Shown: positions 1 through 29,290 of the stretch, in pieces
Layout of the letters: every line of letters begins with the position of its first letter
Position numbering within the stretch: the first letter of the stretch is position 1
Source of the DNA: a virus
Length of the DNA stretch: 29,290 nucleotides
Direction: 5' to 3' (one strand)
Virus record (IMG/VR): IMGVR_UViG_3300032242_002373
Span: 1-29,290 of that record
The notes under the pieces: model-generated
Databases searched by the model: none
What the model was told of the DNA's origin: nothing
Seen by the model: only the letters and a program-made list of their open reading frames with translations
Position numbers and translations under genes: made by a program

Positions 1-182
1 GTGCCTTGAGAACCAGTTGGGCCTTGTGGGCCTTGAGAACCTTGCGAACCAGTCGGGCCTTGAGAGCCTTGCGAGCCAGCAGCACCTTGCGAACCAGTTG
101 GGCCTTGAGGACCTTGCGTGCCTTGAGAACCAGTTGGGCCTTGTGGGCCTTGAGAACCTTGCGAACCAGTCGGGCCTTGAGG
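1..182. repeat. 117-bp direct repeat in collagen-like gene
   Basis: The stretch starting at 1 recurs starting at 118 and matches for more than 60 bases. The 117-bp period equals 39 codons or 13 G-X-Y triplets, so copy-number change by recombination would keep the frame. The array may continue beyond the window edge. Confidence 0.75.
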
Positions 183-977
183 ACCTTGACTGCCTTGAGA
201 TCCAGCAACGCCTTGCGAACCTTGAGAACCTTGACTACCTTGCGATCCGACAGAACCTTGCGGGCCTTGAACGCCTTGCGGACCTTGAGAACCTTGCGAA
301 CCAGTTGGGCCTTGAGGACCTTGAGAACCTTGCGAGCCAGCAGCACCTTGCGGCCCCTGTGGGCCTTGATTACCTTGTGAGCCAACAGAACCCTGTGTGC
401 CTTGAGGACCTTGAGAACCCTGAGCACCGGCAGATCCTTGTGGACCTTGCGGCCCTTGAGGACCGGGGATAGTTGAATTAGATCCTGTATTTCCCTGTGA
501 TCCTTGAGGACCTTGTGGGCCCTGAGAACCTTGTGGTCCTTGAATAGAAGATTGAGCGCCTTGAGGACCCTGAGGACCTTGCGAACCCTGCGAGCCAGTT
601 GATCCCTGAGGACCCTGAACCCCTTGCGGACCTTGACTTCCCTGAGGGCCAGTTGAACCTTGTGGCCCTTGAGACCCTTGAGAACCTTGCGATCCCTGTG
701 GGCCCTGAGATCCTTGCGGACCTTGGGAACCTTGAGGGCCTTGAAAACCCTGAGGACCTTGATTACCCTGAGGCCCCTGAACTGTAGATTGAGCACCCTG
801 AGGGCCCTGTGGACCTTGGGCACCCTGTGGTCCTTGCGGACCTTGAACGCCAACTGGTCCCGAAACACTAGAACCAACAGCAATAATATTATTTGCAGCC
901 TGCTGAACGAGAATAATATTGTCATCTTGTTTTAAAACAATATTATCATTTTGCTTTAAAATAATAGACTGATTCAT
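1..977 (-). CDS. Collagen-like tail/fibre protein (partial)
   Basis: The reading frame opens at an ATG that overlaps the upstream stop (ATGA) and stays open to the window edge, so the C-terminus is missing. Residues 1 to about 40 are polar, with Asn/Gln-rich repeats (LKQNDNIVLKQDDNIIL) that may form a short trimerising or attachment segment. After that nearly every third residue is Gly in G-X-Y triplets, mostly GPQ, GSQ, GPT and GAQ, with short breaks such as the AQSTVQ and AQSSIQ segments. Phage collagen-like proteins form trimeric stalks in tail fibres or head fibres. It is last in the visible structural operon behind the portal and small virion-like genes. At DNA level a 117-bp unit (13 triplets) is directly repeated at the left end. 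Plus-strand frames here are artefacts of the repeats. The class is sure; the exact location in the virion is not. Confidence 0.9.
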   Translation of the reverse strand, partial: MNQSIILKQNDNIVLKQDDNIILVQQAANNIIAVGSSVSGPVGVQGPQGPQGAQGPQGPQGAQSTVQGPQGNQGPQGFQGPQGSQGPQGSQGPQGSQGSQGSQGPQGSTGPQGSQGPQGVQGPQGSTGSQGSQGPQGPQGAQSSIQGPQGSQGPQGPQGSQGNTGSNSTIPGPQGPQGPQGSAGAQGSQGPQGTQGSVGSQGNQGPQGPQGAAGSQGSQGPQGPTGSQGSQGPQGVQGPQGSVGSQGSQGSQGSQGVAGSQGSQGPQGPTGSQGSQGPQGPTGSQGTQGPQGPTGSQGAAGSQGSQGPTGSQGSQGPQGPTGSQG

Positions 978-1312
978 CTAGTAACATCCCTATCTATTAC
1001 AACATCACCAGCCATTAAAGTTGTAATAACTCCAGAATTATTTTCTTGTAAATCCCAGACAGCATTTGTAGGACTCAAAGTTGCACTAGTAGCCGCCGAT
1101 AATGTGCAAGCAAATTTACCCTGAGCGGCATTTACTATTGAACAACTAAAATTTGCAAGTGCAGATGTAGAACTACTCTTCTGTCTAATCTGAGCAGAAT
1201 AAGTTCTTCCGGTAATATTAATAGCAACGCCACTAGAATCCTGCATAGTAACAGTAACTGTTTCAGTATCACCTATTCTAACATTTAATGGATAATTTGC
1301 TGGCTTTGCCAT
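974..1312 (-). CDS. Small virion protein, baseplate/Ig-like (BppU-N-like)
   Basis: The product has 112 residues and no signal peptide or membrane segment. The pattern is that of a small beta-sandwich: an N-terminal strand with VRIGDTETVTVTM, a central TYSAQIRQKSS strand, and a C-terminal VWDLQENNSGVITTLMAGDVVIDRDVTR. This resembles the N-terminal domain of phage baseplate/receptor-binding proteins (BppU-N family), which precedes or accompanies tail fibres. A good ribosome site (AAGGAAG) lies 4 nt before ATG. It overlaps the collagen-like gene by 4 nt (ATGA), so translation is probably coupled, and it likely forms the adaptor for that fibre. The family assignment is by eye and only moderate. 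Confidence 0.6.
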   Translation of the reverse strand: MAKPANYPLNVRIGDTETVTVTMQDSSGVAINITGRTYSAQIRQKSSSTSALANFSCSIVNAAQGKFACTLSAATSATLSPTNAVWDLQENNSGVITTLMAGDVVIDRDVTR

Positions 1313-1321
1313 TTGTCTTCC

Positions 1322-1834
1322 TTATTCAAAGAAAATACTTCCGCTGACAGCGCCAGCAGAAACATCTACATAGATTCCATTATTGAAAGGAATCTGACCC
1401 CACGGAATGGATTGATTCTCAGTTGCTGCAAGATGAATATGAAATACAACAATTGGTCCTCTATATACTGTATGAATACCAGATCCAGCGCTAGATGTAG
1501 CGATAGATGCACCACCCTTATTCAATGAAAGCTGAAAAGTATTAATATCAACATACTTGACATAATAGACAGTATTAGTAGAAAAACCAGCTGGAAGACT
1601 TCCAGTTGAACTAAATGATACTGTATCGCCCTCAATAAATCCATGATTATTCAATGTAACTACACCGGGTGTTGCATTGCTAATAGTACAAGTTCCAACT
1701 GTTGCACCATAAGCACTAGTACCATCGACAATATTGAGGACAGTGCCGTCAAGACCACCAGCGACATGATAACCATTCAATACACATCTTGTTCCAGCAA
1801 CAAGTCCATCATTTACAAAAGTTTTATATTGCAT
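1322..1834 (-). CDS. Small virion protein with inserted beta domain
   Basis: The product has 170 residues. The first ~46 and last ~46 residues align with the neighbouring 87-residue protein: both start MQY.TF and end FNxGxYxxVxxGxxxGxxFxE. Between them, about residues 47-124, sits an extra domain with GDTVSFSSTG, LPAGF, TVYYVKY and TFQLSL, a motif set that recurs in many phage tail and fibre proteins. A ribosome site (AGGGAAAG) precedes ATG. The parent fold (strand-rich, aromatic start, GPIVV strand before the end) suggests a small head decoration or tail-associated protein. The gene follows the portal operon and precedes the fibre genes. Role inferred from context only. Confidence 0.65.
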   Translation of the reverse strand: MQYKTFVNDGLVAGTRCVLNGYHVAGGLDGTVLNIVDGTSAYGATVGTCTISNATPGVVTLNNHGFIEGDTVSFSSTGSLPAGFSTNTVYYVKYVDINTFQLSLNKGGASIATSSAGSGIHTVYRGPIVVFHIHLAATENQSIPWGQIPFNNGIYVDVSAGAVSGSIFFE

Positions 1835-1845
1835 TTTTCTTTCCC

Positions 1846-2109
1846 TTACTCGACAAACAATGTGCCAATAGCTGAACCACTGACAACTTCTGCATACACA
1901 CCAGTATTAAACGGGACAGGTGCAATTGCGAATGCTTTAGTTTCACCAGCATTCATTGTAACCCTAAAGACAATTGGGCCGGAACCATCAATGCTATCAT
2001 GAATATGGATAACATTAGCTCCGCCGCCATTATTTGAAATATTCCAACCATAAACAGTAGATCTTATTGTACGAATATTTTGACTTGCTGTGAACGTAAC
2101 ATATTGCAT
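1846..2109 (-). CDS. Small virion protein, paralogue of next gene
   Basis: The product has 87 residues, is rich in beta-branched residues and lacks Cys and membrane segments. Its start MQYVTFTASQNIRTIRSTVYGW and its end FNTGVYAEVVSGSAIGTLFVE match the outer parts of the downstream 170-residue protein, so the two arose by duplication. An excellent ribosome site (AAGGAGA, 5 nt) decides the ATG. It lies just downstream of the portal gene, where phages often encode small capsid decoration or head/tail completion proteins. I do not recognise a named family. Confidence 0.6.
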   Translation of the reverse strand: MQYVTFTASQNIRTIRSTVYGWNISNNGGGANVIHIHDSIDGSGPIVFRVTMNAGETKAFAIAPVPFNTGVYAEVVSGSAIGTLFVE

Positions 2110-2119
2110 TTAATTCTCC

Positions 2120-3793
2120 TTAAACTGGCGGATTAGAATCTTGCCGAGATCCTCTTTCCGCTCTTCCTGTAGTTGCATCTGCTGGAGATGTTTCTCCTGC
2201 AAGACTATCTTGACTTGACTTGGAAGGATTTCCGGCCAAAGCATTAGAATTTCCATGAGAAGCTCCACCACTATTAGGAGTAGTTTCGCCTCCAACCATA
2301 ACTTGACCCATATCAAAGTTATTTTTTTGTTGTACAAGTTTTGTTGGATATGGAAGCACAACATCGCCATCTTCAAGAGCGGTAAGACCAAGTTTTGCTC
2401 TAACCTCATTAGGCGTAATAACTTCAGTACGAATATAACGATCCCAAATCCTAGAGCGGAGATCTTCATCAATAACATCAATCTCAGCAAACTTAAGAGT
2501 TTTCTTATCAGTAAATTCTTTGACAATACGATTAAGCTTATTCTCAAGAACCTTCTGATCTGGGCCGACAACCTGATTCTTGAAAGTCTTATCGGCATCT
2601 CTAGAAACAGCTAAGTTGGCATTATCATAAATACCAATCTTAGGAGCGGGAACTCTATTCGCTACAGTAATTTCATCACGATTAGATTTACGATACTTAT
2701 CAAAAGAACCATCTTGAATATTATTCTCAAGCTTTTCAAACTTAATATCTACTTCTCTACCAAGAGTAGCCGGAAGGGGGACAAATAAGGTACCATGATT
2801 ATTACCCTTGATTTCATTTTTAAAGTAATTAACAACTTCCTGCTTGGACTTCTGTGAGAGATTTGCTCCTTTAAGAATAATTGCATAACGTGGGATGCTT
2901 TTATTTTCAAAGTAATCAATATTATACTCTTTAGCAAACTTATCACCAATAATAGCACTTAAGGCAGATACAGCAGAAGGGATACCATAGTAGGTATTAG
3001 TAGGACTGTACTGTCTAAAATGAATAATTTCATTCGGATTGCTATCATGTCCAATAGGATCTGGAGTTTTTGTATCTTGAAAGTTTCTAAAGAAAATAAA
3101 TCTCGCAGCAGCTCTCTGGACAAATCCATCTCTTGCTCGTCTTATGCGAACAAAGACTGAAGGGATATGTCCAACATATCCAATAGTTCCATTTCTATTA
3201 CGGCCAATTTCCATATAACCGTTTCCAGTTGTAAGATAATCAACCCAAACCTTAATTAAAGTTTCAATAAAATCTTCATCAATATTAAAGTTCTCAAAAA
3301 GTTCATCAAGGCGGTCTTCTTCTCTTTGAAGTTCATCACGAATTCTAGAAAGTGAATCTCCATCTTTAGAGGAAGCTTTCTCAATTCTCTTCTTAGTCTT
3401 AGAAGTATCTTCCCATCTCCAACCAAGAGCAACCGTATTCATCGTTCGCGCTAAGATGCTGGCATGATGGATTGAGTTCTCTTCAAATAAAGAAGCAAGA
3501 ATCTCAAGATTATAAGGTGGTTGCACAAGATCGAACATTCCATAGCCATTGACCATTTCAGGATCAACAAACTTAGATTCTGTTCCATCAGCGCCTTCCT
3601 GATACCTCTTATTTAACTTCTGAAAAGCAGACTTTACTTTTCTAGTCTGCTTACTAACATCAATGGGAGTCTTGAATACATCCTTATCCTCAGACTTAAT
3701 TATAGAAGTAGGATCTGTATATGAACTAGTGATATCATCAATCTCAATGAGACTCTTGCTATCCTCTACCATTGAAGCTGCAATTCTTTTCAT
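2120..3793 (-). CDS. Phage portal protein (PBSX/HK97-like)
   Basis: The product has 557 residues. Portal proteins form a dodecameric ring at one capsid vertex through which DNA is packaged and ejected. Diagnostic segments are LFEENSIHHASILARTMNTVALGW (about residues 102-124), an acidic helix, a long middle domain with DYLTTGNGYMEIGRNRNG, and the highly typical HFRQYSPTNTYYGIPSAVSA followed by NIDYFENKSIPRYAIILKG. The last ~50 residues are low-complexity Ser/Gly/Asn-rich and probably flexible. The ATG overlaps the stop of the preceding 111-residue gene (ATGA), indicating coupled translation. No terminase or capsid gene is visible in the window, so the structural module is either split or continues to the left of the window. 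Confidence 0.92.
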   Translation of the reverse strand: MKRIAASMVEDSKSLIEIDDITSSYTDPTSIIKSEDKDVFKTPIDVSKQTRKVKSAFQKLNKRYQEGADGTESKFVDPEMVNGYGMFDLVQPPYNLEILASLFEENSIHHASILARTMNTVALGWRWEDTSKTKKRIEKASSKDGDSLSRIRDELQREEDRLDELFENFNIDEDFIETLIKVWVDYLTTGNGYMEIGRNRNGTIGYVGHIPSVFVRIRRARDGFVQRAAARFIFFRNFQDTKTPDPIGHDSNPNEIIHFRQYSPTNTYYGIPSAVSALSAIIGDKFAKEYNIDYFENKSIPRYAIILKGANLSQKSKQEVVNYFKNEIKGNNHGTLFVPLPATLGREVDIKFEKLENNIQDGSFDKYRKSNRDEITVANRVPAPKIGIYDNANLAVSRDADKTFKNQVVGPDQKVLENKLNRIVKEFTDKKTLKFAEIDVIDEDLRSRIWDRYIRTEVITPNEVRAKLGLTALEDGDVVLPYPTKLVQQKNNFDMGQVMVGGETTPNSGGASHGNSNALAGNPSKSSQDSLAGETSPADATTGRAERGSRQDSNPPV

Positions 3794-4125
3794 ACTAAAC
3801 CTTGTCTATGAAGCTGCTTAACTTGATCTACAGGATCAGGAATCTTCCCATCAAGCAGTCTTTCCATTTGATCGTCAGACTCATTGTCTGAAATTTTTCT
3901 ACTACCCGGCATCCAAAATGCCTCTCCAGTAAGAGCTTCATCTCCAATATAAGACTTAGCAGCGTGCATCATCTTCTTTTCAACAATAAAATCATTTAAA
4001 TTACCCTCCATAGAGAGGAATCTTCCATCTTCATCGCCAAGATAAGCGCCATCTGGCATCTGCCATAAGCAAACTCCGTATATATCTTCCACGACAATTT
4101 CAACATTCTTAAGCTTTTTACCCAT
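3790..4125 (-). CDS. Small acidic protein heading the portal operon
   Basis: The product has 111 residues from the chosen ATG (MGKKLKNVEIVVEDIYG). A more upstream ATG exists at 4152, but a -10 element GATAAT sits at 4135-4140 between the two, so the inner ATG is preferred and the mRNA would be almost leaderless. The protein contains VVEDIYGVCLWQMPDGAYLGDEDGRFLSMEGN, suggestive of a small beta domain, then an acidic C-terminal half. It overlaps the portal start by 4 nt and is probably co-translated with it. Comparable small genes precede portals in several actinophages, but I do not recognise a named family. Confidence 0.7.
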   Translation of the reverse strand: MGKKLKNVEIVVEDIYGVCLWQMPDGAYLGDEDGRFLSMEGNLNDFIVEKKMMHAAKSYIGDEALTGEAFWMPGSRKISDNESDDQMERLLDGKIPDPVDQVKQLHRQGLV

Positions 4126-4134
4126 GACACTAAT

Positions 4135-4163
4135 ATTATCACAGATATACACTTAACAAGCAA
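4135..4163 (-). promoter_or_regulatory. Promoter of the portal operon
   Basis: On the minus strand TTGCTT (4163-4158) and GATAAT (4140-4135) are separated by exactly 17 bp. The hexamer ends 9 nt before the ATG at 4125, so the transcript would start only about 2-3 nt ahead of the start codon. No ribosome site is present, as expected for a leaderless mRNA. Confidence 0.65.
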
Positions 4164-4194
4164 GAAATCTTCCAAAATTGTGTCATAAAATGAC

Positions 4195-4221
4195 AAAAGC
4201 GCACCGTTTTGGTGCGCTTTT
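4195..4221 (-). terminator. Intrinsic terminator after ribonucleotide reductase
   Basis: A perfect 11-bp stem (AAAAGCGCACC with GGTGCGCTTTT) and a 5-nt loop lie 18 bp beyond the reductase stop. The A/T-flanked stem can act in both directions. It separates the reductase transcript from the structural operon promoter. Confidence 0.85.
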
Positions 4222-4239
4222 GCCTAAAGTTCTTAGTTT

Positions 4240-6252
4240 TTAGATCTCACAGGTATCATTACTACAGAATCTTTCACCTTCGGCATCTAATGCCTTACCA
4301 GCGTAGAGTTGCTTCCACTTAATCTTCTTTACTTTATCTACAGATGTTCCCCAAGTATCAAGATCAATTCTTTCATATGGCATCTGAGCATACGCTCCGC
4401 CAACCTCAAGGATCGGAAGCATTGAGATAGATTTCAGCTGACCATCAATTGAGCGAAGAAGAGCGCTAACCTGATCCTTCTCATCCTGAGTAAACGTGAC
4501 AGTAACTGATACCTGATTATCTGCCCAATAACGCTGAGCAAGGATAGCAAGAGCAGTCTTTTCCCACATACTCACTTCCCGCTCAGTTCTAACATCAGGG
4601 CCAACTGTAGGAAGTTCTACAACAACACTATGAGTCGGGTCCATAACATCAGGTTCAGTATGATATCCAGCAGCAGCAAGAGCATCGATCAATGGATCAT
4701 TTGAAGCAAGACGCATACGTCGAATATATACATCAGCAGTAGGCCAGTGAACACCGGGAGTGACTCCAAAGAGCAATGAGACGGTCCCAGATGGCTTCAC
4801 AGACGTTGTTTTAATAGAAGGGCGACATCCCAGCCACTCTGAGTAAACGGTGTCAAGATGCTGAATATAGCCATACCCACCATTCAGCCATTCACGAAGT
4901 TCAGTCCAACCCTTAGTCTCAGCAAAATGAGCAAGACCAGATACAGAGCATCCAATACGACGATTACGTTGCATAATAGCATTCGTCTCAGGCCAATGAG
5001 TAGGAAGAAGAGTGACAGACTTAGCATAGAGATATGAAACCTTTAAAGTCTTGCCAAAGTCCTCCAAAGAATCATGACGAGAAATAAAATTTTCAACAAG
5101 AGTACAGCACTCACCAGATTCAAGCGTCTGCTCTGAACATGGATTCGTCCCTGCTGCTCTCCAATCCTTATCATTTTGAGGATCAAGTAGTCTTCCATAC
5201 TGACGACAAAGATCCATCCAAACAATACCCGGCTCTCCATTATCAGCAATACGATCTGCTATCCCAGAGAAATCACTACCAACATTAGCAACAACAGAAT
5301 TATTGGAAGTATGCCCCCAGCCATTAGCACCCATACGTTCGGGGTTAACTTCCCAATTCTTGAGTTCCAAAAATTCTTTATCATCAAGATCTCCTAAAGC
5401 AATCTCAGCAGAGCGACGAACATTTCCAGCAACAACACATTTGCCAATTTTATTTTCAATATCAACAATGTCAGTTGAAGTAATTCTATCACCCTTACGT
5501 CCCTCAAACTGCTTAATCAAAGATTCATGAAGATCAATGAGAGGGCCGGGACCTGCAGCAACTCCACCAAATCCCTTGATAGGAGTTCCAGAAGGACGAA
5601 TTAAACTATAATCAAATTCAATAGTATTCCTATTAGCAAAGAAGTATGATTCCAAAAGCATAGCTACAGAATCACACCAGCCTTCGCGAGAATCTGGAAT
5701 CACATAAGTTTTAACTTCACTAGTCGGACTATGAATCTCAAGTTTACCCGAACCCTTTGTGTCAAAACCAACACCAACACCAAGCATAGACATTTCCATA
5801 AGACGTACAAAAGGCCATACAGCATCTTGGACGCTTCTAGAGGAGATGTGTTCAGTTGACAAGAATGAGCAGTTCTGAAGTGCTGCAGAATTCTTCTGAG
5901 CATGAACAAACTCAGTGCCCATCATCCAAAGCCCACGGCCCGGAGGAGTCCACTTGCCGACAAACAAACGCTCATAAGCATCTTGAGCAGTATTCTGCGC
6001 TTTACGCTCATTCCAAGGAAGTCGATTCTCCTTACACCAATCCTTCTGGATTGTGAAAGTACCTTCAATTACACGCCGACAAGTTTCATGCCAACGCTCC
6101 TTAGTACCATCTTCCTTACGACGAGAATACTTTGTGAGAAAAGTTAACTCACCAAGAGAGTTCCCCGCACCAATTGGAAATCCCCAAGGAACTTCACGAT
6201 TTACATAATCACTAATAAAATCTTCTGATAACTTAAAGCTCAAAAAATTCAT
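4240..6252 (-). CDS. Adenosylcobalamin-dependent ribonucleoside-triphosphate reductase (class II)
   Basis: The product has 670 residues (the Lactobacillus leichmannii enzyme has 739). It reduces ribonucleotides to deoxyribonucleotides using a B12 radical, supplying dNTPs for phage DNA synthesis without needing a second subunit or oxygen. The catalytic set is intact: C128 (NCSFLS), C372 and E374 in NPCSEQTLESGECC, and C383. The 11-residue gap from C372 to C383 equals that between Cys408 and Cys419 of the L. leichmannii enzyme. The C-terminal redox pair is C663/C668 with the same 5-residue spacing as the reference enzyme. AGGAG lies 12-16 nt before ATG. ThyX is encoded on the same strand 10 kb upstream; together they form the dNTP module. 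A strong terminator follows. Confidence 0.95.
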   Translation of the reverse strand: MNFLSFKLSEDFISDYVNREVPWGFPIGAGNSLGELTFLTKYSRRKEDGTKERWHETCRRVIEGTFTIQKDWCKENRLPWNERKAQNTAQDAYERLFVGKWTPPGRGLWMMGTEFVHAQKNSAALQNCSFLSTEHISSRSVQDAVWPFVRLMEMSMLGVGVGFDTKGSGKLEIHSPTSEVKTYVIPDSREGWCDSVAMLLESYFFANRNTIEFDYSLIRPSGTPIKGFGGVAAGPGPLIDLHESLIKQFEGRKGDRITSTDIVDIENKIGKCVVAGNVRRSAEIALGDLDDKEFLELKNWEVNPERMGANGWGHTSNNSVVANVGSDFSGIADRIADNGEPGIVWMDLCRQYGRLLDPQNDKDWRAAGTNPCSEQTLESGECCTLVENFISRHDSLEDFGKTLKVSYLYAKSVTLLPTHWPETNAIMQRNRRIGCSVSGLAHFAETKGWTELREWLNGGYGYIQHLDTVYSEWLGCRPSIKTTSVKPSGTVSLLFGVTPGVHWPTADVYIRRMRLASNDPLIDALAAAGYHTEPDVMDPTHSVVVELPTVGPDVRTEREVSMWEKTALAILAQRYWADNQVSVTVTFTQDEKDQVSALLRSIDGQLKSISMLPILEVGGAYAQMPYERIDLDTWGTSVDKVKKIKWKQLYAGKALDAEGERFCSNDTCEI

Positions 6253-6318
6253 ACTCCGCTTTTTCTCCTAATATTGTTAATACTATTTTACCACTCAAAC
6301 GTGGATATTTTTAAAATT

Positions 6319-7305
6319 TTATGCCCTCTGAGAGATTTTATCTCCGAGGATTCCTACAATCTTATCAGCCACATGATCCCATGTCTGAGTATTGTGAATG
6401 ATAGTAGCAGAGTGAAGCGTCTTCTCCTTCACTTTCTCATAGTTTTCATAAACATATTTCATCTTATCTCGCAGATCATCCAAGTCTGGATCTGCCCACT
6501 CGCCAAGATGGACACCATTGCCTTCAATTAAAGTTGAATCTAAAGGCACTGACATCTCAGCAAAGTCTGCACAGGCAGTAGCGTTCGTTACGATAGTTGG
6601 AAGTCCTGTTGCAATACCTTGAAATGGAATTAATCCAAAACCTTCGCCATTAGTTGGATACACTAAGCAATGAGAAAGATTATAAAGTTTAACCATTTCA
6701 TCAACAGAAATTTTAGTTTTAATATTTAAAATTTGAGGATGATCTGCTGCGCTCTTAAACACACTTCCATTTTCCCAGAAACGACATTCAGTTGTTTCAT
6801 TTGATTTCAATATCAATCCAACTTCATCATTACCATCAAATAAATCTAAGAAAGCATCGACTACTCTTTGTCCACCTTTTCTTTCAGTAGGCCCTCCTAC
6901 ATGAAGAAAAACAAACTTATCTTGAAGATATCTATTTTCAATCTTCCAAAGATCTTGATCAATACCATGCGGTATTAAATGAATAATAGGATTAACATTA
7001 TATGATTTAAAAATATCTACACAATAATTAGAAGTAGTCCAGATCTCATCCATCTCAGACATAATAGATGGCCAAGTATCAGGAATCTTAGATGATTCCC
7101 AAGGAGTATATCCTATTCTATATTGATCCTTATGCCCATGATAATACTCCGGCTGGACAAACGATATATGAGCCTTAGTCTCAGAGTTATCGTAGCTTAC
7201 TTTAATCTTTTTATTATTCAATGCTTCTATAGTTTTAATAGCAGCATATCCATAGCCCACACCATCACCAATTCCCGGTGGACTAAACCATCCAATTTCA
7301 TCCAT
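6319..7305 (-). CDS. GT-B glycosyltransferase (GT4/GT1-like)
   Basis: The product has 328 residues. The N-terminal Rossmann half (to ~residue 125) contains GIGDGVGYGYAA and PWESSKIPDTWPSIM; the C-terminal half begins FVFLHVGGPTERKGGQRVVDAF and contains the nucleotide-sugar binding motif EGFGLIPFQGIATGLPTIVTN (E221 onward), typical of retaining GT4 enzymes. There is no membrane segment, so it acts in the cytoplasm. It sits between the HAD phosphatase and ribonucleotide reductase rather than within the glycan operon, but probably shares substrates with it. Acceptor unknown. Confidence 0.88.
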   Translation of the reverse strand: MDEIGWFSPPGIGDGVGYGYAAIKTIEALNNKKIKVSYDNSETKAHISFVQPEYYHGHKDQYRIGYTPWESSKIPDTWPSIMSEMDEIWTTSNYCVDIFKSYNVNPIIHLIPHGIDQDLWKIENRYLQDKFVFLHVGGPTERKGGQRVVDAFLDLFDGNDEVGLILKSNETTECRFWENGSVFKSAADHPQILNIKTKISVDEMVKLYNLSHCLVYPTNGEGFGLIPFQGIATGLPTIVTNATACADFAEMSVPLDSTLIEGNGVHLGEWADPDLDDLRDKMKYVYENYEKVKEKTLHSATIIHNTQTWDHVADKIVGILGDKISQRA

Positions 7306-7346
7306 ATAATATCCCAGCTATCCTTAGATAACTAGTTTATCATAGA

Positions 7347-7751
7347 CTAGAAAAGACCTTCCCAAAAACCTTTGACTTTTTCAATAGTTTTTGGGAGATT
7401 AGATGGATTCTTAGTAGAAATACCAAGTTTAGAATATACAGCCCTAGCATCTGCATCATTATCAATTGCCATAGTAATATGATCTGATTTCATCAGAGAC
7501 TCAGCGTGCTGTCTCTTAGATTCTAAAGTGAACTTGTGTCCATGACCAAGACTATTCATATAGAGACGATTATATTTGACTCCCGCAGCCTTCAGGGCCT
7601 TAGTTGTTGCAGCCCTATCAGACTCTGGCCTACCAGTTGAAATATAGATATGATATTTTTTGGACTGCTCATTAACCCAAGCAATAGTATTATCCATACC
7701 ATTATTGCCACTAAGCAATGTTCCATCAATATCAACAATAATTCCAGCCAT
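7347..7751 (-). CDS. HAD-superfamily phosphatase
   Basis: The product has 134 residues. The N-terminal DIDGT motif (nucleophile D7, acid D9), the STGRPESDRAAT motif and the late DNDADAR acidic motif mark a capless HAD phosphatase similar to the 3'-phosphatase half of T4 polynucleotide kinase, which repairs nucleic acid ends. There is no kinase domain. The start follows a perfect -10 (TATAAT at 7762-7757) by 5 nt, so the mRNA is probably leaderless. tRNA-Arg and tRNA-Leu lie directly upstream, which would suit RNA-end repair, but a small-molecule substrate is equally possible. Confidence 0.8.
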   Translation of the reverse strand: MAGIIVDIDGTLLSGNNGMDNTIAWVNEQSKKYHIYISTGRPESDRAATTKALKAAGVKYNRLYMNSLGHGHKFTLESKRQHAESLMKSDHITMAIDNDADARAVYSKLGISTKNPSNLPKTIEKVKGFWEGLF

Positions 7752-7782
7752 GACTGATTATATCACAACTCTTATTTTCAAG

Positions 7783-7856
7783 CGTCCCCGGAGAGATTCG
7801 AACTCCCGACCTAGTGGGTAGAAACCACTTGCTCTAATCCGCTGAGCTACGAGGAC
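7783..7856 (-). tRNA. tRNA-Arg (anticodon TCT)
   Basis: The acceptor stem pairs GTCCTCG with CGGGGAC; the D arm and the T arm (GGGAG, TTCGAAT, CTCTC) are regular. The anticodon stem AGTGG/CCACT encloses loop TTTCTAC, giving TCT, which reads AGA. CCA is not encoded. Confidence 0.92.
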
Positions 7857-7860
7857 AAAG

Positions 7861-7942
7861 TGCGGGCGGTGGGATTCGAACCCACAATCCTTTCGGCGGG
7901 AAGTTTTAAGCCTCCTGTGTATGCCAGTTCCACCACGCCCGC
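7861..7942 (-). tRNA. tRNA-Leu (anticodon TAA)
   Basis: A class II tRNA with a long variable arm. The acceptor pairs GCGGGCG with CGCCCGC, the T arm is GTGGG, TTCGAAT, CCCAC. The anticodon loop CTTAAAA gives TAA, which reads TTA. It begins 7 nt after the stop of the GT2 gene. Confidence 0.92.
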
Positions 7943-7949
7943 GAAGTCA

Positions 7950-9119
7950 TTACATTATATAGTTAGCAACTGGAGTTTCCTCAGGATTCTCCATGCTCCA
8001 ATTTAGTGCGCCATCCTGCCATATGAAATCATCGACTCCAAGTTCTAAAAATCTCTGATGAATATCACTTTCATATGCTTGATGAATCATAGCAACAAGA
8101 TTCTGGATTTCAGCATTACGCTTTTTCTGTGTATTGTTTTCATGATGATATTGAATATATCCAAACTTCTGGATATGAACCATCCGGGTATGAAGAAAAG
8201 TTCTCACAATAAGTTCATAATCATCAGCGACAAATAAGTTTTTATTATGTCCACCAATACTATGATAAAAGTCGTGTGTCCAAGCTCTAAAATGATTTGG
8301 TACTCCAACTATATGTCGAATAGTTTTAGAATTAATATCTGGATAGTTAGTAACTAAATAATCTCTGCCGCGCCAAAACTCTGTTCTATAACTTCCATAA
8401 CCAAATCCCCATCCATTCGGATATGAGGCATCTTCATGCGCTTCGCCAATAACCTCAGCACAATCAGAGAAGCAGAATCCAGCATCAGGATATGATTGGA
8501 ATGCTCTAAAGACATCAAGAAAAGCCCAAGGAGTTAGTTCATCATCATGATCAAGTTCAACAAGGTATTCACCATTAGCGAGACTAAATGCGTTCTTCTT
8601 GACTTCTCCAATTGAACCTGAATGCTCAGCAAAGAATACTTTTACGCGAGGATCTATAGATGCAAGCTGCTTGATTGAATTAATAGTATTTCCATCAGTT
8701 GAGCCATCATCATAAATAATCCACTCCCAATTTTTATACTCTTGTCCAACTAAAGATCGATATGGCCACCAAATATCTTTTGTATTATATGTTGGCGTTA
8801 TAGCAGAAACGAGAGGTTCATTGATATTGGTTGTATCTTTAATTAAATTAGAGTAACAAGTTAAAATAGAATTATATAATTCATTATTATTAATTTGCTC
8901 ATCATAATGAATCCATTTTTTTCTAATATTTAGAGGCTGACTACCCATAATCTTATATGACAAAAGATCACCAAATGTGATAATTACATGAGGATTAATT
9001 TCCACAATATATTTATTACCAAATAAATCATTCTGTGCATAGTGCATATCAAATCTATCGAAAATACTATCTTCAATAATATGATCATTGAATATAAGAA
9101 CTTTAATTTTATCAGTCAT
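7950..9119 (-). CDS. GT2 glycosyltransferase with N-terminal extra domain
   Basis: The product has 389 residues. The ATG at 9119 is chosen because GGAGAG lies just before it; an in-frame longer start would run into a hairpin. Residues 1-100 form an extra domain (NDHIIEDSIFDRFDMHY, PHVIITFGDLLSYKIMG) that I cannot name. From residue 102 a GT-A fold begins: VSAITPTYNTK, WEWIIYDDGSTDG, then the metal-binding VELDHDDELTPW at 187-198. A late HDFYHSIGGHNKNLFVADDYEL matches the acceptor-side ED motif of GT2 enzymes. It is cytoplasmic and probably part of the glycosylation function spread through this arm. tRNA genes follow directly. Confidence 0.9.
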   Translation of the reverse strand: MTDKIKVLIFNDHIIEDSIFDRFDMHYAQNDLFGNKYIVEINPHVIITFGDLLSYKIMGSQPLNIRKKWIHYDEQINNNELYNSILTCYSNLIKDTTNINEPLVSAITPTYNTKDIWWPYRSLVGQEYKNWEWIIYDDGSTDGNTINSIKQLASIDPRVKVFFAEHSGSIGEVKKNAFSLANGEYLVELDHDDELTPWAFLDVFRAFQSYPDAGFCFSDCAEVIGEAHEDASYPNGWGFGYGSYRTEFWRGRDYLVTNYPDINSKTIRHIVGVPNHFRAWTHDFYHSIGGHNKNLFVADDYELIVRTFLHTRMVHIQKFGYIQYHHENNTQKKRNAEIQNLVAMIHQAYESDIHQRFLELGVDDFIWQDGALNWSMENPEETPVANYIM

Positions 9120-9132
9120 TACTCTCCAATAA

Positions 9133-9160
9133 AGAGATGGGGGATTTCTCCCCCATCTCT
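9133..9160 (-). terminator. Perfect 11-bp hairpin between two genes
   Basis: AGAGATGGGGG and CCCCCATCTCT enclose a 6-nt loop. On the minus strand the stem is followed by TTTATT and then the ribosome site of the GT2 gene, so it may be a weak terminator or may stabilise the 5' end of the GT2 message. Confidence 0.6.
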
Positions 9161-9196
9161 GCACTGCCTTCACACGGACTTCGCGCTTCGTTCGGA

Positions 9197-9520
9197 CTAC
9201 GACATCATATCATTAAGGCGAATAATTCCATCAGGAATTGCAGCAAGTCTGCAAAGACCGTCTGGCTCAACCATCTGCGATACAATATGACATACACCAT
9301 TGCCCTCATAATGAGCACAATTTAAACATTTAATTCCTCTAGAGGCAACTTCATTCTCATCTGCCCCAACATACCCAACCCAGATTCCCTTGCCATCATT
9401 ATCAGCAAGCTTTCCATGACGATCCACAATATCCATCATTGCTTGGACAAACTCCTTCTCAGGCTGAGCCATAGAGTTCATCATATCTCCTGCAATTTTG
9501 TCAATCCAGCTATTTTCCAT
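9197..9520 (-). CDS. Four-cysteine protein, HiPIP-like/zinc domain
   Basis: The product has 107 residues. The N-terminal half is helical and amphipathic (DKIAGDMMNSMAQPEKEFVQAMMDIVD). The C-terminal half holds CLNCAHYEGNGVCHIVSQ followed by MVEPDGLCRLAAI: two close Cys, a third after 8, and a fourth before R-L. This spacing resembles the small cysteine domains similar to high-potential iron-sulfur proteins in actinobacterial and phage proteins. The start has GGAG 6 nt upstream. Function unknown; it could bind an Fe-S cluster or zinc. Confidence 0.6.
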   Translation of the reverse strand: MENSWIDKIAGDMMNSMAQPEKEFVQAMMDIVDRHGKLADNDGKGIWVGYVGADENEVASRGIKCLNCAHYEGNGVCHIVSQMVEPDGLCRLAAIPDGIIRLNDMMS

Positions 9521-9572
9521 AATTACTCCATTCTATGCGCCACGTTCGCAACTCTTAGATTATATCAGATTT

Positions 9573-9743
9573 TCAAAAACTTCGATATGGAAGGATTCCC
9601 GGATCAAGAGTCATTTTCGACATACCCTTTTCAATCTTAAGAACGCCAATGCGAGGGCGAGTCTTATCTCCATCTGGATAAATCTCAATTTCAGTTTGCT
9701 CTGGATCAGCAATTTTTTCTTTTGAAACTTTTAACTTCGGCAT
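9573..9743 (-). CDS. Small basic hypothetical protein
   Basis: The product has 56 residues from the ATG with a strong ribosome site (AGGAGA, 5 nt); a longer frame starting 21 nt upstream would overlap the previous gene and lacks such a site. The sequence mixes Lys/Glu-rich and Pro-rich parts (MPKLKVSKEKIADPEQTEI, ending DPGILPYRSF). I do not recognise it. It is directly downstream of the pyrimidine-dimer glycosylase gene and likely co-transcribed. Confidence 0.6.
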   Translation of the reverse strand: MPKLKVSKEKIADPEQTEIEIYPDGDKTRPRIGVLKIEKGMSKMTLDPGILPYRSF

Positions 9744-9751
9744 ATTATCTC

Positions 9752-10174
9752 CTATTTTGGCCAAACATATTCTAAATCATCTGGTTCTTCCCAGTTAAAC
9801 TGAGAATAAAATTCTTTGTTTTTCTTTAATAGATTACTTCGATGAGATGAATGAAACACATCTAATCCAAGCCATTCAGGATAAGTGGAGGAATGTTCAA
9901 TCTGACTTAAAAAGTCAAAAGTCTTCCATAAACAAGTATCTTTATATCCTCTACTAATCCACTCTTCACAAATTGCTATTTGATATAGCATCAAATAATC
10001 TTCATGACCTTTCCACATTTTTGTGGCAGGATGATTAGTCCACCCACCATTCTTAGAAAGACCAGCTAAAGTTTTCATAATCTGAAGAGTTTCAACTCTT
10101 TGCTTACCAAGCCGTTGTCTATCTAATGTCATTGCAGAAAGAGCAAAATCTTCTGAAGGCAAGAATGTTTGCAT
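9752..10174 (-). CDS. Pyrimidine-dimer DNA glycosylase, MSMEG_6728 family
   Basis: The product has 140 residues. The MQTFLPSEDF start, TLDRQRLGKQRVE, the NHPATKMWKGHEDYLMLYQ stretch and CEEWISRGYKD are hallmarks of the T4 endonuclease V-like family found in actinobacteria and their phages. Such enzymes cut the glycosyl bond at UV-induced pyrimidine dimers and nick the abasic site. The start codon overlaps the stop of the 50-residue gene ahead (TAATG), so it is translationally coupled. It would protect phage DNA from UV damage. Confidence 0.88.
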   Translation of the reverse strand: MQTFLPSEDFALSAMTLDRQRLGKQRVETLQIMKTLAGLSKNGGWTNHPATKMWKGHEDYLMLYQIAICEEWISRGYKDTCLWKTFDFLSQIEHSSTYPEWLGLDVFHSSHRSNLLKKNKEFYSQFNWEEPDDLEYVWPK

Positions 10175-10326
10175 TATTCCTCGTTTACTATTTTATTTTC
10201 ATAAAGTGAACTATAACAAGCTTGGGCTATCTCCCTCAATAAAGGAGCATAGCAATACTTCCACTCTGATACTTCTTTCGCAATGTAAATAGGTATTTCA
10301 ATATTAATATTATCTTTATTAGTCAT
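10174..10326 (-). CDS. 50-residue hypothetical protein
   Basis: A short frame from an ATG at 10326, giving MTNKDNINIEIPIYIAKEVSE and ending SLYENKIVNEE. Its stop shares an A with the next ATG (TAATG), and its own start shares one with the preceding stop, so it is the middle of a three-gene coupled chain with the glycosylase. Helical and amphipathic with two Cys; no family recognised. The coupling on both sides is the best evidence that it is real. Confidence 0.6.
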   Translation of the reverse strand: MTNKDNINIEIPIYIAKEVSEWKYCYAPLLREIAQACYSSLYENKIVNEE

Positions 10327-10478
10327 TATATCCCCAAAGCTTTCAAACGTGCTTGATCTGCAATATCTCCATTATAAAATTCTCCTTCAGGGTTATTCAT
10401 TGCTTCCACAATTACCCTCGGAAGAATAACAGTGACTAGATCCTGCATCTCTTCTTCTGTAGGACTCTCTGCTGACAT
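10326..10478 (-). CDS. 50-residue acidic hypothetical protein
   Basis: Starts at the ATG at 10478 with an almost perfect ribosome site (AGGAGGT, 5 nt). The product begins MSAESPTEEEMQDLVTVIL and ends ADQARLKALGI; it is acidic and helical. It couples by TAATG to the next 50-residue gene. It is the first gene after tRNA-Ile in this small operon. No family recognised. Confidence 0.62.
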   Translation of the reverse strand: MSAESPTEEEMQDLVTVILPRVIVEAMNNPEGEFYNGDIADQARLKALGI

Positions 10479-10496
10479 ACTACCTCCTAAGTCCGG

Positions 10497-10520
10497 CAGG
10501 GTGGGATTGAACCCACCCTG
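10497..10520 (-). other. T-arm-like hairpin downstream of tRNA-Ile
   Basis: A perfect 9-bp stem (CAGGGTGGG/CCCACCCTG) with a 6-nt loop TTCAAT on the minus strand lies 18 nt after tRNA-Ile. It resembles the T arm of that tRNA plus part of an acceptor strand, but no 5' half is present. It could be a tRNA relic, a processing signal or a weak terminator. Confidence 0.4.
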
Positions 10521-10537
10521 TTATAAAATTATGTAAG

Positions 10538-10609
10538 TACGGTAGGGTGGAATTGAACCACCGTCTTGACTGTATAAGAATCAGGCCCTTACCATTGGAC
10601 GACTACCGT
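10538..10609 (-). tRNA. tRNA-Ile (anticodon TAT)
   Basis: The acceptor stem ACGGTAG/CTACCGT is perfect; the T arm is GGTGG, TTCAATT, CCACC. The anticodon stem TGATT/AGTCA encloses CTTATAC, giving TAT, which reads ATA directly without needing lysidine modification of a CAT anticodon. Confidence 0.88.
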
Positions 10610-10652
10610 CGGTTGCATGGGCATCATAGCATAGATTATTGTACTTGCTACA

Positions 10653-11276
10653 CTACCACTGAGGAAATTTTAAAATCGACTGCCAGTCGGGGCCATACTT
10701 CGTAGCAAGGACATGATTCATCTCTATATTAGCCTCATGACAATATTGATCATGATTATCTTGAGATTGATGTTCAAAGTGTTCAATCTCAACATCTTGA
10801 ATTAAATATGAATAATATCTTTGTAAATTAGCTCTATAGCAGTAATCTAATTCCACACCCCAACCATATGACATTCTAGAATCTAAAAGCCCCACTTTAT
10901 CAAGAACATTACGATGAAAAATTGGAGCTATAAACTCTAGCCAATAAATATTGCGTATTGATTGATGTCCAACTCTATTCATAACTTTAACATGAGGAGA
11001 ATTAACCATTGGAGAATATATACCTATTTTGTCATCAATAATATAGTTTAAGTTATCAAGATTATCTGCATTAAGTGATATATCATTATTGCATATCATA
11101 ATATGATTATATGATGTCTTTAATGCATTTTTGATTGCTATATTAAAACTTTCAGTAAAAGAAGTTTTAAAAATAGAAGAGTTAATAACCTCATATGGAT
11201 GCTCATTAATATTAGATATTAAATTTTTAGTATGATGATGAGATTTTTCGTGATCAAGAATTATTGTATATATCAT
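10653..11276 (-). CDS. GT2-like glycosyltransferase
   Basis: The product has 207 residues. It lacks a long N-terminal Rossmann start but contains ICNNDISLNADN (NND replaces the usual DxD), a VNSPHVKVMNRVG strand and YGWGVELDYCYRANLQ, the acceptor-side E-D motif of rhamnosyl/GT2 enzymes, then HFEHQSQ. It is last in the six-gene glycan operon, starting 2 nt after the upstream stop. The gene is very AT-rich like its operon. A cytoplasmic sugar transferase of unknown donor. Confidence 0.78.
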   Translation of the reverse strand: MIYTIILDHEKSHHHTKNLISNINEHPYEVINSSIFKTSFTESFNIAIKNALKTSYNHIMICNNDISLNADNLDNLNYIIDDKIGIYSPMVNSPHVKVMNRVGHQSIRNIYWLEFIAPIFHRNVLDKVGLLDSRMSYGWGVELDYCYRANLQRYYSYLIQDVEIEHFEHQSQDNHDQYCHEANIEMNHVLATKYGPDWQSILKFPQW

Positions 11277-11278
11277 AT

Positions 11279-11914
11279 CTAGCCAATGTAATTTGAAGTT
11301 TGATGAAAGTGTCCAAGACCACTTGTCTTCTCTCCTATATGCTGCACAAGAGAGCGAGTTGAAGCAAATAATTTTACTTGATTATTTGAAATATTAATAA
11401 ATGTTTTTAATGCCATATCATATGCTTCCAAACCTATATTATTCATTAAATGTTCCCCAAAATTTCTTGCCATTTCTATATCATATAACATAGCCTGAGT
11501 ACCATAAAACGATTCCATAGGATATTCACATAGTTTTACCTCATCCTCATTTACAAGCGTCCATGTATAGCAAGAATATAATGCAATTGCATATTTAGTA
11601 TTCAAAAAATTAATTTGATTTTTTAACAAATCAATGTGGTGCTTAAAATTTGAACTAAAAAAAACATCATCTTCTATTATCAAACATTCTTTAGAGTTTA
11701 AAAGAATAGTTGCATAATTAAATTGAGCATTTCTTTGAACATCATCTTTGGCATATGGACTAGATACTTCTATAACTTTAACATTTAAATGTGAAAGCTC
11801 AGCGCTATCGCCTTGATAAAAAATCTCTATATCAAAATCTGATGGAATTGATTCCAATGTTCTTTCTAAATAAGATGGACTTCTACTACAAGACATTATA
11901 GATATCGTACTCAT
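11279..11914 (-). CDS. GT-A glycosyltransferase with EDD motif
   Basis: The product has 211 residues. It begins STISIMSCSRSPSYLERTLESIP, a nucleotide-binding strand-helix, and has DVQRNAQFNYATILLNS followed by CLIIEDDVFFSSNF, an EDD metal-binding motif like that of GNT-I/GT2-type enzymes. AMLYDIEMARNF and VQHIGEKTSGLG toward the C-terminus fit the acceptor half. The genes on both sides are glycosyltransferases separated by 2 nt. Donor and acceptor unknown. Confidence 0.72.
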   Translation of the reverse strand: MSTISIMSCSRSPSYLERTLESIPSDFDIEIFYQGDSAELSHLNVKVIEVSSPYAKDDVQRNAQFNYATILLNSKECLIIEDDVFFSSNFKHHIDLLKNQINFLNTKYAIALYSCYTWTLVNEDEVKLCEYPMESFYGTQAMLYDIEMARNFGEHLMNNIGLEAYDMALKTFINISNNQVKLFASTRSLVQHIGEKTSGLGHFHQTSNYIG

Positions 11915-11916
11915 AA

Positions 11917-12474
11917 TTACACCTGAGTTGGATCATGTCCATCGCTAATATTTTTACCATGAAAACGATACTGCCAAAGAATCTCTGGAACACATTTAAT
12001 TTTCTTTCCAGCATTCATTAATTTGATCCACATCTCATGATCTTCCAGTAATACTTCCGGGAACCCACCGACTTCTTCCCATACAGACTTCTTCATCAAA
12101 ACAGTAGCCGGAATATAGTTATTCTCTCTGAGCCTCTCAGCATCAAAATAAGAATTAGGATTCCATCCATTTCTTGTCCCAGTTACTTCACACCAAGGAT
12201 AAACCATATCAGCATCATCTGCTTGAGATAAAAGTGTTTCTATAAATTTTGGATATAAAAGATCATCATCTGCAAGTGATACAACCCATTCAGTTGTGAC
12301 TTGAGAATATAACTTATTGGCTGTTTTGGCTGGGCCAAGACGTTCATAGTCAAGACCAATCAAATGAGACTTAGGTTGCCAAGTTTGACTACGAACTGAT
12401 TCCATACATTCTGCTAACATACCTGAACGATGGGGTAATGATGGCGTACATACTGTAACATCTACTATAGTCAT
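11917..12474 (-). CDS. GT2 glycosyltransferase
   Basis: The product has 185 residues from the ATG that shares a base with the preceding stop (TAATG). Motifs: VTVCTPSLPHRSGMLAECMES, then VVSLADDDLLYPKFIE (DDD metal site), MKKSVWEEVGGFPE and LEDHEMWIKL (the ED-x-W acceptor motif), closing with WQYRFHGKNIS. This is a compact complete GT-A domain. It follows the acyltransferase gene in the coupled operon. Confidence 0.88.
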   Translation of the reverse strand: MTIVDVTVCTPSLPHRSGMLAECMESVRSQTWQPKSHLIGLDYERLGPAKTANKLYSQVTTEWVVSLADDDLLYPKFIETLLSQADDADMVYPWCEVTGTRNGWNPNSYFDAERLRENNYIPATVLMKKSVWEEVGGFPEVLLEDHEMWIKLMNAGKKIKCVPEILWQYRFHGKNISDGHDPTQV

Positions 12475-13163
12475 TATAATAACTCCCACTCTATAATATC
12501 ATTTAAAAATATTTCAGGAACAATAGTAGACTGATTTTCATAATATTTTTGAAGATCGAGTATATCTTTATTTGAAAATTTTAACTCATTTAATAATTTA
12601 TTATTAAGTCCAGAACTTTTAGCAGGAGTTCCCTTAACAAGTTGATAAGGCATAATATTTTTAACAACTGTTGAGTTCATACCTATCATAGATCCAATAC
12701 CTATCTTAATTTTTTGATGAATTACTGCCGCCATTCCTACATTAGCTTTTTCTCCAATATAACAATGACCACCGATCATTGCTGAAGGAGCTAATCTACA
12801 TTGATCAGCTAAATAAGCATCATGCCCTATGTGGCTCTTATTCATAATAAAACAATTAGATCCTATATATGTCTCTCTTATAGTGCCCTGATGAACTGTA
12901 GTATGTTCTCTGATAATGGTATTATCACCAATAACTATTCCATAGCCTTGATCTATTTCCCAGATATCATCACTAAATTTTGGCTTAAACATATCATCTA
13001 TATGTTCAGATGTAGTGCCTATTACAGTATTAGGTCCTACCCAGCATTTTCTTCCAATTTTACATGGTCCAAGAATAACGGCATTAGGACCGATAATAGA
13101 GCCATATCCAATTTCTACAGATTTAGATATAACAGATGTTGGATGGATTGAAACATTATTCAT
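12474..13163 (-). CDS. LpxA-like left-handed beta-helix acyltransferase
   Basis: The product has 229 residues with many hexapeptide repeats ([IV]GxxxxI): IHPTSVI, VEIGYGSIIGPNAVILG, IGRKCWVGPNTVIG, then YIGSNCFIMNKSHIGHDAYL and IGEKANVGMAAVIHQ. The IGHDAYL and IGGHCYIGEKANVG parts match LpxA-type UDP-sugar N/O-acyltransferases, whose catalytic His lies in this turn. The C-terminal ~45 residues are helical. Placed directly after the aminotransferase (ATGA overlap), it likely acylates the new amino group on a nucleotide sugar. The acyl donor (acetyl-CoA or acyl-ACP) is not evident. Confidence 0.88.
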   Translation of the reverse strand: MNNVSIHPTSVISKSVEIGYGSIIGPNAVILGPCKIGRKCWVGPNTVIGTTSEHIDDMFKPKFSDDIWEIDQGYGIVIGDNTIIREHTTVHQGTIRETYIGSNCFIMNKSHIGHDAYLADQCRLAPSAMIGGHCYIGEKANVGMAAVIHQKIKIGIGSMIGMNSTVVKNIMPYQLVKGTPAKSSGLNNKLLNELKFSNKDILDLQKYYENQSTIVPEIFLNDIIEWELL

Positions 13164-14275
13164 ATATCCTCTTTTTTCAAGAAATGATTAAATGTTTTTG
13201 CTATATATTCTATGTTTAAATTAGATATAGTAGATCCAATTGGCATAGATATACATAAATCAGATTGCACTAAAGCATTCGGTGTCTGTCTAAACGATCC
13301 AAAATTTTTTAACTCAAAATCATAATTAACTAAATAATCATAATATATACCAAGATGTATATTTTTCTTTTTTAAATTTTCAATCAATCTATCTCGTTTA
13401 ATAGTTTTTGGTAATTGAATTGTATATTGATGAAAACAATGTTTAGTTTTTCCAACAATATATTTAATTTGATTATTCTTTATATCAAGATACTCTTGAT
13501 ATATATCAGCTTGATTATTTCTATTTTGAGTAATTTGATCTAATCTATCAAATTGAGATAATATAATAGTTGCGCTAAGATCAGTCATTCTTAAATTAGT
13601 TCCTATGCAAAGATTATTATTACAATTTTTGACTAATCCATTATTTTTATATAAATCAAAAAATTCAGTATCTTCATCATATATAATAATTCCACCTTCA
13701 CAACCAGTAATATTTTTAGTTGCATAAAATGAAAAAATAGAAAAATCTACAAATCTTGATGATCCAACTGAACTACCATCTTTGTATCTAGATCCAATAG
13801 CTTGAGCATTATCTTCAACAATCCAAATTTTTTTATTATACTTTGAATTTTGAATAATCGATTTAATACTATTATCAGGTAATCCATATAAACTTGTAGT
13901 AACTATCAATCTTGTTTTATCTGTAATAAGATTGCCAAGCAAAGACCAATCTGGGAGATATGAATCATCTGTATCTATAAATACAGGGGTTGCTCCTGAT
14001 CTAAGAATAGAATATGGAATTGACTTAAATGTGAGTGGAGAAAGAATAACCTCATCACCCGCTTCAATATCAAGATACTTTAATATAGATTCAAAAGCTG
14101 ATGTAGCACTAGAATAAGCTGATGCACTATTCTTCTTGCATAAAGAAGCGAAAGCAGTCTCTAAGTCTTTAACTATCTCACCTTGTGCAAGATTTCCAGT
14201 CTTTAAGAGACGCTCAGCCCTAAATAAATCAAGGTCTGTAAGTTCTGGTTTGTTACAAGATAACATCGTGCTCAT
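13160..14275 (-). CDS. DegT/DnrJ/EryC1 sugar aminotransferase
   Basis: The product has 371 residues from the ATG at 14275; a start 30 nt upstream is possible. It is a PLP enzyme that transfers an amino group to a keto nucleotide sugar. Motifs: SATSAFESILKYLDI (cofactor phosphate region), EDNAQAIGSRYKDG (the Asp that pairs with the PLP ring nitrogen), and SFYATKNITGCEGG, whose Lys forms the internal aldimine. It overlaps the dehydratase gene by 23 nt and is followed by the acyltransferase. In pseudaminic- and bacillosamine-type pathways the same order dehydratase-aminotransferase-acyltransferase makes acylated amino sugars. GC falls to about 20 percent in places. Confidence 0.93.
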   Translation of the reverse strand: MSTMLSCNKPELTDLDLFRAERLLKTGNLAQGEIVKDLETAFASLCKKNSASAYSSATSAFESILKYLDIEAGDEVILSPLTFKSIPYSILRSGATPVFIDTDDSYLPDWSLLGNLITDKTRLIVTTSLYGLPDNSIKSIIQNSKYNKKIWIVEDNAQAIGSRYKDGSSVGSSRFVDFSIFSFYATKNITGCEGGIIIYDEDTEFFDLYKNNGLVKNCNNNLCIGTNLRMTDLSATIILSQFDRLDQITQNRNNQADIYQEYLDIKNNQIKYIVGKTKHCFHQYTIQLPKTIKRDRLIENLKKKNIHLGIYYDYLVNYDFELKNFGSFRQTPNALVQSDLCISMPIGSTISNLNIEYIAKTFNHFLKKEDI

Positions 14276-15128
14276 TAATGATTTTCTCAAATACTGAATC
14301 TTCAATTTTACTCAATAATTCACTAGTTGATAATCTTACTTCAGTAATTCTATCACCTCTACGAGCAGGAACGACAGCTCCATTTCTTCCATAAAGATCT
14401 TTGTAAACATCTAGCATATTTCTGATATCACCGGGGTCAATTGTATATCTTCCAGAATCTTGCATACCTGTGAATAAAGATAAAGCAAGCGCTTCTTTGA
14501 TAGTTATAAAATAACGATTACAATTCATTACTAAATGATCTTCAACATTATATTCGCTATTCCAAATTTCAAATACATTGTCAGAAGATTCAACTACATT
14601 ATAATAACGTGCGACGTTATGTCCTTTATTTAAAATTAAACGCTCAGCTATCAATTTACTAGCACCATAGACTGTTTCTGGATTACAAGATTTACAAGTA
14701 CTAGATAGTACTATCTTAGTATTTAAAGATTTAGTAGCGTCAATAATAATTTGAGTTCCATAAATATTGATATCAATAGTAGAGTCGGGAGTTCTCTCTC
14801 CGCTAGGAGCGTGCTTATCAGCAGCAAAGTGGAAGATAAAATCTGGTTTTTTTTCTTTTATAATAGTTTTCATTGCAAAAGAATCAAATACATTGAAATA
14901 TAAATGATCTACATTATCAGCGGTAGCTGCAATGTCAATATTGGTAAGACTACAATTAATATTATAATCTTTGATAAAAGAATTAAGCGCAGTGCCAAGA
15001 CTACCCATTGATCCAGTTATAATGATTTTCTTACCCTCATAGAAAGAAGCAGATTCTTGGAAGAAATCTTCAAGATCATGCTCACTTCTACCGAGAATTT
15101 TCTCTAAGGCAGTTTCGGCAAAGTTCAT
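14253..15128 (-). CDS. NAD(P)-dependent nucleotide-sugar dehydratase/epimerase (CapD/PseB-like)
   Basis: The product has 291 residues. An extended SDR: nucleotide motif TGSMGSLG (38-45), FHFAADKHAPSGE, SST near 142-144, and the catalytic Y154-x3-K158 in VYGASKLIAE. The HFAADKHAPS stretch and an N-terminal helix before the Rossmann fold match the polysaccharide biosynthesis CapD/FlaA1 group, which includes UDP-GlcNAc 4,6-dehydratases. It is the first gene of the glycan operon, downstream of an endolysin terminator. Its keto product would be the substrate of the aminotransferase encoded next. Epimerase activity alone cannot be excluded. Confidence 0.88.
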   Translation of the reverse strand: MNFAETALEKILGRSEHDLEDFFQESASFYEGKKIIITGSMGSLGTALNSFIKDYNINCSLTNIDIAATADNVDHLYFNVFDSFAMKTIIKEKKPDFIFHFAADKHAPSGERTPDSTIDINIYGTQIIIDATKSLNTKIVLSSTCKSCNPETVYGASKLIAERLILNKGHNVARYYNVVESSDNVFEIWNSEYNVEDHLVMNCNRYFITIKEALALSLFTGMQDSGRYTIDPGDIRNMLDVYKDLYGRNGAVVPARRGDRITEVRLSTSELLSKIEDSVFEKIINEHDVIL

Positions 15129-15143
15129 ACACCCATGATAGCA

Positions 15144-15171
15144 GAAAGCGACAGCTTTCGCTGTCGCTTTC
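15144..15171 (-). terminator. Hairpin terminator after endolysin
   Basis: A perfect 11-bp stem (GAAAGCGACAG/CTGTCGCTTTC) with a 6-nt loop lies between the endolysin stop and the dehydratase start. On the minus strand it ends in CTTTCTG, a weak U tract. Confidence 0.72.
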
Positions 15172-15195
15172 CATAATGTCGGCTATTAAAATATA

Positions 15196-16272
15196 TCAGC
15201 TAAGAAGTGAGTTCCAAGTCTGTGCACCAACAATTCCATCAACAGAAAGTCCATTATCAGACTGGAATCTGCGAACAGCATCATCAGTTTGAGGACCAAA
15301 TACACCATCAGCAACAAGAGCATATCCCTTAGCATTCAAACAGCCCTGAGCAATTTTAACTGATCCACCAGTTGAACCCTGACGAAGAACGTCCTGACGA
15401 GCAGAAGCGACAGCATCAAGGAAAGCATTACCTTCACCATTAGGCTCAGGAGCAGTCTGAGAAGAAAGGAAAGCGAAAAGCTGATCAGTTGCCTCTTGAG
15501 TACGAGGACCCCAAACTCCATCAGCAGGGATCTGAAGATTCTGCTGCCAGACAACAACTGCAGCAGCAGTCTGCTGGCCATAGATACCATCCTGATTAAC
15601 ACCAACAAGGCGTTGAATTTCCTTCACCTTGTCACCTGTTGAGCCAACTGAATATACATCAGAGGGAGTAGATGGAGGTGTAGGAGTCACTACTGGAATA
15701 TGCTCAACTGGAGCACCAACATTCTTCGAAATTTCATTAAGTAACTGATCAAAAGGATAATCTGGACCCGGATCGCTATGTCCACCCGGAACAAAAGCAA
15801 AAGAGATCTCACGATGAGAAGTAATGCCACTCCAATTACCTGCACGAAGATCATCGGCGGTAAGGAACTGTACTGGAATACCATAACGATCACAAAGTGC
15901 TGCACAAAGAGGAGCAACCTGATTGACAATCATTTCCTGACTATAACCATCTGCCCAACCTTCAAGAAACCCAATTCCCTGATCTGCATAGCCAGCCTGT
16001 TCAATACCAATGCCACAATTATTTGTACCATTATGAGCAGTATGCCAAGCAGTATCATCAGGTTGAACTGAACAAACTACTGAGTCATTATCACAGCAGT
16101 AATGAGCAGAAGCCTGTGGTGCATTACCACCGGCAAAATAACTTGCACAATTTTCTGCAGTTGTACTATATTCTCCAGCCTCCATGTCATGAATGACAAT
16201 AAGGGTGGGATTCGTATTTCTACCTCTAGTATAATTTCTAGCAGGAATATACGGAATAGCATTTAAGTCCAT
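15196..16272 (-). CDS. Endolysin: N-acetylmuramoyl-L-alanine amidase with two PG-binding domains
   Basis: The product has 358 residues. The ATG at 16272 has AGGAG 7 nt upstream; the longer open frame upstream only reads through tRNA-Ser. An Amidase_2 domain spans about residues 20-180: LIVIHDMEAGEYS (Zn ligand H28), SAHYCCDNDS, WHTAHNGTNNCGIGIEQAG, THREISFAFVPGGHSDPG (late Zn ligand and catalytic residues). A Pro/Thr linker follows, then two PG_binding_1 repeats (VGSTGDKVKEIQRLVG and GSTGGSVKIAQGCLNAKGY, each ending in DGxxGxxT). It cuts the stem peptide from muramic acid in the host wall at lysis. There is no signal peptide, so a holin is needed. Up to six Cys in the catalytic part is high. 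Confidence 0.95.
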   Translation of the reverse strand: MDLNAIPYIPARNYTRGRNTNPTLIVIHDMEAGEYSTTAENCASYFAGGNAPQASAHYCCDNDSVVCSVQPDDTAWHTAHNGTNNCGIGIEQAGYADQGIGFLEGWADGYSQEMIVNQVAPLCAALCDRYGIPVQFLTADDLRAGNWSGITSHREISFAFVPGGHSDPGPDYPFDQLLNEISKNVGAPVEHIPVVTPTPPSTPSDVYSVGSTGDKVKEIQRLVGVNQDGIYGQQTAAAVVVWQQNLQIPADGVWGPRTQEATDQLFAFLSSQTAPEPNGEGNAFLDAVASARQDVLRQGSTGGSVKIAQGCLNAKGYALVADGVFGPQTDDAVRRFQSDNGLSVDGIVGAQTWNSLLS

Positions 16273-16297
16273 GTAAATCTCCTTTGTAAGACAATCA

Positions 16298-16303
16298 ATT
16301 ATA
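16298..16303 (-). promoter_or_regulatory. Candidate -10 element for endolysin
   Basis: A consensus TATAAT on the minus strand lies 25 nt ahead of the endolysin ATG, with the ribosome site in between. No clear -35 hexamer is visible at 17 bp. Confidence 0.4.
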
Positions 16304-16328
16304 TCATCATATTCATAAAAAACCTCAG

Positions 16329-16413
16329 TGGAAGGGGTGGGATTCGAACCCACGGTGAGTTTCCCCACAACGGTTTTCAAGACCGACACATTCGTCCGCT
16401 CTGCCACCCTTCC
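16329..16413 (-). tRNA. tRNA-Ser (anticodon TGA)
   Basis: A class II tRNA with a long variable arm. The acceptor pairs GGAAGGG with CCCTTCC, the T arm is GTGGG, TTCGAAT, CCCAC. The anticodon loop CTTGAAA gives TGA, which reads TCA. Confidence 0.9.
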
Positions 16414-16417
16414 TATG

Positions 16418-16490
<73 letters not shown>

Positions 16491-16495
16491 ATATT

Positions 16496-16663
16496 TTAAT
16501 TAGATGATTTATACCCTCCGGGTACTTCACCAAATCCTATATGTCTAATCTTACAGGCAAAGCAGTTGCAATCACTATTATGATGACAATAACATTGACA
16601 ACCATTAGTAATACATTCATTATGATTTTTATTTAAACATTTTACAGATTTAGCTTTATTCAT
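16496..16663 (-). CDS. Cys/His-rich mini-protein (55 residues)
   Basis: A short frame beginning 2 nt after the ThyX stop. It reads MNKAKSVKCLNKNHNE, then CITNGCQCYCHHNSDCNC and FACKIRHIGFGEVPGGY. Eight Cys and three His in 55 residues point to one or two small zinc sites. The C-terminal CKIRHIGFG resembles tails seen on small phage zinc-finger proteins. Codons follow the AT-rich style of the neighbours and the frame fills the gap between ThyX and tRNA-Asn. Function unknown. Confidence 0.62.
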   Translation of the reverse strand: MNKAKSVKCLNKNHNECITNGCQCYCHHNSDCNCFACKIRHIGFGEVPGGYKSSN

Positions 16664-16665
16664 TA

Positions 16666-17472
16666 TTACTTACCAATAAGATTTGGATTATGTCTCAACT
16701 GAGCATAACCTTCAAAATTTCCTGAAGCGTTCAAGCCTTGCTGCATGGGAGTAGCAATGTGTTCCATAGGACTCCAATGCGGGGGATTGGCATTAGCAAG
16801 TTTATCAAATAATTGAATATCTTTTAACACATCACGCTTCTTATCATGTGTAAGATAAGACACTCTAGCACATCTAGCTACAGAGATCTTTATCTTATCT
16901 GAATCAGACATATTTTGTTCATTGATAGTGATGTATGGAAGATGATACTCTCCAGTAGTCAGAAAATTGGGGACAGAGTTTCGATACTCATCCCTCATCA
17001 TTTCTGCAACAAACTTAATCTCAGGTTGAGCTAATTCACTACATCTCTGTTCAAAAAAATTATCCCAAGAAGTTGAAGTAACAATAACTTTATGCCACAT
17101 AAAAGGTTCAAGAATACGATTAACGATCTGCTTATGAACTCCAAGTTTAGAAAGTTTAGAAGCAGTCTTCGCTGCATCGATAGCAGCATCTCTCCAAATC
17201 TTCTCAGCTTTCCTAGAATCCCTTGCCCCAAGATTCTCGTATGCTTGCATACCGGGTTGATTCTTTCCCCAACAAACAGGAATAGCAGGATCATCTAAGA
17301 TACGTTCAATTTGAGTTGCTGAAGGAATAGCTCTTGATGAAGCAGAGTTTCTAGAGAATGTCCTATGTGTATTGAACTCTGGAAGAATGAACCTATGAAA
17401 TTGAATTTCCATAGTAGTCAATCTATCAGATTTACCATTAACACTATCAGCAATTATATTTGCATAAATCAT
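16666..17472 (-). CDS. thyX: Flavin-dependent thymidylate synthase (ThyX)
   Basis: The product has 268 residues. It methylates dUMP to dTMP with methylenetetrahydrofolate and FAD. The signature RHRxxSxNxxSxR appears as THRTFSRNSASSR at 35-47, with His at the second position conserved. MEIQFHRFILPEFNTH precedes it, VARCARVSY and HWSPMEHIATP follow; the last is the C-terminal ThyX motif. A TATAAT lies about 12-17 nt before the ATG on the minus strand. It belongs to the dNTP supply module with the class II reductase. Length is normal for phage-type ThyX. Confidence 0.93.
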   Translation of the reverse strand: MIYANIIADSVNGKSDRLTTMEIQFHRFILPEFNTHRTFSRNSASSRAIPSATQIERILDDPAIPVCWGKNQPGMQAYENLGARDSRKAEKIWRDAAIDAAKTASKLSKLGVHKQIVNRILEPFMWHKVIVTSTSWDNFFEQRCSELAQPEIKFVAEMMRDEYRNSVPNFLTTGEYHLPYITINEQNMSDSDKIKISVARCARVSYLTHDKKRDVLKDIQLFDKLANANPPHWSPMEHIATPMQQGLNASGNFEGYAQLRHNPNLIGK

Positions 17473-17494
17473 TTACTCACCCAAAATTATTATA

Positions 17495-17833
17495 TCATGA
17501 TCTAGTATTCTTTTTCAGAAGTCTAGAGCGTCTTTTGATCGGTCTTGAATTTTTAGTTCTTCTTTTTTTAGGGCGCTTTCTTATAAAATCTTCAGTAGCA
17601 GCCCATAAATTTTGTCCAGTTTCTTTCTGAAGCTTATGAAGTTGTTTATGACATCGGAAACATAGTGCTACAAGATCTGCATCTCTTTCGCCACCAAGTC
17701 TTTTATATGTTTTATGATGAAGCTGAATTCTATCTATAGAATTGCATTTTCTGCATTTTTTGGCGTGAGTCTCAAAATACCAAAAACGTCGTTTCCTCCA
17801 CGCCTCAGATCTGATGTATTCACGATAATTCAT
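17495..17833 (-). CDS. HNH endonuclease
   Basis: The product has 112 residues. Zinc-binding CRKC (C27, C30) and CFRC (C58, C61) frame the HNH core: IQLHHKTYKRLGG with the catalytic HH, and LVALCFRCHKQLH. The last ~30 residues are very basic (KRPKKRRTKNSRPIKRRSR) and would hold DNA. It could be a free-standing homing-type nuclease or one that helps packaging, but the terminase is not next to it. TACTAT lies 8 nt before ATG and no ribosome site is seen, so a leaderless start is possible. Confidence 0.88.
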   Translation of the reverse strand: MNYREYIRSEAWRKRRFWYFETHAKKCRKCNSIDRIQLHHKTYKRLGGERDADLVALCFRCHKQLHKLQKETGQNLWAATEDFIRKRPKKRRTKNSRPIKRRSRLLKKNTRS

Positions 17834-17847
17834 ACATATCTATAGTA

Positions 17848-18063
17848 TCATTTCCATTCGCCAATGGGGATCTCAGATTCAACTTTTTTCCATAAATCTT
17901 TTGCTATTTTATATCTATCATCCATAAAAAGAACAACAACTTCTTGCTCAGCAGCATTTCTCATTTTATGAAAAAAATCAACAACAGCAGCATTGAGGTA
18001 TGCTGCCTCCATATCAGTGAGTTCAAATGTATATCTTTTAAGTATCTGTATTTCTTTTTCCAT
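17848..18063 (-). CDS. 71-residue hypothetical protein abutting tRNA-Val
   Basis: The ATG at 18063 lies only 2 nt from the 3' end of tRNA-Val, and the longer open frame merely reads through the tRNA. The product, MEKEIQILKRYTFELTDME onward, is helical with LNAAVVDFFHKMRNA and VVVLFMDDRYKIAKDLW. There is no ribosome site: cutting out the tRNA would leave a leaderless mRNA beginning next to the ATG. No family recognised. Confidence 0.65.
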   Translation of the reverse strand: MEKEIQILKRYTFELTDMEAAYLNAAVVDFFHKMRNAAEQEVVVLFMDDRYKIAKDLWKKVESEIPIGEWK

Positions 18064-18065
18064 AG

Positions 18066-18139
18066 TGGACGTTGAGGGACTCGAACCCCCGACCCTCTCG
18101 GTGTAAACGAGATGCTCTAACCAACTGAGCCAAACGTCC
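18066..18139 (-). tRNA. tRNA-Val (anticodon TAC)
   Basis: The acceptor GGACGTT/AACGTCC is perfect, the anticodon stem TCTCG/CGAGA encloses TTTACAC giving TAC (reads GTA), and the T arm is GGGGG, TTCGAGT, CCCTC. Confidence 0.93.
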
Positions 18140-18157
18140 GGTTTACTGAAAATTATA

Positions 18158-18547
18158 TCAGCATTCACTGATATCTTGGCGGAGAGATTCAATATCTTCC
18201 TTCAATCCAAGATACCTATCGCTGTTTGATTCACGATCACTCTCACCAAGTTCAAAGAATTGATTTTCTGGAATATCATTGATATCACAGACAATTTTAT
18301 CTGATGGATCGCAGTCACATTCGATGCTCAAGAATCCTGCTCCAGCGAAATAGCTCATGGCATTAGTCATAAGAGTCTGATCCACACCAATCGGAGAAAC
18401 ATAGAGGCGATAGAATGTTTCCGGGATGCCATTGTGATCAACTGACAGCAAGATACAGATCTCATGCACACGCTGAGAATCATTGTCGAATTCCTCTGTG
18501 ATGTTCGGAAGTTCTGTCATGAGGAAATCGTAGAAATCGTTATTCAA
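18158..18547 (-). CDS. Acidic hypothetical protein with TTG start
   Basis: The product has 129 residues. The start is TTG because AGGAG sits 6-7 nt upstream of it and no ATG is as well placed; an internal ATG nine codons on has no site. The sequence is acidic (DFYDFLMTELPNITEEFDND; CDCDPSDKIVCDINDIPEN) with a central SPIGVDQTLMTNAMSYFAGAGFLSIE. No family recognised. It is the first gene of the leftward operon, facing the divergent control region, a position where phages often place early or host-takeover genes. Confidence 0.68.
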   Translation of the reverse strand: MNNDFYDFLMTELPNITEEFDNDSQRVHEICILLSVDHNGIPETFYRLYVSPIGVDQTLMTNAMSYFAGAGFLSIECDCDPSDKIVCDINDIPENQFFELGESDRESNSDRYLGLKEDIESLRQDISEC

Positions 18548-19090
18548 GGGAGGCTCCTGTGCCTGTCAAGCCGTGGCTCTCACGGACAGAGGTCACTCTA
18601 CCATGCTTCCATCATCTTCGCTCAATTTTCTTTTGTGAACGACAAATAAGCGCAACACTGTGCGCCCTTTAAGGCTATAAGCCTTGTATATAAACTTTTA
18701 AAAGAACTGAAAAAAGATTCAATTTATTCTATTCTAAAATAAATTAGAATTAATTAATAAAATTCTCTATCTTCAGCTTATTTAAAGAATATTTATGTTT
18801 ATAAAGTATATAAACATATAAGAAAAATAAATCTGGGATCACTAAAGAGGATTTTAAACACTGAGGGTGTAAAATCCTGATCATTGGCCTTAGATGTGAT
18901 CACAGCAGACTTTTTTCTGTTGTAATAACGACTATACCACAGCATTTTCACCTTCGCGTCGTTATCTGCAGATTTTCTGAAAATTGCTTTTTACAAAAGG
19001 CTCAAGATCTGGCTTCATAACATTAACTTTGATAATATTTTAGTCTACCATCCATTATGGATGCATAATTATTAGGAGTTGTTATTAAAA
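18548..19090. promoter_or_regulatory. Divergent control region
   Basis: About 540 bp without a convincing gene between the leftward and rightward operons. It contains a very AT-rich core (about 18680-18830); a hairpin at 18848-18878 (AGGATTTTA with TAAAATCCT plus CAC/GTG) nested in GATCAC/GTGATC at 18837/18901; and a perfect 8-bp dyad ATAACGAC/GTCGTTAT at 18925-18932 and 18958-18965. On the minus strand TTGAGC and TAGAGT about 19 bp apart near 18590-18620 could serve the leftward operon. GATAAT near 19030 could serve the rightward one. Confidence 0.6.
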
Positions 19091-19372
19091 ATGAGCTCGA
19101 TCCTCGATATTTTAAGTGTAATAGTAGTCCCGATCTCAGTAGCATTTATAACAACTGTAGGCGCAATATTTGCTAATCGATTTAGAAAAGAAAATACAGC
19201 GCAGCATCTTGAAGGTAAATCTATCAATGAAGAGAATCAATCACTTCTTCAGCATCTTAGCAACCAAGTTACCGGAATTGACGGCAAAGTGGATCGTCTA
19301 GACGAAAGACTTGATAATGTTCAGATCTGGCAGGTTGAACATGAGAAAACCCACCTTCTCAAAGAGGACTGA
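19091..19372 (+). CDS. One-pass membrane protein with coiled coil (DUF2746-like)
   Basis: The product has 93 residues. One transmembrane helix spans about residues 4-27 (LDILSVIVVPISVAFITTVGAIFA), followed by a basic stop-transfer (NRFRKE) and a heptad-like cytoplasmic tail (LQHLSNQVTGIDGKVDRLDERLDNVQ). This layout matches small actinophage membrane proteins often grouped as DUF2746, sometimes proposed as holin-related. AGGAG lies 12 nt before the ATG; an in-frame TTG lies directly against AGGAG and is too close. First gene of the rightward operon. Confidence 0.72.
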   Translation: MSSILDILSVIVVPISVAFITTVGAIFANRFRKENTAQHLEGKSINEENQSLLQHLSNQVTGIDGKVDRLDERLDNVQIWQVEHEKTHLLKED

Positions 19373-19385
19373 TATCTGATATAAT
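19356..19385 (+). promoter_or_regulatory. Leaderless promoter
   Basis: TTCTCA and TATAAT (19380-19385) are 18 bp apart, and TATAAT ends 6 nt before the ATG at 19392. No ribosome site is present, so transcription would start at or next to the A of ATG. Confidence 0.6.
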
Positions 19386-19391
19386 TGAGAT

Positions 19392-19685
19392 ATGAACTTG
19401 TCTCAGTTCTTCCGCGGGATGCTCATCGGAAGCAGAATCAATAACTTCCCATATCCAGAACGATATTGCACTTATTGTAATAAGAAGTGCGAACTTGTTG
19501 ATGCTATCCATGTCAGAGAGAACCCTGAGATGTATAAGGCTCTCTATATTTGCCAGAATCCGAAATGTGATGCTTTCGATGATGAGGCAAGAGAAGCTTA
19601 TGCTAAGGTATATTACTCCTCAGAAGCTGCCTATAATGGACTTGAGCTTCAAAGGATTTATTACGATAAAAAGAAGATCAGATAA
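19392..19685 (+). CDS. Zinc-ribbon protein
   Basis: The product has 97 residues. A zinc ribbon is formed by CTYCNKKC near residues 26-33 and CQNPKC near 54-59, with the VDAIHVRENPEMYKALYI segment between. The C-terminal part is basic and aromatic (LQRIYYDKKKIR). The start is fixed by the consensus TATAAT 6 nt upstream. It may bind nucleic acid or an RNA polymerase partner; I do not recognise a specific family. Confidence 0.72.
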   Translation: MNLSQFFRGMLIGSRINNFPYPERYCTYCNKKCELVDAIHVRENPEMYKALYICQNPKCDAFDDEAREAYAKVYYSSEAAYNGLELQRIYYDKKKIR

Positions 19686-19794
19686 CGTCGATTATCACGT
19701 CCACCGTGGTATGATGTTTTCCCGGTCCCGAAATTATATATTTTAGTACCTTTGTTCGATTGTTGGAGTATGTTTTATTTATGTTAGGGTGTAT

Positions 19795-20073
19795 ATGAAT
19801 GTTCCTCAGTTAATTGAGAAGAAATGTGACGAGATTAAAGAGTTGCTTGTCACGAAGAACCGTAAGTACGGCAACTCTGCTTTAAACCCCGTCCAGATCT
19901 TCCACAAGGGCGATACAGGCGATGCTTTGAAGGTTCGCATAGATGATAAGCTTTCTAGAGTATTGAACCAACAGGACGATGAGGACGAAGATGTTGTTGA
20001 TGATTTAATTGGTTATCTTATTCTCTATAAGGTATATTTACATTGTAAGAAAAACGGGCTGGAGATATCGTAA
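19795..20073 (+). CDS. DUF1599/Nmad1-like (MazG-type) protein
   Basis: The product has 92 residues from ATG; a GTG two codons upstream is also possible. KNRKYGNSALNPVQIFHKGD, VRIDDKLSRVLNQ and DEDVVDDLIGYLILYKVYL match the nucleotide-modification-associated domain Nmad1 (DUF1599), an all-alpha MazG-type fold with an acidic metal site in DVVDDLIGY. Relatives occur with nucleotide metabolism genes and may hydrolyse or bind unusual nucleotides. With ThyX and the reductase, a role in the nucleotide pool is plausible but not shown. Confidence 0.7.
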   Translation: MNVPQLIEKKCDEIKELLVTKNRKYGNSALNPVQIFHKGDTGDALKVRIDDKLSRVLNQQDDEDEDVVDDLIGYLILYKVYLHCKKNGLEIS

Positions 20074-20105
20074 CTTTCCCGCTTTTTCTTTGATACACTT
20101 GTCAA

Positions 20106-20315
20106 ATGCAAGATAGTTATGTGAAAGCTTTTGTTTGTGATTGTGAATGTGGTTGGACTATTGACCAACTTGAACCTGACCGTTGTTGGGGTTGCGGATC
20201 GATGGGCCCTCATACTATAATGACTACTTCTAGGTTGACACCGAAATATTTGAGACTTATCTCGGATTATTCGGAGCAGTTTCTTTTTTCAGAGATAAAT
20301 AACGATAGGAATTGA
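20106..20315 (+). CDS. Small zinc-binding protein
   Basis: The product has 69 residues: VCDCECGWTIDQLEPDRCWGCGSMG provides four or more Cys for a zinc ribbon, followed by a helical tail. TACACT (a TANNNT -10) lies 6 nt before the ATG and there is no ribosome site, again suggesting a leaderless message. The base composition is extremely T/G-rich compared with genes after 20.9 kb. No family recognised. Confidence 0.62.
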   Translation: MQDSYVKAFVCDCECGWTIDQLEPDRCWGCGSMGPHTIMTTSRLTPKYLRLISDYSEQFLFSEINNDRN

Positions 20316-20316
20316 T

Positions 20317-20550
20317 ATGAGTTGGGATGAATATATTGCTTGGCTTGATTTCGGTATTGAAAAGGGTTGGATTTCTGAACCTGTTTGTGTAACCCATGAC
20401 GGATTGCCTATTACCGAAGAAGAAGCTAAAATGGAAGAGGATGATGCTGATTCTTTATGGGATTGGTGTGTACCCGGTGTTCGTCTTTATGGACATGAAA
20501 AAGTTTTTGACGATACTATGAATATCCCGGATAATCATCCGATACTTTAA
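20317..20550 (+). CDS. Acidic hypothetical protein
   Basis: The product has 77 residues: MSWDEYIAWLDFGIEKGWI, an acidic EEEAKMEEDDADSLW stretch, then VPGVRLYGHEKVFDD. AGGAA lies 7 nt upstream and the ATG follows the previous stop by 1 nt, so it is coupled. No family recognised. Confidence 0.62.
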   Translation: MSWDEYIAWLDFGIEKGWISEPVCVTHDGLPITEEEAKMEEDDADSLWDWCVPGVRLYGHEKVFDDTMNIPDNHPIL

Positions 20551-20559
20551 GGAGATCAA

Positions 20560-21276
20560 TTGATCAATATCGCTGTTATTAATCAGTCAACCGCTGTTTC
20601 TGATACAGAGGTTGCTGCTGCAGTACCAAATCTGAACATTCAGGTTCAACGTGATGTAGCCCCAATTTGGGGCATCAATGCACAGGTAACTTATGTACCT
20701 AAGGGACAAATTGCCCCCGCAAATTCTTGGCAAGTTATTATTCTCGATAATAGCGATCAAGCAGGAGCTTTAGGTTACCATGACCTCACCGCAAACGGAT
20801 ATCCAATATCAAAGGTATTCGCTGCAACCGATAAAAAGTATAATTTATCATGGACAGTAACAGCATCACACGAAATTTGCGAAATGCTTGTCGATCCCGA
20901 CTGCGTTCTCGCAGCACAAACCGGAAATACCACATTTGTAGCCTTCGAAGTATGTGACCCATGTGAAGCCGACAAACTTGGATACTCAATTAATGGAACA
21001 TTAGTCAGTGACTTTGTAACACCAGCATGGTTCCAACCAAAAGCACATAAGCCATATGACTTCTGCAACCATATCACAGCACCATTGACGCTTCTTCCCG
21101 GAGGATACGTCTCAATTTGGACACCAACCAAAGGTTGGACCCAAAAAACCGCTGAAACAACAGGACACACATCCCGTGCAGCCATGTCACAACGATGCGC
21201 CACCCGTGGTCAAGAATTAAAACTCTCCGACACACAAAAAGAAGCACAAATAAGCATCAACGAACTCGAAATATGA
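20560..21276 (+). CDS. Putative zincin-like metalloprotease (HExxE type), TTG start
   Basis: The product has 238 residues. The start is TTG because AAGGAG sits exactly 5 nt upstream. The key motif is SHEICEMLVDPDC at about 103-115: HE at 104-105 and E108 replace the usual HExxH, a form seen in an actinobacterial family with SHEVLEML. It continues AFEVCDPCEADKLGYSING and VSDFVTPAWFQP, which are conserved companions of that motif; GGYVSIWTPTKGWTQ closes the domain. Activity is unproven and no signal peptide is evident. The gene spans a sharp change in strand composition: its first third is T/G-rich, its last third A/C-rich. Confidence 0.7.
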   Translation: MINIAVINQSTAVSDTEVAAAVPNLNIQVQRDVAPIWGINAQVTYVPKGQIAPANSWQVIILDNSDQAGALGYHDLTANGYPISKVFAATDKKYNLSWTVTASHEICEMLVDPDCVLAAQTGNTTFVAFEVCDPCEADKLGYSINGTLVSDFVTPAWFQPKAHKPYDFCNHITAPLTLLPGGYVSIWTPTKGWTQKTAETTGHTSRAAMSQRCATRGQELKLSDTQKEAQISINELEI

Positions 21277-21282
21277 TATACT
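21277..21282 (+). promoter_or_regulatory. -10 element for small RNA
   Basis: TATACT begins at the base after the metalloprotease stop. A start 7 nt beyond it falls at about 21289-21290, where the first stem of the predicted RNA begins. The -35 is not obvious. Confidence 0.5.
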
Positions 21283-21288
21283 AACAAA

Positions 21289-21430
21289 CACGGAGGGCGA
21301 ACACCCCTAGCAAACCCCCGTTCAACACGTTACCCATCACCAAATGATCACAGCATAAAAATGATGAGTAACAAAATAAAGATTAGTCTCACCTAATCTT
21401 CGGAAAAAGCCCAGAAATGGGCTTTTTTTG
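21289..21430 (+). ncRNA. Candidate structured small RNA (~140 nt)
   Basis: A non-coding stretch that opens next to a TATACT element and ends in an intrinsic terminator. Four stems are visible in order: ACGG-A-GGG with CCCCCGT (21290-21321), GTTACCCATCA with TGATGAGTAAC (21329-21339/21362-21372, one mismatch), GATTAG/CTAATC (21381-21398) and the terminator hairpin. No open frame with a start and ribosome site is present. This is either a trans-acting small RNA or a structured untranslated region. Confidence 0.6.
21404..21429 (+). terminator. Intrinsic terminator
   Basis: AAAAAGCCC and GGGCTTTTT enclose a 6-nt loop, followed by further T. This is the strongest classical terminator in the right half. 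Confidence 0.9.
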
Positions 21431-21506
21431 TGCAAAAAACCGGGAAAGGCCCACCAAAACCAACCAAACAGCTATGCTATACTAGAATAGACAAAGGAAA
21501 CCCACC

Positions 21507-21950
21507 ATGCCAGATAAACCCAACGACAGAGTAACCAAACTCATCAACAAACTAGCACCAATCTGGCAAACACGCCTAGGCTTAGACCACTGGGACATCC
21601 AACACACCTTCATAGACAACTACTTCGGAGACGACAACGGTCAAGACCACAAAGTCACTGCAACCACACACGCCCAATGGCAATACATGGACTCCAACAT
21701 CAAATGGTACCTCCCATCAGCAGTACGACACGAAGAAGAAACCCTCGAAAAAATACTCGTACACGAACTCGTCCACGTCCTCCTCGCCCCCGAACAAACC
21801 CTAATCGACACAGAAATCATCCACTCCAGCTCCCACGGACAATACAACGAAACCCAAACCAACGCACTCGTAGAACGCAACTACGAACACATCGAACTCT
21901 CAACCGAAATGGTCACCAAAGCCCTCATCAACGCATGGCAAACCACCTGA
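21507..21950 (+). CDS. Putative HExxH metalloprotease
   Basis: The product has 147 residues. The zinc motif LVHELVHVLL at about 84-93 (HELVH 86-90) is classical, preceded by ATTHAQWQYMDSNIKWYLP and followed by an acidic helix LVERNYEHIELSTEM that may give the third ligand. It is compact, like SprT/minimal gluzincin phage proteins. The ribosome site AAAGGAAA lies 6 nt upstream and TATACT/TAGAAT about 20-30 nt upstream. Codon third positions are strongly A/C, unlike genes before 20.6 kb. Two putative metalloproteases encoded side by side is notable. Confidence 0.78.
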   Translation: MPDKPNDRVTKLINKLAPIWQTRLGLDHWDIQHTFIDNYFGDDNGQDHKVTATTHAQWQYMDSNIKWYLPSAVRHEEETLEKILVHELVHVLLAPEQTLIDTEIIHSSSHGQYNETQTNALVERNYEHIELSTEMVTKALINAWQTT

Positions 21951-21957
21951 CCAAACC

Positions 21958-22194
21958 ATGACAGAAACAAACTGGACATGGATACTCTTCGCAGCCGAAA
22001 TATACGGCCTCACCGGAATGTACCTCATAGGTAGAAAACAATGGCAAGGCTGGCTCATCATCCTAACCCACTCAATCCCATGGTTCACCTACTCCATCAT
22101 CTACCACAAACCCGGATTCATCGCCATGTCCCTAATGTGGTGGACCATGTACCTAAACAACATGATCAAATGGCGCAAACAAGACAAACTTTAA
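21958..22194 (+). CDS. Small polytopic membrane protein
   Basis: The product has 78 residues with about three membrane helices: WTWILFAAEIYGLTGMYLIG, GWLIILTHSIPWFTYSIIY and FIAMSLMWWTMYL, ending in a basic tail. The pattern GMYLIGRKQWxGW with SIPWxxYS recalls short PnuC-like or holin-like actinophage proteins, but length is too short for a transporter. It follows the metalloprotease by 7 nt and is the last gene of the AT-rich arm. Confidence 0.7.
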   Translation: MTETNWTWILFAAEIYGLTGMYLIGRKQWQGWLIILTHSIPWFTYSIIYHKPGFIAMSLMWWTMYLNNMIKWRKQDKL

Positions 22195-22419
22195 CCCAAA
22201 AATAACCAAAAATTTAATACACGCGATTACAATGCTGCCCACTGCTGCAGAATAATGGATCATACCAAAAGTGGGGGGGTACAAGTGTTCGATGGTGAAG
22301 ATGAACAATAGGTGAACAATCGCTCTAGGGTCTATCTATTCGGCAAGGATTCCCGTACGATGACTACGTAGTACGGAAGGCGGGAACGGCCCGCCTCCCT
22401 CACCCCGAAAGGTTCCACC
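22195..22419 (+). promoter_or_regulatory. Leader region of the accessory arm
   Basis: Contains two inverted-orientation iteron units (GATGAAC and GGTGAAC, 11 bp apart, 22300-22321), a dyad CCGTAC/GTACGG near 22353-22375 that holds TACGTAGTAC, and a hairpin GGCGGG/CCCGCC just before the ribosome site. GC content rises here from the left side to the right side. No gene seen. Confidence 0.5.
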
Positions 22420-22767
22420 ATGAACTACCCACCCGCTAAGACCCGCCCGACTGTTTCACGTGAAACACTCACCGAGACTCAGTTCTGCGACATTCTTCAG
22501 AACCTTATCCATGGATGGTACGACGAAGATTCCATGGTGGACGTTCCTCACTTTCCCGGCCTTAGTTTGTCGTTTGAGCGTTGGGACCGTTCCTATCAGG
22601 GATCGATGGAAGAACCGCCAGAGATGCTCTACGACTTTAGCGCAAGGCTCATCACAGCAGATGGCGACATTATTGCTGAATGGGGCGGTACTGATGAGGA
22701 ATGGCACGACGATGGCGAGCACATGGGCGAGGTTCTTGCCTTTCTTCAGGAGCAGTACCGAGACTAG
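22420..22767 (+). CDS. Orphan accessory protein carrying an embedded parS
   Basis: The product has 115 residues, rich in Asp/Glu/Trp. It is paralogous to the 119-residue product encoded at 26491: shared blocks are F.D[IL]LQN.I, DRS..G.M..PEM.[YF]DF[ST]AR and E[WF]GGT.E.W..DGE. The N-terminal TVSRETL is encoded by the parS palindrome, and this N-terminal extension is not shared with the paralogue, so the DNA site probably imposes the amino acids. AAAGG lies 7 nt upstream. No known family. Confidence 0.72.
   Translation: MNYPPAKTRPTVSRETLTETQFCDILQNLIHGWYDEDSMVDVPHFPGLSLSFERWDRSYQGSMEEPPEMLYDFSARLITADGDIIAEWGGTDEEWHDDGEHMGEVLAFLQEQYRD
22452..22467. promoter_or_regulatory. parS-type ParB/Spo0J binding site
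   Basis: TGTTTCACGTGAAACA is a perfect 16-bp palindrome identical to the conserved chromosomal parS consensus of Bacillus and actinobacteria (core GTTTCACGTGAAAC). It lies within codons 11-17 of the gene. No ParA or ParB gene is present in the window, so host ParB is the obvious candidate to bind it. Confidence 0.85.
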
Positions 22768-22776
22768 CAACAGCGG

Positions 22777-22807
22777 GGCAGTTATCCACACCCTGTGGAT
22801 AACTGCC
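22777..22807 (+). terminator. Hairpin with an inverted DnaA-box pair
   Basis: A 14-bp perfect arm pair (GGCAGTTATCCACA and its complement) with a 3-nt CCC spacer. Each arm carries an exact DnaA box (22782, 22794). It immediately follows the preceding gene, so it can serve as terminator and as binding site. The same cassette recurs at 23089. Confidence 0.65.
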
Positions 22808-22861
22808 TTGTCCTACCATCCACCAAACACTCTAACTTTACTACACAGGAGAAACTCACCC

Positions 22862-23083
22862 ATGAACACCGAACGACGTACCATCAAAGTATCCTTCACC
22901 CGTGAGCAGTACCGTGCACTAGTCCGTGCCTCAGTCGTGGCCGAACATACCGCGCGAGACAATGGCGACATGGCAGAGGCACGCCTACAGCGTGCAGCAC
23001 GTAGTCAATGGCACTACGGTTGGAACTCTCACGATGTCCTCCCTATGTACACCGATTGCGACGCCCTCGCATTCGAGGACTGA
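22862..23083 (+). CDS. Orphan accessory protein
   Basis: The product has 73 residues: MNTERRTIKVSFTREQYRALV, then a helical part MAEARLQRAARSQWHYGW. AGGAG is 10 nt upstream. The VSFTREQYRALV block followed by RAARSQW resembles ITLTGDEYDALI and ASATALW in the product encoded at 27387, so the two may be distant relatives. The intergenic cassettes before and after it are near copies. Unknown function. Confidence 0.65.
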   Translation: MNTERRTIKVSFTREQYRALVRASVVAEHTARDNGDMAEARLQRAARSQWHYGWNSHDVLPMYTDCDALAFED

Positions 23084-23088
23084 CACAA

Positions 23089-23121
23089 GGGCAGTTATCC
23101 ACACCCTGTGGATAACTGCCC
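23089..23121 (+). terminator. Second hairpin with an inverted DnaA-box pair
   Basis: 15-bp perfect arms (GGGCAGTTATCCACA and its complement) with a CCC spacer, boxes at 23095 and 23107. It is followed, as in the first copy, by TGTCCTACCATCCA and, after a gap, TAACTTTACTACACAGGAG. Confidence 0.65.
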
Positions 23122-23170
23122 TGTCCTACCATCCAACTTACCCCATAACTTTACTACACAGGAGAACACA

Positions 23171-23260
23171 ATGATGCACACACTCGCAGTATTCGCCCTC
23201 GCAATTCCGCCCGGCCTCGCACTTGGGGCATACCTCGCAAGAAAGATCGTGAACCTCTGA
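23171..23260 (+). CDS. 29-residue membrane mini-protein
   Basis: MMHTLAVFALAIPPGLALGA followed by YLARKIVNL: one hydrophobic helix with a basic end. The ribosome site GGAG lies 6 nt upstream within the duplicated cassette. The stop overlaps the next ATG (TGATG), which supports real translation. It may act as a small membrane effector or toxin-like peptide; function unknown. Confidence 0.58.
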   Translation: MMHTLAVFALAIPPGLALGAYLARKIVNL

Positions 23261-23388
23261 TGACTATCGAACACTTACTCCACAACGCTTGGGTGATCGT
23301 GAAGGTTGTCACCATCACCGGAACACTCGCCCTAGTCGCTGCAACATTCTGGAACATCGGACAACGAATCACCGGAGGGAAACGATGA
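23260..23388 (+). CDS. 42-residue membrane mini-protein
   Basis: MTIEHLLHNAWVIVKVVTIT, then GTLALVAATFWNIGQRITGGKR: a single membrane helix with a basic C-terminus, so the tail should stay in the cytoplasm. It is coupled to the genes on both sides (TGATG before, ATGA after). Two tiny membrane proteins in a row resemble paired holin-like or immunity-type genes, but no family is recognised. Confidence 0.58.
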   Translation: MTIEHLLHNAWVIVKVVTITGTLALVAATFWNIGQRITGGKR

Positions 23389-23615
23389 GAACACGGACCC
23401 GAGTAGAGATCTGGACAGGACAGGACGGGATCACCTACCGAGAAAGCAGAGAGAGGAGGGGATCAGTCACCGTAATCCAACGGTGCAGGAATCACCCTAG
23501 CCCCCTTCCTCTTCTGAAGAAGATCACCACAGGAGCAGGGACCAAGATCGACATGTGCCCCGAATGCGACTACATCGCCATCGAGGCCGATACACTACCA
23601 GAATCTCAGGGGTGA
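23385..23615 (+). CDS. Small basic protein
   Basis: The product has 76 residues. The ATG overlaps the preceding stop (ATGA) and has GGAGGG upstream. It begins MRTRTRVEIWTGQDGITYRE and contains VIQRCRNHPSPLPLLKK and a late MCPECDYIAIEAD, giving a possible C..C zinc half-site. Unknown family. It ends 9 nt before the DnaA-box cluster. Confidence 0.62.
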   Translation: MRTRTRVEIWTGQDGITYRESRERRGSVTVIQRCRNHPSPLPLLKKITTGAGTKIDMCPECDYIAIEADTLPESQG

Positions 23616-23623
23616 GAGGAAAG

Positions 23624-23969
23624 TTGTCCACAGGCTCCGGCTTGTGGACAACTTATCCCCCTGTGGATAACCTTACCCACAGGACAAACGCCACTTATCC
23701 CCAGACCTGTGGATAACTTTCCCCCTCTTCTGTGGACAACCCTGTGGAGAACCTCGAGAATCCCCCGAGATCTGTGGACAAACTGTGGACAACGCGCGCG
23801 CCTGTGAACAAAGCTGGGGAAAACCTGTGGACAACCTGTGGAAAACCTTATCCACACCCCACTTATCCACAGGGTGTGGATAAACCTGTGGAAAACTCGC
23901 GCGCGCGGGCGTGCGCTGAGGCTTTTCCAGCACTGGCACGCCCGCGAGTTATCCACAGGCTGTGGATAA
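23624..23969. other. Dense DnaA-box cluster (putative origin core)
   Basis: Thirteen exact DnaA-type 9-mers in 346 bp. TTATCCACA or its complement starts at 23662, 23708, 23848, 23863, 23875, 23949 and 23961; TTGTCCACA or its complement at 23624, 23643, 23731, 23773, 23784 and 23826. Near matches (TGTGGAAAA, TGTGGAGAA) lie between them. Two box pairs are inverted with exactly 3 bp between (23863/23875, 23949/23961). The cluster leads directly into the iteron array. No gene is supported here; open frames on both strands are composition artefacts. Confidence 0.82.
23904..23946. repeat. GC-rich long-loop inverted repeat, copy 1
   Basis: 11-bp arms CGCGGGCGTGC/GCACGCCCGCG enclose a 21-nt loop containing AGGCTTTTCCA. 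One of five related elements in the accessory arm; the right arm runs into an inverted DnaA-box pair. Confidence 0.75.
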
Positions 23970-23983
23970 AAATTTAACCTAAA

Positions 23984-24139
23984 ATTCACTTTCTGTTTAC
24001 CTTGTGTTCATCTAAAGTTCATTTGGAATTCATTTGCTGTTCATCTAAAATTCATTTACATTTCATCTCCCGTTCATTTCCCGTTCACTTATTGTTCATC
24101 TAAAGTTCACTTGACAGGTTCACTTTGCGTTCATCTTCA
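23984..24139 (+). repeat. 11-bp iteron array (14 units)
   Basis: Fourteen head-to-tail 11-mers of the form RTTCAYYTNNN. Units start every 11 bp from 23984 (23984, 23995, 24006 and so on to 24105) without a phase break; a 2-bp shift precedes the last two (24118, 24129). GTTCATCTAAA occurs three times exactly (24006, 24039, 24094). The 11-bp period places every unit on about the same helix face. Directly follows the DnaA-box cluster. Confidence 0.9.
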
Positions 24140-24142
24140 GAG

Positions 24143-24158
24143 TCGAACGATTGTTCGA
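24143..24158. promoter_or_regulatory. LexA (SOS) box
   Basis: TCGAAC-GATT-GTTCGA is a perfect match to the actinobacterial/Bacillus LexA operator (TCGAAC-N4-GTTCGA). It lies 4 bp after the iteron array, at the start of a long gene-free leader. Host LexA repression with release after DNA damage is the natural reading. Confidence 0.8.
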
Positions 24159-24533
24159 TGAATAATTATGCGTTGTAATGTCTAGCCCCTAGATTGCGTT
24201 CTAAGCGATTCACCTACCCGAATGACCTACCTATAGGGAAAGGTTCTCGGAGAGCCTTAGAACGAAACGAAGAAATATTTCTATGGCTACTTTCCCCTTA
24301 TTTCCCTTGGCATTTCCCCGATTCCTGAACCTACGGACCAAGAAATTGCCGTAGTTGTGTCTCACCCGTGTGCTAGTTTCGTGTACGTAGTACAGCGGCA
24401 GGGCCTACGGCGCACGAGCGTGACGGCCTCCCGCAAGCGGTCCTTGACAACGGAATAGGCGACTGGCTCAAGCGGGTGATATCCCGCTCACTTTCGCCAT
24501 GCCTTTATTCATCCCAAACGAAAGGAGCCTCTA
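24159..24533 (+). other. Gene-free leader with several dyads
   Basis: 375 bp with no convincing gene. Dyads: CGTTCTAAG/CTTAGAACG (24197-24205/24256-24264), CTACGG/CCGTAG near 24330-24355, and GCGGG/CCCGC near 24473-24488. TACGTAGTAC, also seen near 22364, recurs near 24382. It may be a structured untranslated leader of the next gene, controlled by the LexA box. Confidence 0.45.
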
Positions 24534-24956
24534 ATGGCTCTCACAACTACCGACCGCGGCGACGTATTCGCCGGGGGAACAATTGCCCACGTTGGGCGGG
24601 AGAATCTGAGCGTGCAAGCGCGCGCGATTCTCAAAGCGTCGGAGCGTCTCTCGGAGTCGCTCTCTCCCATCTCCTCTATCGCCATCTACGAAAGCGGCGA
24701 CGTAGTGGAGACGCTGTACCTCTCACAAACTTTCTCCAATGGCGAGACAGTCGTGAAGCACTACACGCTTACCAATGGCGTTCTGACTGCCGAACAATGG
24801 CGACGGGATGGCGGGGAATGGTTCGAATTCACTCTGACCCATCCAGTCAATTCGCTACTTTGGATAGCCGGACATGATGAGCGAGACGCTTGGGAACACC
24901 GGGGTTATCTGAACTGGCTTGACGAAATGGAACGGACCAACGGGTTCGATTCCTGA
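24534..24956 (+). CDS. Orphan accessory protein
   Basis: The product has 140 residues, starting 8 nt after AAAGGAG. It reads MALTTTDRGDVFAGGTIAHV, then SSIAIYESGDVVETLYLSQTF and HYTLTNGVLTAEQWRRDGGEWFEF, with alternating strands suggesting a beta-rich domain, and ends WLDEMERTNGFDS. No Cys and no membrane helix. Not recognised. It is the first gene downstream of the origin-like region and LexA box. Confidence 0.7.
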   Translation: MALTTTDRGDVFAGGTIAHVGRENLSVQARAILKASERLSESLSPISSIAIYESGDVVETLYLSQTFSNGETVVKHYTLTNGVLTAEQWRRDGGEWFEFTLTHPVNSLLWIAGHDERDAWEHRGYLNWLDEMERTNGFDS

Positions 24957-24963
24957 AACACTC

Positions 24964-24989
24964 GCCCGGCCCCCAATCGGGGGCCGGGC
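24964..24989 (+). terminator. GC-rich intrinsic terminator
   Basis: An 11-bp perfect stem GCCCGGCCCCC/GGGGGCCGGGC with loop AATC, followed by ATCTTT. The same flanks (CACTC before, ATCT after) recur at 25242. Confidence 0.8.
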
Positions 24990-25023
24990 ATCTTTCCCAA
25001 CTAGCACAAGAAAGCGGGACACA

Positions 25024-25236
25024 GTGAACAACGTAGAACTAAACGACACTCATGCTATGCGCCTAGATGCTCTGATAATGAACCTCCTAGAGCAACAGCG
25101 TTACAGCGTCCAATGTTGGCAGGACAACTACCCCGGCCACGCTCTTCGGGACTTTGACGTTGCGAACCTTGAAGCCTTAGAGGTTCTGAGCAAGCAACTT
25201 CGAACGATCCGAAAGCAGATCGTCGCCAACAAGTAA
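25024..25236 (+). CDS. Helical orphan protein with GTG start
   Basis: The product has 70 residues; the GTG was chosen because upstream codons fall in the preceding terminator hairpin. It is wholly helical: MRLDALIMNLLEQQRYSVQC, then NLEALEVLSKQLRTIRKQIV, probably a short coiled coil or helical hairpin. Unknown function. Flanked by a pair of near-identical terminators. Confidence 0.6.
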   Translation: MNNVELNDTHAMRLDALIMNLLEQQRYSVQCWQDNYPGHALRDFDVANLEALEVLSKQLRTIRKQIVANK

Positions 25237-25241
25237 CACTC

Positions 25242-25265
25242 GCCCGGCCCCACTTGGGGCCGGGC
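25242..25265 (+). terminator. GC-rich intrinsic terminator, copy 2
   Basis: 10-bp stem GCCCGGCCCC/GGGGCCGGGC with loop ACTT, in the same flanks as the terminator at 24964. Confidence 0.78.
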
Positions 25266-25294
25266 ATCTCTCACCCTTGAAAGGAGGTGCAACA

Positions 25295-25468
25295 ATGGCG
25301 AAACAGTGCTTCTACTGCTCGGCCGATACCAGTTCAGACAAGGCGTCACTCTGTGACGCTTGTCTGGTAATCGAAGACGAGATCGGACTAATCGAACCAA
25401 ATCCCTACGAGATCGAACCTGATCCGTATGGGCATGGTGAGGATTACTGGCCAGAATTCGGGGACTAG
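25295..25468 (+). CDS. Zinc-finger mini-protein
   Basis: The product has 57 residues from the ATG that follows AAAGGAGGTG, the best ribosome site in the arm. CFYCSADTSSDKASLCDAC gives a four-Cys zinc finger at residues 5-23; the tail is very acidic with repeated EPNPYEIEPDPYGHGEDY. It could be a protein-interaction finger. Not recognised as a family. Confidence 0.7.
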   Translation: MAKQCFYCSADTSSDKASLCDACLVIEDEIGLIEPNPYEIEPDPYGHGEDYWPEFGD

Positions 25469-25477
25469 TCCGATGTC

Positions 25478-25503
25478 CTCCCGGCCTCTTCGGAGGCCGG
25501 GAG
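25478..25503 (+). terminator. Hairpin with TTCG tetraloop
   Basis: 11-bp perfect stem CTCCCGGCCTC/GAGGCCGGGAG with a TTCG loop. There is no T tract, so it may act as a Rho-independent block only weakly or as an mRNA end stabiliser. Confidence 0.65.
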
Positions 25504-25580
25504 CCTCAACCTCAACTAGAGGGTTACCCTCAAGATGAACACTAGATGAACTCTTTATCCACAACCCCTGTGGAAAACTT

Positions 25581-25635
25581 GTTCACCTAAAGTTCATCTC
25601 CCGTTCACCCAAAATTCACCCAAAGTTCACTTTGG
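25581..25635 (+). repeat. 11-bp iterons (5 units)
   Basis: GTTCACCTAAA, GTTCATCTCCC, GTTCACCCAAA, ATTCACCCAAA and GTTCACTTTGG follow without gaps. Confidence 0.85.
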
Positions 25636-25677
25636 CGGGCGCGCGGCCAATGTCGTCCCTCCAATTGCGCGCCCGCC
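25634..25677. repeat. GC-rich long-loop inverted repeat, copy 2
   Basis: Arms GGCGGGCGCGC/GCGCGCCCGCC around a 22-nt loop holding CAATGTCGTCCCTCCAATT, which also occurs in copy 4 although the arms differ. Confidence 0.78.
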
Positions 25678-25703
25678 AGTTATCCACAGGCTGTGGACAA
25701 ACA

Positions 25704-25769
25704 TTTAACCTAAAATTCATTTAGAATTCACCTAAAGTTCACCTAAAGTTCATTGTAAATTCATTTGAC
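25704..25769 (+). repeat. 11-bp iterons (6 units)
   Basis: A degenerate TTTAACCTAAA is followed by ATTCATTTAGA, ATTCACCTAAA, GTTCACCTAAA, GTTCATTGTAA and ATTCATTTGAC, all in 11-bp phase. Confidence 0.83.
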
Positions 25770-25837
25770 AACTTATCCACAACCTTGTGGAAAACACTGT
25801 GGACAACTTTCTTACCTTCCGTTAACCTAATGTTCAC

Positions 25838-25866
25838 TTGACAGGTTTTGCTGTATCTGTTCTAAT
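25838..25866 (+). promoter_or_regulatory. Leaderless promoter
   Basis: Consensus TTGACA (25838-25843) and TCTAAT (25861-25866) with a 17-bp spacer; the hexamer ends 6 nt before ATG. TTGACA lies inside an iteron unit, so an iteron-binding protein could control RNA polymerase access. Confidence 0.75.
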
Positions 25867-25872
25867 ACCTAC

Positions 25873-26232
25873 ATGACAAACGTCATGGCAGCTCAGCCGG
25901 TACCCACTCCGGCCACTCAGCAGGAACTCGCAGCGACCCTCGTTGCGAAACTCATTAGCGGCGGATTCGCCAAGATCACCGCCGAGGTGGACACTTTCAC
26001 CTGCAACGGGATGCCTCAACCCGCAAACACTCTCACGATCCGTGCCGACGGATTCGTGATCGCTGAACTCAACATCCTCTCACCCGAGGTTGAGTCGTGT
26101 GTGTTCTGCACCCTCGGAGATGAGGAGCAGCACTGCTCGCCCAAGTGCCACCCGTACCTCGATTCCGGGTTCGTCCTTGAGGTGCATCGCCTCAACGCCG
26201 CCAAAGATCTCGAACACACCGAGATCGGCTGA
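25873..26232 (+). CDS. Cys-containing orphan protein
   Basis: The product has 119 residues. The ATG lies 6 nt after the -10 and no ribosome site is present. A helical N-terminus (QQELAATLVAKLISGGFAKI) leads to a beta region (NTLTIRADGFVIAELNIL) and then CVFCTLGDEEQHCSPKCHPY, four Cys and two His that could hold zinc. Not recognised. It is followed by the longest perfect hairpin of the window. Confidence 0.7.
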   Translation: MTNVMAAQPVPTPATQQELAATLVAKLISGGFAKITAEVDTFTCNGMPQPANTLTIRADGFVIAELNILSPEVESCVFCTLGDEEQHCSPKCHPYLDSGFVLEVHRLNAAKDLEHTEIG

Positions 26233-26239
26233 ACCAAAG

Positions 26240-26278
26240 GTTGAGGGTTTGTCCACAGGGTGTGGACAAACCCTCAAC
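26240..26278 (+). terminator. 18-bp perfect hairpin with inverted DnaA boxes
   Basis: Arms of 18 bp starting GTTGAGGGTTTGTCCACA, spacer GGG, then the exact complement. Each arm ends in a TTGTCCACA box. It follows the preceding stop by 8 nt. Two reverse-orientation iteron units follow at 26279-26296. Confidence 0.72.
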
Positions 26279-26332
26279 ATGAACTTTAGATGAATTCTTT
26301 ATCCACAACCTGTGGACAAACCTGTGGAAAAC

Positions 26333-26373
26333 GCGGGCGCGCGCCAAGGCTTTTCCAATACTTGCGCGCCCGC
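26333..26373. repeat. GC-rich long-loop inverted repeat, copy 3
   Basis: 10-bp arms GCGGGCGCGC/GCGCGCCCGC around a 21-nt loop with AAGGCTTTTCCAATA, matching the loop of copy 1. An inverted DnaA-box pair (26299/26311) precedes it. Confidence 0.78.
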
Positions 26374-26413
26374 AAATAATGCATCATACTATAAACACTT
26401 TTTAGTGCGCATA

Positions 26414-26434
26414 GTTATCGAACACTTCGATAAC
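26414..26434. promoter_or_regulatory. 21-bp palindrome, possible operator
   Basis: GTTATCGAA-CAC-TTCGATAAC has 9-bp perfect arms and lies 21 bp ahead of the -35 element of the next promoter. A typical position and symmetry for a dimeric activator or repressor. Confidence 0.55.
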
Positions 26435-26455
26435 CAACTGCCTCAAAGAAATCTA

Positions 26456-26484
26456 TTGACAACTGTCGCAAACTCTGATTAGAT
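26456..26484 (+). promoter_or_regulatory. Leaderless promoter
   Basis: TTGACA (26456-26461) and TTAGAT (26479-26484) with a 17-bp spacer; 6 nt separate the hexamer from ATG at 26491. Confidence 0.7.
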
Positions 26485-26490
26485 ACACCT

Positions 26491-26850
26491 ATGACAAAGA
26501 ACAGCGTTACCTCATCAGCCCTGCCCGTCCTCACCGCCAAGAACATCATGCCGTCAGACTTTGCTGATCTTCTCCAGAACATAATCAACCTGCGTTGTTA
26601 CGATGGCCTCACACGTATCGAACTCCCCCTATTCGATGAACTTGACATGATTGTCGATAAGAATGACCGATCATTCGATGGCGACATGATCGACTCCCCA
26701 GAAATGGCATTCGATTTCACTGCCCGCATCTACGATGGCGACACCGTACTCATCGAATTTGGCGGAACTCATGAAAGTTGGGACACCGATGGCGAAACAT
26801 TCCTCGCTGATCTTCTCGCCTACATGATCGAACACAAAGCAGGGTGGTGA
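26491..26850 (+). CDS. Orphan accessory protein, paralogue of gene at 22420
   Basis: The product has 119 residues. From about residue 20 it aligns with the parS-bearing gene's product: FADLLQNIINL, NDRSFDGDMIDSPEMAFDFTAR, IEFGGTHESWDTDGE and DLLAYMIEH. The conserved aromatic and acidic residues suggest a common compact fold, perhaps a protein-interaction or mimic domain. The mRNA is probably leaderless. The parS-containing N-terminal stretch of the paralogue is replaced by unrelated sequence. Function unknown. Confidence 0.72.
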   Translation: MTKNSVTSSALPVLTAKNIMPSDFADLLQNIINLRCYDGLTRIELPLFDELDMIVDKNDRSFDGDMIDSPEMAFDFTARIYDGDTVLIEFGGTHESWDTDGETFLADLLAYMIEHKAGW

Positions 26851-26856
26851 TGAGAA

Positions 26857-26878
26857 GCCCGGCCCTTCGGGGCCGGGC
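26857..26878 (+). terminator. Hairpin with TTCG tetraloop
   Basis: 9-bp perfect stem GCCCGGCCC/GGGCCGGGC with loop TTCG, 6 bp after the stop codon. Confidence 0.72.
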
Positions 26879-26925
26879 TAACCCTCAACCACAGGTACAG
26901 CGTTTATCCACACCCTGTGGATAAC

Positions 26926-26967
26926 GCGGCCGTGCGTGCAATGTCGTCCCTCCAATTGCACGGCCGC
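26926..26967. repeat. GC-rich long-loop inverted repeat, copy 4
   Basis: Arms GCGGCCGTGC/GCACGGCCGC around a 22-nt loop with the same CAATGTCGTCCCTCCAATT as copy 2. An inverted DnaA-box pair (26904/26916) lies just before, and TTATGCATA-CAT-TATGCATAA (26971-26991) just after. Confidence 0.78.
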
Positions 26968-26970
26968 AAA

Positions 26971-27050
26971 TTATGCATACATTATGCATAACTTTGAATA
27001 CATATTCGTAACACAATTGTAACCTAATGTTTACCTAATGTTTACCAAAA
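26971..27050. promoter_or_regulatory. AT-rich palindromes and degenerate iterons
   Basis: TTATGCATA and TATGCATAA are inverted with a 3-bp spacer (26971-26991), then the near-palindrome GAATACATATTC (26996-27007), then three iteron-like units with CCTAAT or CCAAAA ends at 27018-27050. Confidence 0.6.
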
Positions 27051-27055
27051 AAACC

Positions 27056-27084
27056 TTCACAAACGCTTGGAAGTGTGCTCTAAT
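27056..27084 (+). promoter_or_regulatory. Leaderless promoter
   Basis: TTCACA (27056-27061), 17-bp spacer, TCTAAT (27079-27084), then 6 nt to ATG at 27091. The -10 and its flank match the promoter at 25838. Confidence 0.7.
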
Positions 27085-27090
27085 ACATAC

Positions 27091-27375
27091 ATGAACACAA
27101 ACGAAACCCCAACACTTACCCAATGCATCAACCACTACATAATCGACGCTTTCATGCCGCCGATCTCAGTCGTCACGGAATCTCTAGCAGTCGAACTGGG
27201 ACTCGGAAACATTCCCGGCGCAATCTGCATGGAATGCAACGAGAACCCCATCCTCATGAACCATGATGACAAAGGCCGGGGTATTGAATGGAACAAGACA
27301 TACATAAACATAAAGACAGATGACTTCATCTGCTACGATTGCTCACTCATCCACCTACCCGAAACCAACCGGTGA
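27091..27375 (+). CDS. Zinc-binding orphan protein
   Basis: The product has 94 residues. CMECNENPILMNHDDKG and, 35 residues later, FICYDCSLIHLPE give two CxxC pairs for one zinc site, with a helical N-terminus (TLTQCINHYIIDAFMPPISV). The start is fixed by the promoter 6 nt upstream. Not recognised; the CxxC...CxxC layout is common in phage regulators of transcription and in nuclease cofactors. Confidence 0.7.
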   Translation: MNTNETPTLTQCINHYIIDAFMPPISVVTESLAVELGLGNIPGAICMECNENPILMNHDDKGRGIEWNKTYINIKTDDFICYDCSLIHLPETNR

Positions 27376-27386
27376 AAGGCAACACA

Positions 27387-27632
27387 GTGAAGACCTACGA
27401 CATTCCCCGCAAGTACTACCAAGAACTAATGAGCATCGGAATCGAGCTTGGAATCATAAAGAAGTGGACGAGGTGGATCACTAGAATCACTCTCACGGGT
27501 GACGAATACGATGCCCTCATCGATCTGGCAGACTTCGGCTCAATGGATCGAGTCATGAACGAATTCGAGATCGGACGATTTGCATCGGCAACAGCCCTAT
27601 GGCACGTCCTCAACGACAAAGGCAGACCCTGA
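27387..27632 (+). CDS. Orphan accessory protein with GTG start
   Basis: The product has 81 residues: it begins VKTYDIPRKYYQELMSIGIE, followed by WITRITLTGDEYDALIDLA and GRFASATALWHVLNDKG. AAAGG lies 7 nt before GTG. TLTGDEYDALI and ATALWHV resemble parts of the 73-residue product encoded at 22862, so they may share a domain. Unknown function; probably co-transcribed with the zinc protein. Confidence 0.63.
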   Translation: MKTYDIPRKYYQELMSIGIELGIIKKWTRWITRITLTGDEYDALIDLADFGSMDRVMNEFEIGRFASATALWHVLNDKGRP

Positions 27633-27645
27633 AACACTCAAGCCC

Positions 27646-27757
27646 CGCGACTTATCCACAACCTGTGGATAAGTCGCGGGCGTGCTGCCAAACTCCTTTC
27701 AAAATGGCACGTCCGCGACTTTATGCATAGATTATGCATAAAGTTGAATACGTATTC
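27646..27757. other. Composite dyad element: box pair, GC repeat copy 5, AT palindromes
   Basis: CGCGACTTATCCACA and its complement (27646-27678, 3-bp spacer) are followed by GTCGCGGGCGTGC/GCACGTCCGCGAC (27673-27719, one G-T pair, 21-nt loop). The two stems share the GTCGCG at 27673-27678 and cannot form together. Then TTATGCATA-GAT-TATGCATAA (27721-27741) and a perfect GAATACGTATTC (27746-27757). Confidence 0.75.
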
Positions 27758-27798
27758 TTTCCCTAGCACACCCATCGAGCCGACGCAAGTCAATCCGG

Positions 27799-27815
27799 TG
27801 TGACATCTGACCATC
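27799..27815 (+). promoter_or_regulatory. Shared upstream motif of the 93-residue gene family
   Basis: GTGTGACATCTGACCA here recurs as GTGTGACATATGACCA near 29106 ahead of the third family member, in otherwise related flanks including CGCAAGTC some 15 bp earlier. A CRP-like palindrome takes this place ahead of the second member. Confidence 0.5.
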
Positions 27816-27924
27816 GAAAAAGCCCAAAGAAACTTGCCGTATGACTTGTGCTCAGCCTTCAGGTATGCAATACTTTCCTCATCGGCAAGGGAACAAGCCC
27901 AAGCCGCAAAGTAAAGGAATCCCA

Positions 27925-28206
27925 ATGACTGACGAGTTTGTTTCTCCCGCAGAGTTCGCACGTTCACCCCGAGGCCGAAAGACCGAATGGAACGAAGAAC
28001 TCATCGCAACCCTGAAGAAAGTTTCGGAAGGCAAGGGCGTTGTCCTCAAGACCTCCGTGGGTGAAGTCGCCCATGACGAGCGTCCCGCAGTCTCCGCCAT
28101 GATCCGCAAGCACTGGCGACGTGATCGGACTGACGAAGTTTCGATCTCCTTCAGCCTCTCCGGCATCCCGCAGGTGGAAGTCAAGAAGGTCAAGGGCAAG
28201 CGGTAA
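27925..28206 (+). CDS. 93-residue family protein, copy 1
   Basis: The product begins MTDEFVSPAEFARSPRGRKT and ends SGIPQVEVKKVKGKR. It is very basic in its middle (AMIRKHWRRDRTDEV) and probably binds nucleic acid or an acidic partner. AAAGGAATCC precedes ATG. The two other copies to the right are almost identical over the first 25 residues and more varied after residue 35. The shared core is EWNE.LI.TLKKV, GEVAH..RPAVSAMIRKHWRRDRTD and PQVEVKK. I do not recognise a named family. Confidence 0.78.
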   Translation: MTDEFVSPAEFARSPRGRKTEWNEELIATLKKVSEGKGVVLKTSVGEVAHDERPAVSAMIRKHWRRDRTDEVSISFSLSGIPQVEVKKVKGKR

Positions 28207-28217
28207 GCCCCAAGTCT

Positions 28218-28247
28218 GCCCGTCCCTGATCCGCCTCAGGGACGGGC
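28218..28247 (+). terminator. Intrinsic terminator
   Basis: 12-bp perfect stem GCCCGTCCCTGA/TCAGGGACGGGC with a 6-nt loop, 11 bp past the stop. No clear T tract. Confidence 0.72.
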
Positions 28248-28259
28248 AACCAAACCCCC

Positions 28260-28331
28260 CGGACGAACGCCCGGTGTCGCCAGTCGATGCCGGGCGTTCG
28301 TCTGCTTGCTTCACCGCAGACGAACGCCCGC
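28260..28331. repeat. Three-armed inverted repeat
   Basis: GACGAACGCCCGG (from about 28261), CCGGGCGTTCGTCTGC (28292-28307) and GCAGACGAACGCCCG (28317-28331): the central arm can pair with either outer arm, so two alternative hairpins are possible. Confidence 0.7.
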
Positions 28332-28340
28332 CGCTGTCAA

Positions 28341-28373
28341 GTGAATTTTAGGTGAACTTTTAGTGAATTTTTC
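28341..28373 (-). repeat. 11-bp iterons in reverse orientation (3 units)
   Basis: GTGAATTTTAG, GTGAACTTTTA and GTGAATTTTTC. On the minus strand they read as RTTCAC units and run into ACTTGACAG, as the arrays near 24107 and 25835 do. Confidence 0.75.
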
Positions 28374-28464
28374 ATTTTGATTTGCGTGAGCTCGAGCCGT
28401 GTGCTACGTCGAATTTCGGCCGTACCATACCGGGCCGGCCCTGTCAAATCGAGTCTGCCGACGA

Positions 28465-28480
28465 TGTGACACATTTCACA
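28465..28480. promoter_or_regulatory. CRP/GlxR-type binding palindrome
   Basis: TGTGA-CACATT-TCACA has both half sites of the Crp-family consensus (TGTGA-N6-TCACA) without mismatch. It lies 95 bp ahead of the second 93-residue gene. Confidence 0.6.
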
Positions 28481-28574
28481 CCCTCTCAATTAGGTATGGG
28501 GTAGGAATTTTAAGTAGTGTTCTCTTTAGCGGTTGGGACTGGCCCAGCTGCTCAACTTAGGAAAGTGAGTCACA

Positions 28575-28856
28575 ATGACTGACGAATTTGTTTCACCGGA
28601 AGAATTCGCTCGATCCCCACGGGGCCGCAAGACCGAATGGAATGAGGATCTCATTTCTACTCTCAAGAAAGTCACACTCGCAAAGGGTGCCGTCCTCGGT
28701 TCTTCGATCGGTGAGGTTGCCCATGAGGATCGGCCAGCAGTCTCGGCCATGATCCGAAAGCACTGGCGTCGGGATCGCACCGACGACATTTCGATTTCCT
28801 ACTCCCTGACCGGGGTTCCTCAAGTGGAGGTGAAGAAGAGCAAGAGCAAGCGCTAG
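28575..28856 (+). CDS. 93-residue family protein, copy 2
   Basis: The product begins MTDEFVSPEEFARSPRGRKT and ends TGVPQVEVKKSKSKR. It aligns with copy 1 without gaps; differences cluster at residues 33-50 and many third codon positions differ, so the duplication is not recent. AGGAAA lies upstream of ATG. The C-terminus is lysine-rich. Role unknown; repeated gene-plus-cassette units suggest dosage or functional diversification. Confidence 0.78.
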   Translation: MTDEFVSPEEFARSPRGRKTEWNEDLISTLKKVTLAKGAVLGSSIGEVAHEDRPAVSAMIRKHWRRDRTDDISISYSLTGVPQVEVKKSKSKR

Positions 28857-28887
28857 AGCGCAACTGAGCGCCCTTAGGGCCCAACTG

Positions 28888-28929
28888 AGAAGCACCGGGG
28901 AGTCTTGGTCGATAAGCCCCGGTGCTTCT
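28888..28929 (+). terminator. Long-stem hairpin
   Basis: 13-bp perfect stem AGAAGCACCGGGG/CCCCGGTGCTTCT with a 16-nt loop, ending in CTTCTTGG. Confidence 0.65.
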
Positions 28930-28943
28930 TGGCGTCCTCGGCC

Positions 28944-28980
28944 GGGCGTTCCACTCAACTGCAAAAACAGTGGAACGCCC
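28944..28980. repeat. GC-rich inverted repeat
   Basis: 12-bp arms GGGCGTTCCACT/AGTGGAACGCCC with a 13-nt A-rich loop. The GGGCGTTC core is shared with the three-armed repeat at 28260. Confidence 0.68.
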
Positions 28981-29222
28981 GCAAATATTGATATAAACAT
29001 TTAACTAAATGTTAATATAAATGTAATAGCAAACATATAGGCAAACACTTTGCTAAACATTTCAATTCCCTACCACACTCCCCGACCCCCGCGCAAGTCG
29101 AGAACGTGTGACATATGACCACCTCCAGAATGGCCTTTGGAGTGGCGCAGACCTTTGCCTTTCTGATACGGTTCTCTTATCGAGTTAGGGAATGGCCCTA
29201 CCGATGACCAAGGAGATTCATC

Positions 29223-29290
29223 ATGACTGATGAGTTTGTTTCCCCGACAGAGTTCGCGCGTTCACCGCGCGGACGCAAGACAGAGTGGAA
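29223..29290 (+). CDS. 93-residue family protein, copy 3 (partial)
   Basis: The start and first 22 complete codons are visible: MTDEFVSPTEFARSPRGRKT then EW. It differs from copies 1 and 2 in codon choice (CGC GGA CGC in place of CGA GGC CGA). AAGGAG lies 7 nt upstream. The window ends inside the gene, so more copies may follow. Confidence 0.78.
   Translation, partial: MTDEFVSPTEFARSPRGRKTEW

Follow-up and report, generated by a model that had tools for sequence, protein, structure and literature searches.

What raises the question at this locus is a perfect copy of the bacterial chromosomal centromere site, parS, in the genome of a phage. The window, which is the whole stretch of DNA analyzed here, is an IMG/VR fragment of 29,290 bases that represents about 30% of a genome of approximately 97–98 kb. 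The palindrome TGTTTCACGTGAAACA is located at positions 22452–22467, has no assigned strand, and lies inside a small open reading frame (ORF) that has no known relatives apart from one paralogue. An earlier reading of the sequence alone had suggested that the phage may recruit the ParB protein of its host for the segregation of an episomal prophage, for the positioning of DNA at the pole, or as a decoy that titrates ParB. Here, we consider what the palindrome is likely to do, based on its conservation in related viruses, the gene content of these viruses, and the distribution of parS among phages in general.

The Palindrome and Its Reading Frame

The bacterial-type parS consensus, TGTTYCACGTGAAACA, is a 16-bp palindrome, and the site at 22452–22467 matches it exactly, as had been claimed. 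It is the only site in the window within 3 mismatches of the consensus, while shuffled windows contain a mean of 0.16 such matches. From base composition, about 1e-5 exact copies are expected in a window of 29,290 bases, and the earlier statement that a perfect 16-bp match is very unlikely by chance is thus confirmed. The ORF that holds the site (22420–22767, plus strand) encodes 115 amino acids and has an ATG start with a plausible ribosome-binding site, GAAAGG, upstream. Codons 11–16 span the palindrome and read T-V-S-R-E-T. The ORF has no Pfam or PHROG match, and no homologues were found in IMG/VR by sequence or two-row alignment, in cultured phages, or in the two large relatives, G013 and G014, introduced below. 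The paralogue on the same strand (26491–26850) is 35% identical and had been described as lacking the N-terminal stretch with the site. The paralogue in fact has an N-terminus of similar length but unrelated sequence, from which parS is absent.

Relatives of the Phage and Conservation of the Site

The portal protein shares as much as 47% identity with those of the Stanwilliamsviridae, which are Streptomyces phages of 125–135 kb, and the window looks like a fragment of a virulent actinophage of about 97–98 kb related to this family. IMG/VR contains two large relatives, G013 (97,486 bases) and G014 (96,743 bases), with structural genes that are about 79% and 75% identical to those of the window, respectively. 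A third contig, identical to G013, joins the ends of G013 via approximately 1 kb; because it bridges both ends, G013 is considered essentially complete and circularly permuted. A portal search of genome contigs found no host, and an Rfam scan identified tRNAs only. At one contig end of the window (1–970), low-complexity collagen-like repeat ORFs occur in several frames, and the assembly breaks of both the window and G013 are situated in or beside a collagen-like repeat.

Both relatives carry the palindrome. G014 contains an exact parS (16/16) at 93225 and G013 contains TGTTTCATGTGAAACA at 66093, with one mismatch (15/16), so that the window, G013, and G014 have one site each. The sites in G013 and G014 are syntenic and intergenic: they are located directly 3′ of the stop codon of orthologous small genes, whose proteins are 39% identical, and a terminator-like sequence is present just downstream. 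Between the two genomes the 16 bp are 94% identical, as against 34–43% for the ungapped flanks, and the alignment of the 300 bp 3′ of the site falls within the range of shuffled sequences. Conservation of 16 bp amid diverged flanks is typical of DNA elements on which selection acts. The position in the window is not orthologous to that in G013 and G014, as it lies at the other edge of a GC-rich module; the counterpart of the G013/G014 position in the window's phage would be past the contig end. The syntenic locus is covered by two IMG/VR relatives only, G013 and G014, as the contigs G007, G006, G003, and G004 stop short of it. In 14 cultured relatives from the Stanwilliamsviridae and Weaselvirus, of which 13 infect Streptomyces and one is Rhodococcus phage Grayson, parS is absent even when 2 mismatches are allowed, which makes the site a trait of the environmental group rather than a family-wide one. 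A further contig (G053, portal 43% identical), included as an extra case only, has an exact parS within a tail-like gene.

These comparisons bear on the simplest alternative, in which the palindrome is there by chance or as a by-product of encoding the peptide TVSRET and has no function. The location inside an ORF without homologues and the cultured relatives without a site would fit such an origin. Given TVSRET, however, the probability of the exact parS DNA is about 4.7e-4 under the codon usage of neighboring genes, and this value adds to the low expectation from composition and to the intergenic, syntenic copies in the relatives. A meaningless by-product is therefore improbable. The intergenic copies with diverged flanks, together with the low probability given the peptide, point to constraint on the parS DNA rather than on the coding sequence.

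Partition, Integration, and Replication Genes

No match to ParB_N (PF02195), to ParA-type AAA_31 (PF13614), or to tyrosine integrase (PF00589) was found in the window, G013, or G014. Serine recombinases were covered in G014 only, where ORFs of at least 110 amino acids were scanned against Pfam, and the Pfam matches of 82 G014 proteins include no plasmid-type Rep family. The earlier remark that no parA or parB gene is in view was made for a stretch of only 29.3 kb of the genome; it stands for the window, and a search of the near-complete relatives G013 and G014 detected neither gene. The replication genes of G014 comprise DNA polymerase III alpha, DnaB helicase, primase, and SSB, and the same genome also encodes a RecA/UvsX recombinase, RuvC, ThyX, ribonucleotide reductase, and an endolysin. 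The phage thus looks virulent, with its own replication fork proteins. The episomal-prophage version of ParB recruitment is unlikely given that G013 and G014 lack detectable tyrosine integrase, ParA, and ParB and that G014 has its own replisome. A prophage or plasmid reading was rejected, as no tyrosine integrase or Par protein was detected in the window, G013, or G014 and no Rep family among the Pfam matches of the 82 G014 proteins.

The same searches address the idea that a ParB of the phage itself is encoded outside the contig and that the palindrome is the centromere of the phage's own ParABS system. The window covers only about 30% of the genome and could have missed such a gene, but there is no ParB_N or AAA_31 match in the near-complete relatives at 97 kb. 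Moreover, characterized actinophage ParB proteins use an 8-bp direct-repeat parS of their own and not the host palindrome (PMC7157519). We regard a phage-encoded partner for the site as very improbable.

A GC-Rich Module with DnaA Boxes

The site lies in a GC-rich module of small orphan genes and repeated intergenic cassettes (21500–29290, plus strand) that is truncated by the contig end and has a G+C content of about 0.46–0.56, compared with about 0.37 in the backbone. All three genomes have such a GC-rich segment, about 9–10 kb long, and roughly 37–41% G+C elsewhere; the counterparts are located at about 68–78 kb in G013 and 80–88 kb in G014. Perfect DnaA boxes, TTATCCACA, are present 19 times in the window module, for which a first-order model predicts 0.07, 8 times against 0.04 in the G013 counterpart, and 7 times against 0.02 in that of G014, which is an oriC-like cluster beyond chance. 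In the window, a dense array contains 15 TTDTCCACA boxes in 400 bp, inverted pairs included (23624–23969, no strand assigned). It is adjoined by TTCA repeats with a phase of exactly 11 bp that extend over about 120 bp on the plus strand (23984–24109). A similar array in G013, at 75870, packs 17 relaxed boxes into 400 bp and has comparable TTCA repeats ahead of it, while in G014 at most 4 relaxed boxes occur in 400 bp. The array and the TTCA repeats, at 23624–24109 in the window and 75740–76240 in G013 (approximately 15740–16240 in L210), stand amid otherwise unrelated orphan genes. Further DnaA boxes and inverted pairs of such boxes (25555, 25680, 25773, 26249, 26299, 26904, and 27652) are located upstream of small genes in the region 25555–27672, with no strand assigned.

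The DnaA array with its 11-bp TTCA repeats is a candidate phage origin or DnaA-responsive control region, and in its arrangement it is reminiscent of a replication origin that relies on host DnaA. The cassettes also stand before many of the small genes, however, which makes a role in transcription equally plausible. GC skew did not locate an origin, as in neither G013 nor G014 does it switch clearly at the module. The distance from parS to the nearest DnaA box is 315 bp in the window, 4.2 kb in G013, and 5.3 kb in G014; this proximity was not used as independent evidence, since a site placed at random in a 97-kb genome has a fair chance of lying no more than about 6 kb from a 10-kb module.

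The only module proteins common to all three phages belong to a family with an SPRGRK motif (MTDEFVSPxEFARSPRGRKTEWNE...), which has no Pfam or PHROG match. Its genes are found at 27925–28206, 28575–28856, and 29223 to the end of the window, at 67.9–69.5 kb in G013, and at 89.2–90.1 kb in G014. These proteins are possibly DNA-binding.

Occurrence of parS in Other Phages and Viruses

Cultured phages were searched with versions of parS lengthened by a base at either end (A-T, T-A, or C-G), and 198, 117, and 34 records, respectively, matched at 17–18 bp, although duplicates and entries under phage names that are probably bacterial fragments account for part of these counts. Two control palindromes matched 0 records. 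Some of the parS "phage" records are probably bacterial DNA, for example unannotated pieces of "Listeria phage LM 4-11-1" and a record from Acinetobacter in which the site coincides with a transporter gene. Phages with parS include those of Microbacterium, Gordonia, Arthrobacter, and Rhodococcus, Listeria A511/P100, Lactobacillus Bacchae, Roseobacter DSS3P8, Butyrivibrio Arian, Clavibacter CMP1, B103 and Goe1 of the phi29 family, and several Microviridae. Phages of Escherichia, Salmonella, and Klebsiella are absent among the matches listed; to our knowledge, these hosts lack ParABS. In 12 representative cultured phages with parS, ParB was absent throughout and no tyrosine integrase was found in nine; eight have two to four sites, some of them clustered, when sites with one mismatch are counted.

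Within groups of cultured ParB-less phages, such as the Gordonia Woes-like, Listeria A511/P100-like, and Arthrobacter Joann-like phages, the exact parS is found at one fixed place. Bajarodino viruses 3, 6, and 7 (PQ006097, PQ006149, and PQ006134), of about 6 kb and from rodent feces, have five to six parS each, a surprising density for genomes so small.

In IMG/VR, exact parS occurs in at least 120 contigs, compared with 1 contig for a control palindrome of matching base composition and 31 contigs for one in which the CACGTG core was kept. No ParB was found in 46 of 50 contigs that carry parS and are at least 16 kb long. In addition, 47% of 146 parS sites, against 12% of random positions, are outside any ORF of at least 80 amino acids. 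This recurrence in hundreds of virus records suggests that many phages borrow the chromosome-segregation machinery of the host. In a group of marine viral contigs (loci L027, L042, L045, L066, L083, L093, L101, L111, and L119), parS is located at a conserved flank, and part of these loci have a repeated TTAGGCA-type motif adjoining.

The number of sites per genome is pertinent to the decoy, in which replication would multiply parS, drain ParB from host centromeres, and block host segregation and division. ParB is limited in number in the cell, a replicating genome would supply many parS copies, and several cultured phages have 2–4 sites. The window, G013, and G014 have a single site each, however, and titration would favor arrays of sites, which are a minority here. 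We consider a decoy unlikely. The setting of the sites is pertinent to another alternative, a regulatory one, in which ParB bound at parS would silence or shield neighboring phage genes or DNA, as a road-block or by coating, and would not move the genome. The G013 and G014 sites come right after a gene and before a terminator-like sequence, the window site is within the leader codons of a gene, and phages are known to exploit host regulators, such as Spo0A in the case of phi29 and CtrA in that of alphaproteobacterial phages (PMC9437464). Nevertheless, the sites have no conserved promoter arrangement, and their contexts are very different between phages, which leaves a regulatory function rather doubtful, slightly more so than the decoy.

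Proposed Recruitment of Host ParB

Recruitment of host ParB by the phage-borne parS, the core of the original suggestion, is supported by four lines of evidence: the exact site, its synteny in relatives without a detected ParB, its recurrence in ParB-less phages against 0 cultured control records, and the phi29/Spo0J precedent. On this basis, the palindrome is probably a genuine host-type centromere site that recruits host ParB and thereby positions or compacts the phage genome. The role of the recruited protein would most likely be positioning, compaction, or partition, and less so titration.

ParB acts as a CTP clamp that loads at parS and then slides (PMC12704722). After injection, ParB-CTP dimers of the host would load at the single parS and close as clamps, which would then slide on the phage DNA. 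Coated with ParB in this way, the genome would engage the host ParA gradient and the SMC condensin, and these would hold, compact, or move it as they do a chromosomal origin. As an outcome, the genome might be kept with the nucleoid or the pole in early infection, or shared between daughter cells if lysis is delayed. With the adjoining DnaA-box array, the same segment may also recruit host DnaA, and the whole module would be a mimic of the bacterial oriC–parS region. ParB binding, the consequences of this binding, and any role of DnaA are what we infer from the features above. More tentatively still, we propose that capture of the host segregation machinery through a bare parS may be widespread across ParB-bearing hosts, and that large freshwater actinophages may combine a DnaA-box array, 11-bp iterons, and parS into a full mimic of the host origin.

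If phages of at least five bacterial groups carry a bare parS, then ParB, ParA, and SMC would be common host factors in infection, which so far have been studied in phage almost solely with artificial parS tags or with phi29. ParB is now seen as a CTP switch that loads condensin, and one would then also have to ask whether host SMC has a part in folding phage genomes. Cultured phages of laboratory strains allow an immediate test of the prediction, and a native parS offers a ready label for imaging phage DNA via host ParB fusions.

Comparison with Known Systems

A literature search, with subscription papers and preprints outside its scope, found the phi29/Spo0J case and no survey of ParB-less phages with parS. 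The site itself is of the chromosomal kind. Corynebacterium glutamicum has ten identical parS, of which one is sufficient, and ParB spreads up to 16 kb on either side (PMC7083940). The window shares with it the 16-bp consensus similar to that of B. subtilis, and in C. glutamicum the site is origin-proximal and one is enough; the difference is that its parS is chromosomal and that parAB are in the same genome. Among the actinobacteriophages, RedRock, Miko, and similar phages have a ParABS system with their own ParA and ParB and an 8-bp direct-repeat parS (PMC7157519), as is the case for the ParABS systems of mycobacteriophages. The likeness is that of an actinophage centromere site meant for partition, but the window's phage has a host-type 16-bp palindrome and no detected parAB. 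The Stanwilliamsviridae, such as the Streptomyces phages Phredrick, Comrade, and Angela, are close in the portal protein, but the site is missing, at up to 2 mismatches, from the 14 cultured relatives mentioned above.

The closest functional parallel is phi29 (Salasmaviridae). Host Spo0J, a ParB protein, traps phi29 DNA in spores (PMC9437464, citing Meijer 2005), and the phi29-family phages B103 and Goe1 carry an exact parS. That a phage can exploit host ParB while encoding none itself is thus already known from phi29, and the phenomenon is wider than the window. A host-type parS in a phage without a detected ParB is also what the window and its relatives G013 and G014 display, and here the exploitation would consist of recruitment. 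Unlike phi29, a small protein-primed podovirus of a spore-former, the phage described here has a genome of about 97 kb, a PolIII-type replisome, and a parS beside a DnaA-box module.
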